Made by a program: the position numbers and the translations under genes. From Flammeovirgaceae bacterium (GTDB taxonomy: Bacteria; Bacteroidota; Bacteroidia; Cytophagales; Cyclobacteriaceae), in contig JAJTEH010000005.1 of assembly GCA_021298355.1 (NCBI GenBank), positions 62,001 to 126,000 on the forward strand: a stretch of DNA of 64,000 bases, in the 5' to 3' direction. Under the pieces are notes generated by a model. That model did not search any database. It saw only the letters and a program-made list of their open reading frames with translations, and was not told the DNA's origin. This document shows, in pieces, positions 1-64,000 of this stretch. Within the stretch, counting starts at the first letter, position 1, and each line of letters opens with the position of its first letter.

Positions 1-210
1 ATAAAAGGAGCCATACAATCGGCAAGAAAACGCTCGAATATGAAAGCCGGCCAACCTTCGGTTGCTATTTTACGAACGGCTATTACTTTATTTTTGGTCA
101 TTCAACTTTGGGCTTATTTGCACTATGGTTCGGTGGCCTTGTATGGCATGTTGCTTTTAGTGCCTGCCTATTTATTTATGAAACTAAGAAGTTTCGGTAC
201 TAAAAAATAA
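1..210 (+). CDS. C-terminal end of an unidentified membrane protein (partial)
   Basis: Frame 1 is open from the first base and gives 69 residues before TAA at 208-210, so the gene begins left of the window. The visible part has a basic stretch (SARKRSNMKAGQP), then two hydrophobic segments of membrane-span length separated by YLHYGS, and a basic tail ending RSFGTKK. This suits the last two helices of a polytopic inner-membrane protein. I do not recognise the family; a prenyltransferase-like membrane enzyme is possible but unsupported. The stop lies one base before the mutL start, so the two genes are probably cotranscribed. Confidence 0.6.
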   Translation: MKGAIQSARKRSNMKAGQPSVAILRTAITLFLVIQLWAYLHYGSVALYGMLLLVPAYLFMKLRSFGTKK

Positions 211-211
211 G

Positions 212-2014
212 ATGGATATTATTCGATTGCTTCCTGATGCTATTGCCAACCAGATTGCGGCCGGTGAAGTGGTGCAAAGGCCTGCTTCTGCTGTAAAGGA
301 ATTAATGGAAAATGCTGTAGATGCAGGAGCCACAAAAATTCAACTAATTATTAAAGATGCAGGCAAAGCACTTATTCAGGTAATTGATAATGGCAAAGGC
401 ATGAGCACAACCGATGCACGCATGAGTTTGGAAAGACATGCCACATCTAAAATTGAAAAAGCAGAAGATTTGTTTGCCCTACGAACCATGGGTTTTAGAG
501 GCGAAGCGTTGGCATCGTTAGCTGCTGTGGCCCAGTTAGAAATGAAAACACGTTTAACCGATGATGAACTCGGCACGTATTTGATGGTGGAAGCATCGGA
601 GGTAAAAAAACAAGAACCCATTGCTTGCGAAAAAGGAACGAGCATAGCCATTAAAAATCTTTTCTATAATATTCCGGCACGCAGAAATTTTTTGAAATCC
701 AACTCGGTTGAGTATCGGCATATTGTAGATGAGTTTTTTCGCCTGGCATTGGCGAATCCGTCCATTCATTTTATCCTCATCAACCACGATGATATCGAGT
801 TTGATTTACCTACATCGAAATTGAGCCAACGCATTGTGCAGTTGTTTGGCAAAAGTTATACATCGGCTCTATTACCATGCGATGCGGCTACACCCTATGT
901 AAAAATTACAGGGTACACCGGAACGCCCGAAGCCGCACGCAAAACGAGAGGCGAACAATTCTTTTTTGCCAACAACCGTTTCATCCGCAGTAATTATTTG
1001 CATCATGCAGTGCAAAGTGCGTACGAAGGATTGTTGGCCGATGGAAATTTTCCTTTCTATGTTTTGTTTATCGAAATCGATCCGAAAAATATTGATGTTA
1101 ATGTTCATCCTACCAAAACAGAAATAAAGTTTGATGATGAACGTGCCGTGTATGGCATTATTCAGGCTGCCGTGCGCGAAGCTTTAGGAAAAAGTAATTT
1201 AAGGCCATCCATCGATTTTAATGACGATGCTAACCTGGTGAACAAACTCAGTCAACAAAAAGATAACACCATTTATTACGAAGAACGATACAACACACTT
1301 ACTCAACGCAACAACCTCGAAAACTGGAGTAAGTTAGTAGAAGGAGAATGGTTAGGAAGAGTTAGCCAACAAGAAGAAACAATCAATCAACAACTTTTTG
1401 CACAGCAAGAAACTAATTTTACAGCTACGCCAACGCACGAATTTGAAACACACACTACTGTATTTCAAATTGCCAATCAGTATGTGGCACAAACGGTAAA
1501 AAACGGGTTGATGCTCATCAACCAACAAGCTGCGCACCAGCGCATTTTGTACGAAAGATTTTTGCAACAGTTAAAAGCCAAATCAGGCGAAAGTCAGCAA
1601 ATACTTTTTCCGGAAACATTATCCTTACCTGCTACCGATTTTGTTTTGGTTACGGAGATGGAGCAAGAGTTGGCGGCATTGGGTTTTAAGTTTACTTTCT
1701 TTTCGAACAATACGTTGGCTATTACCGGAACTCCGGCCGGCCTTGCTACGGGTAAGGAAAAAACCTTGTTGGATGGGTTAATCGAACAGTTTAAGTGGAA
1801 CCAAAGCGAGCTGGCCTTACCGATTCACGAAAATTTAGCTCGTTCACTGGCAAAAAGAGCCGGAATTAAGGCCGGACAAAAACTTATGCCCGAAGAATTG
1901 CGTTCTTTGATAGATTCTCTGATGGCCTGTAAAATTCCGCAACACAGCCCCGAAGGAGAGTTAACATTTTTTATTTTTGATGTGCCCAAAATAGAAACCT
2001 ACTTTAAACGATAA
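212..2014 (+). CDS. mutL: DNA mismatch repair protein MutL
   Basis: This is the mismatch-repair GHKL ATPase that couples MutS recognition to strand excision. The N-terminal ATPase is intact: the Mg-binding N box ELMENAVDAG is near residues 30-39, DNGKG near 59-63 and GFRGEAL near 94-100. A variable linker (about 330-420) leads to a C-terminal dimerisation domain. At residues 437-448 the place of the MutL endonuclease motif DQHA(x)2E(x)4E is taken by NQQAAHQRILYE, with Asp, His and the first Glu all replaced. The near-terminal segment CKIPQHSPEGE is also unlike CPHGRP. The length (600 aa) is normal. The start ATG lies one base after the preceding stop and no Shine-Dalgarno sequence is seen. 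Confidence 0.97.
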   Translation: MDIIRLLPDAIANQIAAGEVVQRPASAVKELMENAVDAGATKIQLIIKDAGKALIQVIDNGKGMSTTDARMSLERHATSKIEKAEDLFALRTMGFRGEALASLAAVAQLEMKTRLTDDELGTYLMVEASEVKKQEPIACEKGTSIAIKNLFYNIPARRNFLKSNSVEYRHIVDEFFRLALANPSIHFILINHDDIEFDLPTSKLSQRIVQLFGKSYTSALLPCDAATPYVKITGYTGTPEAARKTRGEQFFFANNRFIRSNYLHHAVQSAYEGLLADGNFPFYVLFIEIDPKNIDVNVHPTKTEIKFDDERAVYGIIQAAVREALGKSNLRPSIDFNDDANLVNKLSQQKDNTIYYEERYNTLTQRNNLENWSKLVEGEWLGRVSQQEETINQQLFAQQETNFTATPTHEFETHTTVFQIANQYVAQTVKNGLMLINQQAAHQRILYERFLQQLKAKSGESQQILFPETLSLPATDFVLVTEMEQELAALGFKFTFFSNNTLAITGTPAGLATGKEKTLLDGLIEQFKWNQSELALPIHENLARSLAKRAGIKAGQKLMPEELRSLIDSLMACKIPQHSPEGELTFFIFDVPKIETYFKR

Positions 2015-2034
2015 GCCAAAAGTTTAATTTTTAT

Positions 2035-2664
2035 ATGCTTCAACTCACTCCTGTAGTCCGCAATATTATCATCGTAAACGTAATTGTTTTTTTTCTTCAA
2101 CTATTTTTTGGTGGAGTTAATGGACCATTAACAAGGCTTTTATCTCTGTGGAATGTTGGAACTGAGGGATTTGAACCCTATCAACTTTTTACGTACATGT
2201 TTGCCCATAGTTCATTTGGACATATTTTCTTTAACATGCTTATTCTTGCTTTTGCAGGTCCGATTTTAGAAAACTATTGGGGACAAAACAGATTTTTACT
2301 GTTCTATCTTGTAACAGGAATTGGCGCTGGTGTTTTTAATATGGGTATCGATTATTTCTTCTTAAATGGGCAATCGTTCGGCTATATGCTTGGCGCTTCT
2401 GGTGCTGTGTATGGTGTGTTGATGGGGTTCGGAATAATATTTCCGAATATGGAGCTTTTATTACTTTTTGTAATTCCTATTAAAGCGAAGTATTTAGTTT
2501 TTATTCTTGGTGCATTAGCTATATACAATTCTTATAGTAATGCCATTGGAATTGGAGGACCGGGTGATAATGTAGCTCATTTAGCTCATTTAGGCGGAAT
2601 GATCTTCGCATTTATCATGATTCAAATTTGGAAAAAGCAAGGAGGAAGAGGAGGATATTTTTAA
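2035..2664 (+). CDS. Rhomboid family intramembrane serine protease (first of a tandem pair)
   Basis: A compact polytopic membrane protein (209 aa) of the rhomboid family, which cleaves transmembrane substrates with a Ser-His dyad inside the membrane. The first-loop motif FAHSSFGHIFFNM, the catalytic serine in GASGAVYG (near residue 122) and the late-helix histidine in AHLAHLGG (near residue 185) are all present. The protein ends in a short basic glycine-rich tail. It follows mutL by 20 bases and precedes a second rhomboid by 30 bases on the same strand. Substrates cannot be told from sequence. Confidence 0.93.
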   Translation: MLQLTPVVRNIIIVNVIVFFLQLFFGGVNGPLTRLLSLWNVGTEGFEPYQLFTYMFAHSSFGHIFFNMLILAFAGPILENYWGQNRFLLFYLVTGIGAGVFNMGIDYFFLNGQSFGYMLGASGAVYGVLMGFGIIFPNMELLLLFVIPIKAKYLVFILGALAIYNSYSNAIGIGGPGDNVAHLAHLGGMIFAFIMIQIWKKQGGRGGYF

Positions 2665-2694
2665 TAACTTGAAATAAATTTATTTAGCAGGAGG

Positions 2695-3585
2695 ATGTTC
2701 GAAGAGTTTAAAAACGCATTTCAGAAAAGAAACAACGCCCATTCGCAGTTGATTATCATCAACGTTGTTATCTATTTGGTTTTGTTGTTAATTTTTGTTC
2801 CAACTACAATTGGCGATGCGGAATTTATTTTCAAAGCCATTTACAATCAGTTTTCTATTCCACCTACGCTTGCAGAATTTATAACAAGACCGTGGACACT
2901 CTTCACCTATTCTTTCGCACATTCTATTACCGATATTTTTCACATTCTATTCAACATGCTGGCTTTGTATTGGTTCGGCAAATTGTTTGTAGAATATTTA
3001 GGCAGCGATAAGTTAATTGCCTTGTATGTATTGGGTGGTTTAGCAGGTGGTTTGTTATACCTGCTTATGTTTAACACCATTCCATATTTTCAAAACGCAT
3101 CCAATTTTCCGGGGATGGTGGGCGCATCGGCTGCTGTGTATGCCATCATGGTAGCAACTGCTACACTCTTACCTGATTACACGTTCTTTCTGTTGTTTCT
3201 TGGGCCTGTGCGCATAAAATACATTGTATTATTTTACATCGTTGTTTCTTTTCTTGGTTCGGTTGGCCCTAACGCTGGAGGAAACATTGCGCACTTGGGT
3301 GGCGCTTTAATTGGTTTTATTTACATGAAACAATTACAAGCCGGAGTTAATTGGGGCGGATGGATAACCGTAACACTCGATTGGTTTCGCGATTTGTTCG
3401 GGCCTAAGCAACATGTTAAAGTTACCTATAGAAAAGAAACAAAAGCATCGAGTACGGTAGGGAAAACCAAAAGCCAAATTTCGCAAGATGAAATCGATGC
3501 CATACTCGATAAAATTTCAGCTGGTGGTTACGAGAGTTTGAGCAAAGAAGAAAAAGAAAAACTCTTTAACGCTTCGAAAAAATAA
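2695..3585 (+). CDS. Rhomboid family intramembrane serine protease (second of a tandem pair)
   Basis: A 296-residue rhomboid with about six membrane segments and a cytoplasmic tail of about 65 residues. The HILFNM loop and the histidine in NIAHLGG are present, but the serine motif reads GASAAVYA, so alanine replaces the glycine that usually follows the catalytic serine. The Ser-His dyad itself is kept. The tail ends in a conserved-looking acidic helix (DEIDAILDKIS followed by SLSKEEKEKL) of the kind seen at the C terminus of many Bacteroidota rhomboids. A GGAGG string directly abuts the ATG, too close for a working Shine-Dalgarno. A strong terminator follows the gene. Confidence 0.92.
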   Translation: MFEEFKNAFQKRNNAHSQLIIINVVIYLVLLLIFVPTTIGDAEFIFKAIYNQFSIPPTLAEFITRPWTLFTYSFAHSITDIFHILFNMLALYWFGKLFVEYLGSDKLIALYVLGGLAGGLLYLLMFNTIPYFQNASNFPGMVGASAAVYAIMVATATLLPDYTFFLLFLGPVRIKYIVLFYIVVSFLGSVGPNAGGNIAHLGGALIGFIYMKQLQAGVNWGGWITVTLDWFRDLFGPKQHVKVTYRKETKASSTVGKTKSQISQDEIDAILDKISAGGYESLSKEEKEKLFNASKK

Positions 3586-3628
3586 ATTTGAATTCTTTAT
3601 CTAAATCAAGTTAAACGTATTTATCATG

Positions 3629-3665
3629 AATCAGTCCACAACTTAAGTCGTGGACTGATTTTTTT
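3629..3665 (+). terminator. Rho-independent terminator after the rhomboid pair
   Basis: A perfect 11-bp stem (AATCAGTCCAC, 3629-3639, with GTGGACTGATT, 3650-3660) has a 10-base loop and is followed by a run of seven T (3659-3665). It closes the mutL-rhomboid transcription unit. Confidence 0.9.
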
Positions 3666-3699
3666 AATAACACTATTGATAATTCCCCCTCCATCGGAG

Positions 3700-3958
3700 C
3701 TTGCCTATGCGTGTGAGTCTTTATCAATTTCAACTCCTTTGAAGATATTTTCTAATTGATTTTAATCCCATCTACATACTTATACTTAATTGATTTTCCT
3801 TCAAGCATTTCATCATAAAGTAATGTTAGTACATTAATGTGTAAACGCGCGTAGGCCCGGCCCAAACCCGAGGTGTGCGTTGGAAAGTGCGTGGAAGCAT
3901 TTTTGGGCCTTGATTTTTTTCGTACTTTTTGCATCAAGGCAAAAAGTACATAAGCCAA
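3700..3958. repeat. Intergenic repeat-like block with two competing hairpins
   Basis: This block is richer in G and C than its surroundings around 3845-3910. It carries an 11-bp stem (3922-3932 with 3939-3949, loop ATCAAG). A second, mutually exclusive 8-bp stem (GCCTTGAT 3906-3913 with ATCAAGGC 3933-3940) shares the same central segment. The minus strand has a 68-codon open frame (3958-3752) containing FALMQKVRKKSRP and THTSGLGRAYARLH. From memory, closely similar phantom peptides recur in many Bacteroidota intergenic regions, which points to a dispersed DNA repeat, not a gene. The outer boundaries are uncertain, and only one copy is in this window. Confidence 0.45.
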
Positions 3959-3991
3959 ATTCTAACTAGACCCAGAAAATTTGGAACAAAA

Positions 3992-4024
3992 ACCACAATT
4001 CTGCTTTACTATTCTAATTGTGGT
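3992..4024. other. Hairpin in the long intergenic region
   Basis: ACCACAATT (3992-4000) pairs perfectly with AATTGTGGT (4016-4024) across a 15-base loop. There is no T-run, so it is not a standard terminator. Nothing else is supported in the rest of 3960-4159, which is AT-rich. Confidence 0.4.
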
Positions 4025-4159
4025 ATATTGAATTAATCCGAATGAGTTATGTTTCTAAAACTAAAATTTTATCTATTAAAAATAAATGAAGTATTTTAAT
4101 TTTTACTGGAAGGTGTGTGCATAGAAAACTCCTTCGAAACGGGTTAGGGGTAGGCTTTT

Positions 4160-4831
4160 TTATCTCCCCATCTGAAAAAAACCATGTAATGCTTCCATAA
4201 TATCATCCGGGTTGGTGGCGTATTGCATGTCTTTATACGTAAAGTTGAACTTCGCAAGACCATCGTAATACTCATCTTCTGTTAACTCATACGCATCCAT
4301 CAAAATTTTTTTCACTTCCGGATTGGTAATCACCTGAACAAAGACTTGCGTTTTATTACTCTCTTCTATGTATCGGAATATTTTTCTTTTTTCTCTTTCT
4401 GTTTTCGAAAAATAAGTAAACGGAGATTGCGCAGCTTGAAACGGTTCCATAGGTTTGCGCGGTGCTTCCCGTGTGCGGTCTTCAATTTTTCCGGGATAAA
4501 GTCGGGTAGATTTTATCGTTAACTCTTGCAACAACTGAAAAGATTCCCGCAAGCGGATAAACAAAACATCTTCTTCGTATTGCAAAGGAAGTACAATGGT
4601 TTGATACCCCACACTACTAAATACGAGCGTATCGGCTGCGAAAGCTTTAATTTTAAAAATACCATTTTCGTTGGTTGTAGCGGTAGCCTGATTTCTTTTA
4701 TTGGTAACATGAACAAGAGGAATACCTTGCATCGTTACAGAATCTACAACAATGCCTTGGTAGTTCTTTTGCGCTAGACTCGCATTTAACAAACAACAAA
4801 GTAGCGGTATGATGAAGCGTTTCAAAAACAA
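4160..4831 (-). CDS. Secreted protein with an N-terminal carboxypeptidase-regulatory-like domain
   Basis: The N terminus is a signal peptide (KRF, a hydrophobic stretch, ASLAQ), followed by a CarboxypepD_reg-like beta domain of about 75 residues (GIVVDSVTMQGIPLVHV, then TTNENGIFKIKA and VFSSVGYQT). The C-terminal half is charged and helical and I do not recognise it. Such proteins in Bacteroidota are usually periplasmic or outer-membrane associated. There is no ATG at the start: the frame opens with TTG at 4831 or TTG at 4825. A TAAATTTG box at 4836-4829 overlaps the first TTG, favouring the second if the box is a promoter. The gene stands alone on its strand. Confidence 0.7.
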   Translation of the reverse strand: MFLKRFIIPLLCCLLNASLAQKNYQGIVVDSVTMQGIPLVHVTNKRNQATATTNENGIFKIKAFAADTLVFSSVGYQTIVLPLQYEEDVLFIRLRESFQLLQELTIKSTRLYPGKIEDRTREAPRKPMEPFQAAQSPFTYFSKTEREKRKIFRYIEESNKTQVFVQVITNPEVKKILMDAYELTEDEYYDGLAKFNFTYKDMQYATNPDDIMEALHGFFQMGR

Positions 4832-5046
4832 ATTTAAGATGGGATGATTTTACCAGTAAAAAGGTTGTATGATCTTTAACTCAAATCTACATTTTTAAAT
4901 TTTTAATAATAGCCGTGTGGCGAAAATGCTTTCGCACAAAGCCACTTGTTCTGTAAAACGAACCATTCATTCGGTAGCGTTGCTATTCATAAAGAATCGC
5001 CAAATGCTGCATCTGTTTTATAGAGTTTTGGTTGAAAATAACCGAT

Positions 5047-5490
5047 ATGAATACTCCCATCTTCACACTAGGCAAATTTTATAAAAATATTTTATCTGCG
5101 CTTTTGCTTTTTGCACTCGCGGCTTGTTCCGACAGCGATGAGCCCGCTGCCGAACAACTACCACCCACTATTAGCGGGTACGAACCTACCGGGCAGTTTA
5201 CTGGTCAACAAATCACCATTAACGGTACAAACTTTGGCACATCTGTAGAAGATGTGGAGGTAACTTTTTACGATGGAGAAGTGGCGGTAGTCAATACCGT
5301 TACAGCTACAGCTTTAACAGTAACGGTGCCAAGCAACGCTTATGTAGGGCCTGTAAATGTAAAAGTAAAAGAGCTTGAAGTAGAGGGCAGTGATTTTGAG
5401 GTGCTTACAATATGCAACATATTTGTAGGCATTGGGTTACCTCTTCAGCCTACTCCGTGTCCGCGTGTAAAGCCTTCTCAAGGTTTATAA
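5047..5490 (+). CDS. IPT/TIG-domain lipoprotein, possibly truncated
   Basis: A short secreted lipoprotein. The signal peptide ends in a lipobox-like ALAAC, after which an acidic SDSDEPAAE linker leads into one IPT/TIG immunoglobulin-like domain (PPTISGYEPTGQFTGQQITI through VKVKELEVEGSDFEV). The last 30 residues (CNIFVGIG through KPSQGL) are cysteine- and proline-containing and unlike the usual continuation, where further TIG or NHL-repeat domains follow. This may be a remnant of a longer protein. The ATG at 5047 is preferred over an in-frame TTG at 5032. The next gene also encodes a lipoprotein, 39 bases downstream. Confidence 0.65.
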   Translation: MNTPIFTLGKFYKNILSALLLFALAACSDSDEPAAEQLPPTISGYEPTGQFTGQQITINGTNFGTSVEDVEVTFYDGEVAVVNTVTATALTVTVPSNAYVGPVNVKVKELEVEGSDFEVLTICNIFVGIGLPLQPTPCPRVKPSQGL

Positions 5491-5529
5491 AAGCAATTGT
5501 ACCCATACTATTAACCCAATACAAACAAT

Positions 5530-6669
5530 ATGAATTTATTTAAGATTACGTTCACGCTTTTAGTTATCTGCCTAACGATATTTTCTTGCGATGATGAAGC
5601 CACAACAATTGAAATTACTGCAACCAATTTTACAGCCACCATTGAAGAAAACCCTACTGATGGCCAAGTACTGGGTACCGTGCAAGCCTCTGCCAATCAA
5701 GGAGAAGTTACGTTTGCTTTGAGCGAACCTGCAGATTTCGTTGGTGCTTTTGCTATTAATGCCAATACTGGTGTGCTAACCGTTGCTGAGCCTTTCTATT
5801 TTGATTTCGAAGAAAGAGAACAAGTTACGGGCACTGTACTTGTTACCAGTGGAAGTGTATCGAAAGAAGTAGAAGTGAGTATTACCCTTACGAACGTAAT
5901 TGAAATAACATTCGAAAATTCATATACAAATATGGCGGAAAACCCCTCAGCCAATGCAGTTATTTTTGGGGTTACTGCAGAAACAAGTAATGAAGGTATA
6001 ATAACCTACGAACTACGAAATGTTACACCTGCCAACGCACTTGAGCTTGGTGTGCTAGGTAGTGGCCAAACTGTGCTAAAGGTGCGTGACAATAACCTGT
6101 TTAATTTTGAGTTATACCCAACTATCATCGCGACAGTTCGTGCTAGGTCAGTGTATAACAGTCGTGATGTAGATTTTGTTGATGCAACTTTTACCATAGC
6201 GCTTACCGATGTAACTGAAACCGTTCAAGAAAGATTAGACGATGGGGAAACACCTTTGCAGATTTACAACAGTAACAATGCGCTACTGAATCAACTATAT
6301 GCAAAAACTTACGCTGGAGGAATTATTGGTGCGTTCAATACCTCAACCGGTCTTTGTTTAATACTAAGTGGTAATCAAGGGGGTAGTTATGGAGCTAATT
6401 CTGCAATTACTGCCGCCAATAATTTAGTGTTGAATGGTTTTGATGATTGGCGCCTGCCTACACTTACCGAGGCCACAAGCTTAGGTACAGCGGTAGAATC
6501 TGGCGGTGATGCCGGTAATGTATTACCAACTGGCGGTTCTTATTGGACTTCTACAGGATGTGGCGGTATTTGTGTTCACACCTTTTTCATTGGCAGTTTT
6601 GGGGTAGGAACTAGCGGTGAACCATCATCGAATCTAAACGCCCTTATGGCTGTACGTACACAGAATTAA
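5530..6669 (+). CDS. Lipoprotein with cadherin-like repeats and a C-terminal DUF1566 (Lcl-type) domain
   Basis: A 379-residue surface protein. The N terminus (KITFTLLVICLTIFSC) is a lipoprotein signal with Cys near residue 20. Two cadherin-like repeats follow (about 30-120 and 125-225), recognisable from AENP-type openings and ALTDV-type ends. The C-terminal part (about 255-379) matches DUF1566/Lcl_C: NGFDDWRLPTLTEA, then SYWTSTG and a final AVRTQN. The biochemical role of this domain is unknown; it is common in exported Bacteroidota proteins. A terminator follows, separating the gene from the sensor kinase downstream. Confidence 0.8.
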   Translation: MNLFKITFTLLVICLTIFSCDDEATTIEITATNFTATIEENPTDGQVLGTVQASANQGEVTFALSEPADFVGAFAINANTGVLTVAEPFYFDFEEREQVTGTVLVTSGSVSKEVEVSITLTNVIEITFENSYTNMAENPSANAVIFGVTAETSNEGIITYELRNVTPANALELGVLGSGQTVLKVRDNNLFNFELYPTIIATVRARSVYNSRDVDFVDATFTIALTDVTETVQERLDDGETPLQIYNSNNALLNQLYAKTYAGGIIGAFNTSTGLCLILSGNQGGSYGANSAITAANNLVLNGFDDWRLPTLTEATSLGTAVESGGDAGNVLPTGGSYWTSTGCGGICVHTFFIGSFGVGTSGEPSSNLNALMAVRTQN

Positions 6670-6697
6670 TAAGCGAATCAGTACTTGTGTGATTAGT

Positions 6698-6727
6698 AAA
6701 GGCTGCCTATAACGGTCAGCCTTTTTT
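6698..6727 (+). terminator. Rho-independent terminator after the DUF1566 lipoprotein
   Basis: AAAGGCTG (6698-6705) pairs with CAGCCTTT (6717-6724) across an 11-base loop, and the stem runs into a T-tract. It separates the lipoprotein pair from the following kinase gene. Confidence 0.8.
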
Positions 6728-6759
6728 ATATTACTTTCATTCTATATGTTTATTGTCCT

Positions 6760-9663
6760 ATGAGACTGCTGCAAGCCGTATTCCTTTGTTTATTAAGCAA
6801 AGTTACCCTAAGCCAGCAACCAGTCCATTTTCAAATCAGCCAGCAACAGGGTTTACCTTCTAATACAGTCTATAATATTTTTCAAGACCAGAAGGGTTTT
6901 CTTTGGGTAGCCACAGAAAATGGTTTGGCTCGCTACAACGGTACTTTTTTTAGAAAATACACGACTAGTCGGGTTAGGTCTAGCGCAGTTAGTGGGCTGA
7001 GTGAAGATAACAAAGGTCGGCTATGGCTTCATAATTTTTTTGGTGAGATTTTGTACTTAGAGAACGACACCCTGCGGAAGCTTGACAGTTGGGAGGAAAA
7101 GTACTCGGAGGGCTTTCCAAGTATAGAAGCTTCAGGTGACAGTTTAATCATCAGCTCTGCACAAAAGCTTTTCTATTACGTCATCTCAAAAAAAATTTGG
7201 AAAGATATCCCCATTTCAGCTAACGAGCGAGTCAACCTTAATCATCATTTATCTGTAAACGGAGTGCGTTGGCTATGTTATGCCAGCCCAAACCATACTG
7301 TTGTAGTGGCTTTAAATGGAGCCAATGCGCACGCCTATAAACTCGATGCAAAACAATACCCGCTTACTCCTAACGTAGTTCGTTTGATATCTTGGCAGGA
7401 AAAACTATTTTTATTCGATTCTTCCACCAAAAATTTTCTTGAACTTGCTAATGGGCAGGTGCATGATTTGTCTGCTAAGTATAGTGATGCACTGCGTGCT
7501 TGCCGGAATATCCAAAACATAGGAGATTCCCTCCTTGCTATTATGGGTACAAATGGCGTGTATCTTGTCAATAAAAGAGAAGAGCGATTTCATCTTCTTC
7601 CACAGAAAAATATAAGCAGCGCAATTGTTGATAAAGAAGGTAGTCTATGGGTAGGTACTTTAAATGAGGGTCTTTTTTATTTCCCAGCGCTGAACTCTTT
7701 TCTTTATCCAAAAGAAAAAGTTGGCTTGTATACTAAGTTGGCACCAGCACCTCTTCATACTGGCATATTGGCGGGTAATTACAAGGGCCATATTGACTTT
7801 ATTCACCGCGATGGCGTCATCCATCGACTCATTAATTCAGAGACAGAAACAGAAACACAAGCCATGCTTGTTGATTCGGCAGACAATAAACTTTTCATTT
7901 TTAACAATGGACTACACATTCACGATTTGTCTAACTGGTCGCATTTGCAAGAGTTACACATCGCTGCGGTAAAGGAAATAGTGAGATTAGATACAGCCTT
8001 GGCGTTGGCAACTTCTGCGGGGCTTTACATTTTAAATGCTACTACAAATAAAAAGGAGATTGTACTTAGTTTTCAGCGCATTGCCACACTTGCCTTAGAA
8101 AAATCGAAGGGCTTACTGTGGCTTGGTACGCAAAAAGGCATTTTTTTTTACAACCTAAAAACAAAAGAAATAACACAGTGGAAAGACGCAGACTCTTTTT
8201 CTCCTGGGGCTTCTAAGTTGCGATTTCTCTCAAACGGAGACTTAGCTATAGGTACCCTTACAAATGGGCTATATATAGTTAGAGATGGTCTTCAAAAAAA
8301 CCACTTTACAATTCATCATGGGTTACCTTCGAATAAGATCACAGCTCTTGCTGGAGACTTTACCAACTTATGGATAGGCACTGACAATGGAGTGGTAAAC
8401 CTTAAGGGAGAAACAAACACATTAACCACACTTACCAGCACAAAGGGACTTGCCTCAGCAGAAGTCTACGATATGCTGGTAACAAATAATAAGTTATGGA
8501 TAAGCCACGCTGCCGGCATACAAGTTTTTACCACATTGCTTGCCACAAATAAACAGCAACCACGTATACACCTAGAGGCCGCTACGTCCAATAATATTCG
8601 AATCGAAAATCCACTGAAGGGCATTACCTTGCCCACTTCGTCTCAACAACTGACATTAGAATTTGACGTATCCAACGCATTGCGAAGCCAAGGGCAAGCA
8701 AAAATTGTGTACCGGATTGTGGAAATAAATGGAAGCAAGTGGCAAGTAACCACCTTAAAAAACGCCACTGTAAATTATCTATCTCTTCCCTATGGTGAAT
8801 TAACTTTTGAAGCAAAAGCTACTAATGAAGATGGCATTGCCTCAGCAAACATTATTCGATTCGTTATTACCGTGCCGGCACCTTTTTGGAAACAACTTTG
8901 GTTCTTGGCAACTGTTTTTATTTTGGCTGGTGCCACTTGCGTGCTATTTATTTTTTGGCGTTTTCGCAGAACTGCGAAAGTAAACAAACTACAACTCGAA
9001 AATTTAAATCAGCAACAGGCATTACGCATTGCCCAACTTACTTCGTTGCGTGCGCAAATGAATCCGCATTTCATTTTCAACACCATGTCTCTTATACAGG
9101 GCAAAGTATTGAATGGGTTAAAAGAAGATGCAGACCGAAATATTCAAAATTTTTCGCTCTTACTTAGAAAGGTATTGGATTTTTCTGGCCGTGAAATGAT
9201 TGCCCTGCACGAGGAAGTTGAGATACTTGAAAAATACTTAGCTATCGAAAAAGATCGCTTTGATGGCTCACTAGAATTTACACTTACACTAGATGATGCC
9301 GTAAAGCATGAAATGATACGGATTCCTTCGCTGCTAACACAGCCCTTTGTTGAAAATGCACTCCGGCATGGACTCATGCACAAAGAAGGCGTGAAGAAAC
9401 TAAACATTAGCTTTACTGTAAAAGACGATGCCTTGTTTATTTATATTGAGGATAACGGCATTGGTAGAAAAGCCTCAGCAGAATTTAACAAGGCCAGAAA
9501 GAAGGAACATAACTCCTTTGCACTGGAAGCTTACCAAAAACGGATTGATTTACTCAATAGCGCAAGGATGAAGAAAATAGAGCTTCAAATTATTGATAAG
9601 CAAACTGATTTCGGGATACCAAGTGGTACGATGGTAATTATAAAAGTACCTTTAGAGACATGA
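6760..9663 (+). CDS. Two-component sensor: beta-propeller, Y_Y_Y domain and LytS-type histidine kinase
   Basis: A 967-residue membrane sensor. After a signal peptide it has a long periplasmic region built of two-component-regulator propeller repeats (QDQKGFLWVATENGL, DKEGSLWVGTLNEGL, GDFTNLWIGTDNGV). A Y_Y_Y-like immunoglobulin domain follows (about 610-705), then one transmembrane helix (about 712-733). The cytoplasmic kinase is of the His_kinase/LytS type, with the phospho-accepting His near residue 770 in MNPHFIFN. The ATPase N box (FVENALRHG) and DNGIG box are intact. It overlaps the LytTR regulator by four bases (ATGA), so the two are surely a pair. Unlike one-piece hybrid HTCS proteins, the regulator is a separate polypeptide. 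Confidence 0.92.
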   Translation: MRLLQAVFLCLLSKVTLSQQPVHFQISQQQGLPSNTVYNIFQDQKGFLWVATENGLARYNGTFFRKYTTSRVRSSAVSGLSEDNKGRLWLHNFFGEILYLENDTLRKLDSWEEKYSEGFPSIEASGDSLIISSAQKLFYYVISKKIWKDIPISANERVNLNHHLSVNGVRWLCYASPNHTVVVALNGANAHAYKLDAKQYPLTPNVVRLISWQEKLFLFDSSTKNFLELANGQVHDLSAKYSDALRACRNIQNIGDSLLAIMGTNGVYLVNKREERFHLLPQKNISSAIVDKEGSLWVGTLNEGLFYFPALNSFLYPKEKVGLYTKLAPAPLHTGILAGNYKGHIDFIHRDGVIHRLINSETETETQAMLVDSADNKLFIFNNGLHIHDLSNWSHLQELHIAAVKEIVRLDTALALATSAGLYILNATTNKKEIVLSFQRIATLALEKSKGLLWLGTQKGIFFYNLKTKEITQWKDADSFSPGASKLRFLSNGDLAIGTLTNGLYIVRDGLQKNHFTIHHGLPSNKITALAGDFTNLWIGTDNGVVNLKGETNTLTTLTSTKGLASAEVYDMLVTNNKLWISHAAGIQVFTTLLATNKQQPRIHLEAATSNNIRIENPLKGITLPTSSQQLTLEFDVSNALRSQGQAKIVYRIVEINGSKWQVTTLKNATVNYLSLPYGELTFEAKATNEDGIASANIIRFVITVPAPFWKQLWFLATVFILAGATCVLFIFWRFRRTAKVNKLQLENLNQQQALRIAQLTSLRAQMNPHFIFNTMSLIQGKVLNGLKEDADRNIQNFSLLLRKVLDFSGREMIALHEEVEILEKYLAIEKDRFDGSLEFTLTLDDAVKHEMIRIPSLLTQPFVENALRHGLMHKEGVKKLNISFTVKDDALFIYIEDNGIGRKASAEFNKARKKEHNSFALEAYQKRIDLLNSARMKKIELQIIDKQTDFGIPSGTMVIIKVPLET

Positions 9664-10445
9664 GTTCGTTAACTAGTTTTGAAACCATACGTGCACTGTT
9701 AGTAGATGATGAAAAAGCTGTGCGATCTGCACTACGCGAAATTCTTCACCAAAATTTTCCTGCTATTCAGGTAGTTGGCGAGGCCGCCTCCATTCCCGAA
9801 GCAGTTAGAGAAATTCATACACACAATCCCACCCTAATTTTTTTGGATATTGAAATGCCCGGATATTCCGGTTTGCAATTAGTAGAGTTTTTCAATCCAC
9901 AAGAAATTAATTTCGATATCATTTTCGTTACCGCTTTTAACGAGTATGCTATTCAGGCATTTAAAATTTCAGCTTTTGATTACTTATTAAAGCCTGTAAA
10001 CACACAAGACTTAGAGCAAACCCTTAGCCGATATGCTGGAAAAGTACAGAAGCAAAAAATTGTAGAGCGTGTAAAATTGTTGAAAGAATCGTATACGCAT
10101 GAAAAGTTACCTGCACAAATAGCAGTAAGTTCTTCTCAGGGAATTGATTTTGTGCAATTGGAAAATATAATTGCACTTGAAGCGTCAGGCACATATACGA
10201 AAATACAATTAAAAGAAGGTTCGTCTATACTAGCCAGTAAACCTTTAGGTGAATTCGAAACCTTATTGCAAAATCACACGAGTTTTTTTAGAGCACATCG
10301 TTCATATATCATTAACTTGAAATACGTAAGAAAATTTTCTAATAAAGAAGGAGATGTGATTATACTTTTAAATGAGTTGGAAGTGCCACTTTCGCGTTAT
10401 CGCAAAAAGGAATTTGAGAGTGCCATTGCTGAGTTTAGAATTTAG
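9660..10445 (+). CDS. LytTR-type DNA-binding response regulator
   Basis: A 261-residue regulator partnered with the propeller kinase that overlaps it. The receiver domain (about 10-130) has the acidic pair in LLVDDEKAV, the phospho-acceptor Asp63 in FLDIEMPG, and the signalling Thr and Lys in FVTAFNEYA and DYLLKPV. The LytTR DNA-binding domain (about 155-258) shows the typical EASGTYTKI, FFRAHRSYIINL and PLSRYRKKEF pattern. It probably controls a small number of nearby genes for cell-surface proteins, but no target can be named from this window. Confidence 0.93.
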   Translation: MSSLTSFETIRALLVDDEKAVRSALREILHQNFPAIQVVGEAASIPEAVREIHTHNPTLIFLDIEMPGYSGLQLVEFFNPQEINFDIIFVTAFNEYAIQAFKISAFDYLLKPVNTQDLEQTLSRYAGKVQKQKIVERVKLLKESYTHEKLPAQIAVSSSQGIDFVQLENIIALEASGTYTKIQLKEGSSILASKPLGEFETLLQNHTSFFRAHRSYIINLKYVRKFSNKEGDVIILLNELEVPLSRYRKKEFESAIAEFRI

Positions 10446-10480
10446 TAAACGACTATTAATGATTAACAATTAACGAATAT

Positions 10481-11524
10481 TCACTTGTTAGCTAACTGCC
10501 CACAAGCGGCATCAATATCTTTACCACGACTCATGCGAATACGCGTGGTAATGCCATTGGCTTCCAGTAATTCCTGATACATGCGTAAGGCATCTGGGCT
10601 CGCCTGCTGAAAGGCAGGATCATCGATGTTGTTGTATTCAATGATGTTTACTTTGCTGGGAATCAACTGTGCGAACTTTAACAAGGCACGCGCGTCTTCT
10701 TCTTTATCGTTAATACCTTTCCAAACCACATACTCGTACGTTACTTTTCGTTTGGTTTGTTGATACCAATGTTTCATCGCATCGCCTAATTCTTCCAAAG
10801 GTGTGCTGTCGTTTATGGGCATGATAGACGAACGTGTTTTGTTAATAGCCGAGTGGAGGGAAACAGCTAGATTAAATTTTACTTTATCATCAGCAATTTT
10901 CTTAATCATTTTAGCCACACCAACAGTAGAAACCGTAATGCGTTTCCAGGCCATGCCCAACCCTTTTTGATCAGTAACTTTATGAATCGCTTCTAATACA
11001 TTGTTGTAATTGAGCAAAGGCTCGCCCATTCCCATAAATACAATATTAGTGAGCGGCCGATTAAAAAATAATTCTGCCTGATCACGAATGGCAACAATCT
11101 GGTCGTAAATTTCATCGGCACTTAAATTGCGCATGCGTTTTAAACGAGCAGTGGCGCAAAACTTACAAGCTAAACTACAACCTACTTGCGATGAAACACA
11201 AGCCGTAATTCTTTTCTCAGTAGGAATTAAAACAGACTCAACCACTAAACCATCGTGCAGCATCACAGCATTTTTGATGGTACCATCGTTGCTGCGCTGC
11301 ATTTTATCTACTTTAATGTGGTTGATAACAAAATGTTCCTTCAGCAACTCGCGCGTTTGCAACGAGAGGTTTGTCATTTGGTCGAAATCTTTGGCCGACT
11401 TTTGCCAAAGCCATTCGTATACTTGTTGTCCACGAAAAGGTTTATCGCCTTTGCCGGCAAAAAAACTTTTAAGTTCTTCCAGCTTTAATTTGCGAATATC
11501 CTTTTTTGTAATCTCCTCAACCAT
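10481..11524 (-). CDS. rlmN: Dual-specificity 23S rRNA A2503 / tRNA A37 methyltransferase RlmN
   Basis: A radical-SAM methylsynthase that installs 2-methyladenosine in 23S rRNA and certain tRNAs. The [4Fe-4S] ligands C116, C120 and C123 lie in GCSLACKFCATA. The two methyl-shuttling cysteines are also present: C109 in TACVSSQVGC and C341 in AACGQLANK. The family block FMGMGEPLLNYNNV is intact and the length (347 aa) is normal. The gene is convergent with the LytTR regulator. A perfect -7 type box (TACCTTTG, 11536-11529) lies four bases before the ATG, suggesting a leaderless or nearly leaderless mRNA. Confidence 0.97.
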   Translation of the reverse strand: MVEEITKKDIRKLKLEELKSFFAGKGDKPFRGQQVYEWLWQKSAKDFDQMTNLSLQTRELLKEHFVINHIKVDKMQRSNDGTIKNAVMLHDGLVVESVLIPTEKRITACVSSQVGCSLACKFCATARLKRMRNLSADEIYDQIVAIRDQAELFFNRPLTNIVFMGMGEPLLNYNNVLEAIHKVTDQKGLGMAWKRITVSTVGVAKMIKKIADDKVKFNLAVSLHSAINKTRSSIMPINDSTPLEELGDAMKHWYQQTKRKVTYEYVVWKGINDKEEDARALLKFAQLIPSKVNIIEYNNIDDPAFQQASPDALRMYQELLEANGITTRIRMSRGKDIDAACGQLANK

Positions 11525-11528
11525 GTTA

Positions 11529-11536
11529 CAAAGGTA
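11529..11536 (-). promoter_or_regulatory. Candidate -7 box of rlmN, four bases before the start codon
   Basis: Read on the minus strand, TACCTTTG matches the Bacteroidota -7 consensus TAnnTTTG and is followed by TAAC and the ATG. No clear -33 TTG is seen at the expected spacing. If active, transcription would start at or beside the A of the start codon. Confidence 0.45.
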
Positions 11537-11553
11537 AGCATTGCACGTTTCTT

Positions 11554-11991
11554 TTACTGAGGAAGTTTTTTAAAATATTTCTTGTCGCATGTACGATTAG
11601 CATCCGCTAAAATCATTTCAGAAACGGTTAATTCTTCGATGATATAAGATTGTATAATGGTTTTCGATTTTGGGTCGAGAATATCCAGCTGTTTATCGGT
11701 TATAGTGTAAACAAAGTTTTTATCGTTTACATCTTTACGCTTGCCTAAAATGCTTGTGCTTTGTTCGCCTTTATAATTGGTTTTAAACTGAATAACATCG
11801 GCCGTGCGATTTTTTCTGCTGTTCATTTCGGCCATTAATTCATCCATATCTTCAGTTTGATTGGGATTATCTAATTCACTTTCGATACACGAAGTTTGTT
11901 TCATCAATTGCCATTTTCCTACTAAGGATTGTGCCCATGCGGTTTGGCTAACCAACAGCGCTAAAAGAAAAATAAAAGTTTTCATTTTCAT
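11554..11991 (-). CDS. Small secreted lipocalin-like protein
   Basis: A 145-residue exported protein with a signal peptide (KTFIFLLALLVSQTAWAQ). The opening SLVGKWQLMKQ of the mature part is typical of the lipocalin-like lipoproteins common in Bacteroidota. Beta-strand patterns follow (VIQFKTNYKGE, FVYTITDKQLDIL, YIIEELTVSEMIL), and two cysteines (SC and TC) could form a disulfide. It has no lipobox cysteine. An in-frame ATG two codons downstream (11985) is an equally good start. It lies 29 bases upstream of rlmN on the same strand. Function unknown. Confidence 0.7.
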   Translation of the reverse strand: MKMKTFIFLLALLVSQTAWAQSLVGKWQLMKQTSCIESELDNPNQTEDMDELMAEMNSRKNRTADVIQFKTNYKGEQSTSILGKRKDVNDKNFVYTITDKQLDILDPKSKTIIQSYIIEELTVSEMILADANRTCDKKYFKKLPQ

Positions 11992-12144
11992 AAAATTTAA
12001 TGATTACTAAGGTAAACGGTTAAAAGTTGGGAAATGACACTTTTATCTGTATCCATCCCTAATAAATTTTAAGGAAAACATTCAAAATTCATGCCTTCCT
12101 GCTAACTTTTGGCTTTTCATGCCAAACAAAGCCAACGTTAAACC

Positions 12145-13392
12145 ATGAGGATAACGCATTTTTTACTTTCAATATTTCTTCTTTTAATGTTTTCGTGTAA
12201 AAAAACGATAGTAGAAGATGAGCAGTTTTTGCGCAACCTGATGGAAACTCAACGCGAGCAATTTGTGCAGGTACTAGATAGTGCAGATGTGTATGAGGTT
12301 CAAATCATTTACACACAGATTAACAGAGATGAAAAGAACATTCCAGCATTTAAATCTTTCTATTACAACTTCGATTCATCAAGGTATTTTTATCCTGCAT
12401 CCACCATTAAATTTCCGGCTGCCTTATTAGCTTTAGATAAACTAAACACTTTATCCATTCCGCATTTAGATAAGTTTACACCCATGCGCCATGATAGTGT
12501 GTATGCCGGGCAACTTAGTGTTTGGCAAGATACCACAAGCGAAAACTACATGCCATCTGTTGCACACTACATCAAAAAGATTTTAGTGGTTAGCGATAAC
12601 GATGCCTACAATAGGTTGTATGAATGGGTAGGTCCTGTTCCAGCCAATAATCGTTTGCGCGAGTTGGGGTATGCTTCAACACGAATGATACATCGATTAG
12701 AAAGACCTTTAACACCCGATGAAAACGCACATACAGAAGCCATTACTTTTTTTCAGAAAGATAAAATTGTTTACAAGCAAGAAGGTGGAGTATTTCCGGC
12801 ATATGTGCCAAAAGAAAAAATTCTACGAGGAAAAGGATTTATCAAAAATGATTCGTTGGTTAAACAGGCTTTTGATTTTTCATACAAGAATTTTTTTCCT
12901 TTACACGAACAACAAAATATGTTGAAAGCAATTCTCTTCCCTGAAAGCGTAATGGGCAGAAATTTTAATTTGACAAAAGAGGATAGAAAATTTCTTCTTC
13001 ACTATATGTCGCAACTGCCAACTGAAACCAGTTATCCACCTTACAATAAAGACACAACGTATTATACCGATGCGTATTGCAAGTTTTTCATGTTTGGCGG
13101 AAAAGGAGAGATGTCTGAAAACATTCGCATTTTTAACAAAGTAGGAGATGCCTATGGGTACTTATTAGATAATGCTTACATCGTAGATTTCGAAAATAAC
13201 ATTGAGTTTATGGTAACGGCTTATATCTTATGCAATAAAGATGAAGTTTTTAACGATGGTATATACGATTACGACAGGGTTGGATTTCCCTTCTTTAAGA
13301 ATTTAGGTCGTTTGCTTCATCACTATGAAATACAAAGACCAAGAAAAGTAAAACCCGATCTTTCAGCATTTAAAATTCAATACGATAATTAA
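12145..13392 (+). CDS. Beta-lactamase-fold serine hydrolase, lipoprotein
   Basis: A 415-residue penicillin-recognising-type serine hydrolase. The N terminus (FLLSIFLLLMFSCKK) is a lipoprotein signal. All three active-site motifs of the class A beta-lactamase fold are visible: S86-T-I-K89, S150-D-N152 in VVSDNDAYNRLYE, and K332-V-G334 in place of KTG, in NKVGDAYGYLLDNAY. It is longer than class A enzymes, with an insert between SDN and KVG. A true beta-lactamase is less likely than a wall-peptide hydrolase or carboxypeptidase. It is nine bases upstream of the DgcN-like gene and forms an operon with it and the epimerase, implying a role in peptidoglycan-derived peptide use. Confidence 0.8.
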   Translation: MRITHFLLSIFLLLMFSCKKTIVEDEQFLRNLMETQREQFVQVLDSADVYEVQIIYTQINRDEKNIPAFKSFYYNFDSSRYFYPASTIKFPAALLALDKLNTLSIPHLDKFTPMRHDSVYAGQLSVWQDTTSENYMPSVAHYIKKILVVSDNDAYNRLYEWVGPVPANNRLRELGYASTRMIHRLERPLTPDENAHTEAITFFQKDKIVYKQEGGVFPAYVPKEKILRGKGFIKNDSLVKQAFDFSYKNFFPLHEQQNMLKAILFPESVMGRNFNLTKEDRKFLLHYMSQLPTETSYPPYNKDTTYYTDAYCKFFMFGGKGEMSENIRIFNKVGDAYGYLLDNAYIVDFENNIEFMVTAYILCNKDEVFNDGIYDYDRVGFPFFKNLGRLLHHYEIQRPRKVKPDLSAFKIQYDN

Positions 13393-13400
13393 TTACTAGT

Positions 13401-14468
13401 ATGCAAAAAACAAACGCCATCGTAATAACAGGTGGATATTTAGACACCAGCAATGCTAAAACAGCTCATGGTTTAATTCGGGGTACCGACAGGTTTAATA
13501 TCCTTGGTATTATTGATCATAAACATGCAGGTAAAGATGCCGGTGAAATGTTAGACGGCAAAAAAAGGAACATCCCCATCTTTTCCTCTATATCAGATGC
13601 TGTAGAAAAAGTAAAAGATAAAATTCAATATGCCATAATTGGTGTGGCTACCAAAGGCGGAGTAATTCCGGAAAGTTTGCAATTGATGTTAAAAGAAGCG
13701 TTAGAAAATAACTTGAGCATCGTAAATGGATTGCACGACCATGTTTCCGATCATGAAGAGTTGGCGTCTTTAGCAAAAGCTAAAGGTTTGGAAATAATTG
13801 ATGTACGCAAACCCAAAAAATTTAAAGACTTACATTTTTGGTCGGGCAAAATTGCAGAAGTAAAATGTTTGAAAGTTGCCGTGTTAGGCACCGACTGTGC
13901 ATTGGGTAAAAGAACAACTACTCGCTTTTTAATGGAAGCCATGCAACAAGCAGGATATAAAGCAGAAATGATTTATACCGGCCAAACAGGGTGGATGCAA
14001 GGCGCGAAGTATGGATTTATCTTCGATTCTACCTTAAACGATTTTATTTCCGGAGAAATGGAACATGCCATCTGGCAATGTTACACAGAACAGAAACCGG
14101 ATGTAATTTTTATCGAAGGACAATCGTCTTTGCGTAATCCTAGCGGTCCGGCAGGTTCTGAATGGATTGTTTCAGCCGCAGCCGATGCGGTAGTATTGCA
14201 GCATAATCCGGCCAGAAAGCAATACAAAGACTTAGAGTTCTATCCTGCGTATATACCAGCGTTAAAAGAAGAGATAGAATTAATAAAAATCTATGGCGCA
14301 CCTACTATCGCCATCACCATCAACTCAGCCAAAATGACACCGGATGAAGCACGGAAAAGTGCTTCTCAATATGAAGCAGAACTTACTATCCCTACGGTAT
14401 TGCCATTAGAAGATGGATTGGATAAATTAATTCCGGTGTTGAAACAATGGATTGAAAGCAAGAAATAA
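13401..14468 (+). CDS. DUF1611 family protein, DgcN-like (D-glutamate metabolism)
   Basis: A 355-residue protein with an N-terminal Rossmann-like half (VITGGYLDTSNAKTAHGLIR) and a C-terminal P-loop half. The loop G163-T-D-C-A-L-G-K-R-T-T is a recognisable variant Walker A, and VIFIEGQSSLRNPSGPAG is the typical DUF1611 signature. Members called DgcN N-acetylate D-glutamate and work with the epimerase-fold partner DgcA, which here is the next gene, six bases downstream. The assignment to that reaction is by family and neighbourhood only. No signal peptide is present, so it acts in the cytoplasm. Confidence 0.82.
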   Translation: MQKTNAIVITGGYLDTSNAKTAHGLIRGTDRFNILGIIDHKHAGKDAGEMLDGKKRNIPIFSSISDAVEKVKDKIQYAIIGVATKGGVIPESLQLMLKEALENNLSIVNGLHDHVSDHEELASLAKAKGLEIIDVRKPKKFKDLHFWSGKIAEVKCLKVAVLGTDCALGKRTTTRFLMEAMQQAGYKAEMIYTGQTGWMQGAKYGFIFDSTLNDFISGEMEHAIWQCYTEQKPDVIFIEGQSSLRNPSGPAGSEWIVSAAADAVVLQHNPARKQYKDLEFYPAYIPALKEEIELIKIYGAPTIAITINSAKMTPDEARKSASQYEAELTIPTVLPLEDGLDKLIPVLKQWIESKK

Positions 14469-14474
14469 TTTACT

Positions 14475-15545
14475 ATGACAAAAATAAAAGACATAAAAGT
14501 ATGGAGTGCAGATTTAGGCAATCAACGTCCGTACACCATTGCTTTCAAAACTGTAGACGAAGTTCGAAATGCTTTTGTGCAAATAACGTTACAGAATGGT
14601 GTTATCGGATTAGGTTCTGGAAACCCCAGCGAATATGTGGTGGGTGAAAACCTTAATCAAACTTTACAAGCCTTAGATGCCAATAATTTAGATTTTTTGA
14701 TTGGAAGAAATATTCATGAGCTCAACCAACTTACTTACGAAGTTTGGCAGAAGTTTCCTAAAAATCCTGCGGCCAGAGCAGCATTAGATATTGCCTTACA
14801 CGATGCCTTTACCCAAACGTTAGGTATACCTTTAGTAAAATATTTTGGCAAGAAAATTTTTTCGATGCCAACTTCAAATACCATTGGTATCAAAAACGTA
14901 GAAGAAACATTGAAAGAAGCAAAAGAATTTATCGGGCTGGGCTTTTCTGTTTTAAAAGTAAAACTCGGTAAAAACCTGGAAGAAGATATTGAGCGAATGG
15001 TAAAGTTACGCGAAGTTTTTGGTAGTGAAATTGTTTTGCGGGTAGATGCTAACCAAGGCTATACGGTAAGCGAAACCATCGACTTCTATCATCGAACAAA
15101 AAAATTAAACATAGAATTGATAGAGCAGCCCCTTCCTGCAAAAGCAATTGAAGAAATGCGTTCTCTACCAGAAGAAATACGAGAAGTTATAGCAGCTGAT
15201 GAATCGTTAATTACTCCGCAAGATGCCTTGAGATTATTATCTCCTAAAAAAGCAGCCGGTGTTTATAACATTAAGCTGATGAAATGCGGTGGACCAAGTC
15301 AGGGAAATCAAATCGCCAACATTGCCCAATTAGCAGGAGTAGAATTATTTTGGGGATGCAACGATGAGAGTTTAATCAGTATTACAGCCGCTTTGCATTG
15401 CGCATTTTCAAGTTCGCAAACGAAGTATATCGATTTAGATGGAAGTTTAGATTTAGTGAACGATGTTGCGGCAGGTGGATTTATACTTAAAAACGGAATA
15501 ATGTCGTGTATTGAAAAGCCTGGGCTAGGCCTTTATTTAAAATAA
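14475..15545 (+). CDS. Enolase-superfamily dipeptide epimerase (L-Ala-D/L-Glu epimerase or DgcA-like)
   Basis: A 356-residue muconate-lactonising subgroup enzyme. The catalytic lysines K163 (in LKVKLG) and K267 (in YNIKLMKCGG) face each other across the barrel. The metal ligands D191 (RVDANQG), E217 (IEQPLP) and D242 (AADESL) are all present. The late GCNDESLISI and DLDGSLDLVND blocks resemble Ala-Glu epimerases, although the dipeptide-binding DxD region should be checked. It would racemise the glutamyl alpha-carbon of L-Ala-D-Glu or of N-acetyl-glutamate. Its partners immediately upstream are the DgcN-like protein and a serine hydrolase, and a SusC/SusD pair begins 111 bases downstream. Confidence 0.87.
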   Translation: MTKIKDIKVWSADLGNQRPYTIAFKTVDEVRNAFVQITLQNGVIGLGSGNPSEYVVGENLNQTLQALDANNLDFLIGRNIHELNQLTYEVWQKFPKNPAARAALDIALHDAFTQTLGIPLVKYFGKKIFSMPTSNTIGIKNVEETLKEAKEFIGLGFSVLKVKLGKNLEEDIERMVKLREVFGSEIVLRVDANQGYTVSETIDFYHRTKKLNIELIEQPLPAKAIEEMRSLPEEIREVIAADESLITPQDALRLLSPKKAAGVYNIKLMKCGGPSQGNQIANIAQLAGVELFWGCNDESLISITAALHCAFSSSQTKYIDLDGSLDLVNDVAAGGFILKNGIMSCIEKPGLGLYLK

Positions 15546-15551
15546 ATTGAA

Positions 15552-15595
15552 TCTCTTTATATTTTTCCTTCAATCTTTCGCTTATTGTAAAGAGA
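15552..15595. other. Inverted repeat in the epimerase-susC intergenic region
   Basis: TCTCTTTA (15552-15559) and TAAAGAGA (15588-15595) are exact reverse complements separated by 28 bases. There is no T-run after the second arm, so it is not a clear terminator. It could be a weak attenuator or an operator upstream of the SusC gene. Confidence 0.3.
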
Positions 15596-15656
15596 AAATG
15601 AAATAGTTAAGTTTTTTTTACGAAATTGTAACTGCTTTAAATCTAACCAACCAATT

Positions 15657-18600
15657 ATGCAGAGACAATTACTCATTGTATTATTGCTCCTGATCTCCGT
15701 TGTTACTCACGGTCAAGACAGAGTAGTAAGTGGCGTGGTGCGTGCAGCAGAAGATGGCACACCATTACCAGGAGTTAACGTAGTAGTAAAAGGCACCAAT
15801 ATCGGTACCACTACAGATGCCGAAGGAAATTACAAAATCAGTGTACCTTCTGGCTCCGAAACACTTTTGTTTTCATTTATTGGACTTCGCTCAGCCGAAG
15901 TAACAATAGGTGGAAGATCGATTGTAGACGTATCATTAGAATCAGACATAACACAACTTAGCGAAGTTGTTGTAGTTGGATACGGTACGCAAATCAAGCA
16001 AGACCTTACCGGTAATATTGCACGGGTTAAAGGTGATGAAATACGAAATCTTCCTGTACAAACATTCGAACAATCTATACAAGGTCGTGCGGCAGGTGTG
16101 TTTGTAGAAACCGGAAACGGTAAACTGGGTCAGGGAGTGAAAATGAGAATTCGTGGAGCATCATCGGTTACAGCTGATAACCAACCTTTATTTGTTGTAG
16201 ATAACTTCATTATTACAAACGAAAATCAATCAAGTGCCACTGCGGCCACAAACCCGTTAGTAGATATTAATCCGGCAGATATTGAATCCATCGAAATTTT
16301 AAAAGATGCATCTGCATCGGCTATTTATGGAGCAAGAGCTGCCAACGGTGTTGTTATTATTACAACAAAAAGAGGAAAAGCTGGGCGCACTTCGTTTAAT
16401 GTGGGCTATCAATCAGGTGTGAGCACAGAAACCAACCGCAGAGAATTTTTAAATACCGCACAGTATGTAGAATTGATGCGCGAAGCCGGAAAAGCATCCG
16501 GTCGTTTAGCGCGTATCGAATCTCGCTTAGATAGAAATGGCGCGGGGAACCGTAATTCCTGGGCCGACCCCTCTTCTCCCGAATATGTAAATACCGATTG
16601 GCAAGATCAGGTTTTTCAACGTGGTAAATTCGAACAGATAGATGTAAGTGCGGCAGGCGGTAACGATAAAACAAAAATGTATACCTCACTTTCTTACAGT
16701 GACCAAGAGGGTATTTTAATTGGAAACAGATTTAGAAGATTAACAGGAAGAATAAACCTGGATCATCAAGCTAACGACAAACTTACCTATGGTATAAATT
16801 TTAATCTTGCGCATTCAATCAACAACAGATTATCTGATGATAATGCCTTCTCAACTCCTATGCAGATTGTGGCGTTAATGCCCAACACGCCTGTAATAGA
16901 TCCACGAACAGGTTTGTTAAGCGGTCAGTTAGATCCAGACACAGGAACACCAAACAGCATCTTCCCATTATATTATAACCCTTTACTCGATGCTAAATTT
17001 AGTCAGCGCGAAACGCGTGTAATCCGAAATTTTGGTTCGGCCTATGCCGGTTATAAGATAACAGACAAACTAAATTTCAGAAGTGAGTTTGGATACGACC
17101 TTTTGTACCAACATGAAGAACGTTACTTCGGTCAGGAAACCAGCAGAAACAGCGGATTTCCGAATGGGTTTGGTACCGATGCATGGACCTCTGTTTTTAA
17201 CTATACACTCAACAACTTTTTTTCTTACAACACAGTGTTAAATAGTGAACATACTCTTGAAGTTATTGGAGGTATGTCTTACCAGGAAGAAAAAAGCGAT
17301 TTTGTAAATGTAGAAGGGCAACAATTCCCTAGCAATTCTTATAAAGAGTTAAACTCGGCAGCAGTAGTAACATTAGGAGAATCAGAAGAAGAACAATCAG
17401 TTTTTCTTTCATACTTTTCACGCGCCAATTACAAATTCCGCGATAAGTATTTATTATCTTTTAGCGGCCGTGTAGATGGTTCGTCTCGCTTTGGTCCGGG
17501 TAATCGCTTTGGTTTCTTCCCCGCTGTTTCTGCAGGATGGATTCTAACAGAAGAAGATTTTTTATCCGATGCCGGAACATTAGAATTTTTGAAATTCAGA
17601 GTTAGTTATGGGTTAACAGGTAACGCAGGAATTCCACCTTATGCCTCACGAGGTTTATTTTCAGGTAACGGAAGTTATGGCGGTATTGGTGGCGCTCGCC
17701 CCACACAGCTTGCTAACGATGACCTAAGATGGGAACAAACCGCGCAGTTAAATGTTGGTTTTGATTTTGGTTTCTTGAATAATAGAATTAATGGTGAAAT
17801 AGATTATTACGTAAAGAAAACTTCTGATTTAATTCTTAATGTTAACCTGCCTGGAACTGCAGGTATCCCCAATCAAATCAGAAATATAGGTAATATGGAA
17901 AACCGGGGTTTTGAATTCGTAATCAATTCAGAAAACCTGGTAGGTGAGTTTCGCTGGACAACCAGTTTAAACTACGCAAGAAACAGAAACAAAATCACCA
18001 ACCTGGATAACCAAGTTATAGAAGGCAGCTTCTTATCGCGTGCAGTTGAGGGCGAACCTATTGGTATTTTCTTCGGCCCACAATATGCAGGCGTTGATCC
18101 CGCCAATGGCGATGCACTTTACACAGTAATAAATGCTGATGGAACCCGCTCTACAACCAACGATGTAAACACGGCTACCTTAATGAAGGTAGGTGACCCT
18201 AACCCCGATTTTATTGCCGGTATGACCAACACCTTCAGCTATAAAGGTTTAGAACTATCAATTCTTTTTCAAGGTGTTTTTGGGTACCAGGTATACAACG
18301 GTGGTGGAAAATTTATGACGGCCAATGGCGATTTCTTCGATAACCAAACAGTAGACCAATTGCGCAGATGGCAAAACGTTGGCGATATTACCGATGTGCC
18401 ACAAGCCCGCTACTTGGGCGGTAACGGAACGGCAGAATCTTCTCGCTATGTGTATGATGCCGGATACCTTCGCCTAAAAACAGTAACGTTGGGCTATAAT
18501 TTACCTAAAGAAATTACAGGAAAAGCCAAACTTACAAGCGCACGTGTATATGTTAGCGCACAAAACTTGTTAACCTTTACCAATTACGAAGGTTGGGATC

Positions 18601-18707
18601 CGGAGGTAAATGCAGATACCTATGCCAGCAACATTAACCAAGGCATTGACTTCTACTCTGCACCACAACCCAAAACAATTACATTCGGTATCAATATCGG
18701 TTTCTAA
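15657..18707 (+). CDS. SusC/RagA-type TonB-linked outer membrane transporter
   Basis: A 1016-residue TonB-dependent transporter. In order it has a signal peptide (LLIVLLLLISVVTHGQ), a carboxypeptidase-regulatory-like domain (about 23-105), a TonB box region (LSEVVVVGYGTQ), a plug domain (about 110-240, with IRGASSV and ASAIYGARAANGVVIITTKRG), and a 22-strand-type barrel to the C-terminal ITFGINIGF. With SusD it imports large nutrients such as glycans or peptides across the outer membrane. No glycosidase or sulfatase is adjacent; the upstream neighbours are wall-peptide enzymes. The susD start follows the stop with no gap. Confidence 0.95.
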   Translation: MQRQLLIVLLLLISVVTHGQDRVVSGVVRAAEDGTPLPGVNVVVKGTNIGTTTDAEGNYKISVPSGSETLLFSFIGLRSAEVTIGGRSIVDVSLESDITQLSEVVVVGYGTQIKQDLTGNIARVKGDEIRNLPVQTFEQSIQGRAAGVFVETGNGKLGQGVKMRIRGASSVTADNQPLFVVDNFIITNENQSSATAATNPLVDINPADIESIEILKDASASAIYGARAANGVVIITTKRGKAGRTSFNVGYQSGVSTETNRREFLNTAQYVELMREAGKASGRLARIESRLDRNGAGNRNSWADPSSPEYVNTDWQDQVFQRGKFEQIDVSAAGGNDKTKMYTSLSYSDQEGILIGNRFRRLTGRINLDHQANDKLTYGINFNLAHSINNRLSDDNAFSTPMQIVALMPNTPVIDPRTGLLSGQLDPDTGTPNSIFPLYYNPLLDAKFSQRETRVIRNFGSAYAGYKITDKLNFRSEFGYDLLYQHEERYFGQETSRNSGFPNGFGTDAWTSVFNYTLNNFFSYNTVLNSEHTLEVIGGMSYQEEKSDFVNVEGQQFPSNSYKELNSAAVVTLGESEEEQSVFLSYFSRANYKFRDKYLLSFSGRVDGSSRFGPGNRFGFFPAVSAGWILTEEDFLSDAGTLEFLKFRVSYGLTGNAGIPPYASRGLFSGNGSYGGIGGARPTQLANDDLRWEQTAQLNVGFDFGFLNNRINGEIDYYVKKTSDLILNVNLPGTAGIPNQIRNIGNMENRGFEFVINSENLVGEFRWTTSLNYARNRNKITNLDNQVIEGSFLSRAVEGEPIGIFFGPQYAGVDPANGDALYTVINADGTRSTTNDVNTATLMKVGDPNPDFIAGMTNTFSYKGLELSILFQGVFGYQVYNGGGKFMTANGDFFDNQTVDQLRRWQNVGDITDVPQARYLGGNGTAESSRYVYDAGYLRLKTVTLGYNLPKEITGKAKLTSARVYVSAQNLLTFTNYEGWDPEVNADTYASNINQGIDFYSAPQPKTITFGINIGF

Positions 18708-20072
18708 ATGAATAAGAATATGAAAAGATTATTGTTAATACTGCCCATCGTGTTTGCTTCTGCTTGTGTAGACAAACTCGATATCGAAACATTAACGTCT
18801 GTTGATACAGACAAAGCCCTTAGAACATCTGCCGATGTTGAAGGGTTATTGGTAGGAGCATATGACGCATTGGGTGATCCGGATTTACTTGGCGGAAACC
18901 TGCAACGCGATTCTGAACTAATGGGAGATGCAGGTGAAATTTTCTGGGATGGCACTTTTGTTGCACCCGGAGAAATTTATAACAAAGCAATGCTTATTAC
19001 CAACGATCAGGCAAGAGCAACATGGCTAGACGGCTATTACTGCATTACTATTTGTAATCTGGTAATCAAAAATCTAAACCTTGTAACGGAAGACAGAAAA
19101 GAAAGAGTAGAAGCAGAAGCACGCTTTATACGAGGCTTAGTATACTTCGAATTAGTAAAAGTGTATGCCAGGACCTACACTGATGGTAATCCTGCTCAAA
19201 ATCCTGGTGTACCCATTGTAACAGAAGAGTCGGATCAATTTGCTAAAATACCACGAAGCACCGTACAGGCGGTTTATGATCTGGTCCTTAGCGATCTTAC
19301 CTTTGCTGCCACTAATCTCCCGGCAACAAATAACTTTTTTGCAACAACATATGCAGCAAGAGCTATTCTTTCCAGAGTTTATTTAATGCAAAACAATTAC
19401 TCTAACGCCCTTACCAACGCAAATGCTGTTTTGCAAAATACAGGCTTTACACTAACTGCAGATTTTGATGATGCCTTTAATAAAACCTGTTTACAAGGCA
19501 CCGACAGATCTAAAAATGGTAACGCTACCAAAGAAGATGTTTTCGCCATTCAGATAACAACCCAAGATGGTACCAATAACCTGAACACCTTTTTTGCTGA
19601 TGCTGGTTTTGGTGGTAGAGGAGATATTTTTATTGATCCACCACACTTTGCACTTTATGAAGATGGCGATGAACGTGCCGGATTGTTTTTCGATGACACC
19701 TACACTGCTAAATTCAACAATCAATTTGGTAATGTGCCAATAGTGAGATTAGCCGAAATGTATCTTACACGTGCCGAATGTAACTTCAGACTTGGTAGTT
19801 CTGTTGGAGCTTCACCTCTTGCTGACATTAACACCATTCGCGAAAGAGCAGACTTACCTCCTCTAACAACTATTTCTTCTCTAAGCCAAATACTTCGCGA
19901 ACGCAGATTGGAATTAGCTTTTGAAGGACATTTACTACACGACCTAAAAAGAACGCAAAGCAGCGTGGGGCCGTTGTACTTTGATAATCCATCTTTGATT
20001 TTTCCAATTCCGCAGAGAGAAATTCTAATCAATCCTGATCTGGAACAAAACGAAGCTTACACTAACAATTAA
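18708..20072 (+). CDS. RagB/SusD family nutrient-binding outer membrane lipoprotein
   Basis: A 454-residue surface lipoprotein that acts as a lid on the SusC channel. The signal ends in a lipobox (PIVFASAC). The SusD-like N-terminal domain and TPR-like helices follow (RVEAEARFIRGLVYFELVKVY, TTYAARAILSRVYLMQ), and the conserved C-terminal block IRERADLP, ILRERRLELAFEGHLLHDLKR and IFPIPQREI is intact. The start is placed at the ATG directly abutting the susC stop, though ATG at 18720 would give the same signal peptide. The substrate cannot be read from the sequence. Confidence 0.94.
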   Translation: MNKNMKRLLLILPIVFASACVDKLDIETLTSVDTDKALRTSADVEGLLVGAYDALGDPDLLGGNLQRDSELMGDAGEIFWDGTFVAPGEIYNKAMLITNDQARATWLDGYYCITICNLVIKNLNLVTEDRKERVEAEARFIRGLVYFELVKVYARTYTDGNPAQNPGVPIVTEESDQFAKIPRSTVQAVYDLVLSDLTFAATNLPATNNFFATTYAARAILSRVYLMQNNYSNALTNANAVLQNTGFTLTADFDDAFNKTCLQGTDRSKNGNATKEDVFAIQITTQDGTNNLNTFFADAGFGGRGDIFIDPPHFALYEDGDERAGLFFDDTYTAKFNNQFGNVPIVRLAEMYLTRAECNFRLGSSVGASPLADINTIRERADLPPLTTISSLSQILRERRLELAFEGHLLHDLKRTQSSVGPLYFDNPSLIFPIPQREILINPDLEQNEAYTNN

Positions 20073-20085
20073 TTGATTAATTAAT

Positions 20086-20442
20086 ATGAAAAAGATAATG
20101 ATAACATGCTTTGCACTCTCCCTACTCGTTTTGGGAAGTGCATGCGAAGATGACCCAACCGTAGTTAGAAGTAAAACACTAAATATTTTGTATTTCGGTG
20201 AAGAAGAGCCCTTCGTAGGTGATGATGCTATTTTTGAAGCTCCCTTATTTGTTTTAAACGATACGCGCGTATGGGAATGGAAAGCTTCTTTAAATGGCAC
20301 ACAAATATTAACCGGAGAAGGAGAGTATTTCGAATTTGTTTTTGAAGATGCAGGTGAATATACCATAACGTTAACCGAAGGAGACAGATCGGGTACCTTC
20401 ACGATTGAAGTAATAGATGAAGAATTTGAAGAAGAACTATAA
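20086..20442 (+). CDS. Small PKD-like lipoprotein of the SusCD operon
   Basis: A 118-residue protein with a lipoprotein signal (FALSLLVLGSAC) and a single immunoglobulin/PKD-like beta domain (VWEWKASLNGTQ, YFEFVFEDAGEYTITLTEGD). It ends in an acidic tail EEFEEEL. It sits 13 bases after susD and before a strong terminator, in the position where SusE/SusF-type surface-binding lipoproteins are found, but it is much smaller. A role as an accessory ligand-binding protein is inferred from position only. Confidence 0.7.
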   Translation: MKKIMITCFALSLLVLGSACEDDPTVVRSKTLNILYFGEEEPFVGDDAIFEAPLFVLNDTRVWEWKASLNGTQILTGEGEYFEFVFEDAGEYTITLTEGDRSGTFTIEVIDEEFEEEL

Positions 20443-20458
20443 TCTATTATAAAATGTT

Positions 20459-20490
20459 AAAACTGCCGGTGAAAGCCGGCAGTTTTGTTT
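20459..20490 (+). terminator. Rho-independent terminator of the SusCD operon
   Basis: An 11-bp perfect stem (AAAACTGCCGG, 20459-20469, with CCGGCAGTTTT, 20476-20486) has a six-base loop and a T-rich end. Its A-rich upstream side could also serve transcripts from the convergent minus-strand gene ending at 20525. Confidence 0.88.
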
Positions 20491-20524
20491 ATAAGTGACA
20501 GTAGGCAATAAATAAAAGTCGGCT

Positions 20525-21424
20525 TTAAAACTTGTAAATGATATAAGTGAGTGAGCCTGAAATAAAAAGTCCATCTAATGGGCGCACACCTGTTTCTAAA
20601 CTAAAAACACTATTGCCGAAAAAGGGTAATCTTCTTCCAAAATTCTGCTCTTTGGTAAACGGATTACGGTACCACTTAAAACCTACTCTTCCTCCTAGTA
20701 AACCATCTACTTCTTTTGTTGCTCCTCCCCCCAAACCAAAAGTATCTTGTTGCAGGTTAACCGATACAGGTAAAATCATCACATCTCCATATACCATAAA
20801 GATAGAGCCGGCACCAAAACCAACTGTTTCATTTCCTTTTTGCTTTTGCATTTTAAAAAAATATTGTCTTTCTCTACCAACGCCCAGATATATGCCCTTA
20901 TGAAAAATATTCTCAATGAAATAATCTGTCATTTCATCTTCTTTGTACTCAAAAGCAGAATTACGTAAGTAAATACCACCGCGCAAATACGTGTTCTTTC
21001 TTACCATTCCATTTACGTCCAGGTATTTAACGGTTGATGTGCGTGTGTTCGAATTTATGTTATCGGTTTCTTTATACCCTAAAATTATGCGAACCGGCCT
21101 AACCGCATCTTCACTTTTTAGTTTATATAAAATACCTGCATCGGTAGTAAAGGAAAAACCTTTCTTTTCAAATCGCAATAACGGAAAACGTACTAAACCC
21201 TCAGCAGAAATTTTTTCACTGATCGGATAACGAGCATTTACCCCAACGGCAAAAAGCATAGATCCTGATAAGTTTTTAAATCCGGCATCAACACCATAAA
21301 TCTCAACACCAACATGTCCTTTAATTACTTCATTGGGGTCCTCAAAAGTTTTTTGAAAAGTTTCTTGCGCTTGTATAGTTCCACTTATCAGAAGAGAAGT
21401 AAGAATTGTATAAATAGCTTTCAT
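20525..21424 (-). CDS. Predicted outer membrane beta-barrel protein, unknown function
   Basis: A 299-residue exported protein with a signal peptide (YTILTSLLISGTIQAQ). The mature part is a series of alternating-residue beta strands with aromatic girdles, and it ends in LFISGSLTYIIYKF, a typical barrel C terminus. No enzymatic motif is seen. Its start lies one base from the stop of another unknown exported protein (21426-22331) on the same strand, so the two are almost certainly cotranscribed and may act together at the envelope. Confidence 0.65.
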   Translation of the reverse strand: MKAIYTILTSLLISGTIQAQETFQKTFEDPNEVIKGHVGVEIYGVDAGFKNLSGSMLFAVGVNARYPISEKISAEGLVRFPLLRFEKKGFSFTTDAGILYKLKSEDAVRPVRIILGYKETDNINSNTRTSTVKYLDVNGMVRKNTYLRGGIYLRNSAFEYKEDEMTDYFIENIFHKGIYLGVGRERQYFFKMQKQKGNETVGFGAGSIFMVYGDVMILPVSVNLQQDTFGLGGGATKEVDGLLGGRVGFKWYRNPFTKEQNFGRRLPFFGNSVFSLETGVRPLDGLFISGSLTYIIYKF

Positions 21425-21425
21425 A

Positions 21426-22331
21426 TTATTTTCCTTCGTTAATCATGGTAGAAATAAAAGTTTTGGTAGCACCCGCTAATATTCCTTTCACTTCTTTTAA
21501 ATATTCATCCTGCGCTGCTTGTACCACATAAGCACTTCTTACCGAACCAAATAGATTGGTTTCTGAATTCGTTTCTTCAATACCGGATTTTATCCAAGAA
21601 GGGTTGCCGTACATGTGTTGCCCAGGAAACACCCACATGCCACCATTCGCATTGCTCCACATCATCATGGCACCTGCATCTAACAATGGTTTTCCTTCTA
21701 TGCGTGCCCCACCAAGTCGCGATCCATCAAACGCCATAAACGTTACATTTAATGCAATGGAAACAGCTTGTGCATCGAGGGCTTTGCAAAGTTTATTGTA
21801 CCAAATACCGGCCGTAACTTTAGAGTTGCGTACAGCAAATTTTCCAACCGGTCTAATGCTAACTACCTGATTGCCCAACTCTTTGTAGGGCGTGAGATCT
21901 TCTTTCACCCTACCAACAAATAATGATTCTGATTCTTTTTCTTCTGAGAAGAATTTGTTTTGGGCCACTTCATCGTCTGATAAAACTTCGTAGCCTTCGT
22001 CTTTCAATTGTTGAATGGCCAACGCATACACTTCTTGAACAATTTGCTGGTATGCTTTTGTATCGATACCACTTAAGCCAACTGTCATCTTCGCGAAGTT
22101 GGTACTTCCGGTTTGTTTGCCAACCGCAGTGATAACCTGATTGACTACGATGTCGGCAATAAAAATTCTTTTTTGTTTAGCGATGTCTTTTTTTCCACCA
22201 CCATTTCTGTATGAAAATGTTTTGGAGAAATCGTAAGTGTTCCAATCGATAAGGGTTTGCTCTTTTTTCTTTTGTGCTAACACACTAATGGTCATTAGCA
22301 TGCAGAGGAGAATCAGTTTAGGTTTTTTCAT
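21426..22331 (-). CDS. Secreted protein of unknown function
   Basis: A 301-residue exported protein (signal LILLCMLMTISVLAQ) that I do not recognise. After a lysine-rich start the body looks alpha/beta: RIFIADIVVNQVITAVGKQ, a helical YQQIVQEVYALAIQQLKDEGYEVLSDDEV reminiscent of CsgG/TolB-N-like envelope proteins, and a strand-rich second half (AVSIALNVTFMAFDGSRLGGARI). The likeness is weak and is not a family assignment. It is the first gene of a two-gene unit with the beta-barrel protein. Confidence 0.6.
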   Translation of the reverse strand: MKKPKLILLCMLMTISVLAQKKKEQTLIDWNTYDFSKTFSYRNGGGKKDIAKQKRIFIADIVVNQVITAVGKQTGSTNFAKMTVGLSGIDTKAYQQIVQEVYALAIQQLKDEGYEVLSDDEVAQNKFFSEEKESESLFVGRVKEDLTPYKELGNQVVSIRPVGKFAVRNSKVTAGIWYNKLCKALDAQAVSIALNVTFMAFDGSRLGGARIEGKPLLDAGAMMMWSNANGGMWVFPGQHMYGNPSWIKSGIEETNSETNLFGSVRSAYVVQAAQDEYLKEVKGILAGATKTFISTMINEGK

Positions 22332-22426
22332 AGTGTTGCTTTTTATAAAACAAAACTAGAGTAGCCCGAAACTGCATACCATACCATGCTGAGGGCAAAT
22401 TGTTCTACCCACCAGCACGGATATAC

Positions 22427-23047
22427 TTAACCGGAAAGGTTATTGGCAAAAGCAAATTTGATTAACCCAACCAACGAATTGGTTCCGGTTTTTCTGAATA
22501 TATTCTTCCTATGAGTTTCTACTGTTCTTTCGCTAATGAATAAGGATTCTGCGATTTGTTTGTTATTGTATTCCTGAGTAATTAAACGTAAAATTTCTTT
22601 TTCTCTTTCTGTTAGAAGTTTGCCTTCGTCAGGGTTGTCCATGTTCAGAATCATATGTTTGCTAATATCCTGGCTGAGATATATTCTTCCGGCATTTACT
22701 TCTTCAATAGCTTGCAGCAATTCTTTTTGTGTATCTTTTTTTAAGATGTAGGCGTTTACTCCGCTTTTCAGAATTTCTTTAGTAAGATGAATTTCTTCGT
22801 GCATGCTAAGGATGATAATTTTTATTCGTGGTAAGATGCGTTTTACTGTTTTGATAAACGACACTGCATCTAAACCAGGCATGCTATAATCTGTAATTAA
22901 TAAATCGGCTTCGTTTGTTTTAAACCATTGTAGAGCTTCATCTGCCGATTGCGCGGTATGAATCACTTTTACTAAGGGATGTTGAACCAATATGGCTTTT
23001 ACTCCGTCAATAATAATGGCGTGATCATCTACCAAAATAGTTCGCAT
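22427..23047 (-). CDS. NarL/FixJ-type response regulator
   Basis: A 206-residue regulator. The receiver domain begins directly at MRTILVDDHAIIIDG, with the phospho-acceptor Asp in LLITDYSMPG and the Lys in YILKKD. The C-terminal LuxR-type HTH is intact (LLTEREKEILRLI, NKQIAESLFISERTVETHRKNI). The frame extends upstream to 23101 but those 18 residues precede the receiver fold, so 23047 is the better start. The TPR histidine kinase lies immediately upstream on the same strand and is the obvious partner. Confidence 0.92.
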   Translation of the reverse strand: MRTILVDDHAIIIDGVKAILVQHPLVKVIHTAQSADEALQWFKTNEADLLITDYSMPGLDAVSFIKTVKRILPRIKIIILSMHEEIHLTKEILKSGVNAYILKKDTQKELLQAIEEVNAGRIYLSQDISKHMILNMDNPDEGKLLTEREKEILRLITQEYNNKQIAESLFISERTVETHRKNIFRKTGTNSLVGLIKFAFANNLSG

Positions 23048-23142
23048 GCGTATTTTTTTTGTGATAAAGTTCTGGAGTGAAAATAAACAATTTCTGTTCA
23101 TGCCCGAAAGTTAGGGCAGGTTCTGAGTTAAGAAAATCCGTG

Positions 23143-25128
23143 TTAGTGGGTATTTTCTTGTAATTCGGGTTTAGTTTGTTTAAAGGGTATTTGTAAAACA
23201 AGTGTTGTACCGTTTACAGTTGGTTTTGTATCTACATCTAGTGTAGCTTTTATAAGGTGCGCACGCGAAGAAATATTCTTCCACCCGAGCCCATTGGATT
23301 GTTGTAAATTAGAAACATCAAATCCTTTTCCGTTGTCTTCAATGGTTAGTATAATCTCAGTATCGCTTCTAACTAAATTAACTACAATAGAAGAGGCTTG
23401 TGCATATTTGATTATGTTATTCGTCCACTCTTGCACAATTCGATAAATAGATATTTCGAAAAGTTCGGATAGCCGTATATCCAGATCGAAGCTAACAACT
23501 TCCACGCGCAAGGTATGTGCATTTTCTATTCGCATAGCCATCTCTTTTAACGCAGGCACAATACCATTTTGTATGAGAGTTTGTGGCATAAGATTAAAAG
23601 CTACAGACCGCACTTCTTTATGCATGTCGTTAAGTACTTTTTCTGAAAGTTCAACAATTTTTATACGCTCGTCTGGTAATTTAGTTTGTTCAAGATTTCC
23701 TAGTAAAAATCTTAGCTCGGTAATTAATTGTCCAATGCCATCGTGTAAATCGCGCGATACTCTTTTTCTTTCTTCTTCTTGAGATTGTAAGGTTGCGTCT
23801 ATATAGGCTTCGCGTATCGCTACTTGTTTTTCCTTTTCTAAAAGAATGGTTTTTCTTTTAAACCTATTTCTAGCAAGAATATAGAATCCCGTTATTAAAA
23901 CTAACAGTAATAATACACCCAAAAGGAAGGCGTAACTTTTATTGAGTTTATTTTGCTGAGTAAGAATTTCAATTTCTTGTTTGGCTAACTGAACATCTTT
24001 CTTTTCTGCTTCAAATTGAATGAGTAATTTATTAACTGTTTCTTTTGTAGTTAGATTGAGGAGTGTATCTTTTACTTCTGCAAATTTTTTAAAACTTTCT
24101 AGTGCTTGAAGTGGCCTGCCGGTTTCTTCGTATAACTGAGCTAAGTTTTGCCAAACTTTTTGCTCTTCAACTTTTAAAGGATTTCGTTTGAGAGAATCCA
24201 ACGCTATTGTAAGGTATTGCTCTCCGAGTTTATAATTTTTTTGTTTGGTATAAGCACTACCCAGATTGATCAAACTTGAAATATATCCTTGCTTGTCGTT
24301 TAATTGTTGGCGCAAAAGCAAAGCCTTCTTATTGTTTTCAATACCTTTCTGTACATGATTTTGCATTGTAAATACTTCTCCGAGGTTATGATAAGCCACA
24401 GCGCAATACTGAGGAGATTGTTTTTCATTTAAAACAGATAAGGATTTTTGCCAATACCAAATGGCGCTGTCATACTGATTTGTTTTTTGAAAAATATTAC
24501 CAATGTTAATTAGCGAAATGCCATAACTCTCAGATATATTATTTTTTAAGGCAAGGTGTAAAGATTTCTTATGGTATACCAAAGCTTGTTGGTACTCTTG
24601 CTGATGCTCCAAAACAGCAGCCATATTGTTTAACGCGTTGGCTTGGCCTTGTATATGATTTAACTTTTCGAATGCTTGCAGAGCTTTGGTTTGGCTTTCG
24701 AAGCTTTTTGAATAGTTACCTTGTTTAAAATAAGCTGCACCTAATTTAATGTTCAAAGAAGCCACACCTGCTAAATCACGGATAGATGCGCGAACGTTCT
24801 GTGCTTCTTCCCATAAGGTTATTGCCATTGGTAAATCAGCTTTATAAAAATAGGCAACACCTAAATCGCTTAGCGCTAACCCTAACCCCTTTTGATAGTT
24901 TATTTTTCTGGCCAATGCAATTGCTTCGTTGCCATAATAAATGGCAGAGTCTTGTTGTTGGAGTGTTAGGGTATAACATAACTCATCCAAAACCTTTACC
25001 CGCATTGTGTCGGGTATCGTTTTATTCAGTAAAAGTTTTTGCAAACTATCTTTTGGGTTAGCAACGGATAAAAGTGGGATAACGAATAAAACAGAAAAGA
25101 CAATTCTGTTCAGTAGAAAAGTAAACAT
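23143..25128 (-). CDS. TPR-containing sensor histidine kinase (NarX/HisKA_3 type)
   Basis: A 661-residue sensor. A signal peptide or anchor (SVLFVIPLLSVANP) is followed by about eight tetratricopeptide repeats on the periplasmic side (for example GNYSKSFESQTKALQ, NYKLGEQYLTIAL). Then come a coiled coil, one transmembrane helix (YAFLLGVLLLLVLITGFYIL) and a HisKA_3 kinase with the phospho-acceptor His in SRDLHDGIGQL. The ATPase part keeps WTNNIIKYA and DNGKGFD. Its cognate NarL-type regulator is 95 bases downstream. A perfect palindrome lies just upstream of the start (25134-25149). Confidence 0.92.
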   Translation of the reverse strand: MFTFLLNRIVFSVLFVIPLLSVANPKDSLQKLLLNKTIPDTMRVKVLDELCYTLTLQQQDSAIYYGNEAIALARKINYQKGLGLALSDLGVAYFYKADLPMAITLWEEAQNVRASIRDLAGVASLNIKLGAAYFKQGNYSKSFESQTKALQAFEKLNHIQGQANALNNMAAVLEHQQEYQQALVYHKKSLHLALKNNISESYGISLINIGNIFQKTNQYDSAIWYWQKSLSVLNEKQSPQYCAVAYHNLGEVFTMQNHVQKGIENNKKALLLRQQLNDKQGYISSLINLGSAYTKQKNYKLGEQYLTIALDSLKRNPLKVEEQKVWQNLAQLYEETGRPLQALESFKKFAEVKDTLLNLTTKETVNKLLIQFEAEKKDVQLAKQEIEILTQQNKLNKSYAFLLGVLLLLVLITGFYILARNRFKRKTILLEKEKQVAIREAYIDATLQSQEEERKRVSRDLHDGIGQLITELRFLLGNLEQTKLPDERIKIVELSEKVLNDMHKEVRSVAFNLMPQTLIQNGIVPALKEMAMRIENAHTLRVEVVSFDLDIRLSELFEISIYRIVQEWTNNIIKYAQASSIVVNLVRSDTEIILTIEDNGKGFDVSNLQQSNGLGWKNISSRAHLIKATLDVDTKPTVNGTTLVLQIPFKQTKPELQENTH

Positions 25129-25133
25129 ACAGA

Positions 25134-25149
25134 GAGTTTAGGTAAACTC
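25134..25149. promoter_or_regulatory. Perfect palindrome upstream of the TPR kinase
   Basis: GAGTTTA-GG-TAAACTC is an exact inverted repeat of two 7-base arms, ending five bases before the kinase start codon. It could be an operator for autoregulation or a small RNA hairpin covering the start. Confidence 0.35.
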
Positions 25150-25217
25150 AATTTAGAACTATGTTTTGAATTAATCGAGATTAAGTTTGCTATTCCATCT
25201 AAGGAAAGCCAAGAAAT

Positions 25218-26168
25218 TTATGAGCGGATAATTTCTTGTTCAATGAAATGTAAAATAGAATGTAATGTGGTAAATGAGTTATCACCAATTAGCCATTTAT
25301 CATCAGAAATGATAATGGAGAATCTAGGAGAAAATTCTGTTATAGTGTAGCCCGTTCTTTGTAAAGCATTTTTGGTCCACAGATATCGATAACCTTCGCC
25401 TTTAAGTTCAATGTGTATATTTTTTGTTGGTTCATATTTCATCTCACCGGTTTTAAGGTCAAACCCTTTTCGTGGGAAAGCCTGGTCTAATAATCCACTT
25501 AAAACCAAATCTTCCGGTAAGCCATTTTCAATTTTTTGATTATAAACAACCCAAAGTCGGTCTGCCAACTGCAAAGCCAAGTCTAGTTCATGTGTGCTCA
25601 CCAAAATTGTTTTACCGAATTGATGCGCCAGACTGCGCAATAGCAACATCACGTCCATGCGGTTGTTTAAATCCAGGTGTGCCGTTGGCTCATCTAAAAA
25701 GATGAAAGAAGTTTCTTGTGCTAAGGCCCTTGCGATAAGCGTTAACTGCAATTGTCCATCGCTTATCTCATGTATAAACCTATCCTGAATATTGTTTAGG
25801 CCAACCCGTGCAATGGCAAATTGTATGGCTTGCAAATCTTTTTCCTGAAAAGTTATTCGCCAATTTAAGTGGGGATATCGGGCGGTAGAAATTAAATCCC
25901 AAACAGTGGCGGAAGTGGAAACAATTTTTTCAGTAAGCACCAATGCAAGATTATTTGATTGGTGTAATGAATTAATACTTTCGTTCGAGCCATTCAACGG
26001 AGGATGTAAACCCGCCAGAGTTTTTAACAAAGTTGATTTACCGCAACCGTTGCTTCCGAGTAAGCAGATTAGTTCACCAGGTTTTAGAATAACGTCAACT
26101 TCGTTTAACAACAGAATAGTTTGCTCTTCTTTATGATATCCAACAGAAAGTTTATCAACACAAAACAT
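25218..26168 (-). CDS. ABC transporter ATP-binding protein (FecE/BtuD-type, iron complex or cobalamin)
   Basis: A 316-residue ATPase. Walker A is GSNGCGKST (residues 38-46) and Walker B is FIFLDEPTAHLD, followed by the switch histidine in LVSTHELD. The signature motif reads ISDGQLQ in place of LSGGQ. A non-ATPase extension of about 70 residues (about 245-316) carries an alpha/beta pattern (GEGYRYLWTKNALQRTG, FSIIISDDKWLIG). Its start is one base from the stop of the FecCD-type permease, so they form one importer. The binding-protein gene is not here; a candidate is at 54513. Confidence 0.9.
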   Translation of the reverse strand: MFCVDKLSVGYHKEEQTILLLNEVDVILKPGELICLLGSNGCGKSTLLKTLAGLHPPLNGSNESINSLHQSNNLALVLTEKIVSTSATVWDLISTARYPHLNWRITFQEKDLQAIQFAIARVGLNNIQDRFIHEISDGQLQLTLIARALAQETSFIFLDEPTAHLDLNNRMDVMLLLRSLAHQFGKTILVSTHELDLALQLADRLWVVYNQKIENGLPEDLVLSGLLDQAFPRKGFDLKTGEMKYEPTKNIHIELKGEGYRYLWTKNALQRTGYTITEFSPRFSIIISDDKWLIGDNSFTTLHSILHFIEQEIIRS

Positions 26169-26169
26169 C

Positions 26170-27186
26170 TTAGATGCTTATTTTTTTTAACCGAACAATA
26201 AAAAAGATAACAACGGGCGCACCAAGTAAAGAAGTAGCTACATTTATCGGAATAGCCACGTGAGCAGAAAACAAATGTGTGGATAAATCACACACAATTA
26301 ATACGATGCTTCCGCATAAACACGAAGCAACAATTAGGTTTTCGTGGTTAAAGTCTCTAAACCAATTACGCACTAACAATGGAGTAGAAAGGCCAACAAA
26401 TGCAATAGGGCCACAATAGGCAGTTGTAATACCCGTAAGTATACTTGCCGATACTATCATTAATAACCTAGCACGTTTAACTGGAATAGCAAGGTTTTTC
26501 AGGTACGCATCTCCCAGAGGCCATGCATTCATGTTTTTTGTATTGGCAAATGCCAGTATAATGCCCAATATCAAACCAGCTAGCAGTATAAATAATTCGT
26601 AATAAGTCGTGCTCCCTAAACTACCGAATGTCCATAATACGTAGCTCTGTAATTCATCTGAGCCACTGGTAAATTGTAGAATGCCCAATAAAGCACTTCC
26701 CAAGGCCGAAATCATTACTCCTATTAACAACAAAGCGGTTTGGTCTTTAATGTACCGTGTCATCGGAAGAATCAGAATAAAAACCAGAAAGGCTCCGCCA
26801 AATGCAAAAAGTGACATCAGCGGAATAAAAAAAGAAAAACTAATACCCAAAAAAATACAAATTCCAACACCTAATCCTGCACCAGCGGTTAAACCCAGCA
26901 CATCGGGGCCGGCCAATGGGTTTCTAAAAAGTGTTTGCATCTGTAGCCCTGCAAGCGATAAACTAGCTCCCGCCAATAGGGCGGTTAACATCCGTGGAAC
27001 ACGTAAATCCCAGACAATTTGCTGCCATACAAGCTGCACATCATTTTTAAAGAATAGAGCATTTATCAACTCTGAAGAAGGTACAGATGAACCACCAATA
27101 GCAACATGAGCCACGGCAACGACTAACAATAAAAAAATCAGGAAGATTAACTTAGAGCGATTTTTTGGTGCACTCGGCATGTTCAA
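26170..27186 (-). CDS. FecCD/BtuC-type ABC transporter permease
   Basis: A 338-residue polytopic membrane protein of the FecCD family, which imports iron-siderophores, haem or cobalamin. Family motifs are clear: RVPRMLTALLAGASLSLAGLQMQTLFRNPLAGPDVLG near the N terminus, the helix LLLIGVMISALGSALLGILQ, and the late AYCGPIAFVGLSTPLLVRNWF that contacts the ATPase. About ten membrane segments are apparent. It forms an operon with the downstream ATPase and reads away from the ribosomal cluster. Confidence 0.94.
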   Translation of the reverse strand: MNMPSAPKNRSKLIFLIFLLLVVAVAHVAIGGSSVPSSELINALFFKNDVQLVWQQIVWDLRVPRMLTALLAGASLSLAGLQMQTLFRNPLAGPDVLGLTAGAGLGVGICIFLGISFSFFIPLMSLFAFGGAFLVFILILPMTRYIKDQTALLLIGVMISALGSALLGILQFTSGSDELQSYVLWTFGSLGSTTYYELFILLAGLILGIILAFANTKNMNAWPLGDAYLKNLAIPVKRARLLMIVSASILTGITTAYCGPIAFVGLSTPLLVRNWFRDFNHENLIVASCLCGSIVLIVCDLSTHLFSAHVAIPINVATSLLGAPVVIFFIVRLKKISI

Positions 27187-27275
27187 TTATTGTAAGTCGA
27201 AAGGTATTCATTATTCAAGTAAAGGCCATCTTTTGGGGCAAAAGCGATTGATTTTCAGAAATTTTTAATCTGGGT

Positions 27276-27306
27276 ATTGGTTACATAAGATAAGTTCCTA
27301 TCTTTG
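27276..27306 (+). promoter_or_regulatory. Candidate promoter of the ribosomal super-operon
   Basis: ATTG at 27276-27279 and TATCTTTG at 27299-27306 are separated by 19 bases, matching the Bacteroidota -33/-7 pattern (TTTG, 19-21 bases, TAnnTTTG). The position suits initiation near 27311, giving a leader of about 100 bases before rplC. Confidence 0.7.
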
Positions 27307-27310
27307 CAGT

Positions 27311-27410
27311 CCTTTTCGCGCCCTATGCTCAAAAAAAGCATAAAAACGGCAAAAAAAGGGGAAGGTTGCGAACAAGTCGCAGCCAGTAATAACTAAAACA
27401 AGTATAACTC
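27311..27410 (+). other. Structured 5' leader of rplC
   Basis: Within the leader, ATGCT and AGCAT flank an A-run (near 27325-27341), and an 8-bp stem GGTTGCGA (27364-27371) pairs with TCGCAGCC (27377-27384, one wobble) around ACAAG. An unusually long leader with stable hairpins before the first gene of an r-protein operon suggests autogenous control, possibly by L4 or another product, but no known leader family is recognised. Confidence 0.4.
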
Positions 27411-28043
27411 ATGCCTGGTATTATTGGTAGAAAAGTAGGTATGACCAGCATTTTCGGTGCAGAAGGCGAAAATATCGCATGTACTGTAATCGAAGCCGGC
27501 CCTTGTGTTGTTACTCAGGTTAAAAACCTGGATAAAGACGGTTACAAGGCTGTGCAGCTTGCATTTGGTGAGAAAAAAGAAAAAAACACCAGCAAGCCTC
27601 TGCTTGGACATTTCAAAAAAGCGAACACTACTCCAAAAAAAGATGTAGTGGAATTCCGCGATTTCAACTCTGAGTTTGACGGTCTCGTTGAGCTAGGAAA
27701 GGAAATCCGTGTACAAGATGTATTCACCGAAGGCGATTTCTTAGATGCCGTAGGTACATCAAAGGGTAAAGGTTTTCAAGGTGTTGTTAAAAGACACAAC
27801 TTTGCCGGTGTAGGTGGTCAAACCCACGGTCAGCACAACCGTTTACGCGCTCCCGGTTCAATGGGTAACGCGTCTTTCGCATCGCGTGTACCAAAAGGTA
27901 AGCGTTTAGCCGGAAGAATGGGTGGCGATCGCGTTAAGGTTACAAACCTTAAAGTGGTAAAAATCATGGCAGATCAAAACCTGATTGTTGTTAGTGGTTC
28001 CGTTCCAGGAGCTAAAAATTCAACCGTAATTCTGCAGAAATAA
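27411..28043 (+). CDS. rplC: 50S ribosomal protein L3
   Basis: Full-length L3 (210 aa), opening [14 protein letters not shown] and carrying the conserved [22 protein letters not shown] loop that reaches toward the peptidyl-transferase centre. It nucleates 23S rRNA assembly. It is the first gene of the cluster here; rpsJ, usually directly upstream, is absent. Its stop overlaps the rplD start (TAATG), suggesting translational coupling. Confidence 0.98.
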
Positions 28044-28678
28044 TGGACGTTTCAGTTGTAAAATATAGCGGAGAAAACACAGGCCGTAAAGTAGCTTTAT
28101 CGGCAGAAGTGTTTGGCATCGAACCAAACGACCACGCCATTTATTTAGATGTAAAAAGCATTTTGGCTAACCAACGCCAAGGCACACACAAGTCTAAGCA
28201 GCGTAACGAAATCTCAGGTTCTACTAAAAAGTTGAAGAAACAAAAAGGTACTGGTGGCGCCCGTGCGGGTAGCATCAAAAACCCTCAGTTTAAAGGTGGT
28301 GGAAGAATTTTTGGTCCTCAACCTCGCGACTACTCCTTCAAACTCAACAAGAAAGTAAAAGATTTAGCGCGCAAATCAGCGCTTACCTATAAAGCAAAAG
28401 AAAATGCAATTGCCGTTATTGAAGATTTCAATTTCAATGAAGCAAAAACAAAACAGTATGTAAGCATGCTGAATGCACTTTCTTTAGCTGATAAGAAAAC
28501 ATTGTTGGTACTTCCAGAAGTATCTAAAAATGTTGTTCTGGCAGGACGCAACGTACAAAAAACAAAAGTTACAACAGCAGATCAAATCAATACATACGAT
28601 TTGATGAATGCCGATAGCGTTGTTTTCGTAGAGAGCTCCATCAACAAAGTAGTAACCTTATTAAATAAAGAATCATGA
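28043..28678 (+). CDS. rplD: 50S ribosomal protein L4
   Basis: Full-length L4 (211 aa). The exit-tunnel loop is recognisable in [22 protein letters not shown], followed by [25 protein letters not shown]. In many bacteria L4 represses its own S10 operon, so it is a candidate ligand for the structured rplC leader. It overlaps rplC by one base and rplW by four. Confidence 0.98.
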
Positions 28679-28962
28679 GCGTATTAAAGAAGCCACTCGT
28701 AACCGAAAAGGTTTCTGCCATGAATGAAAAGGGCAGATACGGCTTTATTGTCGATATGAATGCCAATAAGGTGGAAATCAAAAAAGCAGTTGAAAAGCAA
28801 TACGGAGTAACTGTAGAAAGCGTAAACACAATGCGTGTAATGGGCAAGTTTAAAGTACGCTTTACAAAGTCTGGTGTGTTGGCTGGCAGAAAGCCAAACT
28901 ACAAAAAGGCAATTGTAACCCTTGCTGCCGGAGAAGTAATAGATTTTTATAGCAACGTTTAA
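28675..28962 (+). CDS. rplW: 50S ribosomal protein L23
   Basis: L23 (95 aa), recognisable from [29 protein letters not shown] and [17 protein letters not shown]. It lines the tunnel exit and is the docking site for trigger factor and SRP. It overlaps rplD by four bases (ATGA). Confidence 0.97.
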
Positions 28963-28972
28963 ATAGAAAGAT

Positions 28973-29797
28973 ATGGCGTTGAAAAAATTAAAACCGGTTA
29001 CACCCGGCACAAGACATAGATTAGCACCTTCCTTCGATGACATCACAACATCGAAGCCAGAGAAGTCTTTATTAAAAACAATAAAGAAATCAGGTGGTAG
29101 AAATAGCAAAGGTCAATTAACCATGCGTTACATAGGCGGTGGTCATAAACAGAAGTTGCGTGTTATCGATTTCAAACGTAATAAGTTTGGAGTACCGGCA
29201 ACAGTTGCCTCTATCGAATATGATCCTGCCCGTTCTGCTCGTATTGCCTTATTACATTATGCTGATGGAGAGAAAGCCTATATCCTTTCTCCTAACGGAC
29301 TAAAAGTAGGACAAACAGTATTAGCAGGCCCTGATGTGGCACCCGAGGTAGGTAATGCACTTCCGTTGTCAAAAATTCCACTTGGTACAATTGTATTCAA
29401 TGTAGAAATGAAGCCAGGCAAAGGAGGAGCAATTGCTCGCAGCGCAGGATCTTTTGTACAATTGTTAGCAAGAGAAAATGGCTACGCTGCATTAAAAATG
29501 CCATCTGGCGAAATGCGTAATGTGTTAGAAACATGTATCGCTACCGTTGGAGCGGCATCTAATCCAGATCACATGAACGAAAGTGTGGGTAAAGCAGGTC
29601 GTAACCGTTGGAGAGGTATTCGTCCTCGTACACGTGCAGTGGCTATGAACCCGGTAGATCACCCAATGGGTGGTGGCGAAGGCCGTGCATCTGGTGGTCA
29701 CCCTCGTTCACGCAAGGGCTTATACACTAAGGGTAAGAAAACCCGTCATCCTAAAAAGTATTCAGATCGTCTAATCATATCTAAGAGGAAAAAATAA
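28973..29797 (+). CDS. rplB: 50S ribosomal protein L2
   Basis: L2 (274 aa) with the SH3-like core and the conserved C-terminal loop [15 protein letters not shown], whose histidine is near the peptidyl-transferase centre. The tail ends in a basic KRKK. It overlaps rpsS by one base (TAATG). Confidence 0.98.
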
Positions 29798-30066
29798 TGG
29801 GACGCTCGATTAAAAAGGGACCTTATTGCGATTTCCGTCTACTTAAGAAAGTAGAAGTAATGGAAAAGTCAGGCAAAAAATCTGTGATCAAGACATGGTC
29901 CAGAAGGTCAACAATTATACCTGATATGATCGGCCACACATTAGCCGTTCATAATGGAAACAAGTTCATACCAGTGTATGTAACTGAGAATATGGTAGGT
30001 CATAAGTTAGGTGAATTTGCACCTACTCGTACCTTCAAGGGTCATAGTGGCAACCGTAAAGATTAA
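29797..30066 (+). CDS. rpsS: 30S ribosomal protein S19
   Basis: S19 (89 aa), opening [18 protein letters not shown] and containing [22 protein letters not shown] and [16 protein letters not shown]. It sits in the 30S head with S13. Start and stop are tightly packed with the neighbouring r-protein genes. Confidence 0.98.
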
Positions 30067-30073
30067 GTAAGCC

Positions 30074-30532
30074 ATGGAAACAACAGCTGTAAAAAAGACT
30101 AAAAAGTCTGTTATAAAACGCCAGCAACGCGATGCCCGCAAAGAGGCTTCGAAGACTGGTCCTGTAGTAGCCAAACTAAAAGATGTTCCATCTTCACCAA
30201 GAAAGATGCGTCTTGTAGCCGACTTAATTAAAGGTCAACGCGTAAACCAAGCCTTGAATATTTTAAAGTTCGAATCAAAGTTAGGTGCACCACTTTTAGA
30301 AAAACTTTTGCTATCGGCAATATCTAACTGGGGAAATACACATGAAACTAAAATCGAAGACGCAGATCTTTATGTAAAGGAGATTTGGGTAGATGGTGGT
30401 CGTCAATTAAAAAGAATGAGACCTGCACCTCAAGGTAGAGGATATAGAATTCGCAAGCGCTCTAACCACGTAACGCTGGTTTTGGCAAGCTTGGCAAATG
30501 GAAAAGAAGTTCAAACTACTGAAGCTAAATAA
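30074..30532 (+). CDS. rplV: 50S ribosomal protein L22 with N-terminal extension
   Basis: L22 (152 aa). The usual domain begins near residue 35 ([20 protein letters not shown]) and the tunnel beta-hairpin is in [21 protein letters not shown]. About 30 lysine- and arginine-rich residues precede the core, making this protein longer than the usual 110 or so. The extension is probably rRNA-binding. Confidence 0.96.
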
Positions 30533-30534
30533 AC

Positions 30535-31323
30535 ATGGGACAAAAAGTTAACCCTGTAGGTTTAAGATTAGGAATTGTTCGCGGTTGGGATTCCAGCTGG
30601 TTTGGTGGCAAAACAATGTCAGACAAATTAGTTGAAGATCAGAAAATACGTAAATACGTAGACGCCCGCATTCCTAAAGGAGGTATCTCAAAAGTAGTTA
30701 TCGAACGCACCTTAAAGCGCATAACACTAACAATTCATACGGCCAGACCTGGTGTTGTAATTGGAAAAGGAGGACAAGAAGTTGATAAGATTAAAGAAGA
30801 GTTGAAAAAGATCACCGGTAAGGATGTTCAGATCAATATCTACGAAATCAAGAGACCAGAGTTAGATGCCAAGTTAGTGGGCGAATCAATCGCGCAACAA
30901 ATTGAAGCACGTATTTCCTACAAAAGAGCTATGAAGCAGGCTATAGCTTCAGCTATAAGAGTTGGAGCTGAAGGGATTAAAGTAAAAGTATCGGGTCGTT
31001 TGGCTGGTTCAGATATGGCCAGAACTGAACAATACAAAGAAGGAAGAATTCCTTTGCATACGCTAAGAGCAGATATCGATTACGCAATATCAGAAGCACA
31101 AACTGTATATGGTAAAATCGGTATAAAAGTTTGGATCTTTAAAGGAGAAGTTTATGGCAAGCGCGATCTTTCTCCAAATGTAGGTGCAGCAGCAAACGCA
31201 ACTTCAGGCCAACAATCTGGAGGAGGGTCAAACGATAGAGGCGGCAGAAGAAACGATGGAAAAGGAAGAGGCGCAGATAATCGCGGAGGCCGAGGAGGTA
31301 GATCTAAAGGTCCTAGAAATTAA
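30535..31323 (+). CDS. rpsC: 30S ribosomal protein S3 with Gly/Arg-rich tail
   Basis: S3 (262 aa). The KH domain carries [20 protein letters not shown] and the C-terminal domain [19 protein letters not shown], which forms part of the mRNA entry site. A tail of about 40 residues after residue 220 is almost entirely Gly, Arg, Asn, Asp and Lys, like an RGG-type disordered segment. Confidence 0.97.
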
Positions 31324-31348
31324 TTTGAATCAGTAAAGCTTAGCAAAC

Positions 31349-31780
31349 ATGTTACAGCCGAAACGTACGAAATTTAGAAAAATGCAGAAGGGTAGAGTAA
31401 AAGGCCTCGCAACCAGAGGACACTCTATCGCATTCGGTTCCTTTGCATTAAAAGCACTAGAACCAGGTTGGATCACAGCCAGACAATTAGAAGCAGCTCG
31501 TATTGCTGTTACCCGCGCTATGAAACGCGAAGGACAAGTGTGGATACGTATCTTCCCGGATAAGCCTATTACAAAGAAGCCTGCCGAAGTACGTATGGGT
31601 AAAGGTAAAGGTGCTCCTGAGTATTGGGTTGCAGTTGTAAAACCCGGAACCATTCTTTTTGAAGCGGGTGGAGTTAGCATGGCAACGGCAAAAGAAGCCA
31701 TGAGATTAGCAGAAGGTAAATTACCTTTAAAAACCGCCTTTACAGTTAGAAGAGATTACGTAGAAGAAACAGCCAAGTAA
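31349..31780 (+). CDS. rplP: 50S ribosomal protein L16
   Basis: L16 (143 aa), opening [15 protein letters not shown], with [21 protein letters not shown] and [22 protein letters not shown], and it helps shape the A-site tRNA-binding region. The first ATG gives the canonical N terminus. rpmC follows one base after the stop. Confidence 0.98.
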
Positions 31781-31781
31781 T

Positions 31782-31976
31782 ATGAAAAACGCAGACATTA
31801 AAGCATTATCAGTTGCTGAGCTCAACGAAAAAATTGCAAGCGAAAAAGAAACCCTTCGTAAGCTTCAATTCGCTCATCAGGTTTCTTCAATCGAAAACCC
31901 AATGACATTGCGTGCTACACGTAAGTTAATCGCAAGGTTAAACACAGAATTAACAGCTAAAAAAGCTAAAGCATAA
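31782..31976 (+). CDS. rpmC: 50S ribosomal protein L29
   Basis: L29 (64 aa), a small two-helix hairpin protein, recognisable from [20 protein letters not shown] and a C-terminal [13 protein letters not shown]. Located between L16 and S17 as in most bacteria. Confidence 0.95.
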
Positions 31977-31981
31977 TTCCT

Positions 31982-32245
31982 ATGGAAACACAAGAAAGGA
32001 ATTTTAGAAAAGAAAGAGTAGGTAAAGTGGTAAGCAATAAAATGCAAAAAACCATTACTGTTACTGTAGATAGAAAAGTAAAGCACCCTATCTATGGAAA
32101 ATTTGTAAACAAAACTTCGCGCTTCAAAGCACACGATGAAAAGAATGAGGCTGGTATCGGTGATACAGTACGCATCATGGAAACTCGTCCGTTAAGCAAA
32201 GACAAGCGTTGGAGATTAGTAGAAATAATCGAAAAAGCTAAGTAA
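31982..32245 (+). CDS. rpsQ: 30S ribosomal protein S17
   Basis: S17 (87 aa), an OB-fold protein that binds 16S rRNA early in assembly. Recognisable from [21 protein letters not shown] and the [20 protein letters not shown] block. Confidence 0.97.
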
Positions 32246-32247
32246 TC

Positions 32248-32616
32248 ATGATACGCACAGAATCCAGATTAACAGTTGCAGACAACAGCGGAGCTAAAGA
32301 AGTTCTTTGTATGCACGTATTAGGCGGAACGAAAAGAAAGTCTGCCTCTGTAGGCGATAAAATTGTGGTTACTGTAAAGTCTGCCACACCAACCAGCCAA
32401 ATAAAGAAAGGTACAGTTTCTAAGGCTGTAGTGGTAAGAACAACAAAAGAAGTAAGGCGCAAAGACGGCTCTTATATTCGTTTTGAAGACAATGCTGCTG
32501 TATTGTTAAACAACCAAGACGAACCTAGAGGCACCCGTATCTTTGGTCCGGTAGCTAGAGAGTTGCGCGAAAAGCAATTCATGAAAATTGTATCATTGGC
32601 ACCAGAAGTATTATAA
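32248..32616 (+). CDS. rplN: 50S ribosomal protein L14
   Basis: L14 (122 aa), with the family signature [17 protein letters not shown] and the C-terminal [21 protein letters not shown]. It lies at the subunit interface. Two bases separate it from rpsQ. Confidence 0.98.
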
Positions 32617-32619
32617 GCC

Positions 32620-32961
32620 ATGGAAAGAAAATTTAACAAACAACCTAAACTGCATATCCGTAAGGGAGACACAGTAAAGGTAATTGCCGGAGACGATAAA
32701 GGCAAGACAGGAAAAGTACTGGAAGTTATCGCATCTAAAAACCGTGCGGTTGTTGAAGGTATCGCTATAGTTACAAAGCACACAAAACCATCTGCTGGCA
32801 AACCCGAAGGTGGCATCAAGAAAACGGAAGGTACAATCAACATCAGCAATTTGATGTTAGTTGATCCTGCCAGTGGTAAACCAACACGTGTTGGCCGCAA
32901 ATTAAATGCAGAAGGAAAGCTGCAACGTTACGCAAAGAAAACAGGAGAAATCATTAAGTAA
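32620..32961 (+). CDS. rplX: 50S ribosomal protein L24
   Basis: L24 (113 aa) with its KOW motif in [20 protein letters not shown] and the conserved IVTKHTKPS region. It is one of the first proteins to bind 23S rRNA. The stop overlaps the rplE start by one base (TAATG). Confidence 0.97.
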
Positions 32962-33515
32962 TGGCAACGCCTAGATTAAAACAGAAGTATCAAAAGGAAA
33001 TCATGAGCGCACTGAAAGAAAAATTTCAGTATAAGTCGATTATGGAAGTTCCAAAGGTTGAAAAAATCTGCATCAACAAGGGTATGGGTGCAGCTGTAGC
33101 CGACAAAAAACTGATCGATGTAGCAGTTGAAGAAATTTCAACAATAACTGGTCAAAAGGCTGTAGCAACCAAGTCTAAGAAGGCTATCTCAAACTTTAAA
33201 CTTCGCGAAAACCAACCTATTGGTGTACGTGTAACGCTAAGAGGAGATCGCATGTACGAATTTATGGATAGATTAATGAGTATTGCTCTTCCACGCGTAC
33301 GCGATTTTAAAGGTGTTAACGCGAAAGGATTTGACGGTAGAGGCAATTACACGCTAGGTGTAAAAGAACAAATTATCTTCCCTGAAATTTCTATTGATAA
33401 AGTAACAAAGATCAGTGGTATGGATATCACTTTCGTTACCAGTGCGAAAACAGACGAAGAAAGTTTTGAACTATTAAAAGCATTCGGAATGCCGTTTGCA
33501 ACCAATAAAAACTAA
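32961..33515 (+). CDS. rplE: 50S ribosomal protein L5
   Basis: L5 (184 aa), which carries 5S rRNA with L18 into the central protuberance. Recognisable from [34 protein letters not shown], and [22 protein letters not shown]. It overlaps rplX by one base. Confidence 0.98.
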
Positions 33516-33519
33516 TATT

Positions 33520-33789
33520 ATGGCAAAATTATCAGTTGTTGCAAGACAGGCTAAGCGTGAGCACCTTGTAGCTGTTTATGCAGCCAAAAGAAAAGCATTG
33601 AAAGAAGCCGGAGATTACCAGGCTCTAGATAAGCTACCGCGTAATGCATCTCCGGTTAGATTAAAGAATCGTTGTAAGCTTACAGGGAGACCAAAAGGCT
33701 ACATGGGTAAGTTCGGCATCTGCCGTAACCAATTCCGTCAGATGGCTTCTGATGGAAAAATACCAGGGCTTACAAAAGCATCTTGGTAA
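33520..33789 (+). CDS. rpsN: 30S ribosomal protein S14 (zinc-free type)
   Basis: S14 (89 aa) of the longer, zinc-independent class: there are no CxxC pairs, and the C terminus reads [22 protein letters not shown] through PGLTKASW. The ATG at 33520 gives the canonical MAKLS opening; an upstream in-frame ATG at 33496 lies inside rplE. It is followed by an unusual 180-base gap before rpsH. Confidence 0.97.
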
Positions 33790-33890
33790 TAATTTGATGG
33801 AGATGATAGTTTGAAATCATCGAAATCTTTGTAATAACGACATATTGCTGCTGAGTATCCAGGTCGATTAAATCCGAAACCAGATAACAG

Positions 33891-33921
33891 TTTGGATATT
33901 AAAAAATGTTCAATACCTTTG
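33891..33921 (+). promoter_or_regulatory. Internal promoter before rpsH
   Basis: TTTG at 33891-33894 and TACCTTTG at 33914-33921 are separated by exactly 19 bases, an essentially perfect Bacteroidota promoter. Transcription would begin near 33926, about 45 bases before rpsH. The -7 box directly abuts, and shares its last base with, the terminator hairpin. Confidence 0.75.
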
Positions 33922-33950
33922 CAGCCCGGTTTATACGGGCTTGCTTTTTT
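33921..33950 (+). terminator. Terminator hairpin overlapping the rpsH promoter
   Basis: GCAGCCCG (33921-33928) pairs with CGGGCTTGC (33936-33944, one bulged T) around a seven-base loop, followed by six T (33945-33950). Transcripts coming from rpsN would contain the whole hairpin; transcripts starting near 33926 would lack most of its left arm. Confidence 0.7.
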
Positions 33951-33969
33951 AGCGAAAAATTGGAGAAAA

Positions 33970-34368
33970 ATGACGGACCCAATAGCAGATTATTTAACAA
34001 GATTGCGCAACGCAATTAAGGCTAACCACAAAGTTTTGGAAGTGCCTGCCAGCAATCTAAAGAAGGAAATAACCAAAGTGTTATTCGATAAGGGATACAT
34101 TTTGAATTATAAATTCGAAGAAGGAAAGAATGTACAAGGCGTTATAAAAATTGCCTTGAAATACAATCCTGAAACAAAAGAAAATGCCATTACGCATTTA
34201 GAGCGCGTAAGCACACCAGGTTTGCGTCAATATGCAAACGTTGGTGCAATGCCTCGTGTTTTAAATGGCCTGGGTGTTGCCATTGTTTCTACATCCAAAG
34301 GTGTAATGACTGATAAGGAAGCCCGCAAAATTAATGTGGGTGGCGAAGTTTTATGTTACGTTTATTAA
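33970..34368 (+). CDS. rpsH: 30S ribosomal protein S8
   Basis: S8 (132 aa), opening TDPIADYLTRLRNAIKANHK and ending in the RNA-binding STSKGVMTDKEARKINVGGEVLCYVY. It binds the central 16S domain and in other bacteria regulates the spc operon. The frame is open upstream to 33892, but the ATG at 33970 gives the family N terminus. It is the first gene after the internal terminator and promoter. Confidence 0.97.
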   Translation: MTDPIADYLTRLRNAIKANHKVLEVPASNLKKEITKVLFDKGYILNYKFEEGKNVQGVIKIALKYNPETKENAITHLERVSTPGLRQYANVGAMPRVLNGLGVAIVSTSKGVMTDKEARKINVGGEVLCYVY

Positions 34369-34378
34369 TTACTGAGCC

Positions 34379-34930
34379 ATGTCAAGAATAGGATTAAAAC
34401 CCATCAACATCCCTTCAGGCGTAACAGTTACACCGTCAAAGGATAAAGTGTCAGTAAAAGGTCCGAAAGGAGAATTACACCAAGCCATCGATCCTGATTT
34501 TCAAATCAAAATCAAAGAAGGACATGTAGTAGTTGCCAGACCTACTGACCAAAAAAGACATAAGTCATTACACGGTCTTTACCGTGCTTTGATTGCCAAC
34601 ATGATTGAAGGCGTAAGCAAAGGATACAAACATCAACTTGAATTAGTAGGTGTTGGTTACAAAGCTACAGCCCAAGCCAATGTTCTTGAACTTAGTTTAG
34701 GATATTCTCACAATATCTTTTTAGCTGTTCCATCTGAAATTAAAGTTCAGGCTGTTCAGGAAAAAGGACAAAACCCTACGATTATTTTAGAAGGAATCGA
34801 CAAGCAATTACTTGGTCAGATTTCAGCTAAATTAAAATCACTTCGTAAAACTGAGCCTTACAAAGGTAAGGGTGTTCGTTTCACGGGTGAGTATGTACGT
34901 AGAAAAGCAGGTAAAGCAGCATCTAAATAA
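34379..34930 (+). CDS. rplF: 50S ribosomal protein L6
   Basis: L6 (183 aa) with its two repeated domains; the first opens [16 protein letters not shown] and contains [12 protein letters not shown], the second ends in [20 protein letters not shown]. It lies at the base of the L7/L12 stalk near the factor-binding site. Confidence 0.98.
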
Positions 34931-34950
34931 GCATCATAGCTCATAATACT

Positions 34951-35298
34951 ATGGCAGGCAAACTAGGAAGAAGAGAAAGAATTAAGTTAGGCGTTCGTAA
35001 GAAAATTACGGGCACTGCATCTAGACCACGTTTATCGGTTTTTAGAAGCAATACAGGAGTTAGCGCTCAACTTATCGATGATACAAAAGGAGTGACTTTA
35101 GTATCAGTTACAACCAGGGAATTAGGTGCCAAGGCATCTGGTAACCAAGAAAATTGTAAAACAGCCGGAAAGAAAATTGCTGAAAGAGCAATTGCGGCCG
35201 GTGTAAAAGATGTGGTATTTGACCGTAATGGTTATTTGTATCACGGAAAAGTAAAAGCATTTGCAGAAGGTGCCCGCGAGGGTGGTTTAAATTTCTAA
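34951..35298 (+). CDS. rplR: 50S ribosomal protein L18
   Basis: L18 (115 aa), the 5S rRNA-binding partner of L5. Recognisable from [46 protein letters not shown] and the terminal [10 protein letters not shown]. Confidence 0.98.
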
Positions 35299-35308
35299 AA
35301 CAACGAAT

Positions 35309-35827
35309 ATGTCGGCAAGCAATATCAGCGCAGTTAAAGCAAGCGAAATCGATTTGAAAGAGAAAGTAGTTGCAATTCAACGCGTGGCCAAAGTAGTAAA
35401 AGGTGGTCGCAGATTTAGTTTCGCTGCCATCGTTGTAGTGGGTGATGGTAATGGTGTAGTTGGATATGGATTAGGCAAAGCAAACGAAGTAACAGACGCT
35501 ATTTCTAAAGGAATTGATGATGCTAAAAAGCATTTGGTGAAAGTTCCGGTTATTAAGGGAACTGTACCGCATGAGTCTATCGGTAAATTTGGAGGAGGTT
35601 TTGTGTTATTAAAACCTGCTTCTCCTGGTACTGGTGTAATTGCGGGCGGTGCGATGCGTGCTGTATTAGAAAGCGCTGGCGTTCACAATGTGTTAGCAAA
35701 GTCTAAAGGTTCTTCTAACCCACACAATGTGGTAAAGGCAACCTTCAAAGCTTTAACCAGCATGCGCGATCCATTAACAGTGGCTCAAAACAGAGGTATA
35801 TCTTTAAATAAAGTGTTTAACGGTTAA
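35309..35827 (+). CDS. rpsE: 30S ribosomal protein S5
   Basis: S5 (172 aa), with the double-stranded-RNA-binding-like half ([19 protein letters not shown]) and the C-terminal half ([39 protein letters not shown]). It takes part in decoding accuracy and mRNA entry. Confidence 0.98.
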
Positions 35828-35837
35828 TCGTTGACTT

Positions 35838-36017
35838 ATGGCTAAAGTACAAATTCAACAAACACGCAGTATTATCAAGCGTCCTTATACACAACAATTA
35901 ACCATGAAGGCACTTGGTTTAGGCAAAATGAACAAAACTGTTATCGTGGAAAACACTCCTCAGATTGCGGGTATGATCAGAAAAGTAAATCATTTGATAA
36001 CCGTTAAAGAAATTTAA
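35838..36017 (+). CDS. rpmD: 50S ribosomal protein L30
   Basis: A 59-codon gene between rpsE and rplO. Translation from ATG 35838 gives AKVQIQQTRSIIKRPYTQQ, then MKALGLGKMNKTVIVENTPQ and a terminal HLITVKEI, a standard short bacterial L30. The stop TAA is at 36015-36017, one base before the rplO start. Confidence 0.95.
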   Translation: MAKVQIQQTRSIIKRPYTQQLTMKALGLGKMNKTVIVENTPQIAGMIRKVNHLITVKEI

Positions 36018-36018
36018 A

Positions 36019-36465
36019 ATGAAACTACATACACTAAAACCTGCTGAAGGTTCTACCAAAACAAATAAGAGACTTGGCCGTGGTCAGGGTTCTGGTGGTA
36101 GTACAGCTGGCCGCGGACATAAAGGTGCAAAGTCAAGATCAGGATATTCAAGAAAAGCTGGTTTTGAGGGTGGGCAGATGCCGTTGGTAAGACGTGTACC
36201 TAAGTTCGGTTTCAAGAACAATAATAAAGTAGAATTCAAAGCTGTTAACCTCGATGTATTAGAGGGTTTAGTGGAGAAAGCTAAATCAAAAGACCTCACG
36301 CTTGAGTTGATGATTGCTAACGGTATAGTTGGTAAAAACGACAAAGTAAAAATATTGGGCAGAGGAGAATTAAAATCAAAAGTAACTGTACAAGCTCATG
36401 CATTTTCCGAGGCTGCAGTTGGTGCAATTGAAAAATCAGGCGGATCTGTATCAACACTGAAGTAA
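36019..36465 (+). CDS. rplO: 50S ribosomal protein L15
   Basis: L15 (148 aa), with the glycine-rich N-terminal GRGQGSGGSTAGRGHKGAKSR and the body FEGGQMPLVRRVPKFGF. It is central to 50S assembly. Its stop overlaps the secY start (TAATG). Confidence 0.98.
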   Translation: MKLHTLKPAEGSTKTNKRLGRGQGSGGSTAGRGHKGAKSRSGYSRKAGFEGGQMPLVRRVPKFGFKNNNKVEFKAVNLDVLEGLVEKAKSKDLTLELMIANGIVGKNDKVKILGRGELKSKVTVQAHAFSEAAVGAIEKSGGSVSTLK

Positions 36466-37781
36466 TGAAAAGATTTATACAGACGATAAAGAATATTTTT
36501 TCCATTGAGGATCTAAGAGTAAGAATCCTGAATACGATGGGCTTCCTGATCATCTTTCGATTAGGTTCTTTTATCGTATTGCCCGGTATTGATCCTTCTG
36601 CTCTAGCAGGAGCACCTCAAGAAGGTATTTTAGCTCTTTTAAACACATTTTTGGGAGGTTCGTTCAGCCGCGCATCCATATTTGCTCTCGGTATTATGCC
36701 TTACATATCGGCATCTATTATCGTTCAGCTTTTAACTGTTGCAGTTCCTTATTTCCAGAAAATGCAAAAGGAGGGAGATTCTGGCAGAAAAAGGTTAAAT
36801 CAAATTACAAGGGTACTTACAATTTTCATCACTGGGTTTCAATCTTACGGTTACATAAGAGGAACCATCCCGGCCGAAGCAATTACTAACCCCGGCTTCT
36901 TCTTTTACTTTACATCTATAACAATTCTAATAGCGGGAACCATGTTTTGTATGTGGTTAGGCGAAAGAATAACCGATAAGGGTATAGGCAACGGTATATC
37001 GATGTTAATTATGATCGGTATTGTGTCAAGATTTCCCGGTTCAGTAATAGATGAAATGGTTAACAACCGAGGAATGGCAGGGGCGATATTATTTATACTC
37101 GAAGTACTTGCCTTGTTTGCAGTTGTTATGGGAGTAATTTTAATAACACAAGCAACAAGAAGAATCCCAATTCAATATGCCAAGCAGGTTGTGGGAAACA
37201 AATTATACGGTGGAAAAAGAGATTTTATACCGTTAAAATTGAATTCGGCTGGTGTAATGCCAATTATTTTTGCACAAGCATTAATGTTTTTGCCAGCCCT
37301 ATTGGGTGGTATTTGGAACGATAGCGACTTAGGAGCTTACATTGGAGCTACTTTTTCAGACTTCACTTCGTGGCAATACAACCTTTTGTTTGGAACATTA
37401 ATCTTGTTATTCACATTCTTTTATACAGCTATCACGATTAATTCAAATGATATTGCTGACAACTTAAAAAGAAATGGAGGCTTCGTTCCTGGAATTAAAC
37501 CCGGAAAGCAGACAGCTGAATTTATAGATACTGTATTGTCTAGAATAACATTGCCCGGAGCAATATTTCTAGTAATCATCGCTGTGATGCCTGCTTTCGC
37601 AGTCATTGCCGGTGTAGGACAAAACTTTGCTCAGTTCTTTGGAGGAACTTCGCTTTTAATTCTTGTTGGAGTTGTGTTAGACACATTGCAACAAATCGAA
37701 AGCTATTTGCTGATGAGGCATTACGAAGGGATGATGAAGTCTGGCAGAGTTAAAGGACGTTCTCAATTTGCTGCAGCTTAA
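36465..37781 (+). CDS. secY: Preprotein translocase subunit SecY
   Basis: The channel subunit of the Sec translocon (438 aa, ten transmembrane helices). Recognisable from IPYISASIIVQLL-like APYIS block (GIMPYISASIIVQLL), GERITDKGIGNGISMLI, and the cytosolic loop RRIPIQYAKQVVGNK that contacts ribosome and SecA. As in most bacteria it lies after rplO. It is translated in overlap with rplO and is followed five bases later by map. Confidence 0.98.
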   Translation: MKRFIQTIKNIFSIEDLRVRILNTMGFLIIFRLGSFIVLPGIDPSALAGAPQEGILALLNTFLGGSFSRASIFALGIMPYISASIIVQLLTVAVPYFQKMQKEGDSGRKRLNQITRVLTIFITGFQSYGYIRGTIPAEAITNPGFFFYFTSITILIAGTMFCMWLGERITDKGIGNGISMLIMIGIVSRFPGSVIDEMVNNRGMAGAILFILEVLALFAVVMGVILITQATRRIPIQYAKQVVGNKLYGGKRDFIPLKLNSAGVMPIIFAQALMFLPALLGGIWNDSDLGAYIGATFSDFTSWQYNLLFGTLILLFTFFYTAITINSNDIADNLKRNGGFVPGIKPGKQTAEFIDTVLSRITLPGAIFLVIIAVMPAFAVIAGVGQNFAQFFGGTSLLILVGVVLDTLQQIESYLLMRHYEGMMKSGRVKGRSQFAAA

Positions 37782-37786
37782 GTGAC

Positions 37787-38584
37787 ATGGTTCACTTAAA
37801 AACTGAAGAAGAGATTGCTCTAATTCGTGAAAGTGCTCAGGTATTGGGCAAAGCACACGGAGAAGTGGCAAAACTGATAAAGCCGGGTGTAAAAACACAA
37901 CAGTTGGATAAAACCGCTGAGGAGTTTATTAGAGATAATGGAGGAATACCATCGTTTAAAAACTATAATGGTTCTTTTCCAGGTTCGCTCTGCATATCAG
38001 TAAACGAAGTAGTGGTTCATGGATTTCCAGGAAGCTATGAGTTAAAAGAAACCGACATCATATCAGTTGATTGCGGTGTTTTTTACAAAGGCTTTCATAG
38101 CGATTCGGCATATACTTATCCGTTGCCAAAGGCATCGATAGAAGATGTTCTCTTATTGGAAAGAACATACGAATCGTTGTGGAAAGGCATAGAAGTAGCA
38201 AAGGCCGGAAACCGGATAGGAGACATTGGATTTGCTATCCAATCTTATGTGGAAAGTTTCGGTTATGGCGTTGTAAGAGAGTTGGTGGGGCATGGAATAG
38301 GAAAAAACCTACACGAAGATCCTGAAGTTCCGAATTATGGAAAGAAGGGGAAAGGAGTGAAGTTAGTTCCGGGAATGGTTTTCGCGATTGAACCGATGAT
38401 TAACCAAGGAACAAGAAATGTGGTGCAAGAGAAAGATGGTTGGACCATCCGAACTTCCGACAGAAAAGCATCAGCACATTTTGAACATGTGGTGGCAATT
38501 TTAGAAAACAAAACTGAGGTGTTAACAACACACCAGTATATAGAGGAAAATTATAGTTATAAATGGCGAAGCAAAAGTCTATAG
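37787..38584 (+). CDS. map: Methionine aminopeptidase, type I
   Basis: A 265-residue dinuclear-metal peptidase that removes the initiator methionine. The metal ligands are visible in [20 protein letters not shown] (two Asp), the His in ELVGHGIG, and Glu residues in FAIEPMI and [11 protein letters not shown]. Genes for secY, map and infA in this order are typical of Bacteroidota and Gram-positives. It overlaps infA by 22 bases. Confidence 0.97.
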
Positions 38585-38781
38585 AACAAGATGGAACCAT
38601 AACAGAAGCATTGTCTAATGCTATGTTTAGGGTTCAACTGGAAAATGGACACGAAGTCTTGGCGCATATCTCAGGCAAAATGAGAATGAATTACATTAGA
38701 ATTTTGCCTGGTGATAAAGTAAGACTTGAAATGTCGCCTTATGACTTAACTAAAGGAAGGATTGTATTTAGATACAAATAA
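38563..38781 (+). CDS. infA: Translation initiation factor IF-1
   Basis: IF-1 (72 aa), a single OB-fold protein: [40 protein letters not shown] and a terminal KGRIVFRYK. It binds the 30S A site during initiation. The ATG at 38563 lies inside the end of map, giving a 22-base overlap in another frame. Confidence 0.97.
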
Positions 38782-38789
38782 TTAAAGAG

Positions 38790-38906
38790 ATGAAAGTTAA
38801 AGCATCCATTAAAAAACGCAGCGCTGAATGTAAAATCATCAGACGCAAAGGAAAGTTGTATGTCATTAACAAGAAAAACCCTCGCTATAAGCAGAGACAA
38901 GGTTAA
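38790..38906 (+). CDS. rpmJ: 50S ribosomal protein L36 (zinc-free type)
   Basis: A 38-codon gene between infA and rps[21 protein letters not shown] followed by [15 protein letters not shown]. The classical zinc ribbon C-x2-C-x12-C-x4-H is broken. Only one cysteine remains, so it belongs to the zinc-independent class. Confidence 0.95.
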
Positions 38907-38947
38907 TGAATAGCTATTAATTGAAAATAAACGAATAATTAAAAGAC

Positions 38948-39328
38948 ATGGCAAGGATTCAAGGTGTCGATATTCCGGATAACAAAAGAGGTGAGATAGC
39001 ACTTACTTACATCTACGGCATTGGCAGAAGAAGAGCACAAAGCATTCTTACACAGGCAGGAATCAATTTCGATAAGAAAGCAAAAGATTGGTCTGATGAT
39101 GAGTCGAGTGCAATTCGTAACATTATCTCGGAGCAATTTAAAGTTGAAGGTATGCTTCGCTCCGAAGTACAATTAAGCATTAAACGCTTAATGGATATCG
39201 GCTGTTACCGTGGCCTAAGACACAGAAAAGGTTTACCTGTACGTGGACAAACTACAAAGAACAACGCCAGAACCAGAAAAGGTAAGCGTAAGACAGTAGC
39301 GAACAAGAAAAAAGCAACTAAAGGTTAA
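38948..39328 (+). CDS. rpsM: 30S ribosomal protein S13
   Basis: S13 (126 aa), with the helix-two-turn-helix [18 protein letters not shown] and the C-terminal [23 protein letters not shown]-type basic tail that contacts tRNA in the P site. It heads the alpha-operon set (S13, S11, S4, RpoA, L17). Confidence 0.98.
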
Positions 39329-39350
39329 TTGACATAAACACTTTTCAATA

Positions 39351-39749
39351 ATGGCAACAGCTGAAAAGAAAAAAGATAAATCAAAAAAGCGCGTAGTTAA
39401 TGTTGAGGCTGTAGGACAGGCTCACATCCACGCTACTTTTAATAATATCATCGTATCTATGACAAACTCAACTGGTCAGGTGATCACATGGTCGTCAGCA
39501 GGAAAAATGGGTTTTAAAGGTTCGAAGAAAAACACACCTTATGCAGCTCAAATGGCCGCGCAGGATTGCGCAACAAAAGCCTTTGAATTGGGCTTACGTA
39601 AAGTGGAAGTATTTGTAAAAGGACCAGGAGCTGGACGTGAATCCGCAATCCGCACAATACAAACTGCGGGTATCGAAATCACAACCATTAAAGATATCAC
39701 TCCTCTTCCTCATAATGGCTGTCGTCCTCCGAAAGCCAGAAGAGTGTAA
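39351..39749 (+). CDS. rpsK: 30S ribosomal protein S11
   Basis: S11 (132 aa), with [40 protein letters not shown] and the terminal [18 protein letters not shown]. It lies in the 30S platform near the mRNA exit. Confidence 0.98.
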
Positions 39750-39782
39750 GTATTTATTTAGGTAACAAAAAAACAAGAAAAC

Positions 39783-40388
39783 ATGGCAAGATATACCGGG
39801 CCAAAGGTTAGAATTTCAAGACGCTTTAATGAGCCTATCATGGGCGAGAATAAAGCATTGCAGAAAAAAAATTATGCCCCAGGCATGCATGGTAAAACCA
39901 AGAAACGTAAAGTTTCTGAATATGCAACTCAATTAGCTGAAAAGCAGAAGGCAAAATACATTTATGGATTGCTCGAAAGACAATTCGCAAAAATGTTTGA
40001 TAAAGCATCTCGTAAAAAAGGCGTAACTGGTGAAGTGTTACTTCAGTTGCTCGAGGCAAGATTAGACAATATGGTGTATCGTTTAGGTATTGCCCCAACC
40101 AGAAGGGCAGCTCGCCAGCTTGTAATACATAAGCACATAACAGTAAACGGAGAAATTGTAAACATTCCTTCGTTTGCATTAAAGGCTGGAGATGAAATCG
40201 GTGTGCGCGAACGCTCTAAATCATTGGAGGCAATAACCAATAGCTTGGCAATCCAGTCTGCAAAGAAATATCCTTGGTTAGAATTCAATAACACTGAAAT
40301 GTCTGGCAAGGTGTTACATATACCTCTAAGAGCAGATATTCCAGAAAACATCAACGAACAGTTGATCGTTGAATTGTACTCTAAGTAA
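39783..40388 (+). CDS. rpsD: 30S ribosomal protein S4
   Basis: S4 (201 aa), a primary 16S-binding protein. The S4 RNA-binding domain is at [20 protein letters not shown] followed by [15 protein letters not shown]. In many bacteria it autoregulates the alpha operon. No special leader for that is seen in front of rpsM here. Confidence 0.98.
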
Positions 40389-40410
40389 TAAACTGAAAAA
40401 GCATCTGACT

Positions 40411-41400
40411 ATGTCAATATTAGCGTTTCAAATGCCCGATAAGGTGGTAATGGAAAAGGCCGATGATTTTTACGGCACTTTTACCTTCAAACCTCTTGAG
40501 AAAGGCTATGGTGTAACAATCGGCAATGCCCTAAGAAGAATTCTACTTTCTTCTTTGGAAGGGTATGCCATTACCGGAATTAAAGTTCCGGGTGTATTGC
40601 ACGAGTTCTCCACCATTCAGGGTGTTGTGGAAGATGTGGCTGAAATTATTTTAAACCTGAAAATGGTTCGCTTTCGTAAACTTGGCGAAGCTAATGACGC
40701 GAGAATTACAGTTACAATTAAAAAGCAAAAGCAATTCAAGGCTGGCGATATCGCTAAGTTTACATCTGCTTTTGAAATTTTAAATCCAGAACATGTTATC
40801 TGTAACCTTGATGAGAACTCACAGTTTGAAATAGAGCTTACAATAGAAAAAGGCCGCGGTTACTTACCGGCAGAAGAAAATAAGCCAAACGAACAAGTTT
40901 TTGGTTTCATTCCTATCGATGCCATCTTTACTCCAATAAAGAATGTTAAGTTTAGTGTAGAAAATACTCGTGTTGAACAAAAAACCGACTACGAAAAGCT
41001 AGTTGTAGAAATACAAACAGATGGATCTATTCATCCTGAAAAAGCATTAGAAGGTGCAGCTCATATTCTGATTCAACACTTCCGGCTTTTCTCTGATAAG
41101 CCTATCGAGCAAGAAACCGGAAAAAATACTGAAGAAGAAGTGGTTGATGAGGCATTGTTGCACATGCGCAAACTATTAAAAACAAGTTTGCACGATCTAG
41201 ACTTATCAGTTCGCGCATACAATTGCTTAAAGGCAGCTGATGTAAAAACACTTGGCGATCTTGTGCAACTTGAAATTTCCGATATGATGAAATTCAGGAA
41301 CTTCGGTAAGAAGTCTCTTGCTGAATTAGAACAATTAGTAGCCGATAAAGGCCTAACTTTCGGAATGGATTTAGGCAAATATAAATTAGACGAAGACTAA
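40411..41400 (+). CDS. rpoA: RNA polymerase alpha subunit
   Basis: Alpha subunit (329 aa). The N-terminal assembly domain shows [23 protein letters not shown]-type sequence and the C-terminal domain (about 255-320) shows [22 protein letters not shown] and [14 protein letters not shown], the helix-hairpin-helix that contacts promoter DNA and activators. The ATG at 40411 gives the family N terminus; an upstream in-frame start at 40369 would overlap rpsD. Confidence 0.98.
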
Positions 41401-41414
41401 GAGAACCCGCGACA

Positions 41415-41939
41415 ATGAGACACGGTAAGAAAATAAACCACCTTGGAAGAAAACACAGCCACCGCGCTGCGCTTTTATCAAACCTTGCTTCTTCCCTGAT
41501 ATTAAATAAAAGAATTACAACAACAGTTGCTAAAGCCAAAGCCTTACGCAAGTACGTTGAGCCTCTTTTAACAAAAGCTAAAAACGATACAACCCATTCT
41601 CGCAGAACAGTTTTCTCATATTTGGGAAATAAAGAGTCTGTAAAGGAATTGTTTGGTGAAGTAGCTTCTAAAATTGCCAACAGACCAGGCGGTTACACGC
41701 GCATTATTAAAATGAGCGACAGTCGTTTGGGTGACAATGCAGAAGTTTGCTTAATGGAGTTGGTAGACTTTAACACGCTGTATAATGGAAGCGCTGAAGC
41801 AGCAACTGAGAAAAAAGCTAAAACCAGAAGAGGTCGTGCTAAAGCAAAGAAAGAGGATGAAACTGCAACGGAAGTAACTGCAGAAGAAAAACCTAAGAAA
41901 GCTTCTAAAAAAGCTGATAAAAAAGAAGATCAACAGTAA
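41415..41939 (+). CDS. rplQ: 50S ribosomal protein L17 with charged C-terminal extension
   Basis: L17 (174 aa). The normal domain (about 1-120) opens [20 protein letters not shown] and includes GGYTRIIKM. About 50 further residues are Lys-, Glu- and Ala-rich ([17 protein letters not shown] onward), a disordered extension common in Bacteroidota. A strong terminator follows, marking the end of the super-operon. Confidence 0.97.
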
Positions 41940-41961
41940 TTGAAAACTGATAAACATAGTG

Positions 41962-41994
41962 AAGGGATTGAGTTTTTACTCAATCCCTTTTTTT
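41962..41994 (+). terminator. Rho-independent terminator of the ribosomal super-operon
   Basis: An 11-bp perfect stem (AAGGGATTGAG, 41962-41972, with CTCAATCCCTT, 41979-41989), a six-base loop and seven T. It lies 22 bases after the rplQ stop. Confidence 0.92.
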
Positions 41995-42083
41995 GTATAC
42001 ACTTTTGCAATCGAATGAAATTGCTTATTCATCATTTGATCATGAATATTCAGTCCGATTGTTATGCTATTCGTTTCAGAACC

Positions 42084-42091
42084 CTATTTTT
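42084..42091 (+). promoter_or_regulatory. Candidate -7 box of carA
   Basis: TATTTTTG matches TAnnTTTG and lies 17 bases before the carA ATG. A TTG at 42059-42061 is a possible -33 element with a slightly long spacer of 22 bases. Confidence 0.4.
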
Positions 42092-42108
42092 GTTAAACAT
42101 TTCTCATC

Positions 42109-43215
42109 ATGCAAAGAAAAAAAGCGTATCTCTTACTTGAAGACGGCTTATTATTAGAAGGAATCTCAGTTGGTAAACAAGGCACATCCGGTGGCGAAAT
42201 TTGTTTCAATACAGGAATGACAGGCTATCAGGAAATCTATACAGATCCATCTTACAAAGGACAAATTGTTGTTACCACAGCATCGCATATCGGTAATTAC
42301 GGTACAGCACAAGCCGAGCAAGAGTCGGAACACACACAAGTTTCTGGTGTTGTCATCAATGAGTTTTCAGAAGAGCATAGCAGAAAAGATGCGACAGAAA
42401 GTTTACAACAATACTTAGAGAAAAACGGAGTGGTGGGAATTGCAGGTTTAGATACTCGCATGCTTGTACGTTACATCAGAAGCAAAGGTGCTATGAATGC
42501 CTTAATATCTTCTGAGTTAACAGTAGAGCAAATGAAGGAAAAAATAAAAGAAGTTCCTTCAATGGACGGACTTGAATTATCTTCAGTTGTTTCTACTCCT
42601 ACACCCTATTTCTTTGGCGATATAAATGCACCCATCAAAATTGCTGCATTAGATTTAGGTATCAAGAAAAATATTTTAAGAAACTTATCGAAGCGTGGAT
42701 GTTACTGCAAGGTTTTTCCTGCTAAAACATCTTTTGATGAAATGCAAGCCTGGCAGCCCGATGGCTATTTTATTTCAAATGGTCCTGGCGATCCAGCTGT
42801 AATGAAATATGCCGTAGAAACAGTGCAAGCAATTTTAAAGGCGGATAAACCATTGTTCGGCATTTGTTTAGGTCATCAAATTCTAGGTTTGGCTGTAGGT
42901 TTAAAAACGTACAAAATGCATCACGGCCATAGAGGATTAAATCATCCTGTGAAAAATCTGCTAACCGGTAAAGGAGAGATGACCTCCCAAAATCATGGTT
43001 TCGCTATTGATGAAAAAAGTTTAGACGCGAATAAAGATGTGGAACTCACACATGTTCACTTGAACGACAACACTGTGATGGGTATTCGCTTAAAGAATAA
43101 AAAAGCATTCAGTGTACAATACCACCCGGAAGCATCGCCAGGACCACACGATTCTGCTTATTTGTTCGATGATTTTATCAGCCTAATAGAAGAAAGTAAA
43201 TTTCAAAAAGTATAG
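42109..43215 (+). CDS. carA: Carbamoyl-phosphate synthase small (glutaminase) subunit
   Basis: The 368-residue glutamine amidotransferase subunit that feeds ammonia to CarB for arginine and pyrimidine synthesis. The N-terminal CPSase domain (about 1-150) includes CFNTGMTGYQEIYTDPSY. The class I amidotransferase has nucleophile C253 in FGICLGHQ and the His-Glu pair in VQYHPEASPGP. carB is not in the window. The gene lies after the ribosomal terminator, with its own candidate promoter. Confidence 0.97.
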   Translation: MQRKKAYLLLEDGLLLEGISVGKQGTSGGEICFNTGMTGYQEIYTDPSYKGQIVVTTASHIGNYGTAQAEQESEHTQVSGVVINEFSEEHSRKDATESLQQYLEKNGVVGIAGLDTRMLVRYIRSKGAMNALISSELTVEQMKEKIKEVPSMDGLELSSVVSTPTPYFFGDINAPIKIAALDLGIKKNILRNLSKRGCYCKVFPAKTSFDEMQAWQPDGYFISNGPGDPAVMKYAVETVQAILKADKPLFGICLGHQILGLAVGLKTYKMHHGHRGLNHPVKNLLTGKGEMTSQNHGFAIDEKSLDANKDVELTHVHLNDNTVMGIRLKNKKAFSVQYHPEASPGPHDSAYLFDDFISLIEESKFQKV

Positions 43216-43219
43216 ATAA

Positions 43220-44518
<1,299 letters not shown>

Positions 44519-44527
44519 TCAATACTT

Positions 44528-44556
44528 TTAAGTGCCGGCTACAACCGGCTCTTTTG
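44528..44556 (+). terminator. Probable terminator after eno
   Basis: GCCGG (44534-44538) pairs with CCGGC (44545-44549) around CTACAA. After one mismatch, AG (44531-44532) pairs with CT (44551-44552), followed by TTTTG. It is shorter than the other terminators in the window. Confidence 0.55.
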
Positions 44557-44601
44557 TTATTTTTAGATTTCTTAGTACATTCATATTCATTTTTTAAACT
44601 T

Positions 44602-44892
44602 ATGCTCAAACGTTTGCCACCATTTTTTAAGAATTTTTACTTTTTGGCTACGGCATTTTTCTTGGTTTGGATGGTTTTTCTCGATCAAAACGATTTTATC
44701 TCGCGCTTTCGTTTAACCGGTAAGTTGCGTTCGTTAGAAAGAGAAAAAGTTTATTATGAAGACAAAATCAAACAAGTTAAACAAGACCACGATGATTTAT
44801 TTGGAGATAAAGAATCGTTAGAAAAATTCGCACGCGAAAAATATCTGATGAAAAAACCTTCGGAAGAAATATTCGTACTTGTACAAGACTAA
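44602..44892 (+). CDS. FtsB/DivIC-like septum formation initiator protein
   Basis: A 96-residue bitopic protein: a short basic N terminus (LKRLPPFFKN), one transmembrane helix (FYFLATAFFLVWMVFL), and a coiled coil (LRSLEREKVYYEDKIKQVKQ) ending in the family block LEKFAREKYLMKKPSEEIFVL. FtsB/DivIC links early and late divisome proteins. The location after eno is the same as that of ftsB in many bacteria, which supports the call. The start at 44602 places the membrane helix correctly. Confidence 0.88.
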   Translation: MLKRLPPFFKNFYFLATAFFLVWMVFLDQNDFISRFRLTGKLRSLEREKVYYEDKIKQVKQDHDDLFGDKESLEKFAREKYLMKKPSEEIFVLVQD

Positions 44893-44893
44893 T

Positions 44894-45463
44894 ATGAAAA
44901 CAAAACTTCTTTCGATTATTTTCTTTTTAAGTGCATGTACAATAGCGTATAGCCAAGGCGAAGACAATAGTTTAAAAGGAGTCCCCTGGAAGGAACGTAT
45001 TGTAACAGGGGGTGGTTTAGGATTGAGTTTTAGTCGCAATCAGGATTTTTTCGCGGTTAATCCACTACTCGGATATTCCTTTACTAAAAGATTAGTTGCA
45101 GGAACAGGAGCTACTTATCAATACATAAAATTTAAAAACGTTACTCCGAATAATCAAAGTATATCCATCAATAACTACGGTCTTAATCCTTTTGTGCGGT
45201 ATACCGTTTACGAAGGATTTTTCGCGCAAGCAGAATACGAATGGTTAAGTTTCGAACAGCCCATTGAAGGAGGAAGAAAAAACTTCAGTAGCTTCTTAGC
45301 AGGAGGAGGACTGCTCCAACCTATTGGCGATAAAGCTTCTTTCTTTGTTATGGTTTTGTATAATTTCTCTTATAGAACCCCTCAAGCGGGTGAACTTGCG
45401 CCTTACAACAGCCCGATAATTTTACGTGCTGGCTTTAACATCGGTGGTGTTAATCTTTTTTAA
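44894..45463 (+). CDS. Small outer membrane beta-barrel protein
   Basis: A 189-residue exported protein (signal LSIIFFLSACTIAYSQ). Glycine- and aromatic-rich beta strands follow (TGGGLGLSFSRNQDFFAVNPLLGYSF, RLVAGTGATYQYI), ending in ILRAGFNIGGVNLF, a typical barrel terminus. It begins one base after the FtsB-like gene. Its last 14 bases overlap the convergent dehydrogenase gene. Function unknown. Confidence 0.7.
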   Translation: MKTKLLSIIFFLSACTIAYSQGEDNSLKGVPWKERIVTGGGLGLSFSRNQDFFAVNPLLGYSFTKRLVAGTGATYQYIKFKNVTPNNQSISINNYGLNPFVRYTVYEGFFAQAEYEWLSFEQPIEGGRKNFSSFLAGGGLLQPIGDKASFFVMVLYNFSYRTPQAGELAPYNSPIILRAGFNIGGVNLF

Positions 45464-46532
45464 AATTGATATTCATTTTTTGTCCGAGCTGCGTTAAATC
45501 TTCCAAAACTTTTTCATTCACTGGAATTCCGTTTTTCAATCTGATAATTTCAGCTTCACGTTCAGGATCACCCGGTATTAAAACATTTTCTTTTCCGGCA
45601 ACTGTCTTTGCTTTTCTAAAACGACTGATCCAATTGTCCATGTGGGATTTAAATTCATCAGCTGGTCTAAATGCATCTACACGCATGGCACCAAAAAAAT
45701 GACCAATACCTTTTCCTACCGGATCAGCAGGAGGTTGTAAAAAAGCAACAAAAGGCGGAACCCATGGACCGTAATTCGCACCAGATAATACAGCAGAAAA
45801 AATATCGACAATCGAACCTAAAGCATAACCCTTGTGGCTTCCATGTTCGTAATCACTTCCTAGAGGAATCAAAGCTCCACCATCTTTTAATTCATGTGGA
45901 TTAGTTGAACTTAGGCCATCTTTATTTTGTATCCAACCGGTTGGTGCGTCTAAACCTTTTCGTTGTAGAATTTCAAGTTTACCATTGGCAGCAGTTGTAG
46001 TAGCCATATCAGCAACAAAGGGCGGTTGATTTTTTGCAGGAACTGCTACCGCGATAGGGTTTGTTCCTAGCAACCTTTCTGTTGAAAAAGTAGGGGCAAC
46101 TAAAGGACTGGCATTAGTCATAGCCATGCCTATCATATCATTTTCTAAAGCCATCATGGCGTGATAACCGGCAATACCAAAATGATTGGAATGATTAACC
46201 GATACCCAACCTGTTCCGAATTGCTTTGCTTTTTCAATGGCTACTTGCATAGCGAAAGGAGCTACAACTAACCCTAAACCTCCATCTCCATTTACTACTG
46301 CAGTTGATGGTGTTTCGTATTCTATTTGAATGTTTGGGTTTGCATTGATTCTTCCTGCTTCCCACAACCGTATGTATCCGGATAAACGCGCCACACCATG
46401 CGAATCGATGCCACGCAAATCGGCACTTAACAATACTTTTGTCGCTAGGTGTGCGTGTGCTTCGCTGCACCCAATTTTTATAAATACCTCAAAAGTAAAT
46501 TGATAGAGTTTTTGGTAGGATAAAACATTCAT
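45450..46532 (-). CDS. Malate/L-lactate dehydrogenase family oxidoreductase (Ldh family)
   Basis: A 360-residue NAD(P)-dependent 2-hydroxyacid dehydrogenase of the MDH2/LDH2 fold, unrelated to classical malate dehydrogenase. Landmarks are RGIDSHGVARLSGYI with the catalytic His, GGLGLVVAPFAMQ, VNHSNHFGIAGYHAM, LLGTNPIAVAVPA, HKGYALGSIVDIFSAVLSGA and the terminal IPGDPERE. The substrate (malate, lactate, ureidoglycolate or another) cannot be fixed. A TATATTTG box lies four bases before the ATG. Confidence 0.92.
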   Translation of the reverse strand: MNVLSYQKLYQFTFEVFIKIGCSEAHAHLATKVLLSADLRGIDSHGVARLSGYIRLWEAGRINANPNIQIEYETPSTAVVNGDGGLGLVVAPFAMQVAIEKAKQFGTGWVSVNHSNHFGIAGYHAMMALENDMIGMAMTNASPLVAPTFSTERLLGTNPIAVAVPAKNQPPFVADMATTTAANGKLEILQRKGLDAPTGWIQNKDGLSSTNPHELKDGGALIPLGSDYEHGSHKGYALGSIVDIFSAVLSGANYGPWVPPFVAFLQPPADPVGKGIGHFFGAMRVDAFRPADEFKSHMDNWISRFRKAKTVAGKENVLIPGDPEREAEIIRLKNGIPVNEKVLEDLTQLGQKMNINFKKD

Positions 46533-46536
46533 GCTG

Positions 46537-46544
46537 CAAATATA
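46537..46544 (-). promoter_or_regulatory. Candidate -7 box of the Ldh-family gene, four bases before the start codon
   Basis: Minus-strand TATATTTG fits TAnnTTTG; CAGC and then ATG follow. A TTTG occurs further upstream at 46564-46561, with a short spacer of 16 bases. If used, the mRNA would be leaderless. Confidence 0.4.
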
Positions 46545-46634
46545 CAGTTTCGGGTTAAGTCAAATAACTAGAAATATTTTTCGTTTTGGTATGGAATCAG
46601 TACAGATTGTGCATCCTATTATTAAATTTATTGT

Positions 46635-48251
46635 ATGAAAAAAATCTTTTTAGTACTTGTTGGTTTTGCTATGCAACTGCAAGTTGAAGCACAAGAGATT
46701 GTTACAGAAAGTAACGTTAATCATGTAACAGTCTTTTTAAATAAAGCACAAGTTAACAGATTAGCCAAAGTCAGAATTCCGGCAGGGAAGTCGCAAGTAG
46801 TGGTAAGCAACCTAAGTTCCATGCTCGACCCGCAATCTATCCAAGTAAGTGGTAAAGGTAAATTTGTGATTGAAGGAACATCAGTAAGACAAAATTATTT
46901 GAGTGAAGTAAACTTACCATTACCAATTAAAGTGTTGAAAGATTCTGCTAACCTGTTAGCAAAATGGATACAATTAGAGAACAGCCAGAAAGAAATTTTA
47001 ACAAGAGAAGAACAATTATTAAACACCAATCAAAAAATTGGAGGAGGAAATCAAAATATAACAGTCGCAGAGTTAAAAGCAATGGCGGATTTTTATCGCA
47101 CCAGAATGACTGATATAGTACAAGCCAGACTAAAGCATGATGAAAAGATAAATCGTTATCAAGAAAGATTAAACAAGATTAACGCTCAGATACAAGAAAA
47201 GAATGCACAATACAGCCTTAACACAAGCGAAATTGTGGTAAATATATCATCAGATTTACAACAAGCCGTAGAATTAGAAATCGATTACATTGTGATGAAC
47301 GCAGGCTGGCAAGCTGTTTATGATTTGCGCGCCACCAATACCAATAGTCCTTTAAGTTTAGGTTATAAAGCATCCGTTTATCAGAACACTGGCGAACAAT
47401 GGAAGAATGTAAAGTTGACGTTAAGCACAGCTAACCCCAACGAAAGCGGAATGAAACCAGAGTTATTTACTTGGTTTCTGGATTTCTATCAACCTGTTGT
47501 TTATAGAGATAGATCTACTAGAGGTTTGTCGATGAAAAAAGCAGAAGCACCTGCGCCAGAAGCAACAGCAGATATGCAAATGTCTGTTGCAAGTGAAGAA
47601 GCAGTAAGTTCATCCTTCTATGTTAACACAACTCAAACTACTTTAAACACAGAGTTTGCGATTGCGATTCCTTACACGATTGAATCAGGCAATAAACCAA
47701 CATTAGTAGAAATCAAAAATCATCAAGTACAAGCCACGTATTTATATTCTGTTGCACCAAAGTTAGATCAAGATGCTTTTCTAATTGCCAAAGCAACCGG
47801 TTGGGAAGAGTTTAGTTTGTTGCCAGGCGAAGCCAATATATTTTTCGAAGGCACTTATGTAGGTAAAACTTTCCTTGATCCGGGTACGATTAAAGACACA
47901 CTATCTGTTTCATTAGGAAGAGACAAACGCATAAATGTTAAACGCGAAAAAACAAAAGATTTTAATGCTAGAAAAACCATTGGCTCTACCCAACGCGACA
48001 CGTATAATTTTGATATTACTGTTCGAAATGCAAAAAGTGAAAGCATAAGAATTGTTGTGGAAGACCAATATCCTATTTCGAATAATAGTCAGATTGAAAT
48101 TGCAACAACACAAACCAGTGGAGCAACGGTAAACAAAGCAGAAGGAAAGTTAATCTGGAATTTACAATTACAACCGGGAGAAAGTAAAAAGCTGACTTTC
48201 GGGTATGAAGTTAAATATCCAAAAGACAAAAAGTTGAATATGTTTGAATAA
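46635..48251 (+). CDS. MuiA-like protein (DUF4140 and DUF4139 domains)
   Basis: A 538-residue exported protein of the mucoidy-inhibitor-A family. A signal peptide (VLVGFAMQLQVEAQ) is followed by an N-terminal DUF4140-like region (NHVTVFLNKAQVNRLAKVRI), a coiled coil (about 105-195) and the C-terminal DUF4139 domain (DYIVMNAGWQAVYDLRA, VKLTLSTANPNESGMKPEL, and the final LQPGESKKLTFGYEVKYPKDK). The role is poorly defined. The name comes from an old link to capsule control in enterobacteria. It is convergent with ppx. Confidence 0.9.
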   Translation: MKKIFLVLVGFAMQLQVEAQEIVTESNVNHVTVFLNKAQVNRLAKVRIPAGKSQVVVSNLSSMLDPQSIQVSGKGKFVIEGTSVRQNYLSEVNLPLPIKVLKDSANLLAKWIQLENSQKEILTREEQLLNTNQKIGGGNQNITVAELKAMADFYRTRMTDIVQARLKHDEKINRYQERLNKINAQIQEKNAQYSLNTSEIVVNISSDLQQAVELEIDYIVMNAGWQAVYDLRATNTNSPLSLGYKASVYQNTGEQWKNVKLTLSTANPNESGMKPELFTWFLDFYQPVVYRDRSTRGLSMKKAEAPAPEATADMQMSVASEEAVSSSFYVNTTQTTLNTEFAIAIPYTIESGNKPTLVEIKNHQVQATYLYSVAPKLDQDAFLIAKATGWEEFSLLPGEANIFFEGTYVGKTFLDPGTIKDTLSVSLGRDKRINVKREKTKDFNARKTIGSTQRDTYNFDITVRNAKSESIRIVVEDQYPISNNSQIEIATTQTSGATVNKAEGKLIWNLQLQPGESKKLTFGYEVKYPKDKKLNMFE

Positions 48252-48253
48252 AT

Positions 48254-48286
48254 AAAAAGCGAGGGATTTTTCCTCGCTTTTTTTAT
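48254..48286. terminator. Bidirectional terminator between convergent genes
   Basis: An 11-bp stem (AAAAAGCGAGG, 48254-48264, with CCTCGCTTTTT, 48272-48282) has T-runs on both strands. It serves the MuiA-like gene and the Ppx/GppA gene, whose stop codon begins within the plus-strand T-run. Confidence 0.88.
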
Positions 48287-49212
48287 ATCACTACTTTATT
48301 AATCAAGGTGCAAAGAATGCCTTCCTTTAAGGCATAGGTAGAAACCCTGATGTTTTGAAATTGATAACGCTTCAGTAAATGTTCTATTAAACAACATGCT
48401 ACTACAATCATATCCACGCGCATTTCAATCATGCCTGGTATCAACATTCTATCAGCTCGGCTTTTAACCAATAACTCTTCAAACACTTCGTAAAATCCTG
48501 TGATGGATAAAGGTGTTTCTGTGTCGTCTGGTTTTTTAAGTAAATCGTGTTTAATGCAATAGATATCGCTTAGCGTATCAAAAGTTCCAGAGGAGCCAAC
48601 CAAAGAAACTGGTTGATAACGTTCAATGGCTTCAAACAAAGAAGTTAGTTCTTTATTCAAAAACAAATCAAGTTGTTCTTGTTCCGAAGCCAATAGAGGA
48701 TCGTTGTGTTGAAATTTTTCTAATAATCGTTGAGCACCAATTTCAAAACTTTTTTTCCAGGCGATGGTCTCATCATTCCCGATTATAAATTCTACGCTAC
48801 CTCCACCGATATCCAAAATGAGGCTCATCTCGTTGCCTAACTCAATGCCATACCGTACGCCTTCGTAAATCAACTCAGCTTCGCGCTCTCCGGAAATTAC
48901 TTGTACCTCAATACCGGTTTTGCTTTTAAACTCAGCCAGCACAGCATGGACATTAGCAGCGTTGCGAAGCGCGCTCGTACCAAAAGCAATTACCCTTTCA
49001 ACATTGAATTGATCGATGGTTGTTTTAAAACCGCTCAATGCTTCAGTTGCGCGTGCGATAGCATCCGGACGGATGGTATTTTGATTAATACCTTTTTGCC
49101 CGAGTCGAACCGGTACGCGTTCGCGGTGAATAAACTCGAACCGATGGCTGTGCCATTCGGCAATCAGCAAATGGAAAGTATTCGTTCCTAAATCAATTAT
49201 AGCTGCTTTCAC
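48283..49212 (-). CDS. Exopolyphosphatase/GppA-family phosphatase
   Basis: A 309-residue actin-like ATPase-fold protein. The phosphate-1 loop AIIDLGTNTFHLLIAE, phosphate-2 loop LDIGGGSVEFI and adenosine-site segment LVGSSGTFDTLSDIY are intact. Members hydrolyse polyphosphate or pppGpp. Without the longer C-terminal domain (this is a short, roughly 300-residue form) it cannot be decided which. The start codon is GTG at 49212. A TATTTTTG box lies at 49240-49233. Confidence 0.92.
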   Translation of the reverse strand: MKAAIIDLGTNTFHLLIAEWHSHRFEFIHRERVPVRLGQKGINQNTIRPDAIARATEALSGFKTTIDQFNVERVIAFGTSALRNAANVHAVLAEFKSKTGIEVQVISGEREAELIYEGVRYGIELGNEMSLILDIGGGSVEFIIGNDETIAWKKSFEIGAQRLLEKFQHNDPLLASEQEQLDLFLNKELTSLFEAIERYQPVSLVGSSGTFDTLSDIYCIKHDLLKKPDDTETPLSITGFYEVFEELLVKSRADRMLIPGMIEMRVDMIVVACCLIEHLLKRYQFQNIRVSTYALKEGILCTLINKVVI

Positions 49213-49232
49213 CGCACAAATTTTTGAAAGCG

Positions 49233-49240
49233 CAAAAATA
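49233..49240 (-). promoter_or_regulatory. Candidate -7 box of the Ppx/GppA gene
   Basis: Minus-strand TATTTTTG followed by CGC lies 20 bases before the GTG start. No good -33 element is seen. Confidence 0.3.
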
Positions 49241-49317
49241 ACAGGAATATTGGTTCATCAGATGCTACAGAAAAGTAGAACAGCCATTATCTTGCATCCA
49301 TCCAATAATTTAACAAA

Positions 49318-50889
49318 ATGGAAACACGCAAAAGCACCGATCCTGTTTTACAGGAGAAATTCGATACCCTGCATCGCAAGAATACAGAAGCTTTAACAGG
49401 AGGTGGAGCCAAAAGAATTGAACAGCAACATGCCAAAGGCAAACTAACGGCCCGCGAAAGAATTGAGCTTTTGTTAGATGAAGGTTCTTTTGAAGAGTTA
49501 GATAAATTCGTTACCCATCGTGCTAAGGATTTTGGTTTAGATAAAGAGCATTATTTAGGCGATGGCGTAATTACAGGTTATGGAACTGTTAATGGTAGAT
49601 TGGTGTATGTGTTCTCTCAGGATTTTACGGTTTTTGGAGGCTCGTTATCTGAAACACATGCTGCTAAAATTGTTAAGATTATGGACATGGCCATGAAAAA
49701 TGGTGCGCCTGTTATCGGACTTAACGATTCGGGTGGTGCGCGCATACAAGAAGGTGTAGTTTCGTTGGGCGGTTATGCCGATATTTTTTATAGAAATACT
49801 TTGGCATCCGGAGTAATTCCACAACTTTCTGCCATCATGGGACCTTGTGCCGGTGGAGCTGTGTATTCTCCAGCCATAACAGATTTTATTTTCATGGTAG
49901 AGAATACATCCTTCATGTTTGTTACTGGACCTAATGTTGTAAAAACAGTTACACACGAAACCGTAACGGCCGAAGAATTAGGCGGAGCCAGCACCCACAG
50001 TACAAAAAGTGGTGTCACTCATTTTTCAGCAGCAAACGAAGTAGAATGTATCAATCAATTGAAACAGATTTTACAATACATTCCTCAGAATTGCGAAGAA
50101 CAACCACCTTCACTTCCTTATCAAGTTGGGAATGAATTACGTCCGGCTCTGAATCAAATTATTCCGGCTAATCCTAACCAACCTTACGATATGCGCGAGG
50201 TGATACATGGTGTAGTAGATGAAAATTCATTCTTCGAAGTGCATAAAAATTTTGCCGAAAATATGGTAGTAGGTTTTGCGCATTTGGCAGGAAGAAGCAT
50301 TGGCATTGTGGGCAATCAGCCAGCTGTTTTAGCTGGTGTTTTGGATATTGATGCGAGCGTAAAAGCTGCACGCTTTGTTCGCTTCTGCGATTGCTTTAAT
50401 ATTCCGTTGTTGGTATTTGAAGATGTTCCTGGTTTTTTGCCTGGTACCGATCAGGAATGGAACGGCATTATTACACATGGCGCGAAACTATTGTTTGCTT
50501 TTTCTGAAGCAACGGTACCACGCGTAACCGTTATTACCAGAAAGGCCTACGGTGGTGCTTATGATGTAATGAACAGCAAACATATTGGTGCCGATTTAAA
50601 CTACGCCTGGCCAACTGCAGAAATTGCTGTGATGGGTGCGAAAGGTGCGGCAGAAATTATTTTCAAAAAAGAGATTAGTGAAGCAGCTGACCCTGCAGCT
50701 AAACTCAATGAGAAAGTAGATGAATACACGAAGAAATTTGCCAACCCTTATAAAGCAGCACAACGAGGATTTATCGATGAAGTAATTTACCCCGATCAAA
50801 CACGTGAAAAGTTGATTAAAGCCTTTAAAATGTTGGAAAACAAAGTGGATAAACTACCTAGAAAAAAGCATGGTAACATCCCATTATAA
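49318..50889 (+). CDS. Acyl-CoA carboxylase beta subunit (propionyl-CoA carboxylase type)
   Basis: The carboxyltransferase subunit (523 aa) that moves CO2 from biotin to an acyl-CoA, most likely propionyl-CoA. It has the crotonase-like double domain: the first half with [54 protein letters not shown] and [12 protein letters not shown], and the second half with [24 protein letters not shown] and [15 protein letters not shown]. It ends in the typical [10 protein letters not shown]. The biotin carboxylase/carrier subunit is not adjacent. It stands between ppx and an M42 peptidase. Confidence 0.95.
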
Positions 50890-50925
50890 TGTACAAGTAT
50901 TTTATTTTTAAGTAATCATATAAGT

Positions 50926-51996
50926 ATGGATAAGAAAAGTAAAAAATTTCTCTACGATTATTTGAACAATGCATCACCCACAGGTTTCGAATCATCCGGT
51001 CAGCAAATCTGGTTAGATTATTTAAAACCGTATATCGATGATTATATCGTTGACGTATATGGTACCGTTGTGGGTGTGGTCAATCCAAAGGCAAACTACA
51101 AAGTGGTAATCGAAGCCCATGCTGATGAAATCTCTTGGTTTGTTAATTACATAACCGAAGATGGATACATTTATGTGCGCAGAAACGGTGGCTCGGATCA
51201 CCAAATCGCTCCATCTAAAAGAGTGAACATCCACACAGCAAAAGGAATTGTGAAAGGAGTTTTCGGTTGGCCGGCCATTCACGTGCGCGATGCTGCCAAA
51301 GAAGAAGCGCCATCTTTAAAAAATATTTTCATTGATGTAGGCGCAGAAAATAAAAAAGAAGTGGAAGCTATGGGTATACACGTTGGTTGTGTTATCACCT
51401 TCGAAGACGAACTCATGGAAATGAACGGGCATTGGCTGGTTGGTCGTGCCTTAGATAACCGCATGGGTGGTTTTATGATTGCCGAAGTGGCACGAAGGTT
51501 ACACGAAAACAAGAAGAAACTTCCATTCGGCTTATACATTGTAAACTCTGTGCAAGAAGAAATTGGTTTACGCGGAGCCGAAATGATATCCAGAAGGATA
51601 AAACCTGACTTGGCTATTTGTACTGACGTAACGCATGATACTCAGTCTCCTATGTATAATAAAAAGGAAAGTGGAAACTTAAAAGCGGGAAGCGGACCGG
51701 TGTTATGCTATGGCCCAGCAGTTCAGAACAATGTGTTAAAGATGATTTTGGAAACGGCTGAAAAGAAAAAACTTCCTTTCCAACGTCAGGCGGTTTCACG
51801 TTCAACCGGAACGGACACCGATTCTTTTGCTTATTCTGCCGAAGGCGTGGCATCTGCTCTTATTTCTCTTCCTTTAAAATACATGCATACTACGGTAGAG
51901 ATGGTTCACAAAACAGATGTAGAGAACGTTATACAATTAATTTATGAGGTTTTGTTACAAGTAAAATCCGGGCAAGACTTTCGCTATATAAAATAA
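50926..51996 (+). CDS. M42 family metallopeptidase (tetrahedral aminopeptidase)
   Basis: A 356-residue cocatalytic zinc aminopeptidase or glutamyl-aminopeptidase/cellulase-M relative that trims short peptides in the cytoplasm. The metal ligands and catalytic Glu residues are all present: His in IEAHADEISW, Asp in GRALDNRMGG, the Glu pair in VQEEIGLRGAE, Asp in CTDVTHDTQ and the late His in KYMHTTVEMVH. The SGTDTD-type loop is seen as RSTGTDTDSFAY. No signal peptide is present. Confidence 0.95.
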   Translation: MDKKSKKFLYDYLNNASPTGFESSGQQIWLDYLKPYIDDYIVDVYGTVVGVVNPKANYKVVIEAHADEISWFVNYITEDGYIYVRRNGGSDHQIAPSKRVNIHTAKGIVKGVFGWPAIHVRDAAKEEAPSLKNIFIDVGAENKKEVEAMGIHVGCVITFEDELMEMNGHWLVGRALDNRMGGFMIAEVARRLHENKKKLPFGLYIVNSVQEEIGLRGAEMISRRIKPDLAICTDVTHDTQSPMYNKKESGNLKAGSGPVLCYGPAVQNNVLKMILETAEKKKLPFQRQAVSRSTGTDTDSFAYSAEGVASALISLPLKYMHTTVEMVHKTDVENVIQLIYEVLLQVKSGQDFRYIK

Positions 51997-52085
51997 ACCT
52001 CATTTTTTGCGTTTTTGAGAGCTTTTTGTTCAAAAAGAAGTTCAAGTTCAAAAAATCTTACATCAGAAAGGTTGAACAAGATAAC

Positions 52086-52119
52086 GACCCTGTCGCTAAA
52101 ACGGCAGGGTCTACTTTTG
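52086..52119 (+). terminator. Hairpin after the M42 peptidase, running into a -7-like box
   Basis: GACCCTGTCG (52086-52095) pairs with CGGCAGGGTC (52102-52111, one G-T wobble) around CTAAAA. The following TACTTTTG is a poor T-run but a good match to TAnnTTTG, lying 40 bases before the first YfiR gene. It may be a terminator, a promoter element, or both. Confidence 0.55.
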
Positions 52120-52159
52120 TGCCATCAAACGAAAAGAAAAACTCTCAATCAAAACAAAC

Positions 52160-52675
52160 ATGAAAACGCTTAAAAGCATCCTTCTTATTTCCGTACTCAG
52201 CTTAGGTTTAAAGGCTCAGGCTCAAGACAGACCTGTGCACGAAGTTTACTCGATGATGATGTACAACTTTGTGAAATACGTACAATGGCCCGATAATAAC
52301 GCCAGCGGAGAATTTGTGATTGGTGTACTGGGCAATACAGAAATTTACAATACACTTACAGCCTGGTATGGTGGTAAGCCAAGAGGAAACAAAACCTATG
52401 TGATTAAAAAATTTAACAGCGCAGCAGAATTAGCCCAATGCGATGTGGTATTCATCGATAAATCTAAAAGTGGCGAATTTGAGAACGTAAAAAACAAAGT
52501 AGCGGGTAAAGGCACCTTGTTAATTACCGATAAAGCAGGTTTAGCAGAAAAAGGTAGTGCCATTAACTTCCGCACGATTGATAGCAAGTTAAAGTTCGAG
52601 TTGAACCAAAAAGCAGTTGAATCTTCAAACCTGAAGGTTTCCGGAGCGTTGGCATCAATGGCCATCCTCATCTAA
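52160..52675 (+). CDS. YfiR/DUF4154 family periplasmic protein, first paralogue
   Basis: A 171-residue exported protein (signal SILLISVLSLGLKAQAQ). The YfiR-type domain is clear from MMMYNFVKYVQWP, FVIGVLGNTEIYNTL, VVFIDKSKSGEFENV and the terminal NLKVSGALASMAILI. In Pseudomonas, YfiR is a periplasmic brake on a membrane diguanylate cyclase; no cyclase is near here. A second, clearly related gene follows after a terminator, then a histidine kinase. Confidence 0.9.
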   Translation: MKTLKSILLISVLSLGLKAQAQDRPVHEVYSMMMYNFVKYVQWPDNNASGEFVIGVLGNTEIYNTLTAWYGGKPRGNKTYVIKKFNSAAELAQCDVVFIDKSKSGEFENVKNKVAGKGTLLITDKAGLAEKGSAINFRTIDSKLKFELNQKAVESSNLKVSGALASMAILI

Positions 52676-52695
52676 AATAGGGTTGTTTGAGAAAC

Positions 52696-52725
52696 GGTCG
52701 CAGCGATACTGTTGCGGCCTTTCTT
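52696..52725 (+). terminator. Terminator between the two YfiR paralogues
   Basis: GGTCGCAGC (52696-52704) pairs with GTTGCGGCC (52711-52719), with two wobble pairs, around GATACT, followed by TTTCTT. It suggests the two paralogues can be expressed separately. Confidence 0.65.
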
Positions 52726-52777
52726 ACATTTTTGGAACTAAAGTTGTAAGTTGCATATACAATACACCTTAACTTTT

Positions 52778-53290
52778 ATGAGAAAAACAGTTCTTTTATT
52801 TTTTGCTGTGGTGTTAGCATCAACAGCAGGTCTGGCTCAAGAAAAGCCGGTACACGAAATACACTCCCAAATGATGTACAACTTTATCAAGTATGTACAG
52901 TGGCCCAACGAAACCGAAGGCGGAGAATTTGTTGTAGGGGTTATGGGCGATGATGAAGTTCTTAATACCCTTAAGCAATGGTACGATGGTAAGCCTAAGG
53001 GCAGTAAAAAATATGTGATTAAAAAAATTACATCGCCTGGCGAAGCAGCAACCTGCTCGGTGGTTTATTTAGGAAGAAGCAAAAGCAACCAATTCGAAGA
53101 AATTAAAAATACCATATCTGGTAAACCTGTGTTAACTATCACAAACGGTAATGGCTTAGCTCAAAAGGGAAGTTGCATCAACTTTAAAGTAATAGACGGT
53201 AAGCTAAAATTTGAGATGAATCAGGGCACTTTAACCAATTCAAATCTTAAAGTTTCCGGACAATTGGTTAGCATGGCAATTTTGATTTAG
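52778..53290 (+). CDS. YfiR/DUF4154 family periplasmic protein, second paralogue
   Basis: A 170-residue paralogue of the preceding gene product, similar along its whole length: PVHEIHSQMMYNFIKYVQWP, EFVVGVMGDDEVLNTL, KKYVIKKI, and the same NLKVSGQLVSMAILI terminus. The signal peptide is LLFFAVVLASTAGLAQ. It has an extra cysteine in KGSCINF besides the one in ATCSVVY that it shares in position with the first copy, so disulfide bonding may differ. The ATG at 52778 is chosen because the upstream in-frame start would precede the signal peptide. The kinase gene starts 28 bases downstream. Confidence 0.9.
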   Translation: MRKTVLLFFAVVLASTAGLAQEKPVHEIHSQMMYNFIKYVQWPNETEGGEFVVGVMGDDEVLNTLKQWYDGKPKGSKKYVIKKITSPGEAATCSVVYLGRSKSNQFEEIKNTISGKPVLTITNGNGLAQKGSCINFKVIDGKLKFEMNQGTLTNSNLKVSGQLVSMAILI

Positions 53291-53318
53291 TAAAGACTTA
53301 AGTAGCACACATTTTGAA

Positions 53319-54392
53319 ATGACACATCTGGAGGTTAGGGAAGAGTTGTTTCGCGAGTTGGCGCACCATTCAGCAGTTGTCACCATCATTACAGATAACT
53401 CATTTACAGTTCGCTATGCTTCGCACACGGCATCGGTATTTTTTACATGCGAAACTATTTTAGCAATTGCTAAAGAATTTTTCGATTTTATCGAACCCAA
53501 TCAAATCGCGAATTGGAAAGAAGCATTTTTCAATTTTAAAATCAATGGGCATACAAACCATACGCCCGAATCTATTCTGTTAAAAAATAAAAGTAAGGTA
53601 TACGCTGTTGAAATGGTTTATTTACCTGCTGGCAGCGAGCAATCCAATTGGATGATTCGGTTGAGCGATGTAACCGAGCAACAATTGAAAGAAGAATCGC
53701 TTCTTAAAACAACAGAACATTTCGACCAAATATTTTATAAAACCACGCACGATTTAAAAGCCCCCATACGGTCTGCCCTTGGCTTGCTTAATTTGGCCGA
53801 GAAAACAACAGAAGAGCAAAGAACGGAATATCTCCAGTTGATTAGGGCTAATCTGCTTAAACTAGATAGTTTTTTAGACGAACTAAACGATTTTTTTAGC
53901 GGTAACAGGCTAGAAGTAAAACGCGAACCAATCGATTTTAATAAAATAGCCGAAGAAGAATTAAAATTTGTAAGTGGCTTAGCAGAACACAAACAAATCT
54001 CGATTTCTCTTGATGTAAGTCAAAAAAGCACATTCCACTCAGATATTTTCAGGGTAAAAACTATCTTAACGAACCTAATCGCAAATGCCATAAAATATTT
54101 TGACACTAACAAGAAATTTGCGTACGTTAAAATATACATATTGGTAAATGCCGAACAGGCAATAATAAAAGTAGAAGACAACGGAGTAGGTATTGAGCCA
54201 CAATATTTATCCAGAATTTTCGACAGATTTTTTAGGGCTAACCATGCTGTGCCCGGAACAGGCATGGGATTGTTTATTTTAAAAGATACGGTTGATAGGT
54301 TAAACGGAAAGGTAGAAGTGAGTTCGCTAAAAGATGTAGGAACAACCTTTTGTATTACCCTACCAAACCTGGTACGACCAACAATTTTATAA
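53319..54392 (+). CDS. Soluble PAS-domain sensor histidine kinase
   Basis: A 357-residue kinase without a signal peptide or membrane helix. An N-terminal PAS-like domain (about 10-125) leads to HisKA with the phospho-acceptor His in YKTTHDLKAPIRSALG and an ATPase with NLIANAIKYF, VEDNGVGIEP, IFDRFFRANH and GTGMGLFIL. No receiver or regulator gene is adjacent, so it may phosphorylate a distant partner. It follows the two YfiR genes closely on the same strand. Confidence 0.92.
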   Translation: MTHLEVREELFRELAHHSAVVTIITDNSFTVRYASHTASVFFTCETILAIAKEFFDFIEPNQIANWKEAFFNFKINGHTNHTPESILLKNKSKVYAVEMVYLPAGSEQSNWMIRLSDVTEQQLKEESLLKTTEHFDQIFYKTTHDLKAPIRSALGLLNLAEKTTEEQRTEYLQLIRANLLKLDSFLDELNDFFSGNRLEVKREPIDFNKIAEEELKFVSGLAEHKQISISLDVSQKSTFHSDIFRVKTILTNLIANAIKYFDTNKKFAYVKIYILVNAEQAIIKVEDNGVGIEPQYLSRIFDRFFRANHAVPGTGMGLFILKDTVDRLNGKVEVSSLKDVGTTFCITLPNLVRPTIL

Positions 54393-54409
54393 ATGAGAAT
54401 AAAGAAATT

Positions 54410-54467
54410 ACACACGGGGGCGCAGAGTTTTTGTTGAGAGGGTCTTTTCTCTGTTGTTCCTGTGTGT
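54410..54467. repeat. Imperfect inverted repeat of the CACGG...CAGAG / CTCTG...CCGTG kind
   Basis: ACACACGGG (54410-54418) pairs with CCTGTGTGT (54459-54467, one wobble), and inside it CAGAG (54423-54427) pairs with CTCTG (54449-54453). The arrangement resembles a short intergenic repeat seen in many Bacteroidota and other genomes. It lies between the kinase stop and a separate terminator. Only one copy is in this window. Confidence 0.45.
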
Positions 54468-54475
54468 ATGGTACC

Positions 54476-54503
54476 AAAGTCCTGTTTCGGCAGGACTTTT
54501 TTA
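54476..54503 (+). terminator. Rho-independent terminator before the binding-protein gene
   Basis: AAAGTCCTG (54476-54484) pairs perfectly with CAGGACTTT (54491-54499) around TTTCGG, followed by a T-run to 54502. The next start codon is only ten bases further on. Confidence 0.88.
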
Positions 54504-54512
54504 TTTTTACAC

Positions 54513-55298
54513 ATGCAAAAAAACGTTGTTGATCAAACCGGTAGAAAAGTTTCCATAAGCCAATTTCCCAAAAGAATTGTTTCGTTAGTTCCATCATTAA
54601 CCGATATTCTACACCACCTTGCATTAGAAAATGAAACCATCGGCATCACAAAGTTTTGCGTACATCCAGCCGAATGGATAAAAGAAAAAATAATAATAGG
54701 AGGAACAAAAAATCCGGATGTCCATCGTATTCTTTCCCTTCAGCCAGATTTAATCTTAGCGAACAAAGAAGAAAATAATAAAGAAGATGTAGAACAATTA
54801 TCAAATCATTTTCCGATTTGGGTTTCCGATGTTATTCATGTAAAAGATCAGGAAGAGTTAATCCAACAATTAGGAGAGATTACGAACAGAGAAAACCAAG
54901 CAAAAGATTTAAATGATAAAATTAATCTTGCTTACCAAAGCATTCTGCCAACTACGAACAAACAAAAAGTTTTGTATTTGATTTGGCAAAAACCATGGAT
55001 GGCAGCCGGGCAAGAAACCTTTATCAACAGTGTTTTATCTGCATTGGGTTTTACAAATGTTATTCGTCAAACAAGATATCCTATTTTAACACAGGATGAA
55101 ATCATACACCTAAAACCCGATGTAGTTTTGCTTTCTTCTGAACCTTTTCCATTTAAAGAAAAACACCTTGCAGACTTACAAAGCCTTTTGCCTCAATCAA
55201 AAATAAAATTAGTAGATGGAGAAATTTTTAGTTGGTATGGCCCCAGGCAAATTCATCTTCCTGCACTTTGTAACGAATTGAAGAAGAATTTTGAATGA
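54513..55298 (+). CDS. Helical-backbone metal receptor / ABC binding-protein homologue without signal peptide
   Basis: A 261-residue protein of the BtuF/FhuD-like substrate-binding fold. Recognisable from RIVSLVPSLTDILHHL, the loop ILSLQPDLILANKEENN, WQKPWMAAGQETFINSVLSALGF and LKPDVVLLSSEPFPF. Such proteins bind cobalamin, haem or iron chelates. There is no signal peptide or lipobox: the protein starts QKNVVDQTGRKVSI. The frame is open upstream to 54462, but that extension crosses the terminator and is not a signal. The FecCD-type permease and ATPase lie 27 kb away. A cytoplasmic role, or a mis-set start, must be considered. Confidence 0.8.
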   Translation: MQKNVVDQTGRKVSISQFPKRIVSLVPSLTDILHHLALENETIGITKFCVHPAEWIKEKIIIGGTKNPDVHRILSLQPDLILANKEENNKEDVEQLSNHFPIWVSDVIHVKDQEELIQQLGEITNRENQAKDLNDKINLAYQSILPTTNKQKVLYLIWQKPWMAAGQETFINSVLSALGFTNVIRQTRYPILTQDEIIHLKPDVVLLSSEPFPFKEKHLADLQSLLPQSKIKLVDGEIFSWYGPRQIHLPALCNELKKNFE

Positions 55299-55328
55299 AT
55301 CATTTCTATGATTATGTCAAGAATAAAT

Positions 55329-55359
55329 ACAGCCCACGATTTTAATCGCAGGCTGTTTT
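55329..55359. terminator. Bidirectional terminator between convergent genes
   Basis: ACAGCC (55329-55334) pairs with GGCTGT (55351-55356), and inside, after a CA/CA mismatch, CGAT (55337-55340) pairs with ATCG (55345-55348). TTTT follows on the plus strand. It lies between the binding-protein gene and aroA. Confidence 0.65.
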
Positions 55360-55372
55360 CAATAGAATAAAT

Positions 55373-56602
55373 TTAAACTTTCTCATCACTCATTACAAAA
55401 CCAAGCAGCGCCATGTCTTTCCAAAAATTAGGATATGATTTTTTTGTTACCTCCGGTTCTTCAATAATAACATGCATGATGGTAGCTAATGGCGCGAAAG
55501 CCATTGCCATGCGATGGTCGTGGTAGGTTTTTACGCGTATTTCTTTCGGTACTATTTTGGGTGAAAGTAATTTCCACTTTCCAGTTTCTGTTTCTGTTAG
55601 CGTAGCTCCTATTTTGGCTAACTCATGCTGAAGGGCAGCAATGCGATCGGTTTCTTTTATGCGTAAACTTTCTAAACCGGTAAACTCCGCATCTATTTGT
55701 TTGGCAGCACACACCACAGCAATAGTCTGTGCCAGGTCGGGGCAATTGCTAAAGTCTGCCGAGAAAAAAGAATTGCTTTCTTTTTTTCTTAATAATATCT
55801 GATTACCTCTGGGTTCGCACGATACACCTAAGGTTTCCATCAAATCTACAATTACTCTATCGCCTTGTAAAGAACGCAAAGGTAAATTGGGTAGCGTTAA
55901 ACTTGCATCGTTTGCTAATGCTACAAAGGCAAACCAATAACTCGCTGCCGACCAATCGCCTTCCATTACTAATTGTGTTGTGCCGGGTAATCCTTTTTCA
56001 ACTACAATCGTATTTCCTTCCCAGGTAACGTGTGCGCCAAATTTTCGCATCAAGTTGGCAGTCATTTGCAGATACGGAATACTCCCGATGTTTCCTGTTA
56101 AGTGTATAGATAAACCGTTTGGCAACTGTGTGGCAATCATCATCAAGGCAGAAATAAACTGGCTGCTGATATCTCCTCTTACAGTAACTGAATTACTTTT
56201 TTGTTGAGTAAACGGATTAATTTTGAGTGGAGGATAACCGGGTTTCTCCAGATACTCAATCGAAGCACCTATTTCAGTTAAGGCATCAACCAAAATACCA
56301 ATTGGTCTTTCCTTCATGCGGGCTGTTCCTGTTAAAATGGTTTCCTTCGGTTGTACGGCAAAGTAAGCGGTAAGAAAACGCATCACGGTTCCGGCATCTT
56401 CAACATCGATTTGGTTATCGGCACTATTAATATGCCGTATCATCAATTGCGTATCGTTGGCATCCGATAAGTTTAACAACTCAGCTTTATTATCGGCTAA
56501 AGCATTTAATACCAGAGCACGGTTGCATATACTTTTTGAGGTTGGTAAAAATTGGATGGATTGATGAAACTGATGGCGAGGAGAAATCCGGAGTAAATTC
56601 AT
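55373..56602 (-). CDS. aroA: 3-phosphoshikimate 1-carboxyvinyltransferase (EPSP synthase)
   Basis: The sixth enzyme of the shikimate pathway (409 aa), joining phosphoenolpyruvate to shikimate 3-phosphate. The two-domain fold is marked by the N-terminal LPTSKSICNRALVLNALA, VEDAGTVMRFLTAYF, MKERPIGILVDAL, RGDISSQFISALMM, NCPDLAQTIAVVCAA, LRIKETDRIAALQHEL and the late TYHDHRMAMAFAPLA. aroB lies upstream on the same strand, separated by a small opposite-strand gene. A TATCTTGC box is three bases before the ATG. Confidence 0.97.
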   Translation of the reverse strand: MNLLRISPRHQFHQSIQFLPTSKSICNRALVLNALADNKAELLNLSDANDTQLMIRHINSADNQIDVEDAGTVMRFLTAYFAVQPKETILTGTARMKERPIGILVDALTEIGASIEYLEKPGYPPLKINPFTQQKSNSVTVRGDISSQFISALMMIATQLPNGLSIHLTGNIGSIPYLQMTANLMRKFGAHVTWEGNTIVVEKGLPGTTQLVMEGDWSAASYWFAFVALANDASLTLPNLPLRSLQGDRVIVDLMETLGVSCEPRGNQILLRKKESNSFFSADFSNCPDLAQTIAVVCAAKQIDAEFTGLESLRIKETDRIAALQHELAKIGATLTETETGKWKLLSPKIVPKEIRVKTYHDHRMAMAFAPLATIMHVIIEEPEVTKKSYPNFWKDMALLGFVMSDEKV

Positions 56603-56686
56603 GCGGCAAGATACAGTTCGATTAAATGATTGAAAAATTTTAAAGGTTGATGCAACAAAAACCTTTTATTTTAGGTTTAGCAATAT

Positions 56687-56875
56687 ATGAGTACAACAAA
56701 AAAATTAGCCATTGGGTTAGGAATTGCTTCGGGAGCTTTGTTGGCCGCCTGGTTGTTAACCGGAAGCCGCAAAAAGAAAACTACTGATTTTGTAAAGAAG
56801 AATGTCGGTAAGATTACAGACAAACTAAAAAAACAAAAATCAGGTTTTGATGATTCTGAAGTGCATTACGTTTAA
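56687..56875 (+). CDS. Small YtxH-like membrane protein
   Basis: A 62-residue protein: one transmembrane helix (LAIGLGIASGALLAAWLLTG) followed by a basic, amphipathic tail (SRKKKTTDFVKKNVGKITDK) and an acidic end. This is the layout of YtxH-like small proteins, whose role is unclear. It lies alone on the plus strand between aroA and aroB, and its stop overlaps the aroB stop by four bases. Confidence 0.7.
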   Translation: MSTTKKLAIGLGIASGALLAAWLLTGSRKKKTTDFVKKNVGKITDKLKKQKSGFDDSEVHYV

Positions 56876-57909
56876 GCTGAGCGATAATATGCCAGAGCCA
56901 TTTTTATTTCTTCAGCCGTAATACTAACATCCCACACTGCGTCTCCATTTTCTTTTAAGAGCACGCATAAAATCTCGTTGCCTCTATTTTTCTTATCCTG
57001 AAAAGCCTTTTCAATTAGTAAGTCGTCACGCAAAGTTTCAGTCTCAATTTTTCCAAATACTGAAAGAATATACCCTTTAATTTCTTTTAGATAATCCACC
57101 GAAATCAATCCTTTTCGGTTTGCTAAAAATGCTTCCATCACCAACCCTGCTGCAACTGCCTCGCCATGTGTTACAGGCGTTTGTTTTTCTAATAAAGTAC
57201 TTTCAATAGCATGCCCGATGGTGTGGCCTGCATTTAAAATTTTGCGTAAGCCTTTTTCGCGCGGGTCTTCCGTAATTACTTTTACCTTAAACTCAGCCGA
57301 AGCACGAATTAATTTTTTCCAATCTTGATTGGCTAAATCATGTTTTCTTATCTCTTGCCAACTTTCGTAATCACCAATCAAACTGTGTTTAACAACTTCA
57401 GCAAAGCCGGATTTTAATTCTAACTCGGGTAATGTTTCTAAGAATACATCGCTGATGATGGTAACAACAGGTTGTTGAAAAACCCCAATATGATTTTTGA
57501 AATGCTGAAAGTCAATTCCTAGTTTTCCGCCAATGCTTGCATCTACCTGCGAAAGAAGTGTTGTAGGGATTAAAACAAAATCAATTCCTCTTTTATAGGT
57601 AGCTGCACAAAAACCAGCCATATCGCCCAAAACTCCACCACCTAGCACAACAACCAAACTATGCCTGTCGAGTTGTTTTGCGGTTAAAAATTGCCAGATA
57701 ACTGTGCATGTTTCCAGGTTTTTATACGATTCGCCAGCTTCTACGGCTAAAATGTTTTCAGGCGTAAATACATTGTGTACATGAGGCAAACAAAATCGCT
57801 CGCAGTTTTTGTCGGTGATACAAACAATTTTGCTGTAATCGCGCTTGCTTAAAAAATCTTGTAAGGCAACTTGGGGTGCAACAGTAAAAACAAGGGATTC
57901 TGAATTCAT
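56872..57909 (-). CDS. aroB: 3-dehydroquinate synthase
   Basis: The second enzyme of the shikimate pathway (345 aa), NAD- and zinc-dependent. Signatures: VVLGGGVLGDMAGFCAATYKRG, VLIPTTLLSQVDASIGGKLG, KSGFAEVVKHSLIGD and the metal-binding LNAGHTIGHAIES with a later THGEAVAAG. Convergent with the small YtxH-like gene by four overlapping bases, and divergent from the proline dehydrogenase gene. Confidence 0.97.
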   Translation of the reverse strand: MNSESLVFTVAPQVALQDFLSKRDYSKIVCITDKNCERFCLPHVHNVFTPENILAVEAGESYKNLETCTVIWQFLTAKQLDRHSLVVVLGGGVLGDMAGFCAATYKRGIDFVLIPTTLLSQVDASIGGKLGIDFQHFKNHIGVFQQPVVTIISDVFLETLPELELKSGFAEVVKHSLIGDYESWQEIRKHDLANQDWKKLIRASAEFKVKVITEDPREKGLRKILNAGHTIGHAIESTLLEKQTPVTHGEAVAAGLVMEAFLANRKGLISVDYLKEIKGYILSVFGKIETETLRDDLLIEKAFQDKKNRGNEILCVLLKENGDAVWDVSITAEEIKMALAYYRSA

Positions 57910-57993
57910 GCAGATAAATTAAAAGCAAGGTACAAACAAAGTATATTCCTTGCTTGTTGAACAAACGTTCGGTTAATTTTACCGGGCAATATC

Positions 57994-58001
57994 TATCTTT
58001 G
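57994..58001 (+). promoter_or_regulatory. Candidate -7 box of the proline dehydrogenase gene
   Basis: TATCTTTG followed by CC is a good match to TAnnTTTG, 16 bases before the ATG at 58017. No clear -33 TTG is found. Confidence 0.4.
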
Positions 58002-58016
58002 CCGCATTCTAATCTT

Positions 58017-59204
58017 ATGGAAACCCGACCGTCAGTATCTTTCGAAGACACAGCCATCGCATTTTCTTACAAATCCGATAAAGAGTTAAACAAAGCGAAT
58101 TTTGTTTTTTCAGTTGTTAACCATCCCTGGATTTCGGCCATGGCTACCAGTGCCGTAAAAGTGGCGTTGCAGTTGCGTTTGCCTGTAGAAAGCATTATCC
58201 GCACAACTGTGTTTGAGCATTTTTGCGGTGGAGAAAGTATTGATAAAGCCGCGAAAGCAATCGAGAAATTAGGTCAGTTTCATGTAGGAACCATTTTAGA
58301 TTATTCCGTTGAAGGCGAGAAAACCGAAGCAGGCTTTGATGCCACAGTTGAAGAAACTTTACGAACGATTGATAAGGCACGCCAAAATAAAAACATTCCT
58401 TTTTCGGTGTTTAAAGTTACCGGCCTGGCCGATGCCGAACTCTTAACTAAAATTCAAAGCAAAGCCAAACTTTCTGAAGAAGAAGAACAAGCTTACAAAA
58501 GAGTACACGACAGAGTAGAAAAAATTTGCCAAGCAGCTTACGATGCCAATGTTCCTGTTTTGGTAGATGCTGAAGAAACCTGGTTGCAAGATCCTATCGA
58601 TGCACTGGCTTATGAGATGATGCGCAAATTCAATCAAGAGAGAGCCATTGTATTCAATACCTACCAAATGTATAGAACGGCATCATTAAAAAATTTAAAA
58701 GAGTCTCTTCACTTTGCGGCCATGCACAACATTTACTTAGGTGCGAAATTAGTGCGAGGTGCATACATGGAAAAAGAAAGAGAAAGAGCAAAAGAAAATA
58801 ATTATCCCGATCCTATTCAGCCAAGTAAAGAAGCAACAGACCAGGCATTTAACAAAGCATTAGAGTTTTGTATTGATAACAAACAACGCATAACCGTAAT
58901 GTGTGGCTCGCATAACGATTACTCTAACTTATACCTAACCGTTTTAATGGAAAAACACAGCATGAACCCGAATGATACGCGCGTTTGGTTTGCACAGTTG
59001 TATGGTATGAGCGACAACATTTCTTTTAATCTTGCCCAAGCAGGTTACAACGTTGCCAAGTATGTTCCGTATGGTCCGGTGCGCTCTGTAATGCCTTACT
59101 TATTCAGGCGTGCGCAAGAAAACACATCCGTAGCCGGCCAAAGCAGCAGAGAATTAACCCTCATTAAAAAAGAAGTAGCCAGACGAGCCAAGGCTAAAAA
59201 TTAA
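58017..59204 (+). CDS. Proline dehydrogenase
   Basis: A 395-residue monofunctional FAD-dependent proline dehydrogenase, the first step of proline breakdown to glutamate. Recognisable from [63 protein letters not shown] and the C-terminal [21 protein letters not shown]. The partner P5C dehydrogenase is not in the window. The ATG at 58017 follows a candidate promoter box; the open frame further upstream (57954) crosses that box and is not used. Confidence 0.96.
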
Positions 59205-59229
59205 AGCCTTATCCATCGTAACTATTCTT

Positions 59230-59237
59230 TATTTTTG
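59230..59237 (+). promoter_or_regulatory. Candidate -7 box of lysS
   Basis: TATTTTTG followed by CA matches TAnnTTTG, 23 bases before the lysS ATG. No -33 TTG is evident. Confidence 0.35.
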
Positions 59238-59259
59238 CACCCAAAATAAATCATCACGT

Positions 59260-60990
59260 ATGCAATTGAGCGAACAAGAACTTGTACGCAGACAAAGTTT
59301 GGCCGAATTAGCAAAGTTGGGCATCGATCCTTATCCGGCCGAATTATTCGAAGTAAACGCTTCGGCACAAGAAATTCTGGAAAATTACGAAAGGCATAAA
59401 AGCGATTACCGCCAAATCTCCATTGCAGGTAGGATGATGAGCAGAAGAATAATGGGTAATGCTTCTTTCGCTGAGTTGCAAGATGAAACAGGAAGAATTC
59501 AAATCTATTTACGAAGAGATGATCTTTGCCCCAACGAAGACAAAACACTATACAACACAGTTTTTAAAAAACTTACCGACATAGGTGATATTATTGGTGT
59601 AAAAGGCTACGGCTTTACTACACAAACCGGAGAAATTTCTATACACGTTACTTCTTTCAAAATTTTATCAAAATCGTTAAAGCCACTACCCATAGTAAAA
59701 GAAGCGGCAGACGAAACAGGTAATGTTGTTAAGTACGATGCCTTTACCGATCCTGAACAACGCTACCGCATGCGTTATGTAGATTTAATTGTAAACCCCG
59801 AAGTGCGCGAAACATTTGTGAAACGCACAAGGTTGGTTAACTCTATGCGCCAGTATCTCAATGATAAAAATTACCTTGAAGTAGAAACGCCTATACTGCA
59901 ACCATTATACGGTGGCGCAGCAGCAAGACCTTTTAAAACACATCACAACACGTTAGACATGACGCTCTACTTGCGCATCGCTAACGAGTTGTATTTAAAA
60001 AGATTGATTGTTGGCGGCTACCCGGGTGTGTACGAATTCTCGAAAGATTTTAGAAACGAAGGCATGAGTCGTTTCCATAACCCGGAGTTTACACAAATAG
60101 AATTATACGTAGCGTATAAAGATTATAACTGGATGATGGATTTAGTGGAGGAGATGATCGAAAAAGTGGCGCTTGATTTACACGGTAAAACCGAGGTAAA
60201 AGTAGGAGAGAATATTATCGATTTTAAAAGACCGTGGAAACGTTACACCATGTTCGAAGCGATACAACACTTTACCGGTGTAGATATCAGCAACATGGAT
60301 GAAGCACAATTAATTGAAACTTGCAAAAGTTTGGGCGTGCCTTTCGATGCAACGATGGGCAAAGGAAAACTGATCGATCAGATTTTTGGAGAGAAATGCG
60401 AACCCAATTTAATTCAACCCACTTTCATTACAGATTATCCGGTGGAGATGTCGCCATTGGCAAAGAAACACAGAAGTAAACCCGGTTTGGTAGAACGTTT
60501 CGAAGCCATTTGTAATGGAAAAGAAATTTGTAATGCCTTTAGCGAGTTGAATGATCCTATAGACCAACGTGCCCGCTTCGAAGAGCAAGTTGCATTAGGC
60601 AAACGAGGCGATGAAGAAGCCATGACGTTAGATGAAGATTTTCTTCGTGCCTTAGAATATGGCATGCCACCAACCGCAGGTTTAGGAATTGGCATCGATC
60701 GATTATCCATGATCATGACCAACTCTCACAGCATACAAGATGTATTGTTCTTCCCACAAATGAAACCCGAAAAACAAGCGGCAGCTTTTGATGAAAAAGC
60801 CATAGCAGCGCTGGGAGTTAGGGCAGATTTAATACCAATCGTTTTAAAATTAAACTTCGCAACAGAAGAACAATTTAAATCGCAGAAAGCATCTAAATTA
60901 TTTAACGATGTGTGTGGTTTAAGAAAGAAACTGAAATTAGAAAACGTTCAAAATCCTACGCTTGAAGAAGTGGAGGGTTGGTTGAAATAA
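59260..60990 (+). CDS. lysS: Lysyl-tRNA synthetase, class II
   Basis: The 576-residue enzyme charging tRNA-Lys. An N-terminal OB-fold anticodon-binding domain ([21 protein letters not shown]) precedes the class II catalytic core. Motif 1 region is [15 protein letters not shown], motif 2 is [18 protein letters not shown], and motif 3 is [13 protein letters not shown]. About 75 residues after motif 3 (from [10 protein letters not shown]) form a C-terminal extension common in Bacteroidota LysRS. The stop is directly adjacent to the stop of the convergent PIN gene. Confidence 0.98.
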
Positions 60991-61419
60991 TTATTGTTTG
61001 TATAAAGCAAGGTAAGACTCAGGCGTTAAAACACTAATTTCGGATTTCTTATAGTCTTTGATATTTCTTGTAATAATATGTTTGGCTTTAACGTTTAGCG
61101 CGCAATAATGCTGTATAGCATCTTCGAAATCCTTAAACGAAGAGGTTAAAGCCAATTCGATAACGTTATCATCTACACTGGCTACACTTACTAGTGTTTT
61201 AAACTTTAATAATATGTTTCGTGTTTGCGAAATCGAATACTGTGAACGTAACAAGTAATCAATATTAGCGAAAGATATCGCGGAAACACTTGCGCGAATT
61301 TTTTCTGATTCAGCCAAAGAGAATAAAGCTTGTGCTGAACTAACAAACGGTTTTCTACCAGAAAGTAAATCAAGGCAAACATCAGTATCAATAAAAACAT
61401 GTAAAAGATTACTTGCCAT
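60991..61419 (-). CDS. PIN-domain toxin (VapC-like ribonuclease)
   Basis: A 142-residue PIN ribonuclease. The acidic site is intact: D11 in VFIDTDVCLDLL, the Glu-Asp pair near 99-100 in KDFEDAIQHYCA, and D122 in IITRNIKDYKKSEI. These enzymes cut tRNA or other RNAs when freed from their antitoxin. The gene overlaps the end of the upstream antitoxin gene by 11 bases, the usual arrangement for coupled toxin-antitoxin expression. The RNA target is unknown. Confidence 0.88.
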   Translation of the reverse strand: MASNLLHVFIDTDVCLDLLSGRKPFVSSAQALFSLAESEKIRASVSAISFANIDYLLRSQYSISQTRNILLKFKTLVSVASVDDNVIELALTSSFKDFEDAIQHYCALNVKAKHIITRNIKDYKKSEISVLTPESYLALYKQ

Positions 61420-61654
61420 ATTTTGATTTTATATACTTATGATAGCTCTCCTTTGGCTGAGAATCTTTTTTTAATTCTAAGACACCAGTTAACTTTTTTA
61501 CTAAAGGAGTGATATCATCATCGTCAGGTTGTTCTGTTAAATTACCAAGATATGATTCGATTAGCCTGGATAGGCTTGTTTTTTTCTTTTTGGCATAAAT
61601 CTTAGCTTTTTCAACTACTGATTGATTTAGTTTTATAGTTAGCTTACTATCCAT
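61409..61654 (-). CDS. Antitoxin of the PIN toxin (DUF6364-like ribbon-helix-helix)
   Basis: An 81-residue protein opening SKLTIKLNQSVVEKAKIYAK followed by KTSLSRLIESYL, a ribbon-helix-helix DNA-binding domain of the DUF6364 kind. The C-terminal part (DDDDITPLVKKLTGVLE and the tail to YGK) would wrap the toxin. It is the upstream, promoter-proximal gene of the pair. Two identical palindromes upstream of its start (61664-61693) are the likely binding sites for autorepression. A -7 box lies four bases before the ATG. Confidence 0.85.
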   Translation of the reverse strand: MDSKLTIKLNQSVVEKAKIYAKKKKTSLSRLIESYLGNLTEQPDDDDITPLVKKLTGVLELKKDSQPKESYHKYIKSKYGK

Positions 61655-61658
61655 AAAA

Positions 61659-61666
61659 CAAATATA
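61659..61666 (-). promoter_or_regulatory. Candidate -7 box of the toxin-antitoxin operon
   Basis: Minus-strand TATATTTG fits TAnnTTTG and is separated from the antitoxin ATG by TTTT. Its upstream end overlaps the first operator palindrome. Confidence 0.5.
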
Positions 61667-61693
61667 CGTATTCTTTAAATATTTGATACGTAT
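61664..61693. promoter_or_regulatory. Twin-palindrome operator of the toxin-antitoxin operon
   Basis: The palindrome ATACGTAT occurs at 61664-61671 and again at 61686-61693. The centres are 22 bp apart, about two helical turns, so two antitoxin dimers would bind the same face of the DNA. The first copy overlaps the -7 box. Confidence 0.65.
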
Positions 61694-61729
61694 AAATCCT
61701 TTAGAGAAAATTAATTAAAAAGAGAATAT

Positions 61730-64000
61730 TTAGCGTAGATTATCCAACCACGGTTTTCTTCTTTCCATTTTCAAATCTTGTAACATGCTTGATTTTACAC
61801 TGATGCGAAAATTATACGAGGTAAAAAAGCCAAAGGGTGTCCAGTTCAACGACATTGTCCAGCAGTGCATATCGCGAGCAATATCTAAGTTGGTTTGCGT
61901 AAACTCACCCGCTTCAAAATCATAGCCCGAGTTAAACACCACTTTCCATTGTTCAGAAAGTTTTATATCTCCGGAAAATTGTAATGCTTGTGTTACTTTA
62001 TCAGGTGCTCCCAGGTTATTAGAATAGTTTAAACTATAGCTAATGCGCAAGTTCCACGGTATACTAAAATCTACATATTCGTAGGGGTTGTTAATCATGT
62101 GTTGCTTATCGCTTTCCGAGAGGTTAGAATTATTTATTTTATTGGTGCGTTCGGTATCGCTCTTTTGCCCGGCCGGATTTAAGTTAGTGCCAAGCGCAAT
62201 ATTAGCCGAAGTAATTCTTCCTCGGCCACCGTGGTTCCACGCAAATGCGTCTACTCTTTTTCCGTTTAAAATTCTGTACGGATCGTAAGTGGCATTTGCG
62301 TTTATGCTAAGTTTCTCTTTAAACAAAGTAGTATTGGCACTAATAGAAACAGAAGATAGTTTAAACGAATCGGCTAAAAAGTTATAACCCGAATTGAATG
62401 AAAGTTGATTTAACAAAGTAACTTTTCGTGCAACTGTATCATCTTTGTCTTTCACTTTCATTTCGAAGTTGTTGTTTATACCAAAGTTAATCGATTGGTT
62501 TTCGCCCAGGTTAGCACCTCCGTACATAAAACCTTCATGTAAAGATTTAAAGGTTGTAACACCCGTTTCGGGATTTACTAATTTTTTAAAATAATTTTCG
62601 TTTGTTGAAAAATCGGGTCGATAAGAATAGGATACCGAGGGGTTCATTACATGGCGTATCGCTTTAATTTTACCCTTGTTAAAATTAACGGTACCGTATA
62701 TGCGCGTGTTTAAACCAATTCCTGCGGAGTAGGTGGTTATCCGGTTAAATCCTTTAACGGTATCTACTCGTACAATTGTGTTTTCGTCATCAAAACCCCA
62801 AGCCAGTCTTTCGCCATACCATATTTCATCTATGGTGGCGGTAGGTGCAAGCGTAAAATACTTCAACACTTTCATCGAGGTAGAAATAGGAATGTTGTGT
62901 TTCATTCCTCTGTTACCTCTATTTAAAAAAGTTGAAAAAGTTTGTGCAGTAAAAGGAGCTATACTATCTGGCGAAACGCGGTTGTTAACTTTGTTTTGGG
63001 CCGTCATGGTATACCGAAAGTTGATATTTTCTAACAGGCCAGCTTTGCCTCCTTCTTTTTTCTGGAAGGGATAAATGTTATTCATGTTTACACTTACCGA
63101 AGGCAAAAGCAAGTCGACTAGTTTAGTGCGTAAATCTTGTTGGTGTGTAGCGTTTAAACCTAAACTAAAAGGAGTTCCTTTAAACGTTTTGCTGTACGCT
63201 ATATTTGAGTTCATCCTTCGGGTGGTGTTGCTAAACGCGTTTCCATTGGGATCAAAGTTTTGGTTAAACAAATTGTTATTTGTGTTAAAACTCGAAGTGG
63301 CTGCATTTACAGAAGCAGAAAATCTACCGGTGCCTTTGCTTTGTGGTGAGTGCGACCAGCTTAGTTGATAATCGCGCTGAAAAACTTTGCTTTCAATTCT
63401 ATCGCTGGTGGGTGTTTTAGAATAGCTGAAACGAAAACTGCCTGTATAAGCGTATCGTTTATTGTATGCTGTAGAAGCTTGTATGGCATGTCCGCCCTTA
63501 GAGTAAATATCTGCGAGTAACGTTACCTTTATATATTCATTGATGTCGAAAAAGTAGCCGCCTTGTCTTAAGTTAAATCCGCGCCTTCTTTCTTCTCCGT
63601 AGGATGGAAAGATTATTCCTGATTTACTTTCCCGCTCTGCAGGAAACATTCCAAAGGCAAAGCCCAGCGGTGTTGGTACACCATTAAACTCCATATAAAA
63701 CGGGCCGGATACTACCTTATCTTTAGGAATAGCCTTAACTTTTGTAGAGCGAATGGCGAAGTGGGGATGTTCTAATCCGCAGGTAGTGTACAAATTACCG
63801 CGCGTAAACAATTCATTCTTTTCATTTTTAAAAACAGTGGCTCCATGTATAATGCCTTCGCCTTGCTTCGTTACAACTTCAGATATTTTTGCTCTTCGGG
63901 TTTTAAAATTGTACACGATATCTTTTGTTTCGTAAACCTCGCTACCGTTTTTAAATATCGGAAAACCAATACGGTTGCCCAGCGAATCGCGTGTGCCGTT
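61730..64000 (-). CDS. lptD: LPS-assembly outer membrane protein LptD (5' end beyond the window)
   Basis: An open frame from the right edge to a stop at 61730, giving 756 visible residues. An N-terminal OstA-like part (ISEVVTKQGEGIIHGATVFKN, TTCGLEHPHFAIRSTKVKAI) precedes a large beta-barrel (GVPTPLGFAFGMFPAERES, LSWSHSPQSKGTGRFSASVNA, and the final CWTMSLNWTPFGFFTSYNFRISVKSSML). Bacteroidota LptD inserts LPS into the outer leaflet. The reading frame stays open through all 28 codons upstream of a GTG at 63916, so the true start is outside the window. Confidence 0.9.
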   Translation of the reverse strand, partial: NGTRDSLGNRIGFPIFKNGSEVYETKDIVYNFKTRRAKISEVVTKQGEGIIHGATVFKNEKNELFTRGNLYTTCGLEHPHFAIRSTKVKAIPKDKVVSGPFYMEFNGVPTPLGFAFGMFPAERESKSGIIFPSYGEERRRGFNLRQGGYFFDINEYIKVTLLADIYSKGGHAIQASTAYNKRYAYTGSFRFSYSKTPTSDRIESKVFQRDYQLSWSHSPQSKGTGRFSASVNAATSSFNTNNNLFNQNFDPNGNAFSNTTRRMNSNIAYSKTFKGTPFSLGLNATHQQDLRTKLVDLLLPSVSVNMNNIYPFQKKEGGKAGLLENINFRYTMTAQNKVNNRVSPDSIAPFTAQTFSTFLNRGNRGMKHNIPISTSMKVLKYFTLAPTATIDEIWYGERLAWGFDDENTIVRVDTVKGFNRITTYSAGIGLNTRIYGTVNFNKGKIKAIRHVMNPSVSYSYRPDFSTNENYFKKLVNPETGVTTFKSLHEGFMYGGANLGENQSINFGINNNFEMKVKDKDDTVARKVTLLNQLSFNSGYNFLADSFKLSSVSISANTTLFKEKLSINANATYDPYRILNGKRVDAFAWNHGGRGRITSANIALGTNLNPAGQKSDTERTNKINNSNLSESDKQHMINNPYEYVDFSIPWNLRISYSLNYSNNLGAPDKVTQALQFSGDIKLSEQWKVVFNSGYDFEAGEFTQTNLDIARDMHCWTMSLNWTPFGFFTSYNFRISVKSSMLQDLKMERRKPWLDNLR

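Follow-up and report, generated by a model that had tools for sequence, protein, structure and literature searches.

In the DgcN-DgcA route for D-glutamate, a DUF1611 protein N-acetylates D-Glu and an enolase-superfamily enzyme racemizes N-acetyl-D-Glu. Pfam still names DUF1611 as a domain of unknown function, and DgcN is the sole assigned member that we met in this work. A published study reports dgcN in Bacteroidetes (PMC12363236). The enolase superfamily also includes dipeptide epimerases, among them an L-Arg-D-Lys enzyme from Methylococcus capsulatus (3rit/3ro6) and the L-Ala-D/L-Glu epimerases of Bacillus subtilis (1jpm) and Bacteroides thetaiotaomicron (3iji/3ijq). To our knowledge, most dipeptide epimerases have no known physiological substrate, and the literature passages on these enzymes that our search returned held nothing on the 3rit-type group. 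In SusCD/RagAB importers, the gene for a SusC-family receptor adjoins that for a SusD-family lipoprotein. A literature search on SusC/SusD together with peptidoglycan or muropeptides found nothing relevant.

Organization of the locus

The window, that is, the whole stretch of 64,000 nucleotides analyzed from a Flammeovirgaceae bacterium, carries six plus-strand open reading frames (ORFs) at 12145-20442, all of which were present when checked. The features are as follows.

12145-13392, plus strand: predicted lipoprotein serine hydrolase of class A beta-lactamase / PBP-A fold (415 aa; Pfam Beta-lactamase2)
13401-14468, plus strand: DUF1611 protein with a Rossmann-like N part and a P-loop C part (355 aa; PF07755, PF17396)
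14475-15545, plus strand: predicted dipeptide epimerase of the enolase superfamily (356 aa; MR_MLE, 3rit match)
15546-15656, no strand: intergenic gap of 111 bases, compared with the sister genome in identity bins
15657-18707, plus strand: SusC/RagA-family TonB-dependent receptor (1016 aa; TIGR04056)
18708-20072, plus strand: SusD/RagB-family surface lipoprotein, the SusC partner (454 aa; PF07980, PF14322)
20086-20442, plus strand: small PKD-like lipoprotein after SusD (118 aa; PKD match below the cut-off)

The intergenic gaps are 8, 6, 111, 0 and 13 bases in gene order. The first-pass annotation had described the six plus-strand genes and the gaps of 8, 6 and 111 bases correctly, and had joined the genes into one possible locus for scavenging wall peptides. 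They form two units: unit one (12145-15545) comprises the hydrolase, DUF1611 and epimerase genes, and unit two (15657-20442) the genes for SusC, SusD and the small lipoprotein. On balance, we read the locus as two unrelated neighbors, a D-residue dipeptide salvage module and an ordinary SusC/SusD importer.

Enzymes of unit one

The hydrolase matched Pfam Beta-lactamase2 (6.5e-16). In a 30-row alignment, its SxxK (S86, K89), SDN (150-152) and KxG (K332, G334) motifs were invariant, and Cys18 occupied the lipobox position in at least 90% of rows. An R-L-E-R stretch with E186, a candidate for the deacylating Glu of the beta-lactamase omega loop, was seen in at least 90% of the 30 rows. Among the 50 matches listed for the structural model, class A beta-lactamase-like chains gave Z scores of 20.9-22.5, and PBP-A, with a DD-peptidase-like fold, was among the tied matches (Z 21.6). 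The score against the NCBIfam class A beta-lactamase model was 24.3 bits, under the 200-bit cut-off.

The DUF1611 protein matched PF07755 over its C part (3.1e-60) and PF17396 over its N part (7.4e-26). Eight positions of the P-loop GTDCALGKRTT (G163, D165, C166 and G169-T173) were invariant in 65 aligned rows. By sequence, it is a distant relative of DgcN: it reached 149.5 bits against the NCBIfam DgcN equivalog, whose cut-off is 480.

The epimerase carries both the C part (4.3e-41) and the N part of Pfam MR_MLE. It matched 3rit with 353.9 bits, versus 175.8 bits for 1jpm, and its model gave Z scores of 52.4 and 46.0 to these two structures, respectively. K161, K163, D191, E217, D242 and K267 are identical in 61/61 rows and in five aligned solved relatives; we take them to be the KxK motif (K161/K163), the D/E/D metal ligands and the second catalytic Lys. 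All 61 rows (61/61) also hold D320-L-D322 (DLD). This DxD motif, which presumably binds the N terminus of the dipeptide, is present in 3rit, 3jva, 1jpm and 2zad but missing from the N-succinyl Arg/Lys racemase 2p88. Judged by sequence and model, the product is a predicted dipeptide epimerase that has the L-Arg-D-Lys enzyme of M. capsulatus as its nearest solved relative. The two share full-length identity of 49-50%, which is too low to transfer dipeptide specificity, as well as the catalytic residues, the DLD motif and a GCxDES stretch; some aligned residues of the pocket region differ, such as K25, which is R in 3rit. The epimerase of the cultured relative Chryseotalea sanaruensis is 76% identical to that of the window. 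The L-Ala-D/L-Glu epimerases 1jpm and 3iji/3ijq have the same fold at about 31% identity. 1jpm shares the metal ligands of the window epimerase and has a DxD motif, but its score is half that of 3rit, and it has M-I where the window epimerase family has N-D/E. In a phylogenetic tree, three class-level epimerases (L089, L090 and L092) fell outside the 3rit group. A search of the genome with the epimerase returned one other match, MenC-like by inspection and adjoining a queA-like gene, and hence no second dipeptide epimerase was found.

These comparisons bear on whether unit one is the DgcN-DgcA route proper, which we consider unlikely. The same two superfamilies are encoded side by side in both systems, dgcN is reported from the phylum, and Amidohydro_3 proteins, a family that includes N-acyl-amino-acid deacylases, are encoded beside the pair in 3/15 class regions (see below). 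However, the epimerase scored 126.7 bits against the NCBIfam DgcA equivalog (cut-off, 400), so that both window proteins lie far under the respective cut-offs, and the DLD motif is that of the four solved dipeptide epimerases. A DgcN or DgcA identity was rejected on the NCBIfam cut-offs. The substrates proposed in the first pass, L-Ala-D-Glu or N-acetyl-D-Glu, are still candidates but are weakened by the DgcA score and by the proximity to 3rit.

Conservation of the enzyme module

We compared 66 loci, with testable subsets of 64 for the epimerase, 63 for the hydrolase and 56 for SusC; a hydrolase was counted up to 500 bases upstream and a SusC match up to 6 kb downstream. The epimerase gene lay downstream of the DUF1611 gene on the same strand in 62/64 testable loci, an order that exceeds chance; for 50 of the 62, the computed distance between the two genes did not exceed 150 bases. 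The hydrolase gene preceded DUF1611 in 31/63 testable loci and was missing upstream in 32. A Tricorn-type protease gene was found between DUF1611 and the epimerase in one congener.

An extra sample consisted of 15 Bacteroidia regions, displayed with five ORFs per side, 3 of them on contigs of loci already counted. The epimerase ORF adjoined DUF1611 in 10 of these regions and lay two ORFs off in 2; no epimerase followed DUF1611 in the other 3/15, or in 2/64 loci. In two of the three regions with no epimerase ORF listed, a racemase-type gene (alanine/ornithine) and a VanX-like dipeptidase gene came after DUF1611, and the third lacked this pair as well. A D-aminopeptidase/beta-lactamase-like domain fused to Amidohydro_3 was encoded nearby in 2/15 regions, and in 1/15 the gene for an Amidohydro_3 protein overlapped the epimerase gene. 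A hydrolase of the window type was seen in 1/15 regions; together with its absence from about half of the testable loci, this shows that the trio is not obligatory. The data support in part a conserved module of the first three genes, of which the hydrolase is a member in about half of loci. The VanX-like and racemase genes, the D-aminopeptidase/amidohydrolase fusions and the Tricorn-type protease hint that D-residue peptides are salvaged, which may come from the wall. To this extent the wall-peptide proposal held: the three-gene module, its families acting on dipeptides or D-amino acids, and the peptidase-, racemase- and deacylase-type neighbors in some relatives agree with it, and the link to SusCD does not.

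The module could instead recycle the cell's own wall, being specific for L-Ala-D/L-Glu and involving neither scavenging nor SusCD. The long-kept place of the module (55/66 loci include rlmN), an LdcA-family gene in the genome and the PBP-A match of the lipoprotein are in line with such a function. This is nevertheless improbable, given that, among solved structures, the L-Arg-D-Lys enzyme comes closest and the L-Ala-D/L-Glu epimerases follow at a clear distance, and that both L-Ala-D/L-Glu equivalog models remained far under their cut-offs (NF041118, 212.5 of 500 bits; NF011708, 81.2 of 343). The best Mpl score in the genome, 165.1 of 388.7, counts little against it because only 1 of 14 control genomes passes the cut-off.

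The SusC/SusD importer

The SusC/RagA protein scored 858.7 bits against NCBIfam TIGR04056 (cut-off, 368.25) and carries SusC-type Pfam domains. Its gene adjoins that of the SusD protein, which matched PF07980 (SusD_RagB, 1.1e-24) and PF14322 (SusD-like_3, 2.7e-24), both above the cut-off. Unit two thus shares family membership, gene order and a trailing small lipoprotein with SusCD/RagAB importers; its three genes include no glycosidase or peptidase and have no conserved tie to the enzymes of unit one. The small lipoprotein reached 18.6 bits against Pfam PKD (cut-off, 23.5), and a tblastn search of the 66 loci at E 1e-4 found no counterpart of it.

Under the initial proposal, SusCD would import muropeptides or D-Glu peptides, which the lipoprotein would cut and DUF1611 and the epimerase would convert as L-Ala-D-Glu or D-Glu. 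SusC lay downstream of the epimerase in 1/56 testable loci, that of the nearest sister, and was not listed within five ORFs on either side of the pair in any of the 15 Bacteroidia regions. None of the loci compared contained all six genes; the sister (L002) keeps the first five in order but lacks a match for the small lipoprotein. Three congeners have related SusCD pairs away from the enzymes, adjoining a purF-like gene, a separation that the first-pass annotation had itself named as refuting its model.

The sister genome also bears on this question. Its SusC is about 54% identical to that of the window, versus 92-95% for the enzymes, and carries an in-frame stop in what is a draft assembly. 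DNA identity was 90% and 85% in bins up to 15480, 63% at 15481-15540 and 40% at 15541-15600, so that the match drops within the last 60 or so bases of the epimerase gene, just before the 111-base gap; most bins at the start of susC returned to about 60-78%. One long blastn match to the sister runs into susC, which had suggested an in-place swap of the SusC barrel alone; we rejected this because binned identity already falls before the epimerase gene ends and stays at about 60-78% in most bins of the susC start.

Other observations favor or allow a link. Window and sister both have SusCD downstream of the epimerase on the same strand, at an equivalent place, and the SusC tree joins the two (support, 91/96), which would allow for SusCD having come to lie next to the epimerase once, in an ancestor, and for some local function. 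Promoter- and terminator-like sites in the 111-base gap did not exceed those of shuffled sequence, and no Bacteroidetes-type promoter matched there; with the shared strand, read-through from the epimerase into SusCD is possible. The lack of another dipeptide epimerase match in the genome, its LdcA-family gene and the VanX-like genes after DUF1611 in two class regions would also fit import of wall peptides. Set against the rarity of the arrangement, the SusCD pairs beside purF, the divergence from the sister and an epimerase nearest to an L-Arg-D-Lys enzyme, we regard muropeptide import by this SusCD as very unlikely. A single unit of SusCD plus enzymes was rejected on conservation, placement and divergence, and SusCD is most likely a chance neighbor of the enzyme module. 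Unit two would be an ordinary SusC/SusD outer membrane importer within an exchangeable block located between the epimerase gene and ribosomal-protein genes.

Discussion

The salvage reading of unit one builds on observed gene order, conservation, protein families, catalytic residues and nearest solved relatives. For its substrate, the direction of flow, the site of each step and the role of DUF1611, we infer the following scheme. Outside the inner membrane, the lipoprotein serine hydrolase would trim peptides that contain D-amino acids or stem from the wall, and the resulting dipeptides would be taken up by a transporter encoded elsewhere than at the locus. In the cytoplasm, the epimerase would invert one residue, allowing ordinary dipeptidases to cut the dipeptide. 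By analogy with DgcN, the DUF1611 protein may modify either the dipeptide itself or the D-amino acid released from it.

A more specific version, tentative and rather doubtful, is that DUF1611 and the epimerase form a pathway for cationic (Arg/Lys/Orn) D-residue dipeptides. It draws on the epimerase clade, which groups with the L-Arg-D-Lys enzyme, and on the two class regions with no epimerase listed, where DUF1611 is accompanied by a racemase-type gene (ornithine/alanine) and a VanX-like dipeptidase gene. If this were true, DUF1611 would transfer N-acyl (or aminoacyl) groups to D-amino acids or dipeptides with a new specificity.

The transporter result warns against inferring a utilization locus from genes that happen to be tightly spaced near SusCD in a single genome. 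The conserved DUF1611-epimerase pair of Cytophagales, with dipeptidase, racemase and amidohydrolase neighbors in some relatives, leads to a short list of candidate substrates.

Six ORFs in the window

The source genome of the window is 3.6 Mb in size, in 82 contigs, with a completeness of 97.29%. The six ORFs that we found match the first-pass annotation in coordinates and spacing, and its family guesses were right in outline.

12145-13392, plus strand, Beta-lactamase2 serine hydrolase, a lipoprotein
13401-14468, plus strand, DUF1611 protein
14475-15545, plus strand, MR_MLE enolase-superfamily enzyme (epimerase)
15657-18707, plus strand, SusC
18708-20072, plus strand, SusD
20086-20442, plus strand, small PKD-like lipoprotein (PKD match under the cut-off in a profile search)

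The pair of ORFs on the minus strand past the SusCD block (299 and 301 aa; 20525-22331) has no Pfam family over the cut-off.

The three enzyme genes form a conserved module

GTDB genomes were scanned for the DUF1611 protein with short peptide patterns, which favor close relatives, and 66 loci were obtained, all but one (L067) with Bacteroidota labels. The epimerase gene lies downstream of the DUF1611 gene on the same strand in 62 of the 64 loci long enough to tell (exceptions, L061 and L062), and in 50 of these 62 the two genes are computed to lie 150 bases or less apart. Of 63 testable loci, 31 have the hydrolase gene no more than 500 bases upstream; rlmN shares the locus with DUF1611 in 55/66. 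In six loci (L037, L040, L041, L045, L055, and L056), the gap between DUF1611 and epimerase holds a small ORF (99 to 103 aa), which by inspection looks like a RelE/ParE-type toxin. The pair in L067 (9989-12180) is on a contig labeled Thalassobius (Alphaproteobacteria), and its epimerase groups with the Bacteroidota ones; this may be either mis-binning or transfer.

In a wider sample, DUF1611 was over the cut-off in 16 of 295 genomes of the class, the window's genome among them. We examined 15 other class regions, three of them on the same contigs as L018, L023, and L049, listing five ORFs on each side. An epimerase ORF adjoins DUF1611 in 10 regions, is two ORFs off in two (L089 and L090), is replaced by a racemase-type and a dipeptidase gene in two (L088 and L091), and is absent in one (L098). 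The window-type hydrolase occurs in one (L095).

SusCD lacks a conserved link to the enzymes

The first-pass annotation had read the six genes together, with SusCD possibly importing wall peptides for the enzymes. This interpretation survives for the trio in the weakened form of a conserved module and fails for SusCD: of the 56 loci that extend 1 kb or more past the epimerase gene, one has a SusC match in the 6 kb that follow it (49 of the 55 negatives have at least 6 kb there). The sole positive is L002, from the nearest sister genome (G004). No SusC adjoins the DUF1611-epimerase pair among the ORFs listed in the 15 class regions; in L095, a 235-aa ORF beyond rlmN matches part of SusC only. 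The small PKD-like lipoprotein is without a match in the 66 loci.

The best SusC relatives in the genus, with the window's own genome left out, are 66% (G002), 56% (G004), and 54% (G001) identical. A SusCD pair of G002, G001, and, more distantly, G003 (36 to 40% identical) adjoins a 627-aa gene, away from the enzymes. By inspection, we took this gene for purF; the genes flanking it on the far side look like nuo genes. It is present in the window's genome and G004 too, where the 14 kb around it contain no SusC- or SusD-matching ORF.

Between the window and the sister, the enzymes are 92 to 95% identical, SusC about 54%, and SusD about 39%. Binned DNA identity drops within the 3' end of the epimerase gene, and a 90% match resumes at 27241, by ribosomal-protein genes; the stretch between resembles a hot spot of exchange within the genus. 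Window positions 15480-27240 match L002 (about 12080-18800) poorly, with flanking DNA at about 90 to 93%, and gene content differs as well. The sister SusC (L002, 12266-15241) has an in-frame TAA stop at codon 70, and the G002 SusD (L082, 7737-9054) is split into two overlapping ORFs, through either a frameshift or misassembly; as both genomes are drafts, sequence error may account for either finding. A six-row SusC tree places window and sister together (support, 91/96), so a single ancestral placement of SusCD beside the epimerase, later replaced or quickly changed, is possible. One study implicates RagAB in protein uptake, describes four alleles, and discusses horizontal transfer (PMC11817032); swapping one SusCD pair for another at a fixed site would thus have a parallel.

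The enzymes and their neighbors in relatives

Confidence in the predicted epimerase model is high (mean pLDDT, 93.1). The protein scores higher against 3rit, whose entry title names the Methylococcus capsulatus dipeptide epimerase with L-Arg-D-Lys, than against the Bacillus subtilis L-Ala-D/L-Glu epimerase, both in sequence (353.9 versus 175.8 bits) and, for the predicted model, in structure (Z, 52.4 versus 46.0). In a tree that includes five solved relatives, with several long branches and a program warning on them, 70 rows, the window's included, join 3rit (98/99), apart from 1jpm, 3jva, 2zad, and 2p88; L089, L090, and L092 have epimerases that lie outside the 3rit group. The catalytic residues and the DLD motif are identical in 61/61 rows. 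Position 297 is D in 57 of the 61 rows, as in 3rit, and E in 4; no role in specificity is claimed for it.

The hydrolase lipoprotein carries all three beta-lactamase/DD-peptidase motifs, and the closest structural matches of its model are class A beta-lactamase-like chains and PBP-A (Z, 20.9 to 22.5; rows mostly tied). Judged by sequence, the DUF1611 protein is a distant relative of DgcN. One report presents dgcN as the key gene in a pathway that irreversibly racemizes acidic D-amino acids and the corresponding amides, with occurrence in Bacteroidetes (PMC12363236), and another describes the DgcN-DgcA route in Shewanella (PMC10845958).

Other neighboring genes are given as selected cases; most loci have none of them. 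In the congener G003 (L066, 11154-14411), DUF1611 and the epimerase are separated by a Tricorn-type S41 protease gene. After DUF1611, L088 and L091 have a racemase-type gene (by inspection in L088; Orr model, 380.6 versus a 480-bit cut-off, in L091) and then a VanX-like dipeptidase, over the Pfam M15 cut-off in L091 and under the NCBIfam cut-offs in both. A beta-lactamase/D-aminopeptidase-like domain fused to an Amidohydro_3-type domain is encoded directly upstream in L096 and divergently, behind an Lrp/AsnC-type gene, in L101; in L102, an Amidohydro_3 protein gene overlaps the epimerase gene by 4 bases. The best NCBIfam match of these three neighbors, under the cut-off, is PRK09061, named D-glutamate deacylase elsewhere, which would favor a D-Glu reading. 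Furthermore, L043, L044, L048, L051, and L065 have an upstream, divergent gene for a PBP4B-like protein with a weak GH3 part, and an amidase-family gene follows the epimerase, directly or not, in seven loci (one representative scanned per group). The neighbor genes do not single out L-Ala-D-Glu; they are compatible with salvage of D-residue peptides, from the wall or another source.
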